From assembly GCF_014648575.1 (NCBI RefSeq), contig NZ_BMRJ01000001.1:356623-420622 (forward strand): DNA of 64,000 nt. Reading direction: 5' to 3'. The notes beneath the pieces were generated by a model, which did no database searches, was not told the origin of the DNA, and was given only the letters and a program-made list of their open reading frames with translations. Shown here piece after piece: positions 1 through 64,000 of the stretch; position 1 is the first letter of the stretch, and every line of letters begins with the position of its first letter. The DNA is from Agromyces mediolanus. GTDB lineage: Bacteria > Actinomycetota > Actinomycetes > Actinomycetales > Microbacteriaceae. The translations under genes were made by a program, and so were the position numbers.

Positions 1-2
1 TC

Positions 3-1556
3 AACGTGCCCATTCGCAGCGTGCTCATCACCGCGCTCGCGAAGTACGACGGCCAGCGCATGCGGCACCTGAGCGCCCGCGAGTTCCACCAGATCGCTGG
101 GCGCGCCGGGCGCGCCGGCTACGACACCGCGGGCACCGTCGTCGTCCTCGCGCCCGAGCACGAGATCGAGAACGAGCAGGCCGTGCGCAAGGCCGGCGAT
201 GATCCGAAGAAGCTCAAGAAGGTCGTGCGCAAGAAGCCGCCCGCCGGACAGATCAGCTGGGGCGAGGGCGCCTTCGAGCGCCTCGTCGCCGCGCAGCCGG
301 AGCCGCTCGTGCCGCAGCTGCAGCTCACCGCCGCGATGCTCATCAACGTCATCGCCCGTGGGGGCGACGTGGCCGCGAACGTCGCCGCGCTCGTGTTCGA
401 CAATCACCAGCCGCGGGCCCGGCGATACGAGCTCGCCCGCCGCGCCCTCGGCATCCTGCGCACCCTGCGGGACGCCGGGGTCGTGACGCTCTCACCGGAT
501 CCCGCCGGGACGGCCCTCGGCGTCGAGATCCGCCTCGAGGTGGAACTCCAGCCGAACTTCGCTCTGAACCAGCCCCTCTCGCCGTTCGCGCTCGCCGCGA
601 TCGAACTGCTCGACCCCGAGACGAGCGAGCAGGGCACCGGCCACTACGCCCTCGACGTGGTCTCGATCATCGAGTCGACGCTCGACGACCCACGGCCGAT
701 CCTCTCCCAGCAGGAGTTCCGCGCGCGCGGCGAGGCCGTCGCGGCGATGAAGCAGGAGGGGATCGAGTACGAGGAGCGGATGGCGCGCCTCGAGGACGTC
801 ACCTGGCCGAAGCCGCTCGAGGAGCTGCTCACGCACGCCTTCGAACGCTTCGCGGCGAGCCAGCCCTGGGTGCGCGACTTCGAGCTGCGGCCGAAGACCG
901 TGGTGCGGGACATGTTCGAGCGCAGCATGTCGTTCGGGGAATACGTCGCGCTGTACCAGCTCGCCCGGAGCGAGGGTCTCGTGCTCCGGTACCTCTCCGA
1001 CGCGTTCCGTGCCATCCGGCAGACCGTGCCGGAGGAGGCGAAGAACGAGGAGCTGCTCGACCTCATCGAATGGCTCGGCGAGCTCGTGCGCCAGGTGGAC
1101 TCGAGCCTCGTCGACGAGTGGGCCGAGCTGATCGACCCCGCTGCGCACCTGCCCGAGGACGAGGCGCCCGTCGTGCCGCCCGCGCCGCCCTCGGTCGTCA
1201 CGAACCGGCGGGCGTTCACGGTGCTCGTGCGGAACGAGCTGTTCCGGCGCGTGCAGCTCGCCGCCCTCGATCGGGAGGAGGAGCTCGTCGAGCTCGACCC
1301 CGACGCCGGCTGGCCGGACGCCCTCGACGCCTACTACGCCGAGCACGACGCCATCGGCACTGGACCCACCGCGCGCTCGCCTCGACTCGTCACGATCGAC
1401 GAATCGGATGCCTCGGCCGGGATCTGGCGCGCCGAGCAGACCGTGGACGACCCTGCGGGCCACCACGACTGGCGGATTCGCGCCGTGGTCGACCTCGAGG
1501 CGTCGGCCGAAGCAGGCACGGCCGTGCTCGGCGACGTGGAGTTCGTGCGGTTGTAG
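3..1556 (+). CDS. DEAD/DEAH-box RNA helicase with DUF3516 domain (3' part only)
   Basis: The frame is open from the first bases, so the N-terminal helicase core lies outside the window. The visible 517 residues begin within the second RecA-like domain: the motif QIAGRAGRAGYD (about residues 29-40) is helicase motif VI. The long remaining part, with no further helicase motif, fits the DUF3516 C-terminal region of actinobacterial helicases of about 830 residues. An ATP-dependent RNA helicase role in the cytoplasm is known for the superfamily; the exact substrate cannot be told. It ends in TAG and is followed by a low-complexity spacer. Confidence 0.85.
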   Translation, partial: NVPIRSVLITALAKYDGQRMRHLSAREFHQIAGRAGRAGYDTAGTVVVLAPEHEIENEQAVRKAGDDPKKLKKVVRKKPPAGQISWGEGAFERLVAAQPEPLVPQLQLTAAMLINVIARGGDVAANVAALVFDNHQPRARRYELARRALGILRTLRDAGVVTLSPDPAGTALGVEIRLEVELQPNFALNQPLSPFALAAIELLDPETSEQGTGHYALDVVSIIESTLDDPRPILSQQEFRARGEAVAAMKQEGIEYEERMARLEDVTWPKPLEELLTHAFERFAASQPWVRDFELRPKTVVRDMFERSMSFGEYVALYQLARSEGLVLRYLSDAFRAIRQTVPEEAKNEELLDLIEWLGELVRQVDSSLVDEWAELIDPAAHLPEDEAPVVPPAPPSVVTNRRAFTVLVRNELFRRVQLAALDREEELVELDPDAGWPDALDAYYAEHDAIGTGPTARSPRLVTIDESDASAGIWRAEQTVDDPAGHHDWRIRAVVDLEASAEAGTAVLGDVEFVRL

Positions 1557-1559
1557 CCG

Positions 1560-1650
1560 TGGCGGTCGTGCGTGGGCGTGCGATCGTGCCTGGGGGCGGT
1601 CGTCATGGGCGTGCGGTCGTGCCCGGGCGTGCAGCCGTGCCTGCGGCTGA
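1560..1650. repeat. degenerate GTGC-rich short repeat
   Basis: Just after the helicase stop codon the spacer is built from loosely repeated units around CGTGCGATCGTGCC and CGTGCGGTCGTGCC, with variants GGCGGTCGTGCG and GCAGCCGTGCC. The units are imperfect and spaced irregularly (roughly 20-40 nt). It is not a CRISPR or an obvious terminator; the function is unknown. Confidence 0.45.
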
Positions 1651-1732
1651 AGCCTTGACTGGACGCGCATCACGGCTTGCCGTTCGCTGCACAGTCCCGC
1701 GCTCGCCCTTCCATCCCTCCTTCGCTCGCGCC

Positions 1733-1738
1733 TAGCGT
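1733..1738 (+). promoter_or_regulatory. -10 hexamer of a leaderless-type promoter, cupin gene
   Basis: TAGCGT lies exactly 6 nt before the ATG at 1745 and there is no purine-rich ribosome site between them. Transcription would start at or next to the A of the start codon. Confidence 0.5.
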
Positions 1739-1744
1739 CAGGAC

Positions 1745-2194
1745 ATGGCGCGCATCGACGAACTCCTGAACACGACCCTCCCGCTGCTCGACGTCGTCTG
1801 GACCGACGAAGGCGAAGCCGCCGGAATCCCCGACCCGGACAACATCGGCGAGGGGTTCGAGCTCGTCGGCCGACTGACGCAGGCCGAGAGCACGATTCAC
1901 ATGACGCACGTCTGGATCACCGAGGTCGATCAGGAGACGCCGTGGGTGCGCGAGCACGTGCACGACTACGACGAGGTGCTCACTTGGACGGGCAGCGACC
2001 CCGGGAACCCCCGGGATCTCGGCGCCGAGATCTATCTCGAGATCGAGGGTGAGCGCCGCATCATCACGACGTCCGGCTCCGCCTTCATCCCCGCGGGCGT
2101 CAAGCACTGTCCGCTCGGATTCATCCGCGTCGACCGCCCGTTCACGTTCAGTGCGTTGTCGCTCGCGCCGGAGTACGCCTCGCGCCGGGGGTAG
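1745..2194 (+). CDS. cupin-domain protein
   Basis: A 149-residue soluble protein without signal peptide. The pattern H71-V-H73 followed by E77 and a later H121 in PAGVKHCPLG is the metal-binding signature of a single-domain cupin (HxH, acidic residue, His), with the surrounding beta-strand-rich sequence. The substrate is not recognisable; such stand-alone cupins range from sugar isomerases to dioxygenases and sensor proteins. It is probably a single-gene unit: the TAGCGT box sits 6 nt upstream of ATG and a 246-nt spacer follows. Confidence 0.75.
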   Translation: MARIDELLNTTLPLLDVVWTDEGEAAGIPDPDNIGEGFELVGRLTQAESTIHMTHVWITEVDQETPWVREHVHDYDEVLTWTGSDPGNPRDLGAEIYLEIEGERRIITTSGSAFIPAGVKHCPLGFIRVDRPFTFSALSLAPEYASRRG

Positions 2195-2362
2195 GCGGTG
2201 GGCGCGCCCTCCCCTGGGCTCGGCTGGGGGAGTTCTGCATGTTCGGCGCCCTTCTCTCAGCTGTCTGGATGGTGTCCGGGGCGGCGTCGCGCGGTGATCG
2301 GTCGCTTCGTCACCCCGGTGCGTGCGAGACAGCCTCGCTGACTCGCTCGCCCGCGCCTAGCC

Positions 2363-2393
2363 CGAAGTGGCGCGATCTCGAAGTGGCGCGATC
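2363..2393. repeat. two 15-bp direct repeats upstream of the DUF222/HNH gene
   Basis: CGAAGTGGCGCGATC occurs perfectly at 2363-2377 and again at 2379-2393 (period 16). It lies 48 nt before the start of the HNH gene in an otherwise featureless spacer (2195-2440), a reasonable place for a protein-binding site. Confidence 0.6.
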
Positions 2394-2440
2394 GTCGAAC
2401 AGAGCTTCGAATCTCGTGGCCGGTTTGGGACGATGGAGGC

Positions 2441-3877
2441 ATGACGAACTCCAGCACCGCTCCGGCGGCACTCGCCGCGTTCAGTGCGGCCGCCTCCGCC
2501 GTCGAGGCGGTGTGGCAGGGTGCGCTCACGCGTGCGAGCTCGCAGCCCGAGGGCGATGTGCGAGCGATGAGCGACGACGGATTGGTGCGGGTGGCCGCGA
2601 CGATCGCGGGCCTTTCCCGGCTCGCGGAGTCGCTGCAGGCGAGGGTGGCGGCCGAGCTCGACGATCGCTGCAGCGGCATCGCCGGCGACGACCTCGCGAA
2701 GGCGCGAGGCTTCACCACGCCCGAGCGGCTGATCGCACACCTCACTGCTGGTCGATACGTCGAGGCGGCCCGGCTCGTCGCGGTCGGCCGCGCCACGGCG
2801 ACGCGCTCCTCCTTCACGGCCGAGCTGCTGCCGCCGAAGCGGCCTTCGCTGGCGCGTGCACTTCACGCCGGTGTCGTGGGCATCGAGGCGGCCGACGTGA
2901 TCCGTCGGTTCCTCGACCGGGTCGAAGTGCGAGCCGACCCCGAGGAGCTCGCGGCATCCGAGGCGTTTCTCGTCGAGCGCGCCCCGGTCGTCGGGGTCGA
3001 CGGCCTGGGCCTGCTCGTGAAGCGGCTCGAAGCGCGGCTCGATCCCGATGGCGTCAAGCCGCGCGAAGACGAGCTGCGGGCCAGGCGCGGGCTCCGCATC
3101 TGGCAGGACCGAGCGGGCATGGTCAACGTGCGCGGCGCATTCGACCCAGTGAACGGCGCCCTCGTGAAGTCTGCGATCGACGCGCTCGTCAGCGCCGAGC
3201 TGCACCGCGCGCGCGACGCCCGGGCTCCACGGCCAGCCGAGACGGAGGGCGATCAGGCGACGTCGGAGACACGCACGGTCGCGCAGCTGAATGCCGATGC
3301 GCTCACTGATCTCGCCCGCCACGCCCTGGGCTGCTCCAACGTTCCGACGCTCCGCTCCGTGACGGTCGTGGTCCGTGCCGATGCCGAGGCGCTCGCCGCC
3401 GGGCGGGGCGCCGCATCCATCGACGGCATCGAGCAGCCGGTCTCATTGGAGACGGTCCGAGAGCTCATCAGCTCGGCGGGCATCTCGCCCATGCTGATCG
3501 GTCGAGGGGAACTGCCCCTCAAGCTCGGCCGCTCCGCCAGACTCTTCACACCCGCGCAGAAAGTCGCACTCGCCGAGCGTGACGGCGGATGCGCCTGGCC
3601 CGGATGCATGCGGCCGCCGAGCCAGACCGAAGCGCACCACATCGCCTGGTGGAACCGCGACAGCGGACCGACCGACCTCGACAACGGCATCCTGCTCTGC
3701 AGCCACCACCATCATCGGGTGCACGACGACGGCTGGATCATCCGAGTCCGCGACGGGCGCAGCTGGTTCGTTCCGCCCGCGCACCTCGACCCCGAACAGC
3801 GACCAAGGCCGGGCAATCGCGCAGTGGTCCCTGTGTTCAGTCGCCGTCGGCCACTGCGTGCATCGGCGGCGGCGTGA
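2441..3877 (+). CDS. DUF222 (13E12-type) protein with C-terminal HNH endonuclease domain
   Basis: A 478-residue protein. Roughly residues 1-330 are the alanine- and arginine-rich DUF222 region typical of the 13E12 repeat family. The C-terminal part holds an HNH nuclease fold: C384-AWPGC, then EAHHIAWW, DNGILLCSHHHHRVH, with the Cys pairs expected of a zinc-knuckle HNH motif. Members are usually present in many copies per actinobacterial genome and have been linked to mobile DNA, but no intron, phage or plasmid gene surrounds this copy. The start is an ATG with GGAGG four bases upstream. The role is unproven for the family. Confidence 0.85.
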   Translation: MTNSSTAPAALAAFSAAASAVEAVWQGALTRASSQPEGDVRAMSDDGLVRVAATIAGLSRLAESLQARVAAELDDRCSGIAGDDLAKARGFTTPERLIAHLTAGRYVEAARLVAVGRATATRSSFTAELLPPKRPSLARALHAGVVGIEAADVIRRFLDRVEVRADPEELAASEAFLVERAPVVGVDGLGLLVKRLEARLDPDGVKPREDELRARRGLRIWQDRAGMVNVRGAFDPVNGALVKSAIDALVSAELHRARDARAPRPAETEGDQATSETRTVAQLNADALTDLARHALGCSNVPTLRSVTVVVRADAEALAAGRGAASIDGIEQPVSLETVRELISSAGISPMLIGRGELPLKLGRSARLFTPAQKVALAERDGGCAWPGCMRPPSQTEAHHIAWWNRDSGPTDLDNGILLCSHHHHRVHDDGWIIRVRDGRSWFVPPAHLDPEQRPRPGNRAVVPVFSRRRPLRASAAA

Positions 3878-3890
3878 GATGCGTGCGCGG

Positions 3891-4859
3891 CTAGCTCGTC
3901 CCGGCGGCCGCGGCGGGGAGCGGTGCGAAGACTGCCGGGCGGCGCTGCCACTCGGTCACGATCGGGCGGTACCCGTTCCGCGACCAGAAGGGCCCCGAGC
4001 GCGGGTTGGCGACCGCATAGCTGAGCACGACATACGGCGTGTCGGCCGCGTCCAGCGCATCGTGCGCGAGCTGCAGGAACGCCGCGCCGACACCCGCGCC
4101 ACGCTCGGTCTCGTCGAGGTACATCACGACGAGATACTGTCCGCCGGTCGCGGCGAGGAGCCGCGAATCCGGTTCCGGCGAGTCGGCGTCGGGCACGACG
4201 TGGATGAACCCGGCGACCTCGCCGTCCCGTTCGAGCACCCACGTCGTGTCCGGTGCTCGCCGCAGTCGCTCGCGATAGGCGGCCGCGAATCCGGCGCCGG
4301 CGTTCTCTCGCATCGTGACGCCGGCGAAGTGCGCGTCGAGGGCGAGCAGTCGAGCGTCGAGCTCGCCGAGGCGGTCGGCATCGTCGAGTCTGGCGAGCCG
4401 CACGAGCGCCCCGTCGAGCAGCGCGGGCAGACTCGGGGCCTGCCAGGCGCCGCCATCGGGGCGGAACCGCACCGCACGCACGCCGGTCGGTCCGAAGCCG
4501 CGGGCGTAGAGCGCGTTCACGAGGGCGATGTCCCTGGTCGGCAGCGAGATCCTGGCGCTGCTGTCGAAGTCGCCCGGCACCTCAGACGAGGCGATGCGCG
4601 CCAACCAGGCGTCGAGCACCTGCTCGACGGCCGCGGTGCGCTCAGCGTCGGGACCGGAGCTCCGCAGCTCGAGCGAGTGCTGCCGCAAGGCGCCCCAGAC
4701 CGCATCCGGCGAGTCGGCTTCAAGGCTGCTGAAGCGGGCGAGCGCCGCTGCCGACCCGGCTCCGACCGTGGCCGAGAGGGCGCCCGGTGCGGTCGGATCG
4801 ATCGGCTCGGATGCCGCGAGCGCGGGATCGAGCAGCCGGAGTCGGTCGTCGTGGTCCAC
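3891..4859 (-). CDS. GNAT-family N-acetyltransferase, two-domain
   Basis: 322 residues, long for a single GNAT domain (about 150), so probably a tandem. The C-terminal half has the acetyl-CoA-binding motif A, ERGAGVGAAFLQLAHDAL (from residue 252), preceded by a beta strand and followed by NPRSGPFWSRNGYRPI, the typical GNAT end. The N-terminal half lacks a clear motif A and may be degenerate. The start is a GTG: the hexamer TACGCT (4866-4871 on the complement) lies exactly 6 nt upstream, as in other leaderless-type genes of this window. It converges with the HNH gene, 13 nt apart. Substrate unknown. Confidence 0.8.
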   Translation of the reverse strand: MDHDDRLRLLDPALAASEPIDPTAPGALSATVGAGSAAALARFSSLEADSPDAVWGALRQHSLELRSSGPDAERTAAVEQVLDAWLARIASSEVPGDFDSSARISLPTRDIALVNALYARGFGPTGVRAVRFRPDGGAWQAPSLPALLDGALVRLARLDDADRLGELDARLLALDAHFAGVTMRENAGAGFAAAYRERLRRAPDTTWVLERDGEVAGFIHVVPDADSPEPDSRLLAATGGQYLVVMYLDETERGAGVGAAFLQLAHDALDAADTPYVVLSYAVANPRSGPFWSRNGYRPIVTEWQRRPAVFAPLPAAAAGTS

Positions 4860-4865
4860 CCGGTC

Positions 4866-4871
4866 AGCGTA
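4866..4871 (-). promoter_or_regulatory. -10 hexamer of a leaderless-type promoter, GNAT gene
   Basis: TACGCT on the minus strand, 6 nt from the GTG start. The placement supports this GTG over any downstream ATG. Confidence 0.45.
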
Positions 4872-4995
4872 GGGGTGGTGGCCGATCCGCGGGTTGACTC
4901 TCCGAGCACCGGGCTTGGTCGCGGCGGCACACCGCTGGCCAGGTGCGCATTCGAGCGCCCCATCCGGGGGCCACCGCTCATTTGCGCGCGCGGGC

Positions 4996-5037
4996 GTGAA
5001 CGAGACGTGAAATCACTGGGAGCGCCGCATGAAATCA
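4996..5037. promoter_or_regulatory. possible PHO-box-like 11-bp repeats
   Basis: GTGAAC starts at 4996 and GTGAAATC at 5007, exactly 11 bp apart; ATGAAATCA starts at 5029, another 22 bp on. Read on the complement these give TTTCAC and GTTCAC units. Actinobacterial PhoP boxes are built of 11-bp direct repeats around GTTCACC. The block ends 24 nt before the -35 of the nuclease/nucleotidase gene. Orientation is reversed to the gene, so this is tentative. Confidence 0.35.
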
Positions 5038-5061
5038 AGCAAGTCGGGGGTGGATCGCCTC

Positions 5062-5090
5062 TTGGCAGCGTCGCCGGGCGCTCCTAAGCT
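5062..5090 (+). promoter_or_regulatory. sigma70-type promoter of the nuclease/nucleotidase gene
   Basis: TTGGCA (5062-5067), 17-nt spacer, TAAGCT (5085-5090). A small hairpin with CCCCC/GGGGG arms (5105-5118) then lies in the leader, followed by the ribosome site GGAGGGA before ATG 5138. Confidence 0.6.
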
Positions 5091-5137
5091 CTGGTCCAGT
5101 GCGTCCCCCGAGCGGGGGCGACTCGGAGGGAGAACTC

Positions 5138-8100
5138 ATGCAACGCCGCACCATCCGCAGGTGGCCGGCTGTCGCGGTCGTCGCCGCCGGCACGCTCGCC
5201 ACGGGCCTGCTCGCCGCGACACCGGCTCAGGCAGCCGAGATCACGCATTCCATCGCCGAGGTGCAGGGGACCGGCGCCGCCACCCCGCTGCCCTCGAACG
5301 CCGATGTCACCGTCGAGGGCGTGATCACCGCCGATCACCGCACCGGTGGCTATCGCGGCATCTACATCCAGACGCAGGGGTCCGGCGGCGTCGACGACGC
5401 GACGCCCGGGGCGTCCGACGCCGTCTTCGTGTACCTCGGCAACGCCGCAGCGACGACGCCCGGCGCGATCGGCGACCTCGTGCGCGTCACCGGCAAGCCG
5501 AACGAGTTCAGCGGGCAGACGCAGATCTCGGTCGCGAACGCCGCCGCCGTCGAGCTCGTGCAGGCCGGTGTCGGCGTCCCGGAGGCGACCCCGCTGCCCG
5601 ACGATGTGCGCGGCGCCGCCCGCGAGGCGTACGAGGGCATGTACGTCGCACCGAGCGGCGAGTACCGCCTCGTCTCGAGCCACTCCCTCTACAGCTTCGG
5701 CGAGCTCTGGCTGAACGCCGGCGACGAGCTGCCGGTCAAGAGCACTGAGCAGGTCGACGCGACCGACCCGGCCAACGCGACGATCGCACAGGCGAACCGC
5801 GACTCGCGGCTCCTGCTCGACGACGGCTGGTCGACGCGCGTCGACAACTCGGCCCACCCGAACGACCAGCCGTACTTCACGGCCGACACCGTCGTGCGCA
5901 ACGGCGACCGCATCGTCTTCCCCGACACCGGCTACGTGCTCGGCTACGGCTTCAACGAGTGGCGCCTCCAGCCGACGACTCCGATCGACTCGACGAGCGA
6001 CGCCTCGCTGAAGCCGACCTTCGAGTCGCTGAACCCGCGTCCCGAGACGGCCCCCGAGGTCGGCGGCGACGTGCAGGTCGGGGCGTTCAACGTCTACAAC
6101 TACTTCACGACCTTCACCTCGGTGAACTCGCAGGCGCGCGGCGCGGCCGACGCCGAGGAGTTCGCGATCCAGAAGTCGAAGATCGTCGCGGCGATCTCGG
6201 GTCTCGGCGCCGACGTCGTCGCGCTGCAGGAGATCGAGAACTCCGTCAAGCTCGGCGAGGCGCCCGACGAGGCGCTCGCCGATCTCGTGGCCGGCCTCAA
6301 CGAGGCCGCGGGCGCCGAGGTCTGGTCGTACGTGCCGACCCCGGCCGCGCTGCACGACGCCGCGATCACCGACTTCATCACGAGTGCGATCATCTACCGC
6401 AACGACCTGGTGAGCCCCGTCGGCGACAGCCTCACGGTCGTCGACGAGACGGTGTGGGACATCGCCCGCGAGCCGATCGCCCAGGCGTTCCGCCTCGACA
6501 GCGGCAAGGTGTTCTCGGTCGTCGCGAACCACTTCAAGTCGAAGAGCGCGCCCTCGGGCAACCCGCCCGAGCCGGCCGACGGCCAGGGCTTCTTCAACGC
6601 CGAGCGCGTCGAGCAGGCGCAGTCGCTCCTCGCCTTCACCGACACGGTGGCCGAGGCATCCGGCAGCGACGCGATGTTCCTCATCGGCGACTTCAACTCC
6701 TACGCCCACGAAGACCCGATCGACGTCTTCACCGGCGCCGGCTGGACCGACCTCGTTCCGTCGCAGACCGAGCAGTTCACGTACTCGTTCAACGGTGAGC
6801 TCGGCTCGCTCGACCACGTGCTGGCGAGCCCCTCGGTCGCGTCCGAGGTCACGGGCGTCGGGGTGTGGAACATCAACTCGCCCGAGTGGGGCGACCGCGG
6901 GTACGCCTTCGGCGCGACCGAGGCCGGCACGCCCTACCGCTCGAGCGACCACGACCCGATCGTGCTCGGCCTCTCGGCCGAGGTCGCCCCGGTGGACATC
7001 GACATCGTGACGATCAACGACTTCCACGGTCGCATCGAGCAGTCGGCTCCGGCCGCGGGGGCCGCGGTCCTCGCCGGCGCCGTCGAGCAGGTGCGCGCGG
7101 AGAACCCGAACACGATCTTCGCGGCGGCGGGCGACCTCATCGGCGCTTCGACGTTCACCTCCTTCATCCAGGACGACAACCCGACGATCGACGCGCTGAA
7201 CGCCGCGGGCCTCGACGTGAGCGCCGCCGGCAACCACGAGTTCGACCAGGGCTGGGAAGACCTGCGCGACCGGGTGCAGAACCGGGCCGACTGGGAGTAC
7301 ATCTCGTCCAACGTGTTCCTGAAGGGCAGCGACGACACGGCCCTCGCGCCGTACTACACCGAGACGCTCGACGGCGTGACCGTCGGCTTCATCGGCGCGG
7401 TCACCGAGGAGCTCGACTCGCTCGTGAGCCCGGCCGGCATCGCCGACCTCGAGGTCCGCGGCGTCGTCGACTCCGTCAACGCGGTCGCCGAGCAGCTGAA
7501 GGACGGCGACCCCGCCAACGGCGAGGCCGACGTGCTCGTGCTGCTCGTGCACGAGGGTGCGACGACGACGGACATCGCGAGCCTCAGCGACGGTTCGGCG
7601 TTCGCCAAGATCGTCCAGGGCGTCGACCCCTCGGTCGCGGCCATCGTCTCCGCGCACACCCACCTCCCGTACAACCACGTCGTCGACGGCCGCCCGGTCG
7701 TCTCGGCCGGTCAGTACGGCGAGCGCTTCGGGCTGATGAAGCTGCAGGTCGACCCCGTCACCAAGGAGCTGCTCTCGATCTCGAACGAGCTGAAGCCCCT
7801 CATGAACGGCACGACGCCGCTGTACCCGGCGGTGCCGGCCGTGCAGTCGATCGTCGATGAGGCCAAGAAGGTCGCCGATCAGCTCGGCAAGCAGAAGGTC
7901 GGCGACATCACGGGCGACTTCAACCGGGCTCGCCAGCCCGGCACCGACGCCCAGGGCAACCCGACGCTCGTCGAGAACCGCGGCGGCGAGTCGACGCTCG
8001 GCAACTTCGTCGCCGACGTGCAGCTGTGGGCGGCCAAGCAGGACGCCAAGGCCGACATCGCCTTCATGAACCCCGGCGGCCTGCGCACCGACCTCGTCTA

Positions 8101-9148
8101 CAAGGGCACGAGCGCCGAGGACCCCGACGGCAACCTCACCTACAAGGAGGCGGCCGGCGTGCAGCCGTTCGCCAACACGCTGGTGACGCTCGACCTCACA
8201 GGCGAGCAGGTCAAGCAGGTCCTCGAGGAGCAGTGGCAGCCCGCGGGCTCGTCGCGGCCGTTCCTGAAGCTCGGCGTCAACAAGGAGCTCCAGGTCGTCT
8301 ACGACCCGACCGCCGCGGCCGGTTCCCGCGTCACCCAGGTGACGCTGAACGGCACGGCGATCGACCCGTCAGCGACGTACCGGGTGGTGGCGAACTCGTT
8401 CCTCGCCTCAGGCGGAGACAACTTCTTCACCCTCGGCAAGGGCGCGAACAAGGCCGACACCGGCCGCGTCGACCTGCAGTCCATGGTCGACTGGTTCGCG
8501 GCGAACGGCACGGCGACGCCGGATGCGGCGCAGCGCTCGGTCGGGCTCGTGCTGCCGGCCCCGGCCGACGGGCAGGCCTACGCCCCGGGCGAGTCGCTCA
8601 GCCTGCAGCTCAGCTCGCTCGACTTCTCGACGAGCGAGCCCGCGGCCGGCGAGGTCACCGTGTCCCTCGGCGACGCGGTGCTCGGCACCGCCCCGGTCGA
8701 CCGCACAGTCGTGCCCACGAGCGATGAGGGCGGTCGCGCGACCGTCGACATCGTCATCCCCGAGGGCGTCGAGGGTGCGCAGTCGCTCACGATCGCCGTC
8801 GCCGCCACCGGCACGAGCGTCACGGTGCCGATCACGGTGCAGGCGGCCCCCGACCTCGTCGACACGGCGATCGTCGGGCTGCCCTCGAAGCTGCTGTTCA
8901 AGTCGAACTCGACGATCCGCTGGGTCGGCCTCGTCGTGACCGGCGACGGCAGCCGCCCGGCGGGCACGGTCACGATCAGCGACGGCCAGACGGTCATCGC
9001 CACGGTCGAGATCACCGCGAAGGACCGCGGCCGGGTCGACGTGAAGCTGCCGAAGCTCGGCCGCGGCCTGCACGTGCTGCAGGCCTCGTTCACCGGCGAC
9101 GGCTACGAGAGCTCCAGCTCCTTCAAGGTGCCGGTGCTGGCCTACTAG
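5138..9148 (+). CDS. secreted ExeM/NucH-type endonuclease fused to a 5'-nucleotidase
   Basis: A 1336-residue exported protein. Residues 1-33 are a signal peptide ending in TPAQA. Next comes an OB-like N-terminal domain (about 34-300), then an endonuclease/exonuclease/phosphatase domain with GAFNVYNYFTTF (about 315), LQEIEN (362), LIGDFNSY (515) and SSDHDPIVLG (603). It is joined to a calcineurin-type metallophosphatase beginning VTINDFHGR (624) with AAGNHEFDQG (697), and the 5'-nucleotidase C-terminal domain with GESTLGNFVAD (950) and NPGGLRTDL (978). The last 100 residues are an Ig-like domain. There is no sortase motif. Together it could degrade extracellular DNA to nucleotides and then release phosphate and nucleosides. 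ATG 5138 is preferred because GGAGGGA lies just upstream. Confidence 0.9.
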   Translation: MQRRTIRRWPAVAVVAAGTLATGLLAATPAQAAEITHSIAEVQGTGAATPLPSNADVTVEGVITADHRTGGYRGIYIQTQGSGGVDDATPGASDAVFVYLGNAAATTPGAIGDLVRVTGKPNEFSGQTQISVANAAAVELVQAGVGVPEATPLPDDVRGAAREAYEGMYVAPSGEYRLVSSHSLYSFGELWLNAGDELPVKSTEQVDATDPANATIAQANRDSRLLLDDGWSTRVDNSAHPNDQPYFTADTVVRNGDRIVFPDTGYVLGYGFNEWRLQPTTPIDSTSDASLKPTFESLNPRPETAPEVGGDVQVGAFNVYNYFTTFTSVNSQARGAADAEEFAIQKSKIVAAISGLGADVVALQEIENSVKLGEAPDEALADLVAGLNEAAGAEVWSYVPTPAALHDAAITDFITSAIIYRNDLVSPVGDSLTVVDETVWDIAREPIAQAFRLDSGKVFSVVANHFKSKSAPSGNPPEPADGQGFFNAERVEQAQSLLAFTDTVAEASGSDAMFLIGDFNSYAHEDPIDVFTGAGWTDLVPSQTEQFTYSFNGELGSLDHVLASPSVASEVTGVGVWNINSPEWGDRGYAFGATEAGTPYRSSDHDPIVLGLSAEVAPVDIDIVTINDFHGRIEQSAPAAGAAVLAGAVEQVRAENPNTIFAAAGDLIGASTFTSFIQDDNPTIDALNAAGLDVSAAGNHEFDQGWEDLRDRVQNRADWEYISSNVFLKGSDDTALAPYYTETLDGVTVGFIGAVTEELDSLVSPAGIADLEVRGVVDSVNAVAEQLKDGDPANGEADVLVLLVHEGATTTDIASLSDGSAFAKIVQGVDPSVAAIVSAHTHLPYNHVVDGRPVVSAGQYGERFGLMKLQVDPVTKELLSISNELKPLMNGTTPLYPAVPAVQSIVDEAKKVADQLGKQKVGDITGDFNRARQPGTDAQGNPTLVENRGGESTLGNFVADVQLWAAKQDAKADIAFMNPGGLRTDLVYKGTSAEDPDGNLTYKEAAGVQPFANTLVTLDLTGEQVKQVLEEQWQPAGSSRPFLKLGVNKELQVVYDPTAAAGSRVTQVTLNGTAIDPSATYRVVANSFLASGGDNFFTLGKGANKADTGRVDLQSMVDWFAANGTATPDAAQRSVGLVLPAPADGQAYAPGESLSLQLSSLDFSTSEPAAGEVTVSLGDAVLGTAPVDRTVVPTSDEGGRATVDIVIPEGVEGAQSLTIAVAATGTSVTVPITVQAAPDLVDTAIVGLPSKLLFKSNSTIRWVGLVVTGDGSRPAGTVTISDGQTVIATVEITAKDRGRVDVKLPKLGRGLHVLQASFTGDGYESSSSFKVPVLAY

Positions 9149-9157
9149 CGAGGTGCG

Positions 9158-9195
9158 TCATCGCGCGGCGTCGAACTCCCGGCGCCGCGCGATGA
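9158..9195. terminator. bidirectional hairpin terminator overlapping a stop codon
   Basis: TCATCGCGCGGCG (9158-9170) and CGCCGCGCGATGA (9183-9195) are perfect 13-bp arms around a 12-nt loop. The left arm begins with the stop codon of the minus-strand ATPase gene, so the hairpin is partly coding; it serves two convergent genes only 9 nt apart. Confidence 0.7.
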
Positions 9196-10048
9196 CCTCG
9201 TGCGGGTCCCAACCCGGCCCGGGCACGGACGAGACGAGCAGGCGGGTGTACGGGTGCTCCGGCGCCCGGAACACCGCGGACGCCGCGCCCTCCTCGACCA
9301 CGTCGCCCCGGTAGAGCACGAGCACGCGGTCGGCGATCTCGTCGACGACGGCGAGATCGTGGCTCACGAACAGCACCGCGATGCCCTCATCGCGACGGAT
9401 CTCGTCGACGAGCTCGAGGATCTGCGCCTGCACCGAGACATCCAGGGCGGAGACCGCCTCGTCGAGCACCAGCAGCGTCGGCGACACCGCGAGCGCCCGG
9501 GCGATGGCCACCCGCTGCCGCTGACCGCCGCTCAACTGGTGCGGCCGCAGAGCACCCTGCTCCACGGTGAGCCGCACGCGGTCGAGGAGTTCGCCGGCAC
9601 GCCGCCGCGCGCCCTCGCGGTCTGCCAGGCCGTGCAGCCGCATCGCGGCGACCAGGGCCTGCTGCACGCTCAACCGGCGGTCGAGTGAGCCGTACGGGTC
9701 CTGGAAGACCATCTGCGCCTGCCGGGCCCGGGCCAGCCGGGCCGCTCGGCCGCGAGCCGGGGCGAAGCGATCCGCTCCCGCGATGCGCAGCGACCCGGCG
9801 TCCGCGCGCTCCAGGCCGACCAGCATCCGGGCGATCGTCGACTTGCCCGATCCTGACTCGCCGACGAGGCCGAGCACCTCGCCCGCGGCGATCCGGAACG
9901 ACACGTCGTTCGCGGCGACGACCGGGTCCTGGCCCTTCGGCATCCGGAACGCCCGACGCAGGCCCGCCGCCTCCACGAGGGCCGGCCCGGGCGCCGGCGC
10001 GAACGCAGTCGCGGACGCAGTCTCGGGTGTGGACATCGACGCACTCAA
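9158..10048 (-). CDS. peptide ABC transporter ATP-binding protein (DppF-like)
   Basis: 296 residues with the full ATPase set: Walker A GESGSGKST (about residue 63), Q-loop VFQDPYGSLDRR, signature LSGGQRQRV (about 169), Walker B LLVLDEAVSALD, and the C-terminal HPYTRLL segment of the oligopeptide subfamily. It powers uptake together with its twin ATPase and the two permeases upstream. The proposed start is TTG, overlapping the TGA of the preceding gene; GAGGAG lies 8 nt before it. An ATG four codons in has no ribosome site. Last gene of the six-gene operon. Confidence 0.88.
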   Translation of the reverse strand: MSASMSTPETASATAFAPAPGPALVEAAGLRRAFRMPKGQDPVVAANDVSFRIAAGEVLGLVGESGSGKSTIARMLVGLERADAGSLRIAGADRFAPARGRAARLARARQAQMVFQDPYGSLDRRLSVQQALVAAMRLHGLADREGARRRAGELLDRVRLTVEQGALRPHQLSGGQRQRVAIARALAVSPTLLVLDEAVSALDVSVQAQILELVDEIRRDEGIAVLFVSHDLAVVDEIADRVLVLYRGDVVEEGAASAVFRAPEHPYTRLLVSSVPGPGWDPHEVIARRREFDAAR

Positions 10049-10833
10049 CGGCGGTGCTCCTCGAGCTTGGGCGCCGCCTGCAGCAGCGAACGAGTGTACG
10101 GGTGGGTGGCTCCCGTGAACAGGTCGGCCCCGCCGAGCTCCTCGACGACCTCACCGCGCAGCATCACGAGCACCCGGTCGCAGAACGCCGCCGCGAGGTG
10201 CAGGTCGTGCGTGATGAACAGCATGCCGAGCTCGCGCTCCCGCTGCTGATCGCGGAGGATCGCGAGCACCTCGGCCTGCGTCGTCACGTCGAGCGCGCTC
10301 GTCGCCTCGTCGGCGAGGATCAGCCGCGGCCGGGTCGTGAGCGCCGCCGCGATGACGACGCGCTGCAGCATCCCGCCCGAGAGCTCGTGCGGGAACTGGC
10401 GCAGTCGGTGCTCCGGACGGGTGATGCCGACCGCGCCGAGCAGCTCCACGCCGATGCGGCGGGCTTCGGCCCGAGGCATCCCGTGCACCTTCACGAGCCG
10501 CTCGGCGAGCGAGTCGCCGATGCGGCGCACAGGGTTCAGCGCACCGCGCGGGTCCTGCTGGATGAAGCCGACCTCCTCGGCCCGGATGCGTCGGAGCTCG
10601 GCGTCGTTCGCGCCGAACACCTCGCGACCGGCGATGCGCACCCGGCCCTGCACGCTGGCCGTCGGCGGCAGCAGCCGCAGGGCGGCGCGCACCGTGCTCG
10701 ACTTGCCCGAGCCCGACTCGCCGACGAGCCCGACCGTCTCGCCCGGCGCCACCGTCAGAGAGACGCCGTGCAGGATGGCGGACGCGCCGTAGGCGAGGTC
10801 CAGGCCGTCGATCGTGAGCAGCTCGGCGGTCAT
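10045..10833 (-). CDS. peptide ABC transporter ATP-binding protein (DppD-like)
   Basis: 262 residues. Walker A GESGSGKSSTVR (about 39), signature LSGGMLQRV, Walker B LILADEATSALD, H-loop ITHDL and the terminal HPYTRSLLQAAP typical of oligopeptide importers. The ATG overlaps the stop of the permease by ATGA. It forms the heterodimeric motor with the next ATPase. The reading frame is open far upstream but that part is a shadow of the permease gene. Confidence 0.88.
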   Translation of the reverse strand: MTAELLTIDGLDLAYGASAILHGVSLTVAPGETVGLVGESGSGKSSTVRAALRLLPPTASVQGRVRIAGREVFGANDAELRRIRAEEVGFIQQDPRGALNPVRRIGDSLAERLVKVHGMPRAEARRIGVELLGAVGITRPEHRLRQFPHELSGGMLQRVVIAAALTTRPRLILADEATSALDVTTQAEVLAILRDQQRERELGMLFITHDLHLAAAFCDRVLVMLRGEVVEELGGADLFTGATHPYTRSLLQAAPKLEEHRR

Positions 10834-11684
10834 GCGCGGGCCCCCAGCCGTTCGGACAGGCGCACGCCCACGATGTTCACGGCCACGACGACCGCGGCGA
10901 TCGCGAGGCCCGGCACCAGGGTCGGCGCGAAGTGGCCGAGCACGATGCCGTCCTGTCCCTCCTGCACCATGAGGCCCCATTCCGAGCTCGGTGGCTGCGC
11001 GCCGAAGCCGAGGTAACTGAGCGTCGCGAGGCTCATCAGCCCCTCGCCGAAGAGCACGACGAGGTAACCGAGCAGCGCCGGGGTCATGTTCGGCAGCACG
11101 CGCCGCACCGCGATGTGCACGGCGGAGGCGCCCTGCACGCGGTACGCGTCGACGTAGGGGCGGGCGAGCTCGGAGAGCGCGATGCTCCGGGTGAACTTCG
11201 CGATCACCGGGGCGTACGCGAGCGCGAGGGCGACGACGGCCGTCCACGGCCCCTTGCCGAACACGGCGATCACGAGCACGACGAACAGCAGGCCGGGGAA
11301 CGCGAACATCACGTCGGTGATGCGCGCGAGCAGCACGTCGACCCAGCCGCCGTTCCACGCCGCGACGAGGCCGATGGCGACGCCGATGACGGTCGCCCCG
11401 GCGAGCAGCGCGAGCGGCCCGATCAGGCTCTCCCTGGTGCCGAGCAGGAGCCGCGAGAAGAGGTCGCGGCCCAGCTGGTCGGTGCCGAGCAGGTGCGCCG
11501 GGCTCGGCGAGCCCCAGATGGCGGTGAAGTCGATGGCGTCGGGCGGGTACGGCGCGAGCAGCGGAGCGAAGGCCGCGACGAGCACGACGAGGCCGAGGAA
11601 GGCGAGCGACACCGCGTACAGCGGGTCGCGGCGCCTGGCGAGGCCGTCGCGGCGCAGCAGCGCGCCGGTGGCGGTGGTGGTCAT
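10830..11684 (-). CDS. peptide ABC transporter permease (DppC-like)
   Basis: 284 residues with the N-terminal OppC/DppC extension (RRDGLARRRDPL) and about six membrane segments. HLLGTDQLGRDLFSRLL is the hallmark of DppC proteins and the cytoplasmic EAA loop reads YVDAYRVQGASAVHI with VLPN. Start ATG overlaps the previous gene's stop by four bases. Second half of the membrane channel. Confidence 0.88.
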   Translation of the reverse strand: MTTTATGALLRRDGLARRRDPLYAVSLAFLGLVVLVAAFAPLLAPYPPDAIDFTAIWGSPSPAHLLGTDQLGRDLFSRLLLGTRESLIGPLALLAGATVIGVAIGLVAAWNGGWVDVLLARITDVMFAFPGLLFVVLVIAVFGKGPWTAVVALALAYAPVIAKFTRSIALSELARPYVDAYRVQGASAVHIAVRRVLPNMTPALLGYLVVLFGEGLMSLATLSYLGFGAQPPSSEWGLMVQEGQDGIVLGHFAPTLVPGLAIAAVVVAVNIVGVRLSERLGARA

Positions 11685-12631
11685 GAGGTCTTCACCCGGG
11701 TTCCGATGCGAGGGTCGAGCAGCGGCAGCAGCAGGTCGACGATGGTCGTCACGACCATGTACGCGACGACCATGTAGAGCAGCACCGCCTGCACGACGGG
11801 GAAGTCGTGGGAGTTGATCGCGTCGACGAGCAGCGAGCCGATGCCGCTGATGCCGAAGACGCTCTCGACCACCACGGTGCCGGCGAGCATGCTCGCGATC
11901 ACGAGGGCGACCATGGTCACGATCGGTCCCCAGGCGTTGCGCAGCACGTGCCGCACGACGACCATCCCGCCGGCCATGCCGGTCGCGCGCGCGGCCTCGA
12001 CGTGCTCCGAATCGAACTGCTCCGCCATCGACTGCCGCGTCACGCGGCTGACGATCGCGAGGGAGCCGATCGAGAGCGCGATCGCCGGCAGGGTGAGATG
12101 GCGGATGCCGTCCACGAAGCCGTCGCCCGCCCCGGCGACCGGGAACCAGCCGAGCTGCACGGAGAAGACCGAGACGAGCACGATGCCGATCACGAAGGAG
12201 GGGAACGACGCGGCGAGCGTGGTGGCGCCGACGATCGCGGAGTCCGCCGCGCGGCCCCGGCGCACCGCCGCCCACACGCCGAGCCCGATGCCGACGACCG
12301 TGAAGAGCACGGCCGCGTAGGCCACGAGGCCGAGCGTCGCGGGGAGCCGGCTCGCCATGATGCCGGCGACGGGCTGGTGGTACTGGAACGAGGTGCCGAG
12401 GTCCCCGCCGAAGACACCGCTCAGCCACAGCCAGTACTGCACGAACAGCGGCTGGTCGAGGTGGTACTCGGCGCGGACGGCGGCGATCCGCTCCGGCGTC
12501 AGATTCTCGGGGTTGCCGATGAGGAAGGTCACCGGGTCTCCGGGGGCCGCGTACATGGCCGCGAAGATGATGAACGAGGCCACCACCAGCGTCAGGGCCA
12601 TGCCCGCGACCCGCCTCAGGGTTGCGAGCAC
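11681..12631 (-). CDS. peptide ABC transporter permease (DppB-like)
   Basis: 316 residues, about six membrane helices, with the family motif GDPVTFLIG near the N-terminus, the paired QYWLWLSGVFGGDLGTSFQY segment, and the EAA loop EAARATGMAGG. The start is GTG one base after the stop of the binding-protein gene (TGACGTG), so translation is coupled. Confidence 0.88.
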   Translation of the reverse strand: MLATLRRVAGMALTLVVASFIIFAAMYAAPGDPVTFLIGNPENLTPERIAAVRAEYHLDQPLFVQYWLWLSGVFGGDLGTSFQYHQPVAGIMASRLPATLGLVAYAAVLFTVVGIGLGVWAAVRRGRAADSAIVGATTLAASFPSFVIGIVLVSVFSVQLGWFPVAGAGDGFVDGIRHLTLPAIALSIGSLAIVSRVTRQSMAEQFDSEHVEAARATGMAGGMVVVRHVLRNAWGPIVTMVALVIASMLAGTVVVESVFGISGIGSLLVDAINSHDFPVVQAVLLYMVVAYMVVTTIVDLLLPLLDPRIGTRVKTS

Positions 12632-12632
12632 G

Positions 12633-14282
12633 TCAGCCCTCGGTCGTTCCGAGGTCGGCGGCCCACGGGTAGTACAGGTAGGCGGCCGAGGCGGGGACCC
12701 CGGTGAGCTCCGCGCGCAGGGCGACGGTGGACGGGCTCTGCGCGATCGAGATCCACGGCGTGGCCTCGACCCAGCGGCGCTGCAGCTCGATGGCGAGCTC
12801 GGCGCGCTCGGCGTCGTCGGTCGCGGCGAACGCCTCCTTCACGAGCGCGTCGTAGTCGGGGTCGCTGAAGCCGACGAAGTTCACGGTCGCGGTCGAGGCG
12901 CCGTTCTTGTAGAAGCCGACCGGGTCGTTCTTCGAGATGTAGTACTCGTCCGAGAAGAGGTCGGCCTGGCCGCGCACGGCCTCGTCCGAGTAGAAGTCGC
13001 CGTACTGCGCCGAGGGCACCGTGACGATCTCGGCATCCAGGCCGATCTGCTTCGCCGCGGCGACGAGCGCGTTCGAGACGACGTTGCGCACCGAGCCGCC
13101 GTCGCTCGCGACGAGGATCGGCTCGTCGGGCGCGCCGGCCTCGGCGACGAGCGCCTTGGCGCGCTCGAGATCGGCGGCGTCCGGGCTCGCCGGGGCGCCC
13201 TCGAGCTCGTCGTACGCGGCCTGGAACGCCTCGGTCTCGTAGCCCCAGGCGCCCTGCCCGATGGGCGTCTTCCACGGCTGGGCGAGCCCGCCGAACGCGG
13301 CGGTCGTGATGCCGCTGCGGTCGATCGCGAGCGAGAGCGCCTGACGGATGCGCTCGTCGGCGAGCGGGCCGCGCTCGGTGGCGAGCAGCACCCACGCGTT
13401 CGTGGACGGGCCCTGCGCGAGCGAGACGTCGGAGACCTGCTGCAGCGGGATCGCCGAGGCGGGGGAGTCGAGGTAGGAGCCGTCGGCCTCGCCCGCGGTC
13501 AGGGCGTTCACCACGGCGGACTGGTCGGCCCAGCGGAACACGACCTCGCCGGCGAGCACCTCGCGCGAGTCGTCCCAGTAGTCGGCCGCGCGCTCGATGG
13601 TGAGGCTCGAGCCGGGCTTCCATTCCCCGAGCGTGTACGGGCCGGTGCAGGCATCCGGCGTTCCGGGCGAGCCGAATGCGTCGCCCTGGGCCTCGACGAC
13701 CCGGGGGTTCAGCACCATGCCGCCGTTCCCGGCCATCGCCTGGATGAAGATGGCGTCGCGCTGCGCCATGGTGACGGTGATCTCGCGCTCGCCGGTCTGC
13801 TCCATCGAGACGACGTTCGCGTACTCGTCGGACTCGTCGGCGCCCTCGGCGGCGTGCCGCTGCATGCTCCAGAGCACATCGGCCGCGGTCATCGGGCTGC
13901 CGTCGTGGAAGGTCACGCCGTCGCGGATGGTGAACACGACGCGCGTGTCGTCGACCCACTCGGCCGACTCGGCGAGGTGCGGCACCGTCGTGAGGTCGGG
14001 CTGCACGGCCATCAGCCGCTCGCAGACGTTCGCGAAGACCGTGTTCTCGGCGGCGCCGCTGTCGATGTCGAAGTCGAAGGTCGCCGGCTCCGAGGGGAGC
14101 ATCCAGGTGACCGAGTCGACCGGCCCGCTTGCGGCGGGGGTGGTGGGGCCGAACGGCAGCTCGACGGCGGGCGCCTCGCTCGTCGACGGCCCGGCGGCGG
14201 TGCAGCCGGCCAGCAGGATCGCGGCGGCGCCGGTCGCGAGGGCGGTGCCGGCGAGCCGGCGTCGGGGGAAGGGGGTGTTCAT
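12633..14282 (-). CDS. peptide ABC transporter substrate-binding lipoprotein (SBP_bac_5)
   Basis: 549 residues. The lipobox LLAGC places the lipidated Cys at position 27 after an RRR-containing n-region. The mature part follows the family-5 binding-protein pattern: GVTFHDGSPMTAADVLWSM (about 110), ACTGPYTLGEW and DERIRQALSLAIDRSGI. It captures peptides or related ligands at the outer face for the DppB/C channel. Its ATG overlaps the end of the C45 hydrolase gene by four bases (ATGA). Confidence 0.9.
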   Translation of the reverse strand: MNTPFPRRRLAGTALATGAAAILLAGCTAAGPSTSEAPAVELPFGPTTPAASGPVDSVTWMLPSEPATFDFDIDSGAAENTVFANVCERLMAVQPDLTTVPHLAESAEWVDDTRVVFTIRDGVTFHDGSPMTAADVLWSMQRHAAEGADESDEYANVVSMEQTGEREITVTMAQRDAIFIQAMAGNGGMVLNPRVVEAQGDAFGSPGTPDACTGPYTLGEWKPGSSLTIERAADYWDDSREVLAGEVVFRWADQSAVVNALTAGEADGSYLDSPASAIPLQQVSDVSLAQGPSTNAWVLLATERGPLADERIRQALSLAIDRSGITTAAFGGLAQPWKTPIGQGAWGYETEAFQAAYDELEGAPASPDAADLERAKALVAEAGAPDEPILVASDGGSVRNVVSNALVAAAKQIGLDAEIVTVPSAQYGDFYSDEAVRGQADLFSDEYYISKNDPVGFYKNGASTATVNFVGFSDPDYDALVKEAFAATDDAERAELAIELQRRWVEATPWISIAQSPSTVALRAELTGVPASAAYLYYPWAADLGTTEG

Positions 14283-15475
14283 CGGAGTGCCTCCATTGGC
14301 GGGGTGTGAACGGGGGTGTGGCGGGACCCTGGTCCGTCGAAGGCGTTCCAGGGGAGCTTCTCATAGGGGTGGTCGCACGGCGTGCCGGCGGTGACGAAGT
14401 AGTCGCCGGTGGTGAGGTCGACGCAGCTCGACAGCAGCGTCGACCACTGCCGCACGGCGGGGCGCCGCTCGTCCGGGTGGGTGCACACGGACTCCGGGTA
14501 GCCGAGGTGGTCGCTCATGGCGGTACGGATGCCGGCGAGTGCGGCGTCGCGGTCGGCGGCGTGCCGCACGCGCTCGAGCCCGGCCCGGGCCTGGGGCACC
14601 CGGAACAGCGAGTCCGCCGAGACGGGCCGGTACCGGCCCGCGAGCTGCGGCGGCACCTGCGCCTGGTAGTGGTTGCCGTGCACGAGGAGTCCGTCGACGG
14701 GGTAGACCCAGTCGACGCCGCTCGGGGTGATCTCGAGGTCGATCGAGAAGCCCGAGCGGTCGGTGAGCAGCGCGTTGCTCGCGATGTGCGCCGGCGTGCG
14801 CACGAGCGTGTTGATCGCGTCGGGCAGCTCGCTCTGGTTGAGCGTCATGCGGCGGATGAAGGTCTGCGGCAGCCCGACGGCGCCGTCGAAGCGGCCGCCG
14901 AGGCCGTTCGCGTTGAGCGCGAGCCCGGCGGAGTTCACGCCGTGCCGGCCGATCTGCCCGGCCTCGAGCTGCATGATCAGCGTCGGCAGCGGGTCCTGCA
15001 CGACCCGCACGATCACGACGGTGTCGCGGGTGCCGGTGCGCCAGTCCCAGTTCTGGCCGGCGTACTGGTGGCCGTCGCCGGATGCGCCGGCCGTGAGGGA
15101 GAAGCTGGTGCAGCCGTCGCTCGCGTCGCGCTCCTCGCTGGGATCCTCGTCGCGCGTCGGGCGGGTGCCGCCCTGGTCGTAGATGATCTCGCCGCGGAGG
15201 TTCAGGACCATGAGGTCGAGCAGGTCCCGGCCGGCGCCCGCGGCGATCCCCTCGAGCTCGGCGACGAGCTCGGGCGCCGCCTCGGTGCAGCGCGGCACCC
15301 ACGTGGCGGCGCGGCGCCTGGCCTCGGCCCAGCCGAGTCCCGCCTGCTGTCCGAACGCCTCCTCGTAGTAGGCGACGGCCACGTCGATGAGGTCGGCGGC
15401 CCCCTCGCCGTACTGGCGGCCCCGCTCCGCGGGGGTGCCGCTGATCTCGAGGGTGCGGATGCTGGTGCTCGTCAT
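14279..15475 (-). CDS. C45-family autoproteolytic acyltransferase/peptidase
   Basis: 398 residues, no signal peptide, so cytoplasmic. It is an Ntn-type hydrolase of the isopenicillin-N acyltransferase-like C45 family: autocleavage should occur before Cys122 (DGCTSFSL), which becomes the N-terminal nucleophile, and GQNWDW (140-145) is a family hallmark; NSAGLALNANGLGG follows. These enzymes hydrolyse or transfer N-acyl/amide bonds. As first gene of a peptide-importer operon it probably processes the imported compound. It is divergent from the RpiR-type regulator. What the substrate is cannot be read from sequence. Confidence 0.82.
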   Translation of the reverse strand: MTSTSIRTLEISGTPAERGRQYGEGAADLIDVAVAYYEEAFGQQAGLGWAEARRRAATWVPRCTEAAPELVAELEGIAAGAGRDLLDLMVLNLRGEIIYDQGGTRPTRDEDPSEERDASDGCTSFSLTAGASGDGHQYAGQNWDWRTGTRDTVVIVRVVQDPLPTLIMQLEAGQIGRHGVNSAGLALNANGLGGRFDGAVGLPQTFIRRMTLNQSELPDAINTLVRTPAHIASNALLTDRSGFSIDLEITPSGVDWVYPVDGLLVHGNHYQAQVPPQLAGRYRPVSADSLFRVPQARAGLERVRHAADRDAALAGIRTAMSDHLGYPESVCTHPDERRPAVRQWSTLLSSCVDLTTGDYFVTAGTPCDHPYEKLPWNAFDGPGSRHTPVHTPPMEALR

Positions 15476-15533
15476 GGACGGCGTCGTCCTCCCGTGCCGG
15501 ATACCATGGCACCGGCGTCAGTCTTGGAATGGG

Positions 15534-15608
15534 TGTTACGAGTTAGGATGCTCGCGGAATGAACGATACACACAACCCGCAGTTCGTAACAAGTGATACA
15601 CGCAACCC
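15534..15608. promoter_or_regulatory. candidate operator repeats of the importer/RpiR region
   Basis: TGTTACGA (15534-15541) and its exact reverse complement TCGTAACA (15584-15591) are separated by 42 nt and straddle the -10-like TAGGAT (15544-15549) of the regulator gene. In addition GATACACACAACCC (15565-15578) recurs as GATACACGCAACCC (15595-15608), period 30, inside the first codons of the regulator. Both pairs could be autoregulatory sites. Confidence 0.45.
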
Positions 15609-16461
15609 CGGCGTGATCGAGCTGCGCTCGCGCGTCCGCGACGCGTGGGACGGCCTCTCCAAGGCGGAACGCGCGGTCAGCGGACTCCTCGCGGGGAGCA
15701 CCGCCGAGCGCATCCTCTTCGCGACCGCCGCGGAGCTCGGCAGCGAGACCGGCACGAGCAACGCGACCGTCATCCGCACCCTGCAGAAGCTCGGCTACGC
15801 GGGGCTCGCCGAGGTGAAGCGCCAGGTCGCGGCCCCGTTCACCGAGGAGGTCGCCCCCGAGGAGCGCGTCCGGCAGCGCCTGGACCGCGCGGGCGAGGAC
15901 GTCGGGCGCATCGTCGGCAGCGTCTGGAATGAGGCGAGCGACCAGCTCGAGCTCGCCCGGCACGCGCTCGAGGTCGAGGAGGTCACCGCGGCGGCCTCGC
16001 TCCTCGCCCGGGCGGGACGCATCTACTGCTACGGCGTCGGCGCCTCCTCGATCGCGGCCGCCCACCTCGTGCTCCGGCTCGGCCGCGCCGGCCGCGCCGC
16101 CACGCACCTCGACGCCGACGGGTTCCGGCTCGCCGACGGGCTGCTGCCGCTCCGCGCGGGCGACGTGGCCGTGATGTTCGCCCCCGGGCGGGTGAACCCC
16201 GAGGTCGAGACGATCATCGGCCGCTGCCGGGAGGTCGGCGCCCAGTGCGTCCTCGTCACCGACGAGCTGCACGAGCGGCTCGCGCCGAAGGTCGCCGTGT
16301 CGCTGCACGCGCCGCACACCCCGACCGGCCTCACCGCCGAGGTGCTCGCCTCGATCCTCGTCGGCGACGTGCTCGCGCAGGTGGTCTCGGCGATGTCGCC
16401 CGAGCTCGCTGTCGAGACCTCGCACGCGCTCACCGTGCTGCGCTCGCGCCTCGGCTACTGA
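15559..16461 (+). CDS. RpiR/MurR-family transcriptional regulator
   Basis: 300 residues. The N-terminal HTH_6 domain (about 20-95) reads LSKAERAVSGLL...TSNATVIRTLQKLGYAGLAEVK; the C-terminal SIS domain (about 125-270) has IYCYGVGASSIAA and the phosphosugar-binding-like loop. Regulators of this class sense phosphosugars, for example MurNAc-6-phosphate. Its position opposite the C45/Dpp operon makes it the likely local regulator. ATG 15559 has no clear ribosome site and a TAGGAT box 9 nt upstream; a GTG at 15613 is a possible alternative that would leave the direct repeats outside the gene. Confidence 0.85.
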   Translation: MNDTHNPQFVTSDTRNPGVIELRSRVRDAWDGLSKAERAVSGLLAGSTAERILFATAAELGSETGTSNATVIRTLQKLGYAGLAEVKRQVAAPFTEEVAPEERVRQRLDRAGEDVGRIVGSVWNEASDQLELARHALEVEEVTAAASLLARAGRIYCYGVGASSIAAAHLVLRLGRAGRAATHLDADGFRLADGLLPLRAGDVAVMFAPGRVNPEVETIIGRCREVGAQCVLVTDELHERLAPKVAVSLHAPHTPTGLTAEVLASILVGDVLAQVVSAMSPELAVETSHALTVLRSRLGY

Positions 16462-16508
16462 CGGCGCGGGGGCGGTGGATGGCCCGGGGCGCCGTCGGCG
16501 GCCGCCGG

Positions 16509-16514
16509 TAGACT
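16509..16514 (+). promoter_or_regulatory. -10 hexamer of a leaderless-type promoter, recQ
   Basis: TAGACT, 7 nt before ATG 16522 (4 nt before the in-frame GTG 16519), which favours the ATG. Confidence 0.4.
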
Positions 16515-16521
16515 CGGGGTG

Positions 16522-18525
<2,004 letters not shown>

Positions 18526-18601
18526 CAAGGCGGGACTCGAAAACCTAGCGACATTCGGTTTATGCTGGCTGCACCGAGCCCGAGCATGAAGGAGTGCAGG
18601 C

Positions 18602-20404
18602 ATGACCGACCAGCAGCAGACGACTCTCAACACCCGCTACCGCGACGCGAGCCTCCCGGTCGCCGAACGAGTTGAGATCCTCCTCGCGCAGATGACGCTC
18701 GAGGAGAAGGCCGGGCTCTTCTTCCAGACGATGATCGGCATCGGCGAGGGCGGCACCCTCTCCGAGGGGGATGCGACGTTCGGCCTGCCCGCCACCACGG
18801 ACTACGTGCTCGACCGCCACATGACCCACTTCAACGTGCTGCAGGCGCCCGCCGACGCGGGCCAGATCGCCGAGTGGCACAACCGCCTCCAGGAGCTCGC
18901 CGCCTCGACGCGGCTCGGCATCCCGGTGACCATCTCGACCGACCCCCGCCACTCGTACACCGACAACCCGCTCGCCGGCCTCCTCGCGGGCGCCTTCTCG
19001 GTCTGGCCCGAGACGATGGGCCTCGCGGCGATCGGCGACGAGGAACTCGTCGAGCGCTTCGCCGACATCGCCCGCCAGGAGTACACGGCCGTCGGCATCC
19101 GCGTCGCCCTGCACCCGCAGATCGACCTCGCCACCGAGCCGCGCTGGTCGCGCGCCCTGCAGACCTTCGGCGAGGACGTCGAGCTCGCGAGCCGCCTCGG
19201 CGCCGCCTACATCCGCGGCTTCCAGGGCGAGACGCTCGGGCCGGACTCGGTCGCGACGATGACGAAGCACTTCCCCGGCGGCGGCCCGCAGCTCGACGGC
19301 GAGGACCCGCACTTCGCGCACGGTCGCGAGCAGGTCTACCCGGGCGGCGAGTTCGAGCTGCACCTCAAGCCCTTCGAGGCGGCCTTCGAGGCGGGCACGA
19401 GCCAGATCATGCCGTACTACGGCATGCCCGTCGGCACCGAGTACGAGGAGGTCGGCTTCGGCTTCAACAAGTCCGTCATCACCGGCCTGCTCCGCGAGCG
19501 CTACGGCTTCGACGGCATCGTCTGCACCGACTGGGGCCTCATCAGCGACTCCGAGATCATGGGCGCGCCGTTCCCGGCGCGCGCCTGGGGGGTCGAGCAC
19601 CTCGCGCCGCGCGAGCGGATGAAGAAAGTCATCGACGCCGGCTGCGACCAGTTCGGCGGCGAGGCGGTGCCCGAGCTCCTCGTCTCGCTCGTGCGCGACG
19701 GCGAGCTCAGCGAGGAACGGCTGGATGTCTCGGCCCGCCGTCTGCTGCGGGAGAAGTTCGTGCTCGGCCTGTTCGATCGGCCGTTCGTCGACGTCGACCG
19801 CGCCCGCGAGCTCGTCGGCCGCGCCGACTTCGTCGCGGCGGGCGAGGCGGCCCAGCGCGCGGCGATCGCGCTGCTCGTGAACCGCGAGCGCGAGCTCCGC
19901 GGGGCGCCGGCCGCCCCCGTGCTGCCGTTCGCGCGCGGACTGAAGCTCTACGTCGAGGGCATCGACGCCGAGATCGCGGGGGAGTACGGCACGGTCGTGG
20001 CGAGCCCCGCCGAGGCCGACGTCGCGGTGCTCCGCCTGCAGGCGCCCTACGAGGAGCGCCCCACCTTCTTCGAGAACTTCTTCCACTCCGGCTCGCTTGA
20101 CTTCCCCGCCGACGTCGTCGCGCACGTGCGCGAGGTCGCGGCGGCGGTGCCGACGGTGGTCGACGTCTTCCTCGACCGACCGGCCATCCTCACCCCCTTC
20201 GTCGACGAACTCGCGGCGCTCACCGGCAACTGGGGCGCGAGCCCGCGCGCCGTGCTCGACGTGCTGACGGGGGCCGCCGAGCCCAAGGGCCGGCTGCCGT
20301 TCGACCTGCCGTCGAGCATGGCGGCGGTCGAGGCGAACCGGCCCGACGTGCCCTTCGACACGGCCGACCCGCTGTTCCGTCACGGCCACGGTCTCGCCTA
20401 CTGA
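18602..20404 (+). CDS. glycoside hydrolase family 3 protein
   Basis: 600 residues, without signal peptide. The TIM-barrel domain shows the GH3 landmarks PVTISTDPRHSYTDNP, TKHFPGGGPQLDGEDPH and GIVCTDWGLISDSEIM; the Asp of TDWG (about 310) is the expected nucleophile. The second alpha/beta sandwich domain is present but the protein lacks the fibronectin-III-like domain of longer members. Likely beta-glucosidase or a related exo-hydrolase acting on imported oligosaccharides in the cytoplasm. GGAG lies ahead of the ATG and the leader contains TTTATGCT, a plausible -10. Confidence 0.88.
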   Translation: MTDQQQTTLNTRYRDASLPVAERVEILLAQMTLEEKAGLFFQTMIGIGEGGTLSEGDATFGLPATTDYVLDRHMTHFNVLQAPADAGQIAEWHNRLQELAASTRLGIPVTISTDPRHSYTDNPLAGLLAGAFSVWPETMGLAAIGDEELVERFADIARQEYTAVGIRVALHPQIDLATEPRWSRALQTFGEDVELASRLGAAYIRGFQGETLGPDSVATMTKHFPGGGPQLDGEDPHFAHGREQVYPGGEFELHLKPFEAAFEAGTSQIMPYYGMPVGTEYEEVGFGFNKSVITGLLRERYGFDGIVCTDWGLISDSEIMGAPFPARAWGVEHLAPRERMKKVIDAGCDQFGGEAVPELLVSLVRDGELSEERLDVSARRLLREKFVLGLFDRPFVDVDRARELVGRADFVAAGEAAQRAAIALLVNRERELRGAPAAPVLPFARGLKLYVEGIDAEIAGEYGTVVASPAEADVAVLRLQAPYEERPTFFENFFHSGSLDFPADVVAHVREVAAAVPTVVDVFLDRPAILTPFVDELAALTGNWGASPRAVLDVLTGAAEPKGRLPFDLPSSMAAVEANRPDVPFDTADPLFRHGHGLAY

Positions 20405-20468
20405 CCGGTCTCGTCGCTACGATCGGGGCCAGGCGCCGCATCGGGCGGCGGGATCCGGGGGGATCGAC

Positions 20469-20867
20469 ATGGGACAGGTCAAACGGCCCGGCGGGGTCAC
20501 GCTCGTCGCGGTGCTGACGTGGATCTCGGGGTTGCTCGACATCATCGGCGGCACGCTGCTGCTCTTCCAGACGAGCGTGGTCGCGACCACCGACGCCTTC
20601 GGCGGCGCGAGCGGCCTCATCGCCTCGGCGATCGTGTCGATCCTCATCGGCGCCATCGTGATCGTCGTCGCGAACGGGCTGCTTCGCGGCAGCGCGGTCT
20701 CGCGCATGGTGATCACGGTGATCGAGGTGCTCTCGATCATCGCGTCGATCTTCTTCGCGATCGCCTATCCGGCGGGCGCCATCGGCGAGTACTTCTCGGC
20801 GGCGATCGCGGTGATCGTCATCGCGCTGCTCTGGACCGGGCGGGCGAACGCCTTCTTCCGCGGCTGA
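20469..20867 (+). CDS. small four-helix membrane protein
   Basis: 132 residues with four evenly spaced hydrophobic segments (about 12-32, 47-70, 76-98, 103-124) and a basic N-terminus (GQVKRPGG). No catalytic motif; similar DUF-type proteins are common in actinobacteria. ATG is preceded by GGGGGAT. It lies alone between the GH3 gene and a 189-nt spacer. Function unknown. Confidence 0.7.
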   Translation: MGQVKRPGGVTLVAVLTWISGLLDIIGGTLLLFQTSVVATTDAFGGASGLIASAIVSILIGAIVIVVANGLLRGSAVSRMVITVIEVLSIIASIFFAIAYPAGAIGEYFSAAIAVIVIALLWTGRANAFFRG

Positions 20868-21056
20868 GCGAGTCGGCACCGCGGCGCTTGTCGAACATCC
20901 AACGGGCGCGGATGCCTCGTTTGTAGACACTGCACAGCAGCCGACGACGCTCGGCCGGGCCCGCTTGTCGCCGGTCGACCGAGCGTTTCGGGTGCCGCGG
21001 GGCCGGTCGTAGCGTGAGGGGACACCCACGAAGCGAAGTCGGAGGCGAGACCGAAG

Positions 21057-23123
21057 ATGGTTGACACTGCAGCGCGCACCGAGGCGAAGCCCGCCACCCC
21101 TGCCGCCCGTTCCGCCGGGGGGCCGAAGGTCGACGTCGCCGCCCTCGGCCGGCAGCTGCTCGGCACCTGGGCCGACATCCGCCTCGCCTCCCGCGAGCGC
21201 GCGGCGATGCCGGAGCTGCAGCGCATCGAGGGCCAGACGATGGCCGAGCACCGCGAGCGCGTGCTGGGGCAGCTGAAGCTGCTCGTCGAGCAGGGGGCCG
21301 TGCACCGCGCCTTCCCGAAGGCGCTCGGCGGCGAGGACGACCACGGCGGCAACATCGCCGCCTTCGAGGAGCTCGTCATCGCCGACCCGAGCCTCCAGAT
21401 CAAGTCGGGCGTGCAGTGGGGCCTCTTCGGCGCCGCGGTGCTGCACCTCGGCACGAAGCCGCACCACGAGAAGTTCCTGCCGGCGATCATGTCGCTCGAG
21501 GTGCCCGGCGCCTTCGCGATGACCGAGATCGGCCACGGCTCCGACGTCGCGGCGATCGCGACGACCGCCACCTACGACCCCGAGACCGAGGAGTTCGTCA
21601 TCCACACGCCGTTCCGCGCGGCGTGGAAGGAGTACCTCGGCAACGCGGGCCTGCACGGCAAGCACGCGACGGTCTTCGCGCAGCTCATCACGAACGGCGT
21701 GAACCACGGCGTGCACTGCTTCTACGTGCCGATCCGCGACGACGAGGGCAACTTCCTGCCCGGCGTCGGCGGCGAGGACGACGGGCTGAAGGGCGGCCTG
21801 AACGGCATCGACAACGGCCGCCTGCACTTCACGAACGTGCGGATCCCGCGCGAGAACCTGCTGAACCGCTACGGCGACGTGGCCGCCGACGGCAGCTACT
21901 CCTCGCCCATCCAGAGCCCGGGCCGTCGCTTCTTCACGATGCTCGGCACCCTCGTGCAGGGCCGGGTCTCGCTCGACGGCGCCGCGACCGTCGCGAGCGC
22001 GATGGGCCTCACCATCGCGATCACCTACGGCAACCAGCGCCGCCAGTTCACCGCCTCGAGCGACACCGAGGAAGAGGTGCTGCTCGACTACCAGCGCCAC
22101 CAGCGCCGGCTGCTGCCGCGGCTCGCGACGACGTACGCGCAGTACTTCGCGCACGACGAGTTCCTCGTGAAGTTCGACGCCGTGTTCAGCGGCGCCGCCG
22201 ACAGCGACGACGACCGTCAGGACCTCGAGACCATCGCGGCCGCGCTGAAGCCGCTGTCGACCTGGCACGCCCTCGACACGCTGCAGGAGGCGCGCGAGGC
22301 GTGCGGCGGCGCCGGCTTCATCGCCGAGAACCGCATCACGGGCCTGCGCCACGACCTCGACATCTACGTCACCTTCGAGGGCGACAACAACGTGCTGCTG
22401 CAGCTCGTCGCGAAGCGCCTGCTCACCGACTTCTCGAAGCAGTTCAAGAACGCCGACGCGGGCGCCATGGCCCGCTACGTCGTCTCGCAGACGGCCGAGC
22501 GCGCGTACCACGGCACCGGCCTGCGCCGCCTCGGTCAGACCATCGCGGACTTCGGCTCGACGGCGCGCTCGGTCAGCGAGCTCCGCGACGAGGCATCCCA
22601 GCGCGAGCTCCTCACCGACCGCGTCGAGACGATGATCGCCGAGATCGCCGGCCGCCTGCGCGACGCGCGCAAGCTGCCGAAGGCCGACGCGGCCGCCGCG
22701 TTCAACCGCAACCAGAACGAGCTCATCGAGGCGGCGCGCGCCCACGGCGAGCTGCTGCAGTGGGAGGCCTTCACGCGGGCGCTCGCCCGCGTGGAAGACG
22801 AGGGCACGAAGCAGGTGCTCACCTGGGTGCGCGACCTGTTCGGTCTCGGCCTGCTGGAGAAGCACCTCGCCTGGTACCTGATGCACGGCCGGCTCTCGCC
22901 GCAGCGGGGGCAGGCGGTCGGCGCGTACATCGACCGCCTCGTGGAGCGCCTGCGGCCCCACGCGCAGGACCTCGTCGACGCCTTCGGCTTCCGACCCGAG
23001 CACCTGCGCGCCACGATCGCGACGGGCATCGAGCAGGAGCGGCAGGACGAGGCGCGCGCCTGGTTCGAGGAGCAGCGCCGGGCCGGCACCCTGCCCGTGC
23101 CGGAGAAGTCCGCCAAGAAGTAG
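21057..23123 (+). CDS. acyl-CoA oxidase / acyl-CoA dehydrogenase family protein
   Basis: 688 residues, longer than ordinary acyl-CoA dehydrogenases (about 390) and fitting the acyl-CoA oxidase layout: N-terminal helical domain, FAD-binding beta domain with FAMTEIGHGSDVAAIATTA (about 155), central domain (VQGRVSLDGAATVASAMGL), and an extra C-terminal helical domain (about 460-680). ACGGAGFIAENRI and TFEGDNNVLLQLVAKRLL match the oxidase catalytic region. It should introduce the trans-2 double bond in fatty acyl-CoA with FAD. GGAGGC precedes the ATG. No other beta-oxidation gene is adjacent. Confidence 0.87.
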   Translation: MVDTAARTEAKPATPAARSAGGPKVDVAALGRQLLGTWADIRLASRERAAMPELQRIEGQTMAEHRERVLGQLKLLVEQGAVHRAFPKALGGEDDHGGNIAAFEELVIADPSLQIKSGVQWGLFGAAVLHLGTKPHHEKFLPAIMSLEVPGAFAMTEIGHGSDVAAIATTATYDPETEEFVIHTPFRAAWKEYLGNAGLHGKHATVFAQLITNGVNHGVHCFYVPIRDDEGNFLPGVGGEDDGLKGGLNGIDNGRLHFTNVRIPRENLLNRYGDVAADGSYSSPIQSPGRRFFTMLGTLVQGRVSLDGAATVASAMGLTIAITYGNQRRQFTASSDTEEEVLLDYQRHQRRLLPRLATTYAQYFAHDEFLVKFDAVFSGAADSDDDRQDLETIAAALKPLSTWHALDTLQEAREACGGAGFIAENRITGLRHDLDIYVTFEGDNNVLLQLVAKRLLTDFSKQFKNADAGAMARYVVSQTAERAYHGTGLRRLGQTIADFGSTARSVSELRDEASQRELLTDRVETMIAEIAGRLRDARKLPKADAAAAFNRNQNELIEAARAHGELLQWEAFTRALARVEDEGTKQVLTWVRDLFGLGLLEKHLAWYLMHGRLSPQRGQAVGAYIDRLVERLRPHAQDLVDAFGFRPEHLRATIATGIEQERQDEARAWFEEQRRAGTLPVPEKSAKK

Positions 23124-23134
23124 CGCTCGAGACG

Positions 23135-23140
23135 TAGGCT
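23135..23140 (+). promoter_or_regulatory. -10 hexamer of a leaderless-type promoter, alpha/beta hydrolase
   Basis: TAGGCT ends 6 nt before ATG 23147, only 12 nt after the stop codon of the oxidase gene. Confidence 0.45.
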
Positions 23141-23146
23141 TCGGGC

Positions 23147-23911
23147 ATGCGCCGACTCGTCCGGATCCTCGTCTCGATCGTCGGGGTCCTCGCCCTGCTC
23201 GGCGTGCTGTTCCTCGCCTACGCGCACACGGTCATGCAGGGCGAGCGCCCCGCGGCACTCGCGGCGTGGCAGGACGACGCCGTCACGATCACCTCCGCCG
23301 AGGCGGGCATCGTGATCGAGCCGGCCGAGCCGGGCACCGGGCCCGCGAGCGGCCAGGGCCTCGTCTTCATCCCGGGCGCGAAGGTCGACCCCTACGCGTA
23401 CCTCTTCAAGCTCTCCGGCGTCGTCGAGGAGACCGGGCTCACGGTCGTCATCACGAAGCCGACGCTGAACCTCGCCTTCTTCGACACCCGGCCGCTCGCG
23501 ACCTTCACGGCGCTCGCGCCCGGCATCGACGCCTGGTGGGTGGGCGGGCACTCGCTCGGCGGCGTGCGCGCCTGCCAGCTCGCCGGCGACGCGGATGCCT
23601 CGGGCGACGCCGAGGTGCTCGGCGTCATGCTGTTCGGCTCCTACTGCGCGAACGACCTCTCGGGTTCCGAGCTCGCGGCGCTCAGCGTCTCGGGCTCGAA
23701 CGACGGCCTCTCGACGCCGGCGAAGATCGAGGGCGCGAGCGGGCTGCTGCCGCCCGGCGCCGAGTTCGTCGAGCTCGAGGGCGTCAACCACGCCGACTTC
23801 GGCGACTACGGCGTGCAGCCGGGCGACGGCGAGTCGACCGTCGACGATGCGGAGGTGCGGCGCGAGCTCGCCGCGGCGGTGGCGGCGTTCAGTCGTTCGG
23901 CGGGCGCATGA
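23147..23911 (+). CDS. membrane-anchored alpha/beta hydrolase
   Basis: 254 residues. One N-terminal membrane segment (about 5-28) without a clear cleavage site suggests an anchored extracytoplasmic enzyme. The nucleophile elbow GGHSLGG has Ser136 and the likely catalytic His is in VNHADFGDYG (about 213). VFIPGAKVDPYAYL forms the oxyanion-side strand. This matches the alpha/beta-hydrolase family related to YdeN/YdjC-like esterases; the substrate is unknown. Its 3' end overlaps the convergent 58-residue gene. Confidence 0.8.
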   Translation: MRRLVRILVSIVGVLALLGVLFLAYAHTVMQGERPAALAAWQDDAVTITSAEAGIVIEPAEPGTGPASGQGLVFIPGAKVDPYAYLFKLSGVVEETGLTVVITKPTLNLAFFDTRPLATFTALAPGIDAWWVGGHSLGGVRACQLAGDADASGDAEVLGVMLFGSYCANDLSGSELAALSVSGSNDGLSTPAKIEGASGLLPPGAEFVELEGVNHADFGDYGVQPGDGESTVDDAEVRRELAAAVAAFSRSAGA

Positions 23912-24065
23912 CCGCGCCGGTGGCGAGGCCCACGAGGAGCCCCGCGGGCAGCCACAGCCAGAAGCCGGTCCAGAGGCTCACGCCGACGCCGACGAGCGCC
24001 CCCACGATGATGCCGACGATGAGCTGCTTGCGGCGGGCGGGGGAGAGCGGAGCGCGATCGGCCAT
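23889..24065 (-). CDS. 58-residue two-helix membrane protein
   Basis: A short gene easily missed. The 58-residue product starts MADRAPLSPARRKQLIVGI and has two hydrophobic stretches (about 14-30 and 31-50), ending MRPPND. It converges with the hydrolase gene and overlaps its last 23 nt. TAGGCT (24072-24077 on the complement) lies exactly 6 nt upstream of the ATG, the same leaderless layout seen for larger genes nearby, which is the main argument that it is real. Function unknown. Confidence 0.6.
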   Translation of the reverse strand: MADRAPLSPARRKQLIVGIIVGALVGVGVSLWTGFWLWLPAGLLVGLATGAVMRPPND

Positions 24066-24071
24066 GCTGCC

Positions 24072-24077
24072 AGCCTA
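24072..24077 (-). promoter_or_regulatory. -10 hexamer of a leaderless-type promoter, 58-residue gene
   Basis: TAGGCT on the minus strand, 6 nt from the ATG. Confidence 0.45.
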
Positions 24078-24167
24078 GGCGGCGCGGGGCGGGTCTGGTG
24101 GGCGGCGCCCGGCGCCGCTAGGTTCAGTTCGATCAGCGTTCGGGGCGGATCGGTGAGGAGGACCGCG

Positions 24168-24590
24168 ATGGTCGAGATCGTGCGGATGCCGCCGCGGCTC
24201 GTGATCGGCGTGCCGGTACTGGCGGGCTTCGAACGGCTCTCCGCGCTCGTGCCGGAGGCGTGGGAGACCGCGTTCGCCGAGTTCGCCGGCGACGGCCGCC
24301 CCTTCGCCGAGGCGAGCACGCGGGTGGGCGGGCGGTACCACGAGGTCGTCGGCGTGCTCGCGGCGCCGGACGCTCGGCGCGACGGCTTCGTGCACGCACT
24401 CGTCCCCGGCGGCGAGTACGCCTACCTGGAGCACCGTGGCCCGCGGAGCGGGATCGCCACGGCGTTCGGCGAGATCGAGGGATGGCTGCGGGAGCGCGGT
24501 CGCGCCGTGGGTGCCGCGAAGCTCGACATCGGCTACCGCGCGGACGGCACGGACGAGACGCACGAGCTGTTCGTCTCGATCGCTCCCTGA
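24168..24590 (+). CDS. GyrI-like effector-binding domain protein
   Basis: 140 residues beginning MVEIVRMPPRLVIGVPVLAG. The order beta-hairpin, helix, strand and the phrase YHEVVGVLAA...VPGGEYAYLEHRG resemble the SOUL/GyrI-like small-molecule-binding fold found at the C-terminus of AraC-type regulators, here without a DNA-binding domain. Stand-alone members bind drugs or hydrophobic ligands or hydrolyse xenobiotics. The longer frame upstream is a shadow; ATG 24168 has GAGGAG 7 nt before it. Confidence 0.7.
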   Translation: MVEIVRMPPRLVIGVPVLAGFERLSALVPEAWETAFAEFAGDGRPFAEASTRVGGRYHEVVGVLAAPDARRDGFVHALVPGGEYAYLEHRGPRSGIATAFGEIEGWLRERGRAVGAAKLDIGYRADGTDETHELFVSIAP

Positions 24591-24603
24591 AGGAGGGGGT
24601 TCT

Positions 24604-24622
24604 GCGCGAGCGGGTCTCGCGC
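24604..24622. terminator. weak hairpin between convergent genes
   Basis: GCGCGAG (24604-24610) pairs with CTCGCGC (24616-24622) around CGGGT, between the GyrI-like gene and mdh. It has no T run on either side. Confidence 0.3.
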
Positions 24623-24630
24623 GGGCGCGC

Positions 24631-25653
<1,023 letters not shown>

Positions 25654-25704
25654 CGCCCGCCGCGCGGCTGGCATCCTGAGCAACGCTCGTCGTCGGGCGG
25701 GTTC

Positions 25705-25720
25705 AATCGGTCAGACCAAT
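25705..25720. promoter_or_regulatory. possible GntR (FadR-subfamily) operator between mdh and pip
   Basis: AATCGGTCAGACCAAT has the layout GGT-N3-ACC with AT flanks, close to the operators of FCD-type GntR regulators such as LldR and PdhR (TNGTNNNACNA). It sits about 55 nt from the start of pip and 72 nt from the start of mdh. No GntR gene is in the window. Confidence 0.3.
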
Positions 25721-25755
25721 CGGCGCGGCGCGCGCGCGAGGCATCCCGACGCGGA

Positions 25756-25761
25756 TACCGT
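25756..25761 (+). promoter_or_regulatory. -10 hexamer of a leaderless-type promoter, pip
   Basis: TACCGT, 6 nt before ATG 25768. Confidence 0.4.
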
Positions 25762-25767
25762 GGCCCC

Positions 25768-26874
25768 ATGCGTGAGTTGTACCCGGAGATCGAACCGCTC
25801 GAGACCGGCATGCTCGATGTCGGCGACGGTCATCACATCTACTGGGAGGTCTCGGGCAACCGGGCCGGCAAGCCCGTGGTGTTCCTGCACGGCGGTCCGG
25901 GCGGCGCCACCAAGCCGGCGCACCGGCGCCTCTTCGACCCCGAGAAGTACCGCATCGTGCTCTTCGACCAGCGCGGCTGCGGGCTGTCGATCCCGCACGC
26001 CTCGGAGCCCGACGCGAGCCTCGCGACGAACACCACCTGGCACCTCATCGCCGACATCGAGCGGCTGCGCGCGCACCTCGGCATCGACCGCTGGCAGGTC
26101 TTCGGCGGCTCCTGGGGGAGCGCGCTCGGCCTCGCGTACGCCGAGACCCATCCTGAGCGGGTGACCGAGCTCGTGCTGCGCGGCATCTTCACGCTCCGCC
26201 GCGCGGAGCTCGACTGGTTCTACGAGGGCGGCGCGGCGGCGCTGCTGCCCGACCGCTGGCGCGAGTTCGTCGAGCCCGTGCCGTACGGCGAGCGCTCGCA
26301 CCTCATCGAGGCCTACGGGCGGCTGCTCAGCGACCCCGACCCCGCCGTGCACCAGCCGGCCGCGATCGCCTGGGCGCGCTGGGAGGCCGCCGCGATCACC
26401 CTGCTGCCGCAGCCCGAGAATCTGGAGGCCTACGGCTCGCCCGAATTCGCGACCGCCTTCGCCCGCATCGAGAACCACTACTTCCGGCACGGCGGCTGGT
26501 GGGAGGAGGGCCAGCTCATCCGCGACGCGGTGCGCCTTCGGGACATCCCCGCCGTGATCGTGCAGGGCCGCTACGACCTGTGCACGCCCATGATGACCGC
26601 GTGGGACCTGCACGTCGCGTGGCCGGAGGCGGAGCTGCGGATCATCGACGACGCCGGCCACGCCTTCGACGAGCCCGGCATCCTCGACGCGCTCATCGAA
26701 GCGACCGACCGCTTCGCCGCCGACGTCGAGTGGGAGGAGCCGGTCGACGACGACGCGGATGAGACCGACGCAGACGACGTCGTCGACGACGACGCCACTG
26801 ACGAGACCGACGCCGACGACAGCAGCGAGCTCGACGACCCGGACATCGAGACGGGACGCCCCGAGGCGGAGTAG
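25768..26874 (+). CDS. pip: proline iminopeptidase
   Basis: 368 residues, serine peptidase of the S33 family that releases N-terminal proline from peptides. HGGPGGATKPAHRRLFDP is the family oxyanion motif, GGSWGSALGLAYA carries nucleophile Ser115, and Asp270 (GRYDLCTP) and His298 (DAGHAF) complete the triad. No signal peptide: cytoplasmic. Unusual is the last stretch of about 50 residues, almost all Asp, Glu, Thr and Val with an imperfect repeat around DETDADD; standard enzymes end near residue 315. The long frame upstream is a shadow of mdh. Confidence 0.92.
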   Translation: MRELYPEIEPLETGMLDVGDGHHIYWEVSGNRAGKPVVFLHGGPGGATKPAHRRLFDPEKYRIVLFDQRGCGLSIPHASEPDASLATNTTWHLIADIERLRAHLGIDRWQVFGGSWGSALGLAYAETHPERVTELVLRGIFTLRRAELDWFYEGGAAALLPDRWREFVEPVPYGERSHLIEAYGRLLSDPDPAVHQPAAIAWARWEAAAITLLPQPENLEAYGSPEFATAFARIENHYFRHGGWWEEGQLIRDAVRLRDIPAVIVQGRYDLCTPMMTAWDLHVAWPEAELRIIDDAGHAFDEPGILDALIEATDRFAADVEWEEPVDDDADETDADDVVDDDATDETDADDSSELDDPDIETGRPEAE

Positions 26875-26877
26875 CGT
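26872..26877 (+). promoter_or_regulatory. -10 hexamer of a leaderless-type promoter, zinc peptidase
   Basis: TAGCGT overlaps the stop codon of pip and ends 6 nt before ATG 26884. Confidence 0.4.
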
Positions 26878-26883
26878 CGCAGC

Positions 26884-27777
26884 ATGACCTTCGACCCGAA
26901 CGCCGACATCAGCGGCGGCAAGGCCTCCAAGCGGGGCCGGACCACCGGCATCGCGGTCGCCGGCGGCGGCGGCGTGCTCATCGTCCTCTTCCTCGTCTCG
27001 CAGCTGCTCGGCGTCGACCTCACGGGCCTCGCGGGCGGCGCGGGCGGAGCCGGGCAGCAGCAGGAGGTCGTCGAGGACTCGAGCCTCGACACCTGCCTCA
27101 CCGGGCAGGACGCGAACGAGCGGGTCGAGTGCCGGATGAAGGGCGCTTCGGCCTCGCTCGAGACGTACTGGGAGGCGGAGGCCCCCGAGCTCGGCGTCGC
27201 CTACCGCGCGCCGAACGACTTCGTGATGTTCGACCAGGCGGTCTCGACGGCGTGCGGCCAGGCGTCCTCGGCGACGGGGCCGTTCTACTGCCCGCCCGAC
27301 GAGACGATCTACCTCGACGTCACCTTCTACGACGAGCTGCGCACCCGCTTCGGCGCGCAGGGCGGCCCGCTCGCCGAGATGTACGTCATCGCCCACGAGT
27401 GGGGCCACCACGTGCAGAACCTCGCCGGCGTGCTCGAGTCGACTCGCGACGGCCAGACCGGGCCGAGCTCGAACGCGGTGCGCGTCGAGCTGCAGGCGGA
27501 CTGCTTCGCCGGCGCCTGGGCGGCCGCGGCGTCGAGCACGAAGGACGACGACGGGGTCGCGTTCCTGAAGCCGATCACGCCCGCCGAGTACCGCTCCGCC
27601 CTCGATGCGGCGGCCGCGGTCGGCGACGACCACATCCAGCAGTCGATGCAGGGCCAGGTCATGCCGCACACCTTCACCCACGGCACGAGCGAGCAGCGCA
27701 TCCGCTGGTTCGAGACGGGCTTCGACGGCGGCGCGGGCGCCTGCAACACCTTCGACGTCGCGGGCGGCTCGCTCTAG
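26884..27777 (+). CDS. neutral zinc metallopeptidase (YpfJ/PF04228 family)
   Basis: 297 residues with a single membrane segment near the N-terminus (about 18-38) and an outward-facing domain. IAHEWGHHVQN supplies the zinc ligands H171 and H175 and catalytic E172; VELQADCFAGAWAA downstream is the family signature. Four or more Cys (TCLTGQ, ECRM, TACGQ, FYCPP) could form disulfides outside the cell. The substrate is unknown. It follows pip after 9 nt but seems to have its own promoter. Confidence 0.9.
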   Translation: MTFDPNADISGGKASKRGRTTGIAVAGGGGVLIVLFLVSQLLGVDLTGLAGGAGGAGQQQEVVEDSSLDTCLTGQDANERVECRMKGASASLETYWEAEAPELGVAYRAPNDFVMFDQAVSTACGQASSATGPFYCPPDETIYLDVTFYDELRTRFGAQGGPLAEMYVIAHEWGHHVQNLAGVLESTRDGQTGPSSNAVRVELQADCFAGAWAAAASSTKDDDGVAFLKPITPAEYRSALDAAAAVGDDHIQQSMQGQVMPHTFTHGTSEQRIRWFETGFDGGAGACNTFDVAGGSL

Positions 27778-27886
27778 TCCCGGGGCGTCGCCGTGGATTT
27801 CGTGCGACCCGCGTCATGATCCGCCCCGGCCCGCGTCTCTTCCATGACGGCCGACAGGTCGTCAGCGTGAGCGATTGGGATGGGAC

Positions 27887-28090
27887 ATGCGACGACGCAC
27901 GCCACCGGTGCAGCACCGGGAGTTCTTCCGGGCCGTGAATTCCGAGGAGGTCATCGCCTGCCTGTGCACCTGCACGCGGGCGGCCGACCACTGGTACGGG
28001 GCGCCGATCGGCGCTCCGGCGCTGACCGCCGAGGAGCTCCTCGGCACGGTCGATCGCGAGCCGGTCGGCGAGGCCGCGGCGCGCGCCTGA
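27887..28090 (+). CDS. small Cys-containing protein of unknown function
   Basis: 67 residues starting MRRRTPPVQHREFFRAVNSE, with a CLCTC cluster (residues 25-29) followed by an AADHWYGAPIGAP segment. The CxCxC arrangement could bind a metal or iron-sulfur centre but nothing more can be said. ATG 27887 with GGGATGGGA upstream is preferred over the TTG at 27875. A hairpin terminator follows directly. Confidence 0.55.
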   Translation: MRRRTPPVQHREFFRAVNSEEVIACLCTCTRAADHWYGAPIGAPALTAEELLGTVDREPVGEAAARA

Positions 28091-28099
28091 GCGTCGGGC

Positions 28100-28137
28100 G
28101 GCGGGACGGGACGGTGTCCCGGCCGCGCCGTCCCGCC
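28100..28137. terminator. hairpin terminator between convergent small genes
   Basis: GGCGGGACGG (28100-28109) pairs with CCGTCCCGCC (28128-28137). The A/T-rich CATATTGTTACACAATC just downstream contains the small inverted repeat ATTGT-TAC-ACAAT. Confidence 0.55.
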
Positions 28138-28184
28138 ACCCGGGCATATTGTTACACAATCTGCGGGAGGCGGCGAGCCCCCGC

Positions 28185-28427
28185 TCAGCCGCCCGAGCGG
28201 GCGTCCCCGACCGCGGTGACCACGGCGTCGACGTCGTGCTCGGTGGCGGGCAGGCCCGCCTGCTCCAGGCGCTCGGCCACCATCCGCCGCACGTCGTCGA
28301 CGTTGCCGAGCAGCGCGTCGCCCCGCACCTGCTCGATCACGCCCTCGAGCTTCCGGCCGCGGTCGGCGTCGTCGTGACCCTCCTGGATCGGTTCGGACTG
28401 GGTGTGCTGCTCGTCTCGTGCGTCCAT
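28185..28427 (-). CDS. small acidic protein of unknown function
   Basis: 80 residues, rich in Asp, Glu and His at the N-terminus (MDARDEQHTQSEPIQEGHDD), then a helical segment ending VVTAVGDARSGG. No domain recognised. It resembles short actinobacterial proteins of unknown function by composition only. The ATG has no obvious ribosome site. Confidence 0.55.
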   Translation of the reverse strand: MDARDEQHTQSEPIQEGHDDADRGRKLEGVIEQVRGDALLGNVDDVRRMVAERLEQAGLPATEHDVDAVVTAVGDARSGG

Positions 28428-28564
28428 GGCCCGATGATCGCACCCGTGCCGGGCCCGCCCCAGGGCCTTGACACGCGCCGCGCACCCCTCGCGCCGAGCG
28501 GCGGCGCTGTGCCAGACTCGACCCCGTCGGCCGGGGCCCCACGGCCGGGGGATCGGGGGATGCG

Positions 28565-31024
28565 GTGGACGACGCGACGCGACTCGGGGCCACGCAGCTC
28601 GGCGCCACCGACCCCGTCGGCGGCCTGAGCCGGGCCGAGGCCGCGCGCCGCGCCGCGGCGGGGCTCGCGAACATCGCGACGGATGCCTCGAGCCGGAGCC
28701 TCTGGAGCATCCTCCGCGCGAACGTCTTCACCCTCTTCAACGGCATCGTCGTCGGTGGCTTCGCCCTGCTCTTCGCGCTCGGCCGCTGGCAGGACGCCCT
28801 ATTCGGCTTCGCCGCGATCGCGAACGCCGCGATCGGCGTCACCCAGGAGTACCGCGCCAAGCGGGCGCTCGACCGCCTCGCCCTCCTGCACGCGCCGAAG
28901 GCGCGGGTCGTCCGCGACGGCGAGGAGCAGGAGCTCGCCGTGCGCGAGGTCGTGCTCGGCGACCTCCTCGTGCTCCGCGCCGGCGACCAGGTCACCGCCG
29001 ACGGCGTCGTGCTCGACGGGCTCCGCCTCGAGGCCGACGAGTCGCTCCTCACCGGCGAGTCCGACCCCGTCGACAAGCTGCCGGGCGACCGCGTGCTCTC
29101 GGGCTCGATCATCGTCGCGGGCCAGGGCTCGGTCGAGGTCACGGCGGTCGGCGACCAGGCGTTCGCGGCGACGCTGACCGCCGAGGCGAAGCGGTTCTCC
29201 CTCGTCGCCTCCGAGCTGCGCAGCTCCGTCGACCGCATCCTGAAGTGGATCACCTGGGCGATCTTCCCGATCATGATCGTCGTCGTGAACGCGAACATGC
29301 AGGCCGCGGGCGGCTGGCAGCACGCGATCGAGAGCGGGGCGTGGCGGGATGCCGCGACGGCCTCGGTCGCGGCGGTGATCGCGATGATCCCGCTCGGCCT
29401 GGTGCTGATGACGAGCATCGCCTTCGCGGTGGGCGCCGTGAAGCTCGGCTCGCACAAAGTGCTCGTGCAGGAGCTGCCCGCGGTCGAGGGCCTCGCCCGC
29501 GTCGACCTCATCTGCCTCGACAAGACCGGCACGATCACGACGGGCGACGTGCGCTTCGACGGGGTGCACGAGCTCGGCGAAGCCCGGCCCGCCCACTGGG
29601 AGCGCGTGCTCGCCTGGCACGGCGCGGAGCCCGAGGCGAACGCGACGGCCCGCTGCCTGGCCGAGCGCTTCCCCGACGACGAGGGGCTCGCCCCGGCGGA
29701 GCGCATCGAGTTCTCCTCCGGGCGCAAGTGGAGCGCGGTGTCCTTCGCCGACGGCGCCGCGGGCACCTGGGTGTTCGGCGCCCCGGAGTTCGTGCTGGCC
29801 GACGGCGCCGGGCCCGAGCGCGGTGCGGCCCTGGCGCAGGGGCGCGAGCTCGCCGCGAGCGGTCGGCGCACGCTGCTGCTCGCGCACGCGCCCGAGCCGC
29901 TCGACGCCGGCCTCGTCGAGCAGGCCGCGCTGCCGGGCGGACTCGTGCCGGTCGCCCTGCTCACCTTCCGCGAGGTGGTGCGCGACGACGCGGCATCCAC
30001 GCTCCGCTACTTCGGGAAGGAGGGCGTCGAGGTCCGCGTGATCTCCGGCGACAGCCCGCTCACCGTCGCCGCCGTCGCCCGCGAGGTCGGCCTCGACGCC
30101 GGCGAGGGCTTCGACGCCCGCGAGCTGCCGGACGACCCGGCCGAGCTCGGCCGGGTGCTCGACGAGCACCGCGTGTTCGGCCGGGTGACTCCGGTGCAGA
30201 AGCGGGCGATGGTGCACGCGCTGAAGGAGCGCGGCCACACCGTCGCGATGACCGGCGACGGCGTGAACGACGCGCTCGCGATCAAGGACGCCGACATGGG
30301 CATCGCGATGGAGTCGGGCTCCGCCGCGACCAAGGCGGTCGCCCGCATCGTGCTCCTCGACAACCGCTTCTCCCACCTGCCGGGCGTCGTCGCGGAGGGA
30401 CGGCGGGTCATCGCGAACATCGAGCGGGTGTCGATGCTCTTCCTCTCGAAGACCTCGTACGCGATCACGATGTCGGTGCTGTTCGGCATCCTGCTCTGGG
30501 CGTTCCCGCTGCTGCCGCGCCAGCTCTCCGTGACCGACGGCCTCACCATCGGCATCCCCGCCTTCCTGCTCGCGCTGCTGCCGAACTCCCGGCGCTACGT
30601 GCCCGGCTTCCTGCGCCGCTCGCTGTCGTTCGCGATCCCGGCGGGGCTCGTGGTCGCGGCGGCGATCACCGCGGTCTCCGGGATCGCTCGCGCGACGGGG
30701 GACGCCGAGGACGCCGTGCGCACGGCGTCGATGGTGACGCTCGCGCTCATCGGGCTGTGGATCCTCGGCGTCCTGTCGCGCCCGTTCACCTGGATCAAGG
30801 CGGGCGTGGTGCTCGCGATGGTGGCCGGGCTCGCGCTCGTGCTCGTGGTGCCGATCGCGCAGCAGTTCCTCGAGCTCGCCATGCCGGGGCGGGAGACGCT
30901 CACCGCGATGGCCTGGGCGGTGCCAGTCGCCTGGGTGCTGATCGAGGGGATCGGCTTCTGGCACCGCCGCCGGTTCGGCGCGGCCTCCGAGATCGAGGTG
31001 AAGCGGGTCAGGCGCCGGAGCTGA
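28565..31024 (+). CDS. P-type cation-transporting ATPase, CtpE-like
   Basis: 819 residues. P-type ATPase signatures are complete: TGES loop LLTGESDPVD (about 160), phosphorylation site LDKTGTITTGD (D319), and hinge MTGDGVNDALAIKDADMGIAM. The helix before the site reads MIPLGLVLMTSIAFAVGAVKL, as in mycobacterial CtpE, which has been linked to calcium transport; no CPC-type heavy-metal motif and no N-terminal metal-binding domain are present. Ca2+ is therefore the best guess, not proven. The start is GTG 28565. It overlaps the convergent MFS gene by 17 nt. Confidence 0.88.
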   Translation: MDDATRLGATQLGATDPVGGLSRAEAARRAAAGLANIATDASSRSLWSILRANVFTLFNGIVVGGFALLFALGRWQDALFGFAAIANAAIGVTQEYRAKRALDRLALLHAPKARVVRDGEEQELAVREVVLGDLLVLRAGDQVTADGVVLDGLRLEADESLLTGESDPVDKLPGDRVLSGSIIVAGQGSVEVTAVGDQAFAATLTAEAKRFSLVASELRSSVDRILKWITWAIFPIMIVVVNANMQAAGGWQHAIESGAWRDAATASVAAVIAMIPLGLVLMTSIAFAVGAVKLGSHKVLVQELPAVEGLARVDLICLDKTGTITTGDVRFDGVHELGEARPAHWERVLAWHGAEPEANATARCLAERFPDDEGLAPAERIEFSSGRKWSAVSFADGAAGTWVFGAPEFVLADGAGPERGAALAQGRELAASGRRTLLLAHAPEPLDAGLVEQAALPGGLVPVALLTFREVVRDDAASTLRYFGKEGVEVRVISGDSPLTVAAVAREVGLDAGEGFDARELPDDPAELGRVLDEHRVFGRVTPVQKRAMVHALKERGHTVAMTGDGVNDALAIKDADMGIAMESGSAATKAVARIVLLDNRFSHLPGVVAEGRRVIANIERVSMLFLSKTSYAITMSVLFGILLWAFPLLPRQLSVTDGLTIGIPAFLLALLPNSRRYVPGFLRRSLSFAIPAGLVVAAAITAVSGIARATGDAEDAVRTASMVTLALIGLWILGVLSRPFTWIKAGVVLAMVAGLALVLVVPIAQQFLELAMPGRETLTAMAWAVPVAWVLIEGIGFWHRRRFGAASEIEVKRVRRRS

Positions 31025-32447
31025 GCTCCGCCGCCTCCGGCTGCTCCGCTCCGGCAGGGCCGCGGCCCCGTCCGCGCAGGAACAGCACCGCCGCGAGGAA
31101 GCCGACCGCCGCGACGATCGCGGCCCCGAGGAACGCCGCCGCGTAGCCCGAGGTCAGCCCCGCGGCATCCGTCCCGCTCGTCGCCGCGGCGCCGACCGCG
31201 GTGAGGATCGCGAGGCCGACCGCCGAGCCGATCTGGTAGCTCGTGTTCACGAGGCCGGAGGCGACACCCGCCTCCTCCGGGCGGGCGGCGCTGATCGCGG
31301 TGCCGAGCGACGGCACGAAGGCGAGCGCCATGCCGAACGCCGCGACGAGCGAGGCCGGCAGCACGTCGACCGCGTACGCGCCGTCCGGGCGCACGAGGGC
31401 GAGCCAGCCGAGCCCGACGGCGAGCAGCACGAAGCCCCACACGATGAGCGGCTTCGCCCCGAACCGCGCCTGCAGCCGCGGCGCGAGCGCCACCATGACG
31501 ACGACGATGAGGGCGGTCATCGGCAGGAGCGCCGCGCCCGAGGCGAACGCGCCGGCGCCGAGCACCTGCTGCAGGTACAGGTTCAGGAAGAACCACATCG
31601 GCACCCACGCGGCGCCGAGGAGGAGCTGCGCGAGGTTCGCGCCGCCGAGCTGCGGGGCGCGGAAGATGCCGAGGCGGAGCAGCGGCGTGCGCCGGCGGGC
31701 CTGGATGACGAAGAAGAGGGCGAGGAGCACGGCGCCGACGATGAGGCCGACGATCGTCTCGGGCCCGCCCCAGCCCGCTTCGGGCGCGCGGACGACGGCG
31801 TACACGATCGCCGCGAGGCCGAGCGTCGCCGTGATCGCCCCGCCGACGTCGACCGAGCCGCGTCCGCCGGGCACGGCGGGCAGCGCCGCGGGCGTGAGCG
31901 CGATGACGAGGATGGCGATCGGCACCGTGACGTAGAAGACCCAGGGCCAGCTCGCGTACTCGGTGAGCACGCCGCCGAGGAAGACGCCCGCGGTGCCGCC
32001 GATGGGGGCGGCCGCTCCGTAGACGGCGAAGGCGCGGGGGAGCTCCGGCGTGCCGCCGAAGAGCGCCATCAGCAGCGAGAGTGCGGCCGGGGCGATGAGC
32101 GCAGCTCCCGCGCCCTGCACGGCGCGGCCGACGATCTCGGTCACCGCGTCGGGGGCGGCGCCGGCGAGGATCGAGCCGATCGCGAGGATGACCCAGCCGG
32201 CGATGAAGACGCGGCGGGCGCCGAGCACGTCGGCGAGGCGTCCGCCGAGGAGGAGCAGGCCGCCGAAGGCGACGACGTAGGCGTTGAACACCCACGACAG
32301 CGACTCGGGGGAGAAGCCGAGGGCGGCCTGCATGTCGGGCAGGGCGACCCCGATGATCGAGGTGTCCATGATGACGACGAACTGGGCCGCGGCGATGAGC
32401 GCGAGGCCGAGGCCGCGGCGCCCGCCGGATCTGCTGCTGGGTGACAT
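31008..32447 (-). CDS. MFS drug-export protein (DHA2/EmrB-QacA type)
   Basis: 479 residues with about 14 membrane helices and the DHA2 signatures: MDTSIIGVALPDMQ in helix 1, WVFNAYVVAFGGLLLLGGRLADVLGARR (helix 2-3 with motif A), and GAGAALIAPAALSL. It should be a proton-driven exporter; substrate unknown. ATG with GGAG 8 nt upstream. Its promoter (32510-32538) is overlapped by a CsoR-type palindrome, so export is probably induced by copper, persulfide or formaldehyde rather than by a drug-responsive repressor. Confidence 0.88.
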   Translation of the reverse strand: MSPSSRSGGRRGLGLALIAAAQFVVIMDTSIIGVALPDMQAALGFSPESLSWVFNAYVVAFGGLLLLGGRLADVLGARRVFIAGWVILAIGSILAGAAPDAVTEIVGRAVQGAGAALIAPAALSLLMALFGGTPELPRAFAVYGAAAPIGGTAGVFLGGVLTEYASWPWVFYVTVPIAILVIALTPAALPAVPGGRGSVDVGGAITATLGLAAIVYAVVRAPEAGWGGPETIVGLIVGAVLLALFFVIQARRRTPLLRLGIFRAPQLGGANLAQLLLGAAWVPMWFFLNLYLQQVLGAGAFASGAALLPMTALIVVVMVALAPRLQARFGAKPLIVWGFVLLAVGLGWLALVRPDGAYAVDVLPASLVAAFGMALAFVPSLGTAISAARPEEAGVASGLVNTSYQIGSAVGLAILTAVGAAATSGTDAAGLTSGYAAAFLGAAIVAAVGFLAAVLFLRGRGRGPAGAEQPEAAELSSGA

Positions 32448-32491
32448 CGTTCTGCTCCGTTTCGGATGAGGCTCGGGGCATTCGGTTGTTA

Positions 32492-32508
32492 ATACCCCTA
32501 GGGGGTAT
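32492..32508. promoter_or_regulatory. CsoR/CstR/FrmR-type operator
   Basis: ATACCCCTAGGGGGTAT: arms ATACCCC and GGGGTAT around a central TA(G). This G/C-tract palindrome with ATA/TAT ends is the known operator class of CsoR-superfamily repressors. It begins 2 nt downstream of the -10 box of the MFS gene promoter and would cover its start site. Confidence 0.7.
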
Positions 32509-32509
32509 A

Positions 32510-32538
32510 GATATAGTGGAGGGTGGCTGCGGCGTCAA
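32510..32538 (-). promoter_or_regulatory. strong sigma70-type promoter of the MFS gene
   Basis: On the minus strand: TTGACG (32533-32538), a 17-nt spacer, TATATC (32510-32515). It is the closest match to the consensus in the window. Confidence 0.75.
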
Positions 32539-32583
32539 GTCGCGTGACCTCGTTAGCATGGCGGGAGAGAGACGGGAGCCTCG

Positions 32584-33282
32584 ATGACGGACGCGCACGG
32601 CCAGCAGATCGCCCCTGGGTGGTACCCCGACCCCGCCGGCGGCGGCGGACAGCGATGGTGGGACGGGATCGGCTGGACCGAGCACGTCGCGCCGGCGACG
32701 GCGCCGGCAGCCCCGGCAGCCCCGGCAGCCCCGGCGGCCCCGGCAGCCCCCGTCGCGCCGGCCGGCCCCGCGCCGTACCAGCCGTACGGCACGCCGGTCC
32801 ACCGCGTCCCGGACGGCACGCCCACCGGCACCGTCTGGATCTGGCTCGTCGTGCTCCTGCCGCTCGTGCCGCTCGTGGCGCTCTTCTTCTGGGACGTGCG
32901 CGGCTATCTCGAGGCCTCGATGGCGAACCCCTACGGGGGGACGACCGCGATGTTCCTCGACCCGGGGTACCTCGCCCTGATGGTGCTCGGCTGGGTCACC
33001 TACGGCCTGTCCGTGTGGTTCTCGTACCTCGACTACGCCGCCCTCGGCAAGCTCGGCTACGCGCGCCGATTCCACTGGGCGTGGACCTTCCTCTCCGCCC
33101 TCGTCTACGTCATCGGGCGGTCGGTGTTCGTGCGCCGTGAGGCCGGCGGCCGCGGCATGGCCCCGCTCTGGGTCGTCATCGCCGTGAACGCGACGAGCTT
33201 CGTCGTGGTGATGATCTGGACGGTCTGGCTCATCACGCAGGTCATCGACTTCGCGCGCTCCGTGCCCATGGCGGGCTACTGA
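32584..33282 (+). CDS. DUF2510 domain membrane protein
   Basis: 232 residues. The N-terminal DUF2510 module reads APGWYPDPAGGGGQRWWDG...WTEHV (about 9-40), followed by a Pro-Ala linker made of PAA repeats (about 42-65), then about four membrane helices in the rest. DUF2510 is a short putative ligand-binding module typical of actinobacterial membrane proteins. It is divergent from the MFS exporter; GGGAG precedes the ATG. Confidence 0.8.
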   Translation: MTDAHGQQIAPGWYPDPAGGGGQRWWDGIGWTEHVAPATAPAAPAAPAAPAAPAAPVAPAGPAPYQPYGTPVHRVPDGTPTGTVWIWLVVLLPLVPLVALFFWDVRGYLEASMANPYGGTTAMFLDPGYLALMVLGWVTYGLSVWFSYLDYAALGKLGYARRFHWAWTFLSALVYVIGRSVFVRREAGGRGMAPLWVVIAVNATSFVVVMIWTVWLITQVIDFARSVPMAGY

Positions 33283-33283
33283 G

Positions 33284-33679
33284 ATGCGCGGGACGGCGCG
33301 GATCGACGGCGCGGCGGTCGGGCGGTGGAGCCTCCGCCTGGACGCCCTCTACTGCGCCGTGCTCGGCGCTGCCGTGGCGCTCTTCGCGGGCCCCATCGCG
33401 GAGTCGCTCCGCCTCCCGATCCCGCTCGTCGCGGCGATCGGCGTCGCCGTCGTGGTCTGGGCCGGCCTCGTCGCGTGGATGCTCGCGCGGCTCCCGCTGC
33501 GCCGCGCCCTGCGCTTCGTGATGTTCGCGAACGTGGGCGCCGCGCTCGCCGTGGGGGCCGTCTCACTCGCCGCCGCGACCGTGTTCGTCGTGCTCGCGGT
33601 GCTCGCGGTCGCCGTCGACGTCGCCCTCTTCGCGGTCAGTCAGGCGGTGGCGCTGCGGGGGCTCCCCGCGGCCGGGTAG
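33284..33679 (+). CDS. small four-helix membrane protein
   Basis: 131 residues with four hydrophobic segments (about 24-42, 47-67, 75-98, 103-125). It begins 2 nt after the stop of the DUF2510 gene, so the two are probably co-transcribed. No recognisable family; function unknown. Confidence 0.65.
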   Translation: MRGTARIDGAAVGRWSLRLDALYCAVLGAAVALFAGPIAESLRLPIPLVAAIGVAVVVWAGLVAWMLARLPLRRALRFVMFANVGAALAVGAVSLAAATVFVVLAVLAVAVDVALFAVSQAVALRGLPAAG

Positions 33680-33704
33680 CCCGCCGCTCGCTCAGCGGTT
33701 CACG

Positions 33705-33737
33705 ACGCCCCCGCATCCGATCCGGATGCGGGGGCGT
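33705..33737. terminator. strong hairpin terminator
   Basis: Arms ACGCCCCCGCATCCG and CGGATGCGGGGGCGT (15 bp, perfect) around ATC, 25 nt after the DUF2510 operon. Confidence 0.75.
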
Positions 33738-33794
33738 TCGCGTGCCCCCAGGCGCCGGCTCGTAACGGTTTGAAAACGTCACTAGGAAATCATG

Positions 33795-33823
33795 TTGTGC
33801 GTTTCAATAACTCCCCCTAGGCT
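33795..33823 (+). promoter_or_regulatory. promoter of the APC permease gene
   Basis: TTGTGC (33795-33800), 17-nt spacer, TAGGCT (33818-33823); about 75 nt of leader before the start codon. The A/T-rich GTTTGAAAACG just upstream (33757-33767) may bind a regulator. Confidence 0.5.
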
Positions 33824-33903
33824 CGCAGACGTTCACGCCGACGGCCTCGCCGCGGCACCCGCGACGGGGCGACGGATGCCTCGGTGACACAAGGATGTGC
33901 GCA

Positions 33904-35307
33904 GTGACAGCACCGACCCTCAAGCGCTCGCTCGGCATGTGGGCCATCGTCGGACTCGGCCTCGGCTACATGGCCCCGGTGACCGTGTTCGACACCTTCG
34001 GCATCGTGAGCGAGGAGACGGACGGCGTGGTGCCCTTGGCCTACCTCGTCGGCCTCGTGGTGCTGCTGTTCACCGCCGTCAGCTACGGCGCGATGGTGCG
34101 CGCGTTCCCGGCCGCCGGCTCCGCGTACACCTACACGCGCGAGGCGATCCATCCGGCGCTCGGCTTCCTCGTCGGCTGGGCCTCGCTGCTCGACTACCTG
34201 CTGCTGCCCGTCGTGAACGCGGTGATCATCCGGCTCTACATGGAGCAGTTCTTCCCCGAGGTGCCCGGGGCGGTCTGGGTGGTCGGGGTCGCGGCCCTGC
34301 TCATCGGCCTCAACGTCGTGAGCGTGAAGGCGACGTCGCGGGTGAACGGCGTGCTGCTCATCGCCGCGCTCGCCGGCATCGCGGCGTTCCTCGTGCTCGC
34401 GGGGCTGCAGATCTCGAAGGGCATGGGCACCGGCACGCTGTTCTCGCTGCAGCCCATCTGGCACGACGGGGTGCAGCTGTCGGCCGTGCTGGCCGGCACC
34501 ACGATCGTGGCGTTCTCCTTCATCGGCTTCGACGCGGTCACCATGTACGCCGAGGAGGCGAAGCACCCGAACGCGGTGCCGCGGGCCGTCATGCTGACCG
34601 TGCTGATCGGCGGGGCGATCTTCTTCGCCGGGGCCTGGTTCGCGCAGTCCGCGTTCCCGACGCTCGACGCCTTCGAGTACACCGACGACACGCTGCCCGA
34701 GCTCGCGCTCTTCGTCGGCGGCCAGGCCTTCCAGCTCCTCTTCGTGGCCGTCGCCTTCGCCGCGGCCGTCGCCTCGGGGCTGTCATCGCACGCGAGCGTC
34801 TCGCGGCTGCTCTACGTGATGGGCCGCAACGGCGTGCTCGCCCCGAAGCGCTGGTTCGGCTCGGTGAGCCCGCGCTTCCGCACGCCGGTGTTCACGACCG
34901 TGCTCGCGGGCCTCGTCGTGCTGCTCGCGATCACGCCCACGCTCGACCTCATCTCCTCGGTCATCAACTTCGGCGCGCTCATCGCCTTCACCTTCGTGAA
35001 CCTCGCCGTCATCGCCCACTACGCGATCCGCCTGGGCCGCCGGCGCACGCCCGCCGACATCGTCCGCTTCATCGTGCTGCCGATCCTCGGCGCGGCCGGC
35101 ACGGGGCTGCTCTGGGTGCACCTGAGCGCGGACGCGATGATCCTCGGCACCGTCTGGACCGCCGTCGGCCTCGTCATCCTCTTCGCCGTTACCCGCGGCT
35201 TCCGCCGCCCCGTCGCCGAGCTCGGCATCGACGAGGCCGACGCCACCGACGGGCCGGATGCCGACGAGGCATCCGAACCCGAGGTGCCGACCGTGCCGAC
35301 GCGCTAG
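33904..35307 (+). CDS. APC-family amino acid/amine permease
   Basis: 467 residues with about 12 membrane segments. SLGMWAIVGLGLGYMAPVTVF is the amino-acid/polyamine/organocation helix 1 region, VSYGAMVRAFPAAGSAYTYT helix 3, and SFIGFDAVTMYAEEAKHPN the conserved APC loop. It imports or exchanges an amino acid or amine. GTG 33904 is preferred: AAGGA lies 8 nt before it, overlapping the alternative in-frame ATG at 33895. The C-terminus is an acidic tail (DEADATDGPDADEASEPE). The next gene, an exported amidohydrolase, lies 50 nt on. Confidence 0.87.
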   Translation: MTAPTLKRSLGMWAIVGLGLGYMAPVTVFDTFGIVSEETDGVVPLAYLVGLVVLLFTAVSYGAMVRAFPAAGSAYTYTREAIHPALGFLVGWASLLDYLLLPVVNAVIIRLYMEQFFPEVPGAVWVVGVAALLIGLNVVSVKATSRVNGVLLIAALAGIAAFLVLAGLQISKGMGTGTLFSLQPIWHDGVQLSAVLAGTTIVAFSFIGFDAVTMYAEEAKHPNAVPRAVMLTVLIGGAIFFAGAWFAQSAFPTLDAFEYTDDTLPELALFVGGQAFQLLFVAVAFAAAVASGLSSHASVSRLLYVMGRNGVLAPKRWFGSVSPRFRTPVFTTVLAGLVVLLAITPTLDLISSVINFGALIAFTFVNLAVIAHYAIRLGRRRTPADIVRFIVLPILGAAGTGLLWVHLSADAMILGTVWTAVGLVILFAVTRGFRRPVAELGIDEADATDGPDADEASEPEVPTVPTR

Positions 35308-35357
35308 CCCTCCGGGCGCGTCCGACCCCACCCATCCACCCCCAGAAAGGAACGCGA

Positions 35358-37163
35358 ATGCGCAACCCCACCCGCACCAGGCGTCTCGTGGCGATCGGCA
35401 CCGCGGCCGTCGTCACCGGGCTCCTCGCCGCGTGCACCCCGGCCGCCCCGGCCTCCGACGCGGACGCCGCCGACACCGTGCTGACGAACGGCTTCGTCTG
35501 GACCGTCGACGCCGAGAACAGCGTGCAGCAGGCCGTCGCCATCACCGACGGCGAGATCGTCTACGTCGGCGACGACGCCGGCGCGAAGCAGCTCATCGGC
35601 GAACGCACCGAGGTGATCGACCTCGACGGCAAGATGGTCATGCCGGGCATGCAGGACGCCCACGTGCACACCTTCCTCGGCGGCGACAAGCTCACGGCCT
35701 GCAACCTGAACTTCGAGTCGCTCACGATCCCGCAGTTCCAGGACAAGATCCAGGGATGCCTCGACGAGGAGGGCGACACCGACAAGCCCCTCATCGTCGA
35801 GACCTGGTACCGCCAGGCGATGCAGCCGCAGGGCGTCACGGTCGACAAGAGCGTGCTCGACGCGCTCGACACCGACCGCGCCGTGCTCGTCTACACGACC
35901 GACGGGCACTCGGTGCTGCTGAACTCCACGGCGCTCGAGGCCGCGGGCATCACCTCGGAGCACTCCGGCCCGCCGCACATCGAGGTCGACGCGAACGGGG
36001 TGCCCAACGGCATCCTCGAGGAGGGCGCGGCGTTCATGGCGCGCGGCAAGATCGTGCCGCCGCGCACCCTCGACGAGAGCGTGGCCTCGGCGTCCGCCGC
36101 GATGTCGGCGCTCTCCGCCGTCGGCGTCACCGCGTACATGGACCAGCTCTCGGGCGAGGACGTCGCCTCGGCGATGACCGAGCTGCGCGAGCGCGGCGAG
36201 CTCACGACGCGCGTGTTCCTCGCGCCGAACGTCTCCGCCGAGCTCGGCAAGGCCGACCCGCGGGCAGCGGTCGACGAGGTGCTCGCCTACCGCGAGCAGT
36301 GGGCGACGGATGCCTCGGCCCAGGAGCCGGGCATCGCGGTGAACAACGTCGCCGAGTTCGGCCTCGACGGCGTGCTGCAGGCGCCCGCGCTGACCGCGTC
36401 CTTCCTCGAGCCGTACTACGTGAACGTCGGCACCGAGGAGGCGCCCGACTGGCAGCCCGGCACCGACGCGGGACCCGAGCCGACGTACACGGCCGAGCAG
36501 ATGGGCGCGATCGTCGCGCTGCTCCTCGACGAGGACATCACCCCGGAGCCGCACGCGATCGGCGACCGCGCGGTGCGCACGGCCCTCGACGCCTTCGAGA
36601 TCGCCCGCGCCCAGTCCGACTCGGACACGCCGCTCGCGATCGCGCACGCGGAGTCGGTGCATCCCGACGATCTGGCGCGCTTCGCCGAGCTCGACGTGCT
36701 GCCCGCGATGGGCCTGCAGTGGGCGAAGCCCGCGTTCGACTCGATCGACGCCGCGCAGGACACCCTCGGCCCGGAGCGCTTCGCCCGCACCGAGCCCATC
36801 GGCAGCCTCGCCGACGCGGGCGCGCAGGTCGCGAACGGCAGCGACTGGCCGGTCGACCCGCTGAACCCCTTCGCCTCGCTGCAGATCTCGATGACGCGCG
36901 AGAACCCCGAGGGCGGCGACCGCTTCCCCGGCAAGCTCGGCGAGGACCGCGGTCTGACCGTCGAGGAGGCGATCCGCGCGATGACGATCAACCCGGCCCG
37001 CATCATGCACGGCGACGCCACGAGCGGCTCGATCGAGGTCGGCAAGTACGCGGATCTCATCGTGCTCGACCGCAACCTCACCGAGATCCCGGCGGACGAG
37101 ATCGTCGACACGAAGGTCGAGCTCACCCTGCTCGGCGGCAAGGCGGTCTACGGCAAGCTCTGA
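35358..37163 (+). CDS. lipoprotein amidohydrolase (YtcJ-like, Amidohydro_3)
   Basis: 601 residues. Lipobox LLAAC puts a lipidated Cys at position 26, so it is anchored on the outer face of the membrane. The amidohydrolase metal site is visible: DAHVHTF (H102, H104), TDGHS (H184), EPHAIGDRAV (H399), AHAES (H430) and NGSDWPVDPLNPF (D496). Family members hydrolyse N-acyl or cyclic amide bonds but are usually cytoplasmic. Next to a permease, a plausible job is releasing an amine or amino acid for uptake. AAAGGA precedes ATG 35358. The end overlaps the convergent TetR gene by 16 nt. Confidence 0.85.
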   Translation: MRNPTRTRRLVAIGTAAVVTGLLAACTPAAPASDADAADTVLTNGFVWTVDAENSVQQAVAITDGEIVYVGDDAGAKQLIGERTEVIDLDGKMVMPGMQDAHVHTFLGGDKLTACNLNFESLTIPQFQDKIQGCLDEEGDTDKPLIVETWYRQAMQPQGVTVDKSVLDALDTDRAVLVYTTDGHSVLLNSTALEAAGITSEHSGPPHIEVDANGVPNGILEEGAAFMARGKIVPPRTLDESVASASAAMSALSAVGVTAYMDQLSGEDVASAMTELRERGELTTRVFLAPNVSAELGKADPRAAVDEVLAYREQWATDASAQEPGIAVNNVAEFGLDGVLQAPALTASFLEPYYVNVGTEEAPDWQPGTDAGPEPTYTAEQMGAIVALLLDEDITPEPHAIGDRAVRTALDAFEIARAQSDSDTPLAIAHAESVHPDDLARFAELDVLPAMGLQWAKPAFDSIDAAQDTLGPERFARTEPIGSLADAGAQVANGSDWPVDPLNPFASLQISMTRENPEGGDRFPGKLGEDRGLTVEEAIRAMTINPARIMHGDATSGSIEVGKYADLIVLDRNLTEIPADEIVDTKVELTLLGGKAVYGKL

Positions 37164-37777
37164 GCCGCCTGATCACGCCCTGATCGCGCCCGCCGGATCG
37201 TCGACAGCACCACGTCGAGGGTCCGGCGGGCGTCGTCCGGGGAGATCAGGCCCGCGAGCCAGCGCTGGCTGAGCCCCTCGACCAGCGCGGTGAGGAGCTC
37301 GGCCACGGCCTGCGGCGCCGCGGCCGTCACGATCGAGCCGTCGGCGAGGCCGCGCAGGATGCCGATGGTGACCTGCTCGTTCCACCGCTCGGTCGCCCGC
37401 CGCACCGCCTCGGCGAGCTCAGGGTCCTCGATGGGCAGCGCGGTCACCTCGTTCCAGATGAGGTTGAGGTCGCGCACCTCGGGGGAGTCGTCGAACTCGG
37501 CGTGCAGCGCGCCGCGCAGCGCCTCGTAGCCGCTCGCCTCGCGGTCGAGGTGCAGCAGGTTCACCGAGGGCGCGCGCTCCGCGGCGTACTGGAACACCCC
37601 GCGCACGAGCGCCTGCCGGTTCGGGAAGTGGTAGTAGGTCAGCTGCGGGGTGACGCCGGCGAGCGCCGTGATGTCCTTGACCACGAAGGCGTCGAGGCCG
37701 CGCTCGCCGATCACCTGCGCCGCGGCGGCGAGGATGCGGTCCCGCTTCGAGGCGGGCTTCTGCGTCTCAGTCGGCAT
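37148..37777 (-). CDS. TetR-family transcriptional regulator
   Basis: 209 residues. N-terminal HTH (about 12-58): RDRILAAAAQVIGERGLDAF, ITALAGVTPQLTYYHFPNRQALVRGV; the rest is the ligand-binding helical domain. It is the downstream member of two TetR genes that overlap by 11 nt, convergent with the permease-amidohydrolase pair, which it may control. The ligand is unknown. Confidence 0.85.
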   Translation of the reverse strand: MPTETQKPASKRDRILAAAAQVIGERGLDAFVVKDITALAGVTPQLTYYHFPNRQALVRGVFQYAAERAPSVNLLHLDREASGYEALRGALHAEFDDSPEVRDLNLIWNEVTALPIEDPELAEAVRRATERWNEQVTIGILRGLADGSIVTAAAPQAVAELLTALVEGLSQRWLAGLISPDDARRTLDVVLSTIRRARSGRDQAAQSLP

Positions 37778-38411
37778 CCGACGCCCCGCCCTCGAGGACC
37801 GCGCCCGTGGCGAGACCGAGCAGCTCGAGCCCGCGCTCGGCCGGCAGCAGCGAGGAGCGGACCCGCTGCTGCAGCCCGTCGACGAGGGCGGTGAGGGCCG
37901 TCGCCGCCTCGGCCGCAGCCTCCGGGTGCGTCTCGGCGAGGCCCGGCACGGCCGCGGTGACGAGGCGGGTCATGCCGCCGTTCCAGCCGGTGAGCGTCTG
38001 GGCCAGGGCCGGGCGGATGGCGGGATCGAACGCGGCCGCCCGCATCGCCTCGGCATACACGCGGTCCTGCCTGGCGGCCTCCGCGTCGACGCCGATGTGC
38101 TGGCTCAGCGCCGCGCGCAGCCGCTCGGCCGGCGGCAGCTCCGTCGAGGGGCGACGGTACGCGTAGTTGGCGAGGGCCTCCGCGAGCGCCGCCCGGATCA
38201 GATCCTGCCGGTTCTCGAAGTGGTAGTAGAGGAGGCCGAGCGACACGTCGGCGGACTCCGCGACCGCCTCGACCGTCACACCGCGCACCCCGTGCTCGCT
38301 CAGCAGCTCGGTCGCCGCTCCGAGGATCGCGGCACGCGTCGACGCGGCCTTCGAGGGCTTCGGCGCCGTCGGCGTCTGCGTCGACGCCGGGGGCTGCTGG
38401 GCTGCGGGCAC
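37767..38411 (-). CDS. TetR-family transcriptional regulator
   Basis: 214 residues with a Pro/Ala/Thr-rich 20-residue leader, then HTH (about 24-70): RAAILGAATELLSEHGVRGV, ESADVSLGLLYYHFENRQDL. It overlaps the second TetR gene by 11 nt and the two proteins have similar HTH helices (YYHF-NRQ), so they look like a duplicated pair. The start is GTG with TAGAAT 7 nt upstream, a leaderless-type layout. Confidence 0.85.
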   Translation of the reverse strand: MPAAQQPPASTQTPTAPKPSKAASTRAAILGAATELLSEHGVRGVTVEAVAESADVSLGLLYYHFENRQDLIRAALAEALANYAYRRPSTELPPAERLRAALSQHIGVDAEAARQDRVYAEAMRAAAFDPAIRPALAQTLTGWNGGMTRLVTAAVPGLAETHPEAAAEAATALTALVDGLQQRVRSSLLPAERGLELLGLATGAVLEGGASDAD

Positions 38412-38418
38412 GAGTCTG

Positions 38419-38424
38419 ATTCTA
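38419..38424 (-). promoter_or_regulatory. -10 hexamer of a leaderless-type promoter, TetR pair
   Basis: TAGAAT on the minus strand, 7 nt from the GTG start. Confidence 0.45.
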
Positions 38425-38468
38425 CGGGCGTGGTGCGGACGGCGGATGCCGGGAGGGCCCCCGCTCGC

Positions 38469-38840
38469 TCAGGCGAACAGCAGCGACACGAGGACCGGAA
38501 CCACAATCGCGACGATCGGCGCTGCGGCGAACATGACGATGGTCGCGACGAGCGCGAACCGGGCGTCCGAGCGGCCGAGGCCACCGAGGCGGCCGGCGCC
38601 GGCGAGCCCCCTCACGGCGAACACGATCGTGGTGATGGTGATCGCCAGATACGGGAGGAACCCCATCCAGACGACGATCAGCCCGATCGTTTGCAAGGTC
38701 GGCGACGGGACGAACGTGAGGGCGATCGGCACGAGCCAGAACACGGCTCCGACCGCGATCGTCCACGGCGCGAGCCTTCTCGCGGTCGCCGCGGCACGGT
38801 TGGACGGCGGGGCCCAGGCGGCCTGCGGAGTCGCGGTCAT
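38469..38840 (-). CDS. small membrane protein
   Basis: 123 residues starting MTATPQAAWAPPSNRAAATA, with three hydrophobic segments (about 26-43, 49-72, 96-120). The ATG overlaps the stop of the upstream small gene by four bases, so these two form a translationally coupled pair. No family recognised. The longer frame upstream of this start is a shadow. Confidence 0.65.
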   Translation of the reverse strand: MTATPQAAWAPPSNRAAATARRLAPWTIAVGAVFWLVPIALTFVPSPTLQTIGLIVVWMGFLPYLAITITTIVFAVRGLAGAGRLGGLGRSDARFALVATIVMFAAAPIVAIVVPVLVSLLFA

Positions 38841-39115
38841 GCTCGACCCGACCGTTCGAGCTTCCGGGTGCGGGCACTGCCCAGCGCCCAGCCGGCGGCG
38901 AACGCGCCCAGCGCCACCGCGACCACGAGCAGCGCGATGCCCCAGCTGCGCGCGGGCGGCACCGGCGACAAGCCGCCGACGAAGCCGAAGTCGCGGCTGG
39001 GCTGATAGGCGAACCACCCGAACGAGGCGCTCGAAGCCGGGAGCAGAATGAGCACGACCCCGACTATGGCGAGGACTGCCGCGCCGACACCCATCGCTAC
39101 GAGACCGATCTTCAT
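38837..39115 (-). CDS. small two-helix membrane protein
   Basis: 92 residues starting MKIGLVAMGVGAAVLAIVGV; hydrophobic segments at about 3-26 and 57-80, and a basic C-terminus (RTRKLERSGRA). AAGGAG lies 5 nt before the ATG. First gene of a coupled pair; function unknown. Confidence 0.65.
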   Translation of the reverse strand: MKIGLVAMGVGAAVLAIVGVVLILLPASSASFGWFAYQPSRDFGFVGGLSPVPPARSWGIALLVVAVALGAFAAGWALGSARTRKLERSGRA

Positions 39116-39362
39116 CGCTGCTCCTTCACGCGTGGCGGATCCTGGACAGCGTAGCCGGGGCCGATTCGCGGCGGGGGAGCACACGAAGCGAAGGCGCAAA
39201 CTCCTGCGCCTGATGTTTGGAGGGATGATCTCGGGACGCTGCGCCGGATCGCCTCGACAGAACGGCAGTTCGTAGGAGTTTCGCGCTCTCGTCACCTCAG
39301 TCTCCTTTCTCGTGGCCGTGAACTGCCCGTAGCGTGGGAGCGGAGATCATCGGAGGATCCCA

Positions 39363-39788
39363 ATGAGCACCATCAGCACTAGCGGAACCGAGAATTTCCC
39401 GACCACGAGGGCAGGCCTGCTCGCCGGGGCTGGCATTGTCGCCCTCATCCTGTTCATCTCAGCGGCGCAGGCCGCGGGTACGTGGTTCCTCGGGACTTCG
39501 GTGACATTCGTCCTCTTCGTCGTGCTGCTCCTCATGCTGCCGAGGCTGTTCAAGCCGCGGGGGAGCCGACTCCGCGCGCCAGTCACGCAACGGCAGTCGG
39601 GGTGGATCTACATGGGCACGATCGCGTTTGGTGCCATCTTCGTCACGACGACGCTGATCACCGGACAGCCGCTCTGGGCTCTCGTAGCCGGTATCGCAGT
39701 CACCGTCGCGACGCTCGCCGCGCTGATCGCGCTTGCGACTCGTCGTGGCGGGGAAGTGGCGCTCGACAACCAGCGGCAGAGCGAATAG
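39363..39788 (+). CDS. four-helix membrane protein, AT-richer than its neighbours
   Basis: 141 residues with four hydrophobic stretches (about 17-37, 41-60, 80-98, 103-125). The codon use is visibly less GC-biased than in flanking genes (GAA, AAT, TTC, ACT, AGC), which fits the lower-GC segment that continues to the tRNA cluster. GGAGGATCCC precedes the ATG. Function unknown. Confidence 0.65.
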   Translation: MSTISTSGTENFPTTRAGLLAGAGIVALILFISAAQAAGTWFLGTSVTFVLFVVLLLMLPRLFKPRGSRLRAPVTQRQSGWIYMGTIAFGAIFVTTTLITGQPLWALVAGIAVTVATLAALIALATRRGGEVALDNQRQSE

Positions 39789-40152
39789 GGACCGCGCCGA
39801 AGGGGTGACCCTCCAGACGGGGAGTCACCCTTTCGGTGCGTTCGTTCGCCCTCTCGGGACGAACTGGGTGCGGCCTGCGACACTCAGGACGTGGACGGGC
39901 GGCGAGATGCCTCCTTCACCGCCGCTGGGGCGAGTGATCACCCCGACTCGCGGTGGACTCCTGTCGAGTTGCTTCCTTCGGGGGAGGGCGTCCTGGTACG
40001 GGAGGTCCTCGTCAGACTGGTCTCCGCTATGCGGCAGTGTGGTCGACACCAAGGGATCGGCTACCTGAGCTGACTCGGTGCGAGCGAAGGGTGGGGACTC
40101 GCACGGCCTCCCCACCGAAACAAAAACCCCCGCTCTCGCGGGGGTTTCGCTG
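39789..40152. other. spacer without convincing genes
   Basis: It holds a hairpin after the membrane-protein gene (AAGGGGTGAC 39800-39809 with GTCACCCTTT 39824-39833, one G-T pair) and the tRNA terminator at 40124. The middle has a GTG-started 60-codon frame (39891-40073) with no ribosome site and no recognised product. Composition is clearly less GC-rich than the average of the window. Confidence 0.6.
40124..40147 (-). terminator. terminator of the tRNA cluster
   Basis: Ten-base stem AAACCCCCGC / GCGGGGGTTT with loop TCTC; on the minus strand it is followed by TTGTTT. Confidence 0.8.
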
Positions 40153-40225
40153 TGGCTCCGACCGGCATCGATCCGGTGACCTTTCGATTTTCAGTCGAAC
40201 GCTCTACCAACTGAGCTACAGAGCC
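40153..40225 (-). tRNA. tRNA-Phe (GAA)
   Basis: 73 nt on the minus strand. Acceptor GGCTCTG pairs with CGGAGCC, D-loop AGCTCAGTTGGTAGAGC, anticodon GAA in TTCGACTGAAAATCGAA, T-arm GGTCACCGGATCGATGCCGG. No encoded CCA. Last of three tRNAs. Confidence 0.95.
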
Positions 40226-40262
40226 TCGGGGCATCCGATGAAACGGTGCCTCGATAAGGAGA

Positions 40263-40292
40263 AAGCCCCTTCTCTCGAAAGGGAAAGGGCTT
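40263..40292. other. hairpin between tRNA-Phe and tRNA-Asp
   Basis: AAGCCC (40263-40268) pairs with GGGCTT (40287-40292) with additional CTT/AAG pairing inside. Probably a processing or partial-termination structure in the tRNA precursor. Confidence 0.4.
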
Positions 40293-40302
40293 GTCGCCTG
40301 AG

Positions 40303-40376
40303 CGACCCTGACGGGACTTGAACCCGCGACCTCCGCCGTGACAGGGCGGCACGCTAACCAACTGCGCCACAGGGCC
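40303..40376 (-). tRNA. tRNA-Asp (GTC)
   Basis: 74 nt on the minus strand. Acceptor GGCCCTG pairs with CAGGGTC (one G-T), discriminator G, anticodon GTC in CCGCCCTGTCACGGCGG, T-arm with GGTTCAAGTCC. Confidence 0.95.
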
Positions 40377-40413
40377 TCGTAATGAGACTATTCAATTGTA
40401 AAACCTTCGAGAG

Positions 40414-40486
40414 TGACCCCAACGGGATTCGAACCCGTGCTGCCGCCGTGAAAGGGCGGTGTCCTAGGCCACTAAACGATGGGGCC
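40414..40486 (-). tRNA. tRNA-Glu (TTC)
   Basis: 73 nt on the minus strand. Acceptor GGCCCCA pairs with TGGGGTC, anticodon TTC in CCGCCCTTTCACGGCGG, T-loop GGTTCGAATCC. First tRNA of the Glu-Asp-Phe cluster. Confidence 0.95.
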
Positions 40487-40654
40487 GGGTGGGAGTGCTT
40501 GCGCTCTCCCGCCGACAGCCAAGCATACGGGTTTCCCGCCGAGATTCCAAAACGAGGCCGGCGGTGGTTCCAGAGGCCCGTCATCGCCGCTTGGACATGC
40601 CCGCCGAAATGCCGTTCGCCCCGGGAATCCATGCCTATCGTGGCTCTGATCGCC

Positions 40655-40695
40655 TCAAGCTGAGCTTGAACCAGAAGCTCGACCCAGAAGCTCGA
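40655..40695. repeat. small inverted and direct repeats upstream of the M23 gene
   Basis: TCAAGC-TGA-GCTTGA (40655-40669) is followed by CCAGAAGCTCGA at 40671-40682 and 40684-40695 (period 13). They lie 45-85 nt before the M23 start. Possible regulatory or transcript-folding element. Confidence 0.45.
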
Positions 40696-40739
40696 ACACA
40701 TTACGGCGCGGGGGCCCGAGCCCGCGTGGACGGGGAACC

Positions 40740-42020
40740 ATGTACCGAACCACAGTCAACCGCCCGACGACGACCCGCCGACGCCCGGCGCGGCTGCGCC
40801 GTGCCCTCGCGACCCTGCTCGCGGCGGGCCTCGCGGTGACCGGCACGGTCATCGGCGCGAGCCCGGCGGCCGCGGCCGACTACCCGACCTGGGACGAACT
40901 GCAGGCCGCGAAGGCCGACACGGCCGCCGCGGCATCCGCCGTCGACCAGATCACGGCGCTCATCGCGCAGCTGGAGCAGAACGTCGCCGCGACGCGCGCG
41001 GAGGCGGAGAAGCGGATGGGCGAGTTCCTCGACGCCCAGCAGCGCTACGACGACGCCGCCCGCAAGGCCGGCGAGATCGAGGCCCTCGCCGAGCAGACCG
41101 CGGCCGAGGCGGCCGAGGCGAAGAAGAACGCCGGCCAGGTGGCGGCGCAGCTCTACCGCTCTGGCGGCGGCGACCTCAGCGTCGATCTGTTCCTCGAGTC
41201 GGGGGACGAGGTCGCGACCGACGCCCTGCTCTCGAAGCTCGGCAACATGGAGAAGATGGTCGAGCGCACCTCCGAGGTCTACCGGAGCGCGCAGTCCAAG
41301 TCGAACGACGCCGACTCGCTCGGACAGCAGGCCGAGGTCGCCCGGGCCGAGCGCGAGAAGCTCCGCATCGCCGCCGAGGAGGCGCTCGCCGCCGCCCAGG
41401 CCGCGCAGGCGGCCGCGGAGGCCGCGCTCTCCGAGTCCGAGGCGAAGAAGGTCGAGCTCGACCAGCAGCTGAAGTTCATGAAGGACGCGGAGGCGAAGAC
41501 CACCGCCGCGTACCAGGAGGGCGAGCGGATCCGCAAGGAAGAGGAGGAGAAGCGTCGTCGCGAGGCGATGGCGGCCGGCGCGCCCGGCACCGTCGCGAGC
41601 TCCGGCTGGGCCCGCCCCGCCTCCGGCTACATCTCCGACGGCTACGGCGCCCGCCCGATCATCTGCGGCGGCGGCTACTGCTCGAGCGGCTTCCACTACG
41701 CCTACGACATCGCCACCGGCTGCGGCGCCCCCATCTACGCGGCGAACAGCGGCACCGTCTCGGTCGCCGGCTGGAGCGGCAGCTACGGCAACTACGTGAA
41801 GATCAACCACGGCGGCGGCATCTCGACCGGCTACGCGCACATCCGCGAGGGTGGCATCCTCGTCGGCTCCGGCCAGTGGGTCGAGGCGGGCCAGCAGATC
41901 GCGTGGAGCGGCACGACCGGCGCATCGACCGGCTGCCACCTGCACTTCGAGGTCTGGGACGGCTGGGACCGCATCAACCCGGGTCCGTTCATGTCCGCAC
42001 GAGGAGTCTCCCTTGGCTGA
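40740..42020 (+). CDS. secreted coiled-coil M23-family peptidase
   Basis: 426 residues. Signal peptide (1-46) with a very basic n-region ends before DYPTW (47-51). Residues about 50-280 are long Ala/Glu/Lys coiled coils; the C-terminal domain is a lysostaphin-type M23 endopeptidase with H319 and D323 (HYAYD) and H400/H402 (CHLHFEVW) as zinc ligands. All ligands are present, so it should cut peptidoglycan cross-links. The layout recalls EnvC/PcsB-like hydrolases controlled by FtsEX. GACGGGGAACC precedes the ATG. The next gene overlaps its 3' end by 8 nt. Confidence 0.9.
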   Translation: MYRTTVNRPTTTRRRPARLRRALATLLAAGLAVTGTVIGASPAAAADYPTWDELQAAKADTAAAASAVDQITALIAQLEQNVAATRAEAEKRMGEFLDAQQRYDDAARKAGEIEALAEQTAAEAAEAKKNAGQVAAQLYRSGGGDLSVDLFLESGDEVATDALLSKLGNMEKMVERTSEVYRSAQSKSNDADSLGQQAEVARAEREKLRIAAEEALAAAQAAQAAAEAALSESEAKKVELDQQLKFMKDAEAKTTAAYQEGERIRKEEEEKRRREAMAAGAPGTVASSGWARPASGYISDGYGARPIICGGGYCSSGFHYAYDIATGCGAPIYAANSGTVSVAGWSGSYGNYVKINHGGGISTGYAHIREGGILVGSGQWVEAGQQIAWSGTTGASTGCHLHFEVWDGWDRINPGPFMSARGVSLG

Positions 42021-43320
42021 GAATCGCACCCGCCCGGTCTCCCGGGTGAAGCCCGCGACCGTGTTCTCCGCGGTCGCCGTCGGCGCCGTGACCGCCTCCA
42101 TCGGCGTGTCCGGCGCCCCGGCGTTCGCCGTCGACTACCCCTCCTGGGGCGAGATCGAGCAGGCGAAGCAGAACGAGCAGACGAAGCAGGCGGAGATCGC
42201 CCGTCTCGGTGAACTGCTCGCCGGCCTCCAGGCCTCGGCCGACGCGGCGATGCGCGACTCCCAGATCGCCGCCGAGGCGTACCGGCAGACGGTCGTGAAG
42301 CGCGACGAGGCGGTCGACCGGGAGGCGTCGCTCGGCAAGCAGGCCGACGCCGCCGAAGCGGTCGCCGAGATCTCCAAGATGCGCGCGGGGCTCATCGCCG
42401 CGCACCTCGCGAAGTCCGCCGGCAACGACCTGACGACCTCCCTCGTGTTCTCGGGCGACAGCGCCGAACTGCTGAAGCAGCTCGGCATGGCTTCGAAGCT
42501 CGGTGAGCAGTCGACCTCCGTGTACGAGCAGGCGCTCGCCGACCGCAACGCGGCCGACTCGCTGCGCGAGCAGGCCGACGCCGCCGCGAAGGAGCGGAAG
42601 AAGCTCGCCGACGAGGCGAAGAGCCAGTACGACGAAGCGCAGGCCAAGGCGGATGCCGCGGCCGCCGTGCTGGCGGAGCAGGAGACCCGTTCGGCGGAGC
42701 TGTACGCGCAGCTCGCCCGCCTGAAGGACACCACCGCGGAGCTCGAGCGCGAACGCGCGGAGGGCGTCGCCCGCGAGGCGGCCGAACAGGCGACCCGTCC
42801 GCAGCAGCCGTCCCCAGGCGGCGGGAACCCGGGCGGCGGGAACCCCGGCGGGGGCAACCCGGGCGGCGGGAACCCCGGCGGCGGCAACCCCGGAGGCGGC
42901 AACCCTGGCGGGGGCAACCCCGGCGGCGGCACCACCAACCCGCCGAACACGAGCGCCGTCGAATCGGCGATCTGGTACGCGCAGCAGCAGCTGGGCGAGC
43001 CCTACGACCTCGGTGGCGCGGGCCCGGACCGCTGGGACTGCTCCGGCCTCACGAAGATGGCCTACGGCTACGCGGGGATCTACATCGGCACCCACTCGGC
43101 GACCAACCAGTACTACACGCTCGCGAACCAGGGGAAGGCGGTCTCGCTCGGCAGCATCCAGCGCGGCGACCTGCTCTTCTGGGGATCCGGCGGCGACTAC
43201 TACCACGTCGCGATCTACCTCGGCGGCGGACGCATCCTGGAAGCCCCCGACTACGGCAAGAACGTGCGCGAGTGGCCGATCTGGGGCAGCCCCTCGGCCG
43301 CCGCGCGCCCGACCGGCTGA
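42013..43320 (+). CDS. secreted coiled-coil NlpC/P60-family peptidase
   Basis: 435 residues. Signal peptide (1-39) ends before DYPSW (41-45), which mirrors the M23 protein. A coiled-coil region (about 46-258) is followed by seven GGGNP units and a C-terminal NlpC/P60 domain with C343 (RWDCSGLTKM) and H398 (YYHVAIYL). It should hydrolyse D-Glu-meso-DAP-type bonds in wall peptides, as RipA/RpfB-partner enzymes do. The start is TTG: GAGGAG lies 6 nt before it and the codon sits within the end of the M23 gene, so the two are coupled. Confidence 0.9.
   Translation: MAENRTRPVSRVKPATVFSAVAVGAVTASIGVSGAPAFAVDYPSWGEIEQAKQNEQTKQAEIARLGELLAGLQASADAAMRDSQIAAEAYRQTVVKRDEAVDREASLGKQADAAEAVAEISKMRAGLIAAHLAKSAGNDLTTSLVFSGDSAELLKQLGMASKLGEQSTSVYEQALADRNAADSLREQADAAAKERKKLADEAKSQYDEAQAKADAAAAVLAEQETRSAELYAQLARLKDTTAELERERAEGVAREAAEQATRPQQPSPGGGNPGGGNPGGGNPGGGNPGGGNPGGGNPGGGNPGGGTTNPPNTSAVESAIWYAQQQLGEPYDLGGAGPDRWDCSGLTKMAYGYAGIYIGTHSATNQYYTLANQGKAVSLGSIQRGDLLFWGSGGDYYHVAIYLGGGRILEAPDYGKNVREWPIWGSPSAAARPTG
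42817..42921 (+). repeat. seven 15-bp tandem units coding GGGNP
   Basis: Residues 269-303 of the NlpC/P60 protein. Units differ only at third codon positions (GGC/GGG/GGA, CCG/CCC/CCT), so copy number could vary by slippage without losing the frame. It is a flexible linker between coiled coil and catalytic domain. Confidence 0.85.
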
Positions 43321-43345
43321 CCGCCGGGCGCCACGAGAGACGCGA

Positions 43346-43377
43346 GAAGGGGGCGAGCCGTGCGGCTCGCCCCCTTC
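43346..43377. terminator. bidirectional hairpin terminator
   Basis: Perfect 14-bp arms GAAGGGGGCGAGCC and GGCTCGCCCCCTTC around GTGC, between the convergent NlpC/P60 and ppa genes. Confidence 0.8.
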
Positions 43378-43392
43378 GTCGTCAGGCTCGGC

Positions 43393-43878
43393 TCAGTGGC
43401 CGGGGAAGGCCTCGATCGCCTTCTGGATGAGCGCCTCGGCCTCGGCCGCGTTCGCCCAGCCCTCGGTCTTGACCCACTTGCCGGGCTCGAGGTCCTTGTA
43501 GTGCTCGAAGAAGTGCTCGATCTCCTTCTTCGTGTACTCGGGGATGGTGTCGACGTCCTGGATGTGGTTCCAGCGCGGGTCGCCCGCGGGCACCGCGATG
43601 ACCTTCGCGTCGCCGCCGCCGTCGTCGGTCATGTGGAAGACGCCGACCGGGCGCACCTTCACGCCGACGCCCGGGAACAGCGGGTACTCGAGCAGCACGA
43701 GCACGTCCAGCGGGTCGCCGTCGTCGCCCAGGGTGTTCTCGAAGAAGCCGTAGTCGGTGGGGTAGACGAAGCCCGTGTAGAGCACGCGGTCGAGGAAGAC
43801 CCGGCCCGTCTCGTGGTCGACCTCGTACTTGTTGCGGCTCCCCTTGGGGATCTCGATGACGGCGTTGTACTCGCCCAT
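43393..43878 (-). CDS. ppa: inorganic pyrophosphatase
   Basis: 161 residues, family I soluble pyrophosphatase, hydrolysing PPi from biosynthesis. Active-site residues are in place: [33 protein letters not shown] with the triple Asp metal site, and KAIEAF near the end. Start [13 protein letters not shown] is supported by AAGGAGA upstream; the frame extends further 5' only as a shadow. Divergent from tilS. Confidence 0.95.
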
Positions 43879-43926
43879 GTGCTCTCCTTGTGTGAAGTCC
43901 CGCCGGGCACGTGGCGCGCGGCGGAA

Positions 43927-43932
43927 TAAGGT
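43927..43932 (+). promoter_or_regulatory. -10 hexamer of a leaderless-type promoter, tilS
   Basis: TAAGGT, 7 nt before ATG 43940. Confidence 0.4.
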
Positions 43933-43939
43933 TACCTCG

Positions 43940-44998
43940 ATGCCTTCAGACGACCGCACGGCGGAGCGCCGGCCCCGCCTCACCCCGCCGATCGCCGACG
44001 CCCGCCGCGCCGTGCGCGCCGTGCTCGAGCCCGTCGATCCCGCCGAGACGGGCGGGGTCGCGCCGCTCGCGCTCGTCGCGCTCTCCGGCGGTGCGGACTC
44101 CCTGGCGCTCGCGGCGGCGACCGCCTTCGAGGCGCCGCGGGCGGGATGGCTCGCCGGCGCCGTCGTCGTCGACCACGGCCTGCAGGCGGGCTCCGCCGAG
44201 GTCGCCGAGCGTGCGGCGGCCCAGGCCCGGGAGCTCGGGCTCGATCCCGTGCTCGTACGCCGGGTCGAGGTGCCGGCCGGCGGGGACGGCCCCGAGGCAT
44301 CCGCCCGCGCCGCCCGCTACGCTGCGCTCGATGAAGCCGCCGCGGAGACCGGGGCGGCCGTCGTGCTGCTCGGCCACACCCTCGACGACCAGGCCGAGAC
44401 GGTGCTGCTGGGCCTCGCCCGCGGCGCCGGGGGAGCGAGCCTCATGGGCATGCCGCAGCGCGCCGGCCGCTACGTGCGCCCGCTGCTGGGCCTCCGCCGC
44501 CAGGCGACGCGGCAGGCCTGCCTCGACGCGGGGCTCGACGTCTGGGACGACCCGCACAACACCGACCCCGGTTACGCCCGGGTGCGGGTGCGCGAGCGCG
44601 TGCTGCCCGTGCTCGAGGCCGAGCTCGGACCGGGCATCGCCGAGGCGCTCGCCCGCACCGCCGAGCAGCTCCGCGAGGACGAGGCGGCCTTCGACGAGCA
44701 GCTCGAGGAGTTCATCGAGGAGATCTGCGAGCCCGCCGAGGCCGGCATCGCCGTCTCCGCCGCGGTGCTCGCCGCCAATCCCGCCGCCCTCCGGCAGCGC
44801 ATCATCCGGCACGTCGTCGGCAGCGAGTTCGGCGTCGCGCTCAGCCGGGTGCAGACGCTCGAGGTCGCCCGGCTCGTCACCGACTGGCACGGCCAGGGTC
44901 CGGTCGCCCTGCCCGGCGGGGCCGTCGCCACCCGCGCGGGGGCGCACGTCGTGTTCTCGGCGACCGGGGCGACCGAGATCCTGCCGCACGATCACTGA
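43940..44998 (+). CDS. tilS: tRNA(Ile)-lysidine synthase
   Basis: 352 residues. The N-terminal PP-loop ATPase motif is [12 protein letters not shown] (about 48), followed by [14 protein letters not shown] and [20 protein letters not shown]. It modifies C34 of tRNA-Ile2 to lysidine so that AUA is read as Ile. The C-terminal part is short compared with E. coli TilS, as is common in actinobacteria. No ribosome site; see the -10 box 7 nt upstream. Confidence 0.92.
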
Positions 44999-45028
44999 TC
45001 GGGGCGCGGATCGGGGCCCCGCGTCGCC

Positions 45029-45034
45029 TAGGAT
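45029..45034 (+). promoter_or_regulatory. -10 hexamer of a leaderless-type promoter, hpt
   Basis: TAGGAT, 6 nt before ATG 45041. Confidence 0.5.
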
Positions 45035-45040
45035 CGTTCC

Positions 45041-45592
45041 ATGCACGCGAGCGACATCGAGGGCGACCTCACCGAAGTCCTGGTGACCGAATCCGAGATC
45101 CACGCGAAGCTCGCTGAGCTCGCCCGGCGCATCGAGGCCGACTACGAGGGGCGCGACCTGCTCCTCGTCGGCGTGCTGAAGGGCGCGGTCATGGTCATGG
45201 CCGACCTCGCGCGCGAGCTGCGCCCGCACCTGAACATGGACTGGATGGCCGTGTCGAGCTACGGCACCGGCACCCAGTCCTCGGGCGTCGTGAAGATCCT
45301 GAAGGACCTCGACACCGACCTCACCGGCCGCGACGTGCTCATCGTCGAGGACATCATCGACTCGGGCCTCACGCTCAGCTGGCTGCTCGAGAACCTCCGG
45401 TCGCGCGGCGCCGCGTCCGTCGAGGTCTGCGCCCTGCTGCGCAAGCCCGACGCCGCCAAGGTCGAGGTCGACGTGCGCTACCTCGGCTTCGACATCCCGA
45501 ACCAGTTCGTCGTCGGCTACGGCCTCGACTACGCCGAGCGCTACCGCAACCTGCGCGACGTCGCGATCCTCGCGCCGCACGTCTACAGCTAG
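45041..45592 (+). CDS. hpt: hypoxanthine phosphoribosyltransferase
   Basis: 183 residues. Purine salvage: hypoxanthine or guanine plus PRPP to IMP/GMP. LVGVLKGAVMVMADLARE is the N-terminal strand-helix, SSYGTGTQSSG the flexible loop, and VEDIIDSGLTLSWL the PRPP-binding motif. It sits between tilS and ftsH, the order common in Gram-positive bacteria. Confidence 0.95.
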   Translation: MHASDIEGDLTEVLVTESEIHAKLAELARRIEADYEGRDLLLVGVLKGAVMVMADLARELRPHLNMDWMAVSSYGTGTQSSGVVKILKDLDTDLTGRDVLIVEDIIDSGLTLSWLLENLRSRGAASVEVCALLRKPDAAKVEVDVRYLGFDIPNQFVVGYGLDYAERYRNLRDVAILAPHVYS

Positions 45593-45599
45593 GGCGAGC

Positions 45600-45666
45600 A
45601 CTGCTGCGCAGCCCTCAGCGGCAGCACCCGCCGGTCCGCTTCGGGACTGCTGCGCAGCCCTCAGCG
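45600..45666. repeat. 21-bp perfect direct repeat in the hpt-ftsH spacer
   Basis: The 21 bases at 45600-45620 (beginning ACTGCTGCGCAGCC, ending CTCAGCG) recur exactly at 45646-45666. Each copy contains the palindrome GCTGCGCAGC. The spacer is otherwise non-coding. Confidence 0.7.
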
Positions 45667-45712
45667 AACACACATCCAGCGATCAGCGGGTGAACGGTAG
45701 CCTGGCAGCACC

Positions 45713-47731
<2,019 letters not shown>

Positions 47732-47748
47732 GCCGTGACGGGGCGGGG

Positions 47749-48372
47749 ATGACGACACCCGGCGTCGACCAGGAGCGCATCGCGCGCGCCGTGCGCGAGA
47801 TCCTGCTCGCGATCGGCGAGGACCCCGCGCGGCCCGGGCTCGCCCGCACCCCGCAGCGGGTGGCCGAGGCGTACGCGGAGTTCTTCGGCGGCCTCGCCGT
47901 CGACCCGCTCGTGCACCTCGCCGACACGGTGCCGCTCGACGCCGGCATCCGGCGGGCGAGGGGCGGGGCGGATGCCGACACCCCGACGACCTCGGACGCG
48001 GTGGTGCTGCGCGACCTCGACTTCCGCTCGGTGTGCGAGCACCACCTGCTGCCCTTCGTCGGCACGGCGCACGTCGCGTACCTGCCCGGCGACCGCGTGG
48101 TCGGCCTCGGCCGCATCCCGGCCGTCGTCGACACGCTCGCGAGCCGCCCGCAGCTGCAGGAGCGCCTCGCGGAGGAGATCGCCGACGCCCTCGAGACCGG
48201 TCTCGAGCCGAAGGGCGTGCTCGTCGTGCTCGACGCGCAGCACCGCTGCGTGACGACCCGCGGCTCCCGCCAGGAGCGCAGCTCGACGGTGACCATCGCG
48301 AGCCGCGGCGCGCTCGCCGAGCCCGCCGCCCGGGCCGAGATCGTCGCGCTCATCGGGGCCCGGCGTGACTGA
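47749..48372 (+). CDS. folE: GTP cyclohydrolase I
   Basis: 207 residues, first step of pterin synthesis (GTP to 7,8-dihydroneopterin triphosphate). Zinc ligands are in SVCEHHLLPFVGTAHVAYLP and HRCVTTRGSRQ; ARTPQRVAEAYAEFF is the N-terminal helix. ATG 47749 (GGGGATG context) is the first good start; the long upstream frame is a shadow of ftsH. First of four coupled folate genes. Confidence 0.93.
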   Translation: MTTPGVDQERIARAVREILLAIGEDPARPGLARTPQRVAEAYAEFFGGLAVDPLVHLADTVPLDAGIRRARGGADADTPTTSDAVVLRDLDFRSVCEHHLLPFVGTAHVAYLPGDRVVGLGRIPAVVDTLASRPQLQERLAEEIADALETGLEPKGVLVVLDAQHRCVTTRGSRQERSSTVTIASRGALAEPAARAEIVALIGARRD

Positions 48373-49195
48373 CGAGCCCACCGTGCCGGCGACGCCGCTC
48401 GTGATGGGCGTCGTGAACGTGACGCCCGACTCCTTCAGCGACGGCGGCCGCTGGTTCGACCCCGAGCGGGCGATCGCGCACGGCCTCGAGCTCGCCGCGG
48501 CCGGAGCCGAGCTGCTCGACGTCGGCGGCGAGTCCACCCGGCCGGGCGCCGCGCGGGTCGAGCCCGCGGAGGAGCTCCGCCGGGTCATCCCCGTCGTCAC
48601 CGAGCTCGCCGCCCGCGGCCACCGGGTGAGCGTCGACACGATGCGCGCCGCGACGGCGGGGGCCGCCGTGGCGGCCGGCGCCGAGCTCATCAACGACGTC
48701 TCCGCCGGGCTCGCCGACGAGGCCATGGCCGAGATCGCCGCCGCGAGCGGCGCGCGCTACGTCGCCATGCACTGGCGTGGGCACTCCGACCGCATGGAGG
48801 GGCTCGCCGAGTACGACGACGTCGTGCGCGAGGTGCGCGACGAGCTCGCCGCCAGGGTCGACGTGCTCGTCGCCGCGGGCGTCGCCCCCGAGCGGATCGT
48901 GCTCGACCCCGGGCTCGGCTTCGCCAAGCGCGCCGAGCACAACTGGCAGCTGCTCGCCGGGCTCGGCGAGCTGCAGGCGCTCGGTTTCCCCGTGCTCGTC
49001 GGCGCGTCCCGCAAGCGATTCCTCGGCGGGCTGCTGCCCGAGGGCGCCCCCGTCGAGGCGAGGGACCTGCCGACGGCGGTCGTGAGCGTGCTCTCGGCGC
49101 AGGCCGGGGCGTGGGCGGTGCGCGTGCATGACGTCGCGGCGACCCGGCTCGCCCTCGACGTCCTCGGAGCATGGCAGCATGGAGCACGTGGTTGA
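48365..49195 (+). CDS. folP: dihydropteroate synthase
   Basis: 276 residues. Condenses the pterin pyrophosphate with p-aminobenzoate. MGVVNVTPDSFSDGG and VGGESTRPGA are the two family signatures; FPVLVGASRKRFLGGLL carries the pterin/PABA loop. Target of sulfonamides. GTG start overlapping the end of folE by 8 nt. Confidence 0.93.
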   Translation: MTDEPTVPATPLVMGVVNVTPDSFSDGGRWFDPERAIAHGLELAAAGAELLDVGGESTRPGAARVEPAEELRRVIPVVTELAARGHRVSVDTMRAATAGAAVAAGAELINDVSAGLADEAMAEIAAASGARYVAMHWRGHSDRMEGLAEYDDVVREVRDELAARVDVLVAAGVAPERIVLDPGLGFAKRAEHNWQLLAGLGELQALGFPVLVGASRKRFLGGLLPEGAPVEARDLPTAVVSVLSAQAGAWAVRVHDVAATRLALDVLGAWQHGARG

Positions 49196-49568
49196 CGCGC
49201 GCACCGGGGGAGACCGGATCACCCTGACCGGGCTGCGCGTGTTCGCGCACCACGGGGTCTTCGACTTCGAGCGCGCCGACGGCCAGGAGTTCGTGATCGA
49301 CGTGACCGTGTTCGTCGACCTCGCGGCGGCCGCCCGCGGCGACGAGCTGGCCCGCACCGTGCACTACGGCGAGCTCGCCGAGGCGGTCGTGCAGGGCGTC
49401 GAACGCGACCCCGTCGACCTCATCGAGACCGTCGCCGAGCGGGTCGCGCGGATCGCCCTCGGCTTCGAGGCGGCCGAGGCCGTCGAGGTGACGGTGCACA
49501 AGCCGCAGGCGCCCATCCGCGTGCCCTTCGACGACGTCGCCGTCACGATCACGAGGAGCCGCTCGTGA
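49179..49568 (+). CDS. folB: dihydroneopterin aldolase
   Basis: 129 residues. GLRVFAHHGVFDFERADGQE and the catalytic Lys in VTVHKPQAPI match FolB. It converts dihydroneopterin to 6-hydroxymethyl-dihydropterin. ATG 49179 lies inside the end of folP (17-nt overlap) with GGAG 9 nt upstream. Confidence 0.92.
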   Translation: MEHVVDARTGGDRITLTGLRVFAHHGVFDFERADGQEFVIDVTVFVDLAAAARGDELARTVHYGELAEAVVQGVERDPVDLIETVAERVARIALGFEAAEAVEVTVHKPQAPIRVPFDDVAVTITRSRS

Positions 49569-50050
49569 CCCGCGCAGTCGTCGCGTTCGGCGCGAACCTC
49601 GGCGACCGGGAGGCGACGATCGCCCAGGCCGTCGCGGAGCTCGCCGACACCCCCGGCGTCGAACTCGTCGCGGTCTCGCCCGTCTACGAGACCCCGGCCA
49701 TCAAGCTCTCCGGGGTCGACCACGACGCCCCCGGCTACCTGAACGGGGTGCTGCTGCTCGAGACCGAGCTCGAGCCACTCGCCCTCCTCGACGTGCTGCA
49801 GCGGGTCGAGCAGGCCCACGGCCGGGTGCGCGAGGAGCGCTGGGGCGACCGCACGCTCGACCTCGACCTCATCGACCACGGCGGCGCGCGGCTCACCGAC
49901 GCCCGGCTCGAGCTGCCGCACCCCAGGGCCTGGCAGCGGGCCTTCGTGCTGCAGCCGTGGCTCGACGTCGACCCCGACGCGGTCGTCGAGGGACGCGGCA
50001 GGGTGGCCGAGCTCCGCGCGGCGGCCGACGACGAGGTGCGCCGCCGATGA
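49565..50050 (+). CDS. folK: 2-amino-4-hydroxy-6-hydroxymethyldihydropteridine pyrophosphokinase
   Basis: 161 residues. FGANLGDREATIAQAV, the loop REERWGDRTLDLDLI and LPHPRAWQRAFVL are the HPPK signatures. It activates the pterin for folP. GTG start overlapping folB by four bases; its own end overlaps the DUF3180 gene by ATGA. Confidence 0.93.
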   Translation: MTRAVVAFGANLGDREATIAQAVAELADTPGVELVAVSPVYETPAIKLSGVDHDAPGYLNGVLLLETELEPLALLDVLQRVEQAHGRVREERWGDRTLDLDLIDHGGARLTDARLELPHPRAWQRAFVLQPWLDVDPDAVVEGRGRVAELRAAADDEVRRR

Positions 50051-50511
50051 AGCGCACCCACGCCCCCGTCGTCGTCGCGTTCGTGGCCGCCGGCCTCGTG
50101 CTCGGCTACCTCGGCGACCTCGCGATCGTCTCCGCCGGCGGCAACGCCCTGGTCCCGCCGGTCTCGCTCCCGATCACCCTCGTCGGCGTCGGCGCGGTCG
50201 TGGTGGCGCTCGCCTGGCCGATCCGCCGGGCGGTGAAGGGCACCGGACGCCGGGTCGACCCGTTCCGCGCGATGCGCGTCGCCGTGCTCGCGAAGGCGTG
50301 CAGCCTGAGCGGCGCGCTCGTCGCCGGCCTCGGCCTCGGCATCACGCTCTTCCTGCTGAGCCGCACCGTGGTGCCCCAGGCGGGCACCGTCTGGCTCGCC
50401 GCGGCCACCGCGATCGGCGCCGTCCTGCTGCTCGCCGCCGGCCTCGTCGCCGAGCACTTCTGCACGCTTCCGCCCGACGACCCCGAGGATGAAGAGCCCG
50501 CCCATGCCTGA
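50047..50511 (+). CDS. DUF3180 membrane protein
   Basis: 154 residues with four membrane helices (about 8-28, 40-62, 82-105, 113-133) and an acidic tail (PPDDPEDEEPAHA). DUF3180 proteins regularly follow folK in actinobacteria; the function is unknown. It starts within the stop of folK. Confidence 0.8.
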   Translation: MKRTHAPVVVAFVAAGLVLGYLGDLAIVSAGGNALVPPVSLPITLVGVGAVVVALAWPIRRAVKGTGRRVDPFRAMRVAVLAKACSLSGALVAGLGLGITLFLLSRTVVPQAGTVWLAAATAIGAVLLLAAGLVAEHFCTLPPDDPEDEEPAHA

Positions 50512-51061
50512 GCAGACGGACCACCCCGAACAGCCTGTCCAGCCTGCGCCCCCCGAGCAGCCTGTCGCCCCCGAGCAGCCCGAGCACCGCTTCACGCCCG
50601 ACGCCGAGTGGCGCCGGGTCTCGCCGAAGTACCTCGTCGTCGAGGTGATCGGCTCGATCATCACGACCGCGATCATCGTGGCCGCGCTGCTCGTCGCCTT
50701 CTCGCTCTGGGGCCTGTGGTGGGCGCCGTGGGCCGCGGGCGCCGTGGCGCTCGTCGCGATCGTCGCGATCGCCTTCGAGCCCCGCCGGGTGCGCTCGATC
50801 GGCTACCGCCTGCGCGAGGACGACCTGCTGTTCCGCCGCGGCATCATGTTCCAGCGCCAGGTCGCGGTGCCCTACGGCCGCATGCAGCTCGTCGACATCA
50901 CCCGCGGGCCCGTCGCCCGCGCGCTCGGCCTCGCCGACCTGAAGTTCGTGACCGCGGCCGCCGCCACGGCGGTCACCGTCCCCGGCATCCCCGAGGCGGA
51001 GGCCGACCGCCTGCGCGACGAGCTCGTCGCGCTCGCCGAGTCCCGGCGGGCGGGCCTGTGA
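50504..51061 (+). CDS. PH-domain membrane protein (YdbS-like)
   Basis: 185 residues. A Pro/Gln/Glu-rich cytoplasmic lead (PEQPVQPAPPEQPVAPEQPE) is followed by two membrane helices (about 45-90) and a bacterial PH domain (VRSIGYRLREDDLLFRRGI, MQLVDITRGPVARALGL). Such proteins come in pairs with the next gene. ATG 50504 lies in the end of DUF3180. Function in membrane or envelope stress is suggested for relatives only. Confidence 0.8.
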   Translation: MPEQTDHPEQPVQPAPPEQPVAPEQPEHRFTPDAEWRRVSPKYLVVEVIGSIITTAIIVAALLVAFSLWGLWWAPWAAGAVALVAIVAIAFEPRRVRSIGYRLREDDLLFRRGIMFQRQVAVPYGRMQLVDITRGPVARALGLADLKFVTAAAATAVTVPGIPEAEADRLRDELVALAESRRAGL

Positions 51062-52752
51062 GCGGAGCCGCCCCCGCCAAGCCCGTCGTCGACCTCGCCG
51101 ACGGCGAGTGGCACCGGCTGCACCCGGCGAGCCCGCTGCTGCGCGGCGGTCTGGTGTTCATCGCGATCGCGGGCTTCGTCATCGCGAACCTGCGCGAGCG
51201 GGTCGTCGAGTTCTTCCTCGTGGTGTTCGCCCCCGGCCAGCTCGACGACGGCTTCGGCGAGTGGAGCGACGAGAACGACTGGGGCCGCGACCCGATCGGC
51301 GGCATCGTCGCGAACAACCTCGTCGGCTGGGCGCTGCTCGCGGTGCTGCTCGTCGTCGTGCTCGTCATCGCGGGCTTCTGGCTGTCCTGGCGGATGCACA
51401 CCTTCCGCGTCACGCCCGAGGCGGTCGAGGTGCGCAGCGGCATCCTGTTCCGCTCGCACCGCAGCGCCCGGCTCGACCGCATCCAGGGCATCAACATCAC
51501 CCGGCCGGTGTTCGCCCGCCTGTTCGGCGCCGCGAAGCTCGAGGTGCAGGTCGCCGGGCAGTCGGGCAACATGCAGCTCGCCTACCTCGGCTCCTCGCTC
51601 ACCGACGGCCTGCGCCGCGACATCCTGCGCCTCGCCTCCGGCGCCCGCGCGAAGAGCGGCCCGGCCCCCGCGGTCGCGCTCCCCGCGGTCGCGTCCGGCG
51701 AAGCGGCCGCCGAGCCGCTGCCCGGCGCCGCGCCGGCGGCCGGGCTCGCGGCTGCGCCCGGCGCCGCGCCCGCTAGGATCGGCTCGCGCGCCGGCGCGAT
51801 CGTCGGCCAGCGCGTCGACGAGTTCCTCGCGCCCGAGCTCGACCCCGAGCTCGCGCCGCCGGAGTCGGTCGTGCACATCCCCGTCGGGCGGATCGTCGGT
51901 TCGACGCTGCTCGGCGGCGCCGCGTTCTGGATGCTCGTCGTCGCGGGCGTCGTCGTGGCCGGCATCCTTACCCGCCAGCTCTGGCTGCTGTTCAGCTTCG
52001 TGCCCGCGGCGATCGGTCTCGTGAGCTATCTCTGGTCGCGCATCACGAAGTCGCTGCGCTATTCGATCGCGGGCACGCCCGACGGCGTGCGGGTCGGCTA
52101 CGGCCTGCTGTCGACGGCGAACCACACGATTCCCCCCGGCCGCGTCCACGCGGTCGAGGCGACGCAGTGGATCTTCTGGCGCCCCTTCGGCTGGTGGTCG
52201 GTGCGCATCAACGTCGCCGGGCAGTCCGTCACGAACGGCTCGGAGGCCGCGCAGCGCACCCAGGTGCTCCCCGTCGGCACGGCCGAGGACGTCCAGCGCG
52301 TCATCGCCCTGCTGCTGCCCGAGGCCGCCGAGGGCGGCCCGGTCGCAGGGCAGATCGGCAGCGGGCTCACCGGGCGCTCCGGCCAGGACGGCGACGGCTT
52401 CTCGGCCACGCCGAAGCGCGGCGCCTGGTTGCACCCCTTCTCGTGGCGCCGCATCGGCTGGGCGGCGGCCGACGGCATCGCCCTGCTCCGCCGCGGCTCG
52501 CTCGTGCGCCGGCTCGTGCTCGTGCCGCTCGCGCGCATGCAGTCGGTGGCGCTCTCCGCCGGGCCGGTGCGACGGGGGCTCGGGCTCGCCGAGCTCCGCC
52601 TGCACACGGTCGTCGGTCCCGTCGTGCCGAGCCTGCCCGTCATCGAGCGCGAGGCCGGCGAGGCGCTCTTCGCGCACCTCGCCGACGAGGCCGTCGAGCG
52701 CGCGAACGAGGACCGCTCGCAGCACTGGGGACGGGAGACGGCGGATGCCTGA
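51058..52752 (+). CDS. double PH-domain membrane protein (YdbT-like)
   Basis: 564 residues. Two membrane-helix pairs, each followed by a bacterial PH domain: FRVTPEAVEVRSGILFRSHR with LDRIQGINI (about 120-150), a further YSIAGTPDGVRVGYGLL with RVHAVEATQ (about 340-380), and LVLVPLARMQSVALSAGPVRRGLGL near the end (about 485-510). An Ala/Pro-rich linker (about 200-245) joins the parts. GTG start in the stop codon of the smaller partner. Confidence 0.82.
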   Translation: MSGAAPAKPVVDLADGEWHRLHPASPLLRGGLVFIAIAGFVIANLRERVVEFFLVVFAPGQLDDGFGEWSDENDWGRDPIGGIVANNLVGWALLAVLLVVVLVIAGFWLSWRMHTFRVTPEAVEVRSGILFRSHRSARLDRIQGINITRPVFARLFGAAKLEVQVAGQSGNMQLAYLGSSLTDGLRRDILRLASGARAKSGPAPAVALPAVASGEAAAEPLPGAAPAAGLAAAPGAAPARIGSRAGAIVGQRVDEFLAPELDPELAPPESVVHIPVGRIVGSTLLGGAAFWMLVVAGVVVAGILTRQLWLLFSFVPAAIGLVSYLWSRITKSLRYSIAGTPDGVRVGYGLLSTANHTIPPGRVHAVEATQWIFWRPFGWWSVRINVAGQSVTNGSEAAQRTQVLPVGTAEDVQRVIALLLPEAAEGGPVAGQIGSGLTGRSGQDGDGFSATPKRGAWLHPFSWRRIGWAAADGIALLRRGSLVRRLVLVPLARMQSVALSAGPVRRGLGLAELRLHTVVGPVVPSLPVIEREAGEALFAHLADEAVERANEDRSQHWGRETADA

Positions 52753-53503
52753 GCGGGCCGGACGGCTCGGGGTCGGCACCGTCGGGGCCGGCCGGGTCGG
52801 CGCCGTGCTCGCCGCCGCCCTCGGCGGCGCGGGGCACGCGCTCACCGGCGTCACCGCGGTCTCGGATTCGAGCCGGGACCGCGCCGACGCGATGCTGCCG
52901 GGCGTCCCCGTGCTGACCACCCCCGAGGTGGTGCGCCGCAGCGAGCTCGTGCTGCTCGCGGTGCCCGCGGCCGAGCTGCCCGCGCTCGTCGAGGGCCTCG
53001 CCGCGACGGGCGACTGGCAGCCGGGGCAGCTCGTGCTGCACACCGCCGCCGAGTACGGCGCCGGGGTGCTCGACCCGGCCCGCCGGGCCGGCGCCATCCC
53101 GCTCGCCGTGCATCCCGTGATGAGCTTCACCGGCACGAGCATCGACCTCGCCCGGCTCGCCGGGGCGTGGTTCGCCGTCACCGCGCCCGCGCCCGTGCTG
53201 CCGATCGCGCAGGCCCTCGTCGTGGAGATGGGCGGCGAGCCCTTCGTCGTCGAGGAATCGGCGCGCCCGGCCTACGCCGAGGCGATCGACACGGCCGTCT
53301 CGTTCTCCTCGGCGATCGTCGACCAGGCGAGCGGCATCCTCGGCGGGCTCGGCGTGAGCCGCCCCGGCGCGGTGCTCGCCCCGCTCGTGCGCAGCGCCGT
53401 CGAGAACGCCCTGGCCCGGCACGACGAGGGACCGGGTCTCGACGGCCCGACTGGGCTCGACGAGCCCCAGGAAGACGACGGCCCGCTTGGAGGACGCTGG
53501 TGA
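52745..53503 (+). CDS. Rossmann-fold DUF2520 protein
   Basis: 252 residues. The NAD(P)-binding loop GTVGAGRVGAVLAAAL is at residues 10-25 and the C-terminal part is the DUF2520 helical domain (HPVMSFTGTSIDLARLAG). Its place directly before panC suggests a link to pantothenate synthesis, for example a ketopantoate-reductase-like step, but this is not shown. ATG overlaps the preceding gene by 8 nt. Confidence 0.82.
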   Translation: MPERAGRLGVGTVGAGRVGAVLAAALGGAGHALTGVTAVSDSSRDRADAMLPGVPVLTTPEVVRRSELVLLAVPAAELPALVEGLAATGDWQPGQLVLHTAAEYGAGVLDPARRAGAIPLAVHPVMSFTGTSIDLARLAGAWFAVTAPAPVLPIAQALVVEMGGEPFVVEESARPAYAEAIDTAVSFSSAIVDQASGILGGLGVSRPGAVLAPLVRSAVENALARHDEGPGLDGPTGLDEPQEDDGPLGGRW

Positions 53504-54372
53504 ACGACACGACGCCCGCCGCACCGCCGGCCGTGGTCGGCACGATCGCCGAGCTCCGGCGCCGCGTCGCCGAGGCGCGGGCCGGCGGGGCATCCGTCGC
53601 CTTCGTCCCGACCATGGGCGCGCTGCACGACGGCCATCTCGCCCTCGTCGCCCGCGCCCGCGAGCTCGCCGAGCTCGTCGTCGTCTCGATCTTCGTGAAC
53701 CCGCTGCAGTTCGGGCCGAACGAGGACCTCGAGCGCTACCCGCGCACCCTCGACGCGGACGTCGCCGCGCTCCGCGGAAGCGGCGCGGCGCTCGTGTTCG
53801 CCCCCGCCGTCGACGAGATGTACCCCGACGGCCCGAACCAGACGCGCATCGTCGCGGGCGAGGTCGGCGGGCTCTACGAGGGCGCGTCGCGACCCGGGCA
53901 CTTCGACGGCATGCTCACGGTCGTCGCGAAGCTCTGCAACATCGTGCAGCCCGACATCGCCGTCTTCGGCCAGAAGGACGCCCAGCAGGTGTACCTCGTG
54001 CGCCGCATGGTGCGCGAGCTCGACCTCCCCCTCGCGATCGAGGTCGTCGAGACGGTGCGCGAGGCCGACGGCCTCGCCCTCTCCAGCCGCAACCGCTTCC
54101 TCGCCGAGCCGGAGCGGCGCACCGCGCTCGTGCTCTCCGAGGCGCTCGCCGCGGCCGCCGACGCGGCCCCGGAGGGAGCCCCGGAAGCGCTCGCGGAGGC
54201 GGTCGCCGCGTTCGGCGACCACGACGGCGCCGAGCTCGACTACTTCGTCATCGTCGACCCCGACACCTTCCTGCCGGTCGCCGACGACGCGAGCGGTCCG
54301 GCCCTCGCGCTCGTCGCCGCGCGGGTCGGCGCCACCCGCTTGATCGACAACCGGCGCGTCGTGCTCGGCTGA
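53500..54372 (+). CDS. panC: pantoate-beta-alanine ligase
   Basis: 290 residues. FVPTMGALHDGHLALVARA (HIGH-like ATP site), VSIFVNPLQFGPNEDL, FGQKDAQQVYLVRRMV and GLALSSRNRFL are all present. It joins pantoate and beta-alanine to pantothenate. GTG start overlapping the DUF2520 stop codon (GTGA). No panB or panD in the window. Confidence 0.95.
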   Translation: MNDTTPAAPPAVVGTIAELRRRVAEARAGGASVAFVPTMGALHDGHLALVARARELAELVVVSIFVNPLQFGPNEDLERYPRTLDADVAALRGSGAALVFAPAVDEMYPDGPNQTRIVAGEVGGLYEGASRPGHFDGMLTVVAKLCNIVQPDIAVFGQKDAQQVYLVRRMVRELDLPLAIEVVETVREADGLALSSRNRFLAEPERRTALVLSEALAAAADAAPEGAPEALAEAVAAFGDHDGAELDYFVIVDPDTFLPVADDASGPALALVAARVGATRLIDNRRVVLG

Positions 54373-54442
54373 GCGCAAGTAGGCTGGTGGTCGCACGATT
54401 CCGAGCGCGCACCGCGATCCGCGAGAACCACGAGAGAGAAGC

Positions 54443-55960
<1,518 letters not shown>

Positions 55961-55962
55961 CC

Positions 55963-56097
55963 ATGAGCGCCGATCGCCCCGACCGGAACCCGGATCGTCC
56001 GTCGAACTCGCGGATCATGATCTGGGTCGTGGTCGGGGCGATCGCGCTCTACTTCATCGGCTCGGGCGTCTGGGGCCTGCTGAGCAACGGCGGCTGA
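55963..56097 (+). CDS. 44-residue single-helix membrane protein
   Basis: Begins MSADRPDRNPDRPSNSRIMI and has one membrane segment (about 18-38). It starts 2 nt after the lysS stop, so it is co-transcribed. No recognised family; short proteins of this kind behind lysS cannot be named. Confidence 0.55.
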   Translation: MSADRPDRNPDRPSNSRIMIWVVVGAIALYFIGSGVWGLLSNGG

Positions 56098-56111
56098 GCC
56101 GTTCTGGTCCG

Positions 56112-56160
56112 CTGAGCTCGTCGAAGCGGAGCTCGTCGAAGCGCCCTTCGACGGGCTCAG
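56112..56160. repeat. REP-like inverted repeat with internal 15-bp duplication
   Basis: CTGAGCTCGTCGAAG (56112-56126) is complementary, with one mismatch, to CTTCGACGGGCTCAG (56146-56160). Within it GAGCTCGTCGAAGCG is duplicated head to tail (56114-56128, 56129-56143). It lies between convergent genes and can fold as a terminator. The CTGAGC..GTCGAAG core is a common intergenic element in actinobacteria. Confidence 0.7.
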
Positions 56161-56174
56161 GGAACCACCGCAGC

Positions 56175-57254
56175 TCAGGCCCGGTCGACGAAGACGACAC
56201 CGCGGTAGCCGGCCTCGCCCCAGGCGACCATGCGGTCGAGGTCGGCGTGCGCGATCGGCAGCTCGTGGGTGTCGACCCAGCTCTCGCCGAGCTCGGAGCT
56301 GATCCACGGGTCCTCGATCACGACGACCTCCTCGTCGGCGGCGTGCGCGAGCACCCAGTGCGGGCCGGTCTCGCCGTGCATCGGCGCCTCGTCGATGAGC
56401 AGGAGGGCGAGCTCGCTGCCCGCGACCCGCCGGGCGATCTCGGCGACGGCCACGCGCTCGCGCACGACGGGCACGCCGACCGCCTCGGCCTGGCGCTGCG
56501 ACTCCGACTGCAGCTCGGCGCGGAAGTCGCGCTCGAAGCCGGAGTACGCCTCGATCAGCACCGGACCGTCGTGGTCGAGATGCACCTCGACGCGACGCTC
56601 CGGCGGCAGGGTCTCGCGCATGACGACACCGAGCCCGAGCGGTTCGATCGCCGGGTAGTTGCTCGCCCGCCGCCAGAAGGCGAGCTCGAGGTCGCGGTCG
56701 GCGACGGAGGGCTCGGGCGCCGCGTCGGCGGCGAAACCGCCGGCACCGGCGAGCTCCGCCGCGAGCAGCCCGGTGACCGCACCGCAGGTGTACATCGTGG
56801 TCTGCGCGTAGTACGGCGCCTCGGTGTGCGGCAGCTCGCGCAGCCAGCGCACGTAGCCGCGGCTGCCGAGCGTGCCGGCCGCGGAGGGGTGCGGGGCGTG
56901 CAGCTCGGCGAAGCCGCGCTCGCGGGCGAAGTCCGGCAGCTCCTGGCCGAGGGGCACCTCCCACTTCACGGCGGCGTCGCCGTTCGCGCTCGCGCGGTCG
57001 ACGAGCTCGTCGACGAGGCCCGCCGCGGCCGGGGCATCCGCCTCGCTCCGCCACCACACGTCGACGATCTTCACCGCGGCGGTCGCGCCCCTGCGCGAGC
57101 TGAGCACGGCGGCGACCGCGGCGCCGTCGGCGTCGCGGGCGAGGTCGAGCCGCGGTGCGTACGCCTCGCGGGGCAGCTCCCAGCGGGCCGCGCGGGCGGG
57201 CCCGAGCGCCGTGCGCAGCTCGTCGTCGAGCCGGGGGGAGAGGGTGGTCGTCAT
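56175..57254 (-). CDS. C39-like cysteine peptidase
   Basis: 359 residues, no signal peptide. Papain-type residues can be placed: Q151 and C157 in YAQTTMYTCGAV, H299 in GPHWVLAHA and D315 in IEDPW. The first 140 residues are a separate domain that resembles a degenerate acetyltransferase fold (AVKWEVPLGQ, FARERGFAELHAPHP), without a clear acetyl-CoA loop. Last gene of the second peptide-importer operon; ATG overlaps the ATPase stop (ATGA). It may cleave the imported peptide. Relatives are annotated peptidase C39 family. Confidence 0.75.
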   Translation of the reverse strand: MTTTLSPRLDDELRTALGPARAARWELPREAYAPRLDLARDADGAAVAAVLSSRRGATAAVKIVDVWWRSEADAPAAAGLVDELVDRASANGDAAVKWEVPLGQELPDFARERGFAELHAPHPSAAGTLGSRGYVRWLRELPHTEAPYYAQTTMYTCGAVTGLLAAELAGAGGFAADAAPEPSVADRDLELAFWRRASNYPAIEPLGLGVVMRETLPPERRVEVHLDHDGPVLIEAYSGFERDFRAELQSESQRQAEAVGVPVVRERVAVAEIARRVAGSELALLLIDEAPMHGETGPHWVLAHAADEEVVVIEDPWISSELGESWVDTHELPIAHADLDRMVAWGEAGYRGVVFVDRA

Positions 57255-58894
57255 GCCGGGATGGTCCTTCCGTCGGTGCTGTGGTCGTGACTGTGCGTGT
57301 GGTCGTGACGGGGCGGGCGGTCGCGGTGCGCGGCGGCGACGAGGAGCTTCGTGTACTCCTCGACCGGCGCGTCGAGCACCCGGGCGCAGGGGCCCCGCTC
57401 GACGACGCGGCCCTGCCAGACGACCGTGACGGTGTCGGCGATCCGTCGCACCACCGCGAGGTCGTGCGAGATGAACAGGATGGCGACGCCGAGCTCCTCG
57501 CGGAGCCAGCCCAGCAGCTCGAGGATCTGCGCCTGCACCTGCACGTCGAGCGCGGAGACGGACTCGTCGCAGATGAGCAGTCTGGGCCGGGGCGCGAGGG
57601 CCCGGGCGATGGCGACGCGCTGGCGCTGCCCGCCGGAGAGCTGCGCGGGGCGCTTCGCCGCGGCATCCGCGGGCAGGCCGACCGTCTCCAGCAGCCCGGG
57701 CACCTCGGCGGCGGCGCGGCCGCCCACGGCGAGCGCCTCCCGCAGGATCTGCCCGATCGTCATCATCGGGTTCAGCGAGGAGTACGGGTCCTGGAACACG
57801 ATCTGCATCTGCCCGGGCGTCCGCGAGCGGCGGCCGGGGGCGAGCATCGCGCCGTCGAAGGCGATCGTGCCGCCGTCCTCCCGTTCGAGGCCCGCGATGC
57901 AGCGGGCGAGCGTCGACTTGCCGGAGCCGGACTCGCCGACGATCCCGACGATCTCGCCCGCGGCGATGTCGAGGTCGACACCGCCGAGCACCGTGCGCTC
58001 GCCGAAGCGCTTCACGACGCCTGCGGCGCGCACGAGCGGCGGGGCGTCGGACGCATCGGTGGACGCACCAGCAGCGGATGCCTCGGAGTGCCCGGATGCC
58101 TCGGCGGGCACGGCCGCGTCGAGCGCGAGCGCGGGGTCGGCGGCGATGAGCGCCTTCGTGTACTGGTGCTCGGGCGCCGAGAGCACCCGGGCGGTGTCGC
58201 CCCGCTCGACGACCTCGCCGTGCCGCATGACGAGCACCTCGTCGGTGCGGCCGCGGACGAGGCCGAGATCGTGCGAGATGAGCAGCATCGCCATGCCCCG
58301 CTCGTGCTGCAGCTCGCGCAACAGATCGAGGATCTCGGCCTGGTTCGAGGCGTCGAGCGCGGTGGTGGGCTCGTCGGCGATGAGCAGCCGCGGGTCGCTC
58401 GCGAGGGCCGCCGCGATCGCGACGCGCTGGCGCATGCCGCCCGACAGCTCGTGGGGATGCGCCCGGGCGACCCGGGCGGGCAGGTTGACCTCGGCGAGCC
58501 GCCGGGCGACCTCGGCCTCGAGCTCGCGGGCGGGCAGCCGCCGGCCCGCCTTCGCCTCGAGCGTCCAGGCGATCTGCGGCCCGCAGCGGTGCACGGGGGA
58601 CAGGCTCGTGAAGGGGTCCTGCAGCAGCAGCGAGACCTCGCGGCCGCGCACGGCCCGCCACGAGGCATCCGTCTGCTCGAGCCGGTGCTCCCGGCCGTCG
58701 ACGCGGAGCGTCCCCGCGGCGCGGAAGCCGGGCGGCAGCAGCCCGACGAGGCTCTTCGCCGTCAGCGTCTTGCCCGAGCCGGACTCGCCGATCAGGGCGA
58801 GCGAGGCGGCGGGCGCGATCCCGAAGGAGAGCGGTTCGACCATGCGGCCGGCGGGGCCCTCGATGCCCTCGAGGGCGACGTCGATGCCCGTCAT
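57251..58894 (-). CDS. peptide ABC transporter ATPase, fused double (DppD-DppF-like)
   Basis: 547 residues holding two complete nucleotide-binding domains in one chain. First: GESGSGKTLTAKS (about 37), LSGGMRQRV, LLIADEPTTALD. Second: GESGSGKSTLARC (about 319), FQDPYSSLNPMM, LSGGQRQRV, LLICDESVSALD. A linker rich in Ala/Ser/Asp (about 265-285) joins them. The first importer in this window uses separate genes for the same parts. The gene overlaps the permease and C39-like genes by four bases each. Confidence 0.9.
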   Translation of the reverse strand: MTGIDVALEGIEGPAGRMVEPLSFGIAPAASLALIGESGSGKTLTAKSLVGLLPPGFRAAGTLRVDGREHRLEQTDASWRAVRGREVSLLLQDPFTSLSPVHRCGPQIAWTLEAKAGRRLPARELEAEVARRLAEVNLPARVARAHPHELSGGMRQRVAIAAALASDPRLLIADEPTTALDASNQAEILDLLRELQHERGMAMLLISHDLGLVRGRTDEVLVMRHGEVVERGDTARVLSAPEHQYTKALIAADPALALDAAVPAEASGHSEASAAGASTDASDAPPLVRAAGVVKRFGERTVLGGVDLDIAAGEIVGIVGESGSGKSTLARCIAGLEREDGGTIAFDGAMLAPGRRSRTPGQMQIVFQDPYSSLNPMMTIGQILREALAVGGRAAAEVPGLLETVGLPADAAAKRPAQLSGGQRQRVAIARALAPRPRLLICDESVSALDVQVQAQILELLGWLREELGVAILFISHDLAVVRRIADTVTVVWQGRVVERGPCARVLDAPVEEYTKLLVAAAHRDRPPRHDHTHSHDHSTDGRTIPA

Positions 58895-59748
58895 GCCAGG
58901 CCCCCGCTCCGGGTGAGGCGCTGGCCGAGCCAGTCGCCGACGAGGTTCACGGCGCAGGCGACCGCGATGATGAGCACGGCGGGCACGATCACCGCGGCCG
59001 GGTTGTCGAACATGATCGACCGGCTGTCGGTGAGCTGCCGGCCCCAGTCCGCCGTGCCGGGCGGCACGCCGACGCCGAGGAACGACAGCGAGGAGAACGC
59101 GACGAGCGCGAACGCGACGTTCAGCATCGCGTTCGTGATGACGAGCGAGGAGACGTTCGGCAGGATGTGCCGGAACATCACCCGCCAGCGCGACAGCGAG
59201 AGCATCTGCGCGGCCTCGATGTAGGGGCGCGCGCTCTGCTCGAGCACGCCGGCCCGCACGATGCGGATGTCGGACGGCGAGAAGAGCAGCACGAGCAGGG
59301 CCACCGTCGTCCAGTAGCCGCCGCCGAAGACGCCCGACACGACGATCGCGGCGAGCAGCACGGGCAGGGCGAGCAGCAGATCGGTCCAGCGGCTGATCAC
59401 GAAGTCGAGCGGGCCGCGCTCGTAGCCGGCGAGGGTGCCGAGCAGGATGCCGAGCAGCATCGAGCCGACCGCGACGCAGACGGGGCCGACGAGCGCCGAG
59501 GCCGCGCCCGCGACGGTGAGGGCGAGGATGTCCCGGCCGAGCTCGTCGGTGCCGAGCGGGTGACCCGGGCTGCCGGCTGGCATCAGGCTCGAGAGGATGT
59601 CCTGCTTCGTGGCCTCCGGGTAGAGCACCGGCCCGAGCACGACGGCGAGGAACGCGGCTGCGAGCACGACGAGGCAGACGACGACGGTCACAGGCACGCC
59701 GCGGCGGCGGCGGAAGCCGACGCCGACGGCGCCGAGCGAGGCGCTCAT
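58891..59748 (-). CDS. peptide ABC transporter permease (DppC-like)
   Basis: 285 residues, six membrane helices. GHPLGTDELGRDILALTV is the DppC hallmark, and YIEAAQMLSLSRWRVMFRHILPN the EAA loop. ATG overlaps the upstream permease stop by four bases. Confidence 0.88.
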   Translation of the reverse strand: MSASLGAVGVGFRRRRGVPVTVVVCLVVLAAAFLAVVLGPVLYPEATKQDILSSLMPAGSPGHPLGTDELGRDILALTVAGAASALVGPVCVAVGSMLLGILLGTLAGYERGPLDFVISRWTDLLLALPVLLAAIVVSGVFGGGYWTTVALLVLLFSPSDIRIVRAGVLEQSARPYIEAAQMLSLSRWRVMFRHILPNVSSLVITNAMLNVAFALVAFSSLSFLGVGVPPGTADWGRQLTDSRSIMFDNPAAVIVPAVLIIAVACAVNLVGDWLGQRLTRSGGLA

Positions 59749-60737
59749 GCGGTGCCTCCCTTCGCGCGGACGCGCGGATCGAGCAGCAGGTAGGCGAGGT
59801 CGGCGAGCAGCGCGATCACCGCGATGACGAGCGACACGAGCAGGGTGAGCGCCTGCACGACGGCGAGGTCCTTGAACAGCACCGAGTCCTGCAGCAGCGT
59901 GCCGAGGCCCGGCAGCGCGTAGGTCGTCTCGGCGAGCACCGTGCCGCCGACGAGGAAGGTGAGCAACAGGCTCGCGCCCGTGACGATGGGGATCGCGGCG
60001 TTGCGGAGCGCGAGCCGGCGCACGCGCCCCTCGGGGATGCCGCGGGCTCTGGCGCTCGTCACGTAGTCGGCGTCGAGCTCGCGGAGCATCGCCGTGCGGG
60101 TCAGCTTCAGCACGATGGCGCCGAGGCCCGCGGCGAGCGTGATCGCGGGCAGGATCAGGTGGTACAGCGTGTCGAGGGGGCCGCGGCCGCCGCCGTACAC
60201 GGGGAAGATCGGCAGGTAGTAGGCGAACACGTAGAGCAGCAGCAGACCGACCGCGAAGGTCGGGGCGCTCAGGCCGATGACCCCGAGCGCGGTGCCGATG
60301 CGGTCGAGCACGCCGCCGGCGCGGACGGCGCTCTGCACGCCGAGCGGGATGCCGGTGCCGATCGCCGCGACGAAGGCGAGGCCGCAGAGCGCGAGCGTGA
60401 GGCCGAGCCGCGAACCGATCGCGTCGGCGACCGAGGTCTGCAGGCGGATCGACTGACCGAAGTCGCCCGTCAGCACCCCGCCGAGCCAGCGCAGGTACTG
60501 CACGGGAAGCGGGTCGTCGAGGTGGTACTGCTCGCGGATCGCGGCGACCGCCTCGGGCGAGGCCGGACGGGTGCCGAGGAGGGTCTTCACGAGGTCGCCG
60601 GGGGCGAGGTGCAGCATCGAGAAGACGACGATCGAGAGCACGAACAGGATCGCCAGGGTGCCGAGCACGCGCACCGCGAGCATCCGGCCGATGGGCCGGA
60701 GTCGCGGCGCGCGCGCCGTGGGGAGGGTCTCGGTCAC
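59745..60737 (-). CDS. peptide ABC transporter permease (DppB-like)
   Basis: 330 residues, about six helices. HLAPGDLVKTLLGTRPASPE and REQYHLDDPLPVQYLRWLGG are DppB motifs; YVTSARARGIPEGRV is the EAA loop. The start is GTG (GTGA overlap with the binding-protein stop); the frame reads open far upstream as a shadow. Confidence 0.88.
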   Translation of the reverse strand: MTETLPTARAPRLRPIGRMLAVRVLGTLAILFVLSIVVFSMLHLAPGDLVKTLLGTRPASPEAVAAIREQYHLDDPLPVQYLRWLGGVLTGDFGQSIRLQTSVADAIGSRLGLTLALCGLAFVAAIGTGIPLGVQSAVRAGGVLDRIGTALGVIGLSAPTFAVGLLLLYVFAYYLPIFPVYGGGRGPLDTLYHLILPAITLAAGLGAIVLKLTRTAMLRELDADYVTSARARGIPEGRVRRLALRNAAIPIVTGASLLLTFLVGGTVLAETTYALPGLGTLLQDSVLFKDLAVVQALTLLVSLVIAVIALLADLAYLLLDPRVRAKGGTA

Positions 60738-62341
60738 AGCTCGGCGCGGTAGAGCCGGGTCGGCCAGGACGAGATGAACGCGAAGGAGCTGTAGTCGTCG
60801 AAGCCGAGGTCCTTCGCGAAGGCGGTCGCCGACTGGCCCCACCAGAGCGGGACGTTCACGACGTCCTCGGCCTGCAGCGTCTCGACCTGCACGAGCAGCT
60901 CCGCGCGGGCGACCGGGTCGGACTCGGCGCCGGCCTGGGCCAGCAGTTCGTCGATCTCGGGGTTGCTGTACGCCGAGGGGTTGCCCGGTCCGAGCAGGTA
61001 GCTCGGCACCTCGGCGGGGTCGCCGAGGGTGGAGAAGTACCACATCAGGCCGACGCCGTAGCTCGACGAGGCGTCGAGGCTCGCGAGCCACTCCTCGATC
61101 GGGACCTCGCGGACGTTCAGGGTGACGCCGATGGAGGCGAGGTTCTCGGCGAGCGACTGCGCGGCGGTGCCGAGCTGGGGGCCGGTCGAGGGGGTGAGCA
61201 GCTCCGCTTCGAAGCCGTCGGGGTGGCCGGATTCGGCGAGGGCGGCCTTGGCCGCGTCGAGGTCGAAGTCGTACTGCGGGATCTCGGCGAGCACCTTGCG
61301 GGCCTCGTCGGCGTCGTACGCCTTGCCGAGCGACTCGGGCGTCATGATCGCGGTCGCGGCCTCGCCGTGCCCGCGGAGGAGCTTGTCGACGACGGCGTCG
61401 CGGTCGACGGCGTGCGCGAAGGCTTCGCGCACCTTGGGGTCGTCGAAGGGCGGCAGCGAGGTGTTGAAGTACAGCCCGACGTAGGAGAGGTCGTTCACGT
61501 ACTCGACCCGCATGGTGTCGAGCTTCTCCCACTGGCTCGCCTGCGCGAGCGGCACGTTGAAGGCGACGTCGACGTCGCCGGACTGGGCGGCGAGCAGGCG
61601 CGTCGACTCGTCGGGGATGAACTCGACCGTGATCGACTTCACCTTCGGCAGTTCGCCCCACCAGGTGTCGACGCGCTCGAGCTGCACGTGCGAGTCGGGC
61701 ACGAACTCGGTGACCTGGTACGGGCCGGTGCCGAGCAGCAGCGAGTCCGCGGTGCCGACCTTGCCCGCGTTCTGCTCCCAGAAGGCCTGCGAGCTGATGA
61801 ACGCGGCGCCGCCCGAGCTCATGTTGGCGGCGAAGGCGGCGTCGGGGGCGGTGAGAGTGATGGTCACCTCCTGCTCGTCGGTCTTCTCGATCGTGTCGAC
61901 GCCGGCGAGGTAGTACGCGAGGCCGGGGGAGACGGTCTCGTCGCGCGCCTGCTCGAGGCTGTAGACGACGTCGTCGGCAGTGACCGGCGTGCCGTCCTGG
62001 AACTCGGCGTCGTCGCGCAGCTCGTAGACGTAGGTCACGTCGTCGGTCTGCTCCCAGGACTCGGCGAGCCCGGGCTGCACGCGGCCCTGCGCGTCGACCG
62101 AGACGAGGCCCTCCTGCGCGATCGAGGCGATGTAGTAGTTCAGGATGCCGGCCTCCTGGCCGACGTAGAGGTTCGACAGCGAGCCGGGGAGGGCGACCGT
62201 GATGTGGTCGATCTCCTCGCCCGTGTCGGCGCCGACGCCGGTGCCGGGGTCGGGGGCGCCGGTCGCGCAGGCGGCCAGCAGCAGCACGCCGGCCGCTGCG
62301 GCGCCCGCGCGCGCGGCGCGGGAACGCGGGGAAACGGACAT
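60734..62341 (-). CDS. peptide ABC transporter substrate-binding lipoprotein (SBP_bac_5)
   Basis: 535 residues. Lipobox LLAAC with lipidated Cys25, then the family-5 pattern: VYELRDDAEFQDGTPVTADD, GTGPYQVTEFVPDSHVQLER and VREAFAHAVDRDAVVDKLL. GAGGAGG lies 8 nt before ATG 62341, so translation starts here. No stop codon separates this gene from the LysR frame upstream: both are in one open frame of 885 codons, which is unusual for an exported protein. Confidence 0.88.
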   Translation of the reverse strand: MSVSPRSRAARAGAAAAGVLLLAACATGAPDPGTGVGADTGEEIDHITVALPGSLSNLYVGQEAGILNYYIASIAQEGLVSVDAQGRVQPGLAESWEQTDDVTYVYELRDDAEFQDGTPVTADDVVYSLEQARDETVSPGLAYYLAGVDTIEKTDEQEVTITLTAPDAAFAANMSSGGAAFISSQAFWEQNAGKVGTADSLLLGTGPYQVTEFVPDSHVQLERVDTWWGELPKVKSITVEFIPDESTRLLAAQSGDVDVAFNVPLAQASQWEKLDTMRVEYVNDLSYVGLYFNTSLPPFDDPKVREAFAHAVDRDAVVDKLLRGHGEAATAIMTPESLGKAYDADEARKVLAEIPQYDFDLDAAKAALAESGHPDGFEAELLTPSTGPQLGTAAQSLAENLASIGVTLNVREVPIEEWLASLDASSSYGVGLMWYFSTLGDPAEVPSYLLGPGNPSAYSNPEIDELLAQAGAESDPVARAELLVQVETLQAEDVVNVPLWWGQSATAFAKDLGFDDYSSFAFISSWPTRLYRAEL

Positions 62342-63391
62342 GGGGGATTCCTCCTCGAGAGGTCGGGGGAGCGGAGCGAGGGCGATGGGTTGCGCGAAGC
62401 GCGCGCGGTGTCCGTGCGAGCGGCGGCGGGCGTCGGCGAGTGCCTCGACCTCGAGTCCGCTCGGACGGCGTGCGGCGAGCATGCGGAGGCTCGCCGCGAC
62501 GGCGGGGATGGCGCTCGCCTCGGCGAGCGTCAGGGCGACGGTGCGGGTGGAGCAGGCGGGGCGCAGCCCGAGGGCGCGCACACCGGGCGGGGGCGCGGTC
62601 ACGAAGGCGCGCTCGGGCAGGAACGCGACGCCGAGGCCGCCGGCCACGAGGGCGAGGGCGGCGTCCGGCCGGGAGACGCGGAGGTCGCCCGGTGCCTCGT
62701 CGCGGCCGAGGAGCTCGGCGACGAGCGCCGAGCGGGTGCCGTCGCCGAAGATCCAGGGCAGCCCGGTGAGGGCGGATGCCTCGACGCGCGCGTCGAGGGC
62801 GCCGGCCGCCGCGGCGGGCACCGCGGCGATGAGCTCCTCGGCGTAGAGGAACGTCGGCCGGAGGCCCGCCCGGCGGAGTCGCGCGCCGCGCTCGCCGGAG
62901 TCGCTCGTGATGACGGCGATGTCGGCCCGGCCGGAGCGGACGAGCTCGATCGCCGCTTCGGTGCCGGCTTCGATGAGGCTGGCCTCGACGCCGGGGAGCT
63001 CGGCCGCGATGCGGGCGAGCGCGGGTGCGATGGTCGTCGCGACGGCCTCGGCGGGGGCGGCGATGCGCACGGTGCCGACCCGGTGGCCGAGGGCCCGGGC
63101 GAGCTCGGTGGCCGCAGCGGTGAGGCTCGCGTCGATGCGCGGGGCGTGGGTCGCGAGCAGGGCGCCGATCGGGGTGAGCGCCGCCGAGCGGGCGGTGCGG
63201 GCGACGAGCGCGGTGCCGAGGCGCGTCTCGAGCCGCTGCACGTGCTGGGTGATGGTCGGCTGGCTGTAGCCGAGGGAGCGGGCGGCCGCGCTGATGGACC
63301 CGGTGCGGTCGATCGCGACCAGGATTCGCAGCGAGTGCACGTCGAGCGCACGGGTCAGCGCGTCGATTTCGACGAAGCCATCATCGTCCAT
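62342..63391 (-). CDS. LysR-family transcriptional regulator, without its own stop codon
   Basis: The 350 codons from ATG 63391 to the lipoprotein start encode a typical LysR protein: winged HTH (about 18-78; ISAAARSLGYSQPTITQHVQRLE) and an effector-binding domain (about 100-300). The last 40 residues (RRSHGHRARFAQPIALAPL) lie beyond the usual C-terminus. No stop occurs in any frame of this strand over the last 100 nt before the next gene, so ribosomes from LysR would run into the lipoprotein. TAGCCT lies 6 nt upstream of the ATG, giving LysR its own promoter. LysR genes are more often divergent from their targets. Confidence 0.75.
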
Positions 63392-63397
63392 AGGGGC

Positions 63398-63403
63398 AGG
63401 CTA
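63398..63403 (-). promoter_or_regulatory. -10 hexamer of a leaderless-type promoter, lysR gene
   Basis: TAGCCT on the minus strand, 6 nt from ATG 63391. The region to the next gene (63404-63524) also contains GTAACAATATG, an 11-mer whose complement occurs at 28145. Confidence 0.45.
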
Positions 63404-63524
63404 TAGATGTTCATGTTTCGATGGCGTAACAATATGTAGGCCGGCGTCACCGGGCGTCGCCGGCGAGCTGCCACGATGAGCTGGCACGATGAGTTCGGCA
63501 CACGACGAGACACAGCGAGGTGGC

Positions 63525-64000
63525 ATGGATCTGCGGGCGGCGCACGAGGACTGGGTGCGGGAGCGCGAGGAGCGCGTTTGGGGCGAGCGAGGCATCGCGA
63601 GCCTCGCGGCCACGCACTGGCTCTGGACCGAGCCGCTCGAGCTCGAGGGCCTCCCCGGCCGGTGGTGCGCGCGCGACGGGGTCGTCGTCGGCGAGGCGAT
63701 CGACGGTCTCGACGGCGAGCTCCGGCTCGCCCCCGGCGAGGAGGCCGAGCTCGCGGGCGTGCTCCTCCGCGGCTTCGAGCGCGACGGCTCGCTCGCGCTC
63801 CGGGTGCTCGACGCCGGCGCCGCCGCGCGGCGCGGCGTGTCCCGGATCGCGCGCTTCCCGCTCGACCCCGCGGCCCGCGTGCCCGGCGTGGTCCGGCGCC
63901 GCACGAGCGAGCAGCCCACGACCTCGGTCGACGGGCACCGGGCGACGGGCGAGTTCGACGCGATCGTCGAGCTGCAGCTCGACGGCGAATCGGTCGCCCT
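63525..64000 (+). CDS. DUF1684 domain protein (5' part only)
   Basis: The frame runs off the window end with 158 codons visible. MDLRAAHEDWVREREERVWG and SLAATHWLWTEPLELEGLPGRW match the beginning of DUF1684 proteins, small cytoplasmic proteins of unknown function. ATG 63525 follows GAGGTGGC; an in-frame ATG at 63489 would add 12 residues, so the start is not certain. Confidence 0.7.
   Translation, partial: MDLRAAHEDWVREREERVWGERGIASLAATHWLWTEPLELEGLPGRWCARDGVVVGEAIDGLDGELRLAPGEEAELAGVLLRGFERDGSLALRVLDAGAAARRGVSRIARFPLDPAARVPGVVRRRTSEQPTTSVDGHRATGEFDAIVELQLDGESVA

Follow-up and report, generated by a model that had tools for sequence, protein, structure and literature searches.

In an Agromyces genome, a gene for an exporter of the major facilitator superfamily (MFS) carries across its promoter a palindrome of the kind that CsoR-family repressors bind. 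What is such an operator doing there, and to which signal does it tie the gene? A sequence-only reading of the locus had assigned the palindrome to a class shared by CsoR, CstR and FrmR, and had left open whether the exporter handles a copper complex or a toxic thiol or aldehyde product. Here we describe the operator and the protein, together with their counterparts in the host genome (3.86 Mb, 99.97% complete), across Agromyces and beyond the genus. The whole 64-kb stretch of DNA analyzed, C1:356623–420622 of the host genome, is called the window throughout.

Results

A putative CsoR-type operator at the exporter promoter

The palindrome ATACCCCTAGGGGGTAT (Table 1) is real and beyond chance: it occurs once in the window, and it is absent, at up to three mismatches, from 100 dinucleotide shuffles of the window. 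On the minus strand, TTGACG-N17-TATATC is followed directly by TATACCCCCTAGGGGTATT, and the exporter ATG, at 32447, lies 46 bp past the 15-bp operator core; transcription would be expected to start inside the operator. The core, TACCC-N5-GGGTA (the N5 element), has the form expected of a copper CsoR operator, a TAC-X9-GTA inverted repeat with G/C tracts in which X9 consists of CC, N5 and GG. It does not have the N3 spacing of the palindromes in Agromyces CstR loci. A divergent gene for a DUF2510 protein (32584–33282, plus strand) begins 76 bp from the operator.

Table 1. Positions of the features at the exporter locus (window numbering) and of N5 places in the host genome (C1 numbering)
Feature	Position	Strand	Remarks
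MFS exporter (DHA2/EmrB-like, nearest solved structure EfpA)	31008..32447	-	479 aa
CsoR-type operator (putative)	32492..32508	.	sequence match, conservation, core shared with S. lividans operators
15-bp core TACCC-N5-GGGTA, TACCCCCTAGGGGTA	32507-32493	-	within operator
-35 element TTGACG	32538-32533	-	TTGAC retained in 11/25 Agromyces orthologues
-10 element TATATC	32515-32510	-	17 bp from -35; retained in 12/25 Agromyces orthologues
N5 place	C1:82657		before P1B ATPase; TIGR01511 (copper model) 576.5 bits, cut-off 397
N5 place	C1:785095		before copZ and His-rich protein gene; HMA-bearing 1018-aa frame next
N5 place	C1:389115		window exporter operator
N5 place	C1:969144		before second MFS exporter

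The exporter protein

The protein belongs to the MFS: PF07690 scores 163.2 bits against a curated cut-off of 33.4, and its best structure matches are MFS folds. It had been called a DHA2-type drug exporter, and that narrower label has to be softened; the DHA2/EmrB model TIGR00711 gives 213.2 bits, below its cut-off of 230.2, and we term the protein DHA2-like only. Its AlphaFold model (pLDDT 87.6), by our reading, has 14 helical passes, and the nearest solved folds are EfpA (Z 46.3, rmsd 2.8, 459 aligned, 30% identity), NorC (Z 43.2), QacA (Z 40.9) and EmrB (Z 40.3). The sequence is 96% identical to the exporters of A. soli and A. mediolanus, and by this gene the host belongs to Agromyces.

Conservation was read from 80 sequences, the window exporter and 79 relatives, and compared with 25 paralogues, which are 25 of the weaker places from the Agromyces search. 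Invariant in the former and rare or rarer in the latter are W85, E104, M127, Q249, W281, M284, W285, N289 and Y404, with paralogue counts of 0 for E104, 4 for M127 and 6 for M284. M318 is likewise invariant in the 80 sequences, at a position where the paralogue alignment is uncertain. Neither Cys nor His reaches 80% conservation at any position in these 80 sequences. Because three of the search peptides contain M27, W85 and W281/M284/W285, the invariance of these residues is partly built in; among the 21 sequences found by other means (17 loci outside the genus and 4 plasmids), each is kept in 20 or all 21. M27 is present in EfpA too. The Met/Trp/Glu set would be compatible with a soft-metal path and proves nothing.

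A P-type ATPase gene adjacent to the exporter (28565–31024) was considered as a copper partner and rejected. Its best specific model, TIGR01647, scores below cut-off, the gene converges on the exporter, and, among the 80 relatives, only the two closest (L013 and L014) have such a non-P1B ATPase immediately behind the exporter.

The same element elsewhere in the host genome

The plain N5 element has five places in the GC-rich host genome, against about three expected from base composition and two for the reversed pattern, so the number of places proves little on its own. The stricter TACCCC-N3-GGGGTA, a form of the N5 element with tracts of four C and four G, has three places, against 0.4 expected and none reversed. 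Other copies of the palindrome, for which the sequence-only reading had proposed a search, thus exist, and they precede a copper ATPase, a copZ unit whose CopZ carries the motif GMTCGHC, and a second MFS exporter (Table 1). The window exporter and copper-export genes of the host genome therefore have a CsoR-type operator in common. The remaining place, C1:291650, falls in a repeat-rich stretch, surrounded by GTTACCC repeats, and we excluded it from the regulon.

Two of the neighboring genes are described here for the record. The second MFS exporter (L006:178–1473, minus strand), which has its own N5 operator, resembles TIGR00900 at a score below the cut-off, and its relatives adjoin the first exporter in 8 of the 80 relatives' loci. 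Between copZ and the HMA-bearing ATPase frame lies a gene for a His-rich or similar protein of ~270–325 aa (L094:303–1131, minus strand; C1 ~783.9–784.7 kb). One relative of this protein, L063:1221–2198, matched neither Pfam nor NCBIfam at E 1e-5; Rhodococcus plasmids carry a "hypothetical protein" at the same position, a likeness of place.

Candidate regulators

As had been noted from the sequence, no CsoR gene is nearby: the window contains no PF02583 (CsoR family) match, and the two PF02583 places of the host genome, C3:134382 and C1:2046628, lie outside it. The proposed genome-wide check for CsoR-family genes thus turned up two, and the absence that would have spoken against the proposal was not encountered. 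The host does encode a CsoR-family repressor (PF02583, 78.6 bits against a cut-off of 22.8). The C3:134382 protein has Cys-His-His in place of the classic Cys-His-Cys, the Cys and first His being kept and the third ligand being His, and its best match among solved structures is M. tuberculosis CsoR; from its sequence we class it as CsoR-like C-H-H. The other protein is CstR-like, with C..C and no His at the CsoR position, and its gene adjoins one for a CoA-disulfide reductase (names by sequence reading). That operon is preceded at C1:2048621 (L007:1501) by an N3 element, not N5; on the other side of the N3 palindrome, a very short Cys-containing frame starts ~30 bp away. By sequence, neither of the two places is FrmR-like, and no FrmR-like gene was found in the 99.97% complete genome.

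Among the 19 Agromyces examined (host included), the C-H-H CsoR gene has an exact N5 ~40 bp before its own start codon in 11; the host gene has one half-site only. Of 12 C-H-C CsoR genes from other Agromyces, 8 are preceded by an exact N5. In Agromyces, then, N5 seems to be the CsoR element. As no C-H-C CsoR gene was found in the host genome, the stand-alone C-H-H protein is the likeliest repressor, and we infer that it is likely the one that acts on the exporter in the host strain.

The operator across Agromyces

TACCCC-N3-GGGGTA occurs in 54 of 60 Agromyces genomes, at 141 places against 1 for the reversed pattern. Orthologues of the exporter (at least 72% identity) are present in 25 of the 60, and all 25 have an exact N5 within 220 bp upstream. 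None of the 25 paralogues (at most 46% identity) has N5 upstream at 9 or more of 10 positions, and one has a 9/10 match to N3. The promoter, which had been described as near-consensus, is indeed conserved, TATATC preceding the operator in 12 of the 25 orthologues and TTGAC accompanying it in 11 of these, but the -10 element matches at 4 of 6 positions only. The operator, present in all 25, is thus kept more strictly than the promoter; where TATATC or TTGAC is absent, the upstream sequence differs, and in some of these orthologues it holds two or three operators.

The spacing separates two sets of targets. Agromyces CstR loci (7–12 kb each) contain an exact N3 in 20 of 21 cases and N5 in none. 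Twenty further Agromyces N5 stretches each hold a match to a P-type ATPase, CopZ or the second MFS exporter. These 20 were hand-chosen from a shortened list, avoiding places already known before an exporter or CsoR, and are therefore no random sample; their ATPases are scored as P-type matches only. Within them, one of the two L239 places has no close match, and one of the two L233 places lies nearer to a DUF305 gene.

Relatives beyond the genus

The wider set comprises the best 80 of 194 relatives, each containing one or more of six search peptides without mismatch, from many actinobacterial genera including Agromyces. Upstream counts refer to 78 of them, L051 and L091 being excluded because they begin at a contig edge; start codons were partly projected from alignments, and the exporter frame of L060 is interrupted by a stop. 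In these best 80 of 194, an exact N5 lies within 400 bp upstream in 71 of 78, and a match at 9 or more of 10 positions in 76 of 78. Nine scrambled half-sites were each found in 0 of 78, as were spacings of N3, N4 and N7; N6 was found in 1 of 78. Two or more N5 operators stand in tandem in 25 of the 78 loci (e.g. L022, L028 and L031), most commonly spaced by 22–23, 32 or 71 bp, an arrangement that may allow cooperative or graded repression.

A class-wide search independent of peptide patterns yielded orthologues from at least 20 of 296 genomes, a lower bound because only five candidates per genome (E ≤ 1e-130) were scored. Among its 17 orthologues outside Agromyces, 12 have the exact element and one more has it at 9/10. 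Thus, the exact N5 is missing from the 400 bp upstream in 7 of the 78 relatives and in 5 of these 17. Three Rhodococcus/Prescottella plasmid loci have the N5 element with one mismatch (9/10); no element was found upstream of the exporter relative on a Paenibacillus plasmid, where a multicopper oxidase gene is nearby. The operator is not, then, an isolated oddity in front of one exporter but is carried by a clade of such exporters.

At least one copper marker lies near the exporter in 51 of the 80 loci (again the best 80 of 194): P1B ATPases in 34, His-rich proteins in 32, CopZ in 28, CsoR in 15 and YHS in 14. The P1B count is filtered for CPC/CPH; the unfiltered count of P-type ATPases, 40 of 80, includes non-copper ATPases. 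By comparison, none of 20 CstR loci, read over 7 kb where the exporter loci extended to as much as 9.5 kb, and none of 5 window pieces showed a copper marker; for the CstR loci this excludes the CsoR marker, which hits CstR itself (2 of 20). In 29 of the 80 loci the available DNA contains no copper marker, and the nearest relatives of the window exporter are among these. On three actinobacterial plasmids, genes annotated as "metal-sensitive transcriptional regulator," P-type ATPase and HMA/cation transporter lie ~7 kb or closer to the "MFS transporter." The A. kandeliae locus pairs the exporter divergently with a relative of the second MFS exporter, and genes for CsoR and a copper-type ATPase come next. 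A gene from a single cluster, whose L044 representative encodes a universal stress protein (PF00582), is near the exporter in 12 of the 80 loci, e.g. L044, L045 and L053.

Discussion

With the same operator before most of the relatives examined, the exporter very probably takes part in the copper-defence programme, and we regard it as very probably a trans-regulated member of the host's copper-detoxification regulon. For CsoR-mediated copper control in outline, the cargo excluded, we would give a probability of roughly 0.85 from comparative sequence evidence. Under such control, CsoR (likeliest the C3:134382 protein) would bind TACCC-N5-GGGTA past the -10 element and over the transcription start when copper is not in excess, blocking RNA polymerase. 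Upon taking up copper, CsoR would be released from the operator, and the exporter would be produced alongside the copper ATPases, CopZ and the second MFS exporter. The exporter would then expel Cu(I), a copper complex or a copper-toxified compound, probably in exchange for protons. We infer this last step, as we do the binding protein in the host strain and copper as the inducer.

Other members of the repressor family could, in principle, lie behind the operator. The earlier assignment to a joint CsoR/CstR/FrmR class was right in that a CsoR-family palindrome lies over the exporter promoter, but it lumped too much together, and the choice left among copper, thiol and aldehyde was too broad as well: the N5 spacing points to copper, as do the genes under the same control and the lack of any FrmR-like gene. 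The host does have a CstR-like gene beside a CoA-disulfide reductase gene, with a related palindrome before the operon, and a CstR-bound operator would make the exporter respond to persulfide or sulfide and remove a thiol or sulfur product. We consider this very unlikely, as the operon palindrome is N3, like that of nearly all Agromyces CstR loci, whereas the neighbors of N5 are copper genes; the one TauE-like gene beside the second-MFS site has its 3′ end towards the operator. Moreover, according to one report, CsoR and a CstR-like protein of Thermus do not bind each other's site (PMC10318464). Formaldehyde control of the FrmR type has in its favor that FrmR is a member of the same protein family, but it is scarcely credible here, where the only two PF02583 places are one CsoR-like and one CstR-like. 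A response to another metal (nickel, zinc or cobalt), or to several, is slightly more plausible than control by CstR and still improbable. It would follow from the C-H-H set of the candidate regulator, as such ligand swaps alter metal preference in the CsoR family. N5, however, precedes CopZ and ATPases scoring above the cut-off of the copper model, the nearest solved relative of the regulator is the CsoR of M. tuberculosis, and in other genomes relatives of the exporter pair with a C-H-C CsoR.

A different matter is what the exporter carries. The copper link may be real and the protein nonetheless a general drug or lipid pump in a wider defence, without any copper-related cargo; this is compatible with CsoR-mediated copper control, and we hold it to be a serious possibility with a little under an even chance, a judgment that concerns the cargo only. 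The best structure matches, EfpA, NorC and QacA, fit such a pump, as does the lack of conserved Cys or His, and EfpA, the nearest, is not a metal pump. Against it, the operator sits on the exporter clade and not on the paralogues, and E104, M127 and M284, invariant in the clade, are rarer in the paralogues. Somewhat less probable, and offered tentatively, is that the exporters form a dedicated copper-export clade within the 14-helix drug-pump family, in which a path lined by Met, Trp and Glu (M127, M284, M318, W281, W285 and E104) conducts Cu(I) or a small copper complex and the pump works alongside the copper ATPases. The clade might then travel with copper islands on chromosomes and plasmids, with the second MFS type serving the same regulon.

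CsoR-mediated copper control, in turn, has some general consequences. Genes of this kind would otherwise be taken for drug pumps; annotated relatives in the plasmid records are labeled "MFS transporter" only, and the link to copper control gives the clade a testable function. The finding suggests a copper-related exporter in addition to the P-type ATPases. Further, operator spacing (N5 versus N3) offers a means of distinguishing CsoR from CstR targets, demonstrated for Agromyces. Our literature search found no CsoR-controlled exporter of this type, although an earlier report within the S. lividans CsoR regulon is possible.

That regulon is the closest known parallel, as described in PMC3902906. 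TAC-X9-GTA is the common CsoR element of the csoR, copZA1 and copZA2 operators there, the copZA1 and copZA2 operators contain TACCCCCTAGGGGTA, identical to the 15-bp core of the window operator, and the identity to copZA2 extends to the 17 bp TATACCCCCTAGGGGTA. In calorimetric titrations, S. lividans CsoR bound copZA2-CON with a KD of 107 nM and copZA1-CON with one of 971 nM; as the 15-bp core is the same, the flanks matter (PMC3902906). The S. lividans operators described there serve csoR and two copZA units, whereas the window operator serves an MFS exporter, and the likely Agromyces repressor is a C-H-H protein whose gene is not adjacent to the exporter. The CstR persulfide regulon shares the protein family and the half-sites TACCC/GGGTA but differs in its N3 spacing in Agromyces and in its targets, which are sulfur genes. 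EfpA, QacA and EmrB, as 14-helix MFS pumps, share the fold at no more than 31% identity to the exporter. To our knowledge, none of the three is under copper control. Two further systems join an MFS protein to copper in other ways. The CcoA/CalT proteins are copper importers, CcoA having a Met/His site (reviewed in PMC7558416), whereas the window protein is a predicted exporter without conserved His or Cys. In S. tsukubaensis, as described in PMC7730460, the MFS gene STSU_23024 shares the regulator SigG1 with a copper transport operon; there, control is by a sigma factor, and the likeness to the Agromyces exporter is one of regulation.
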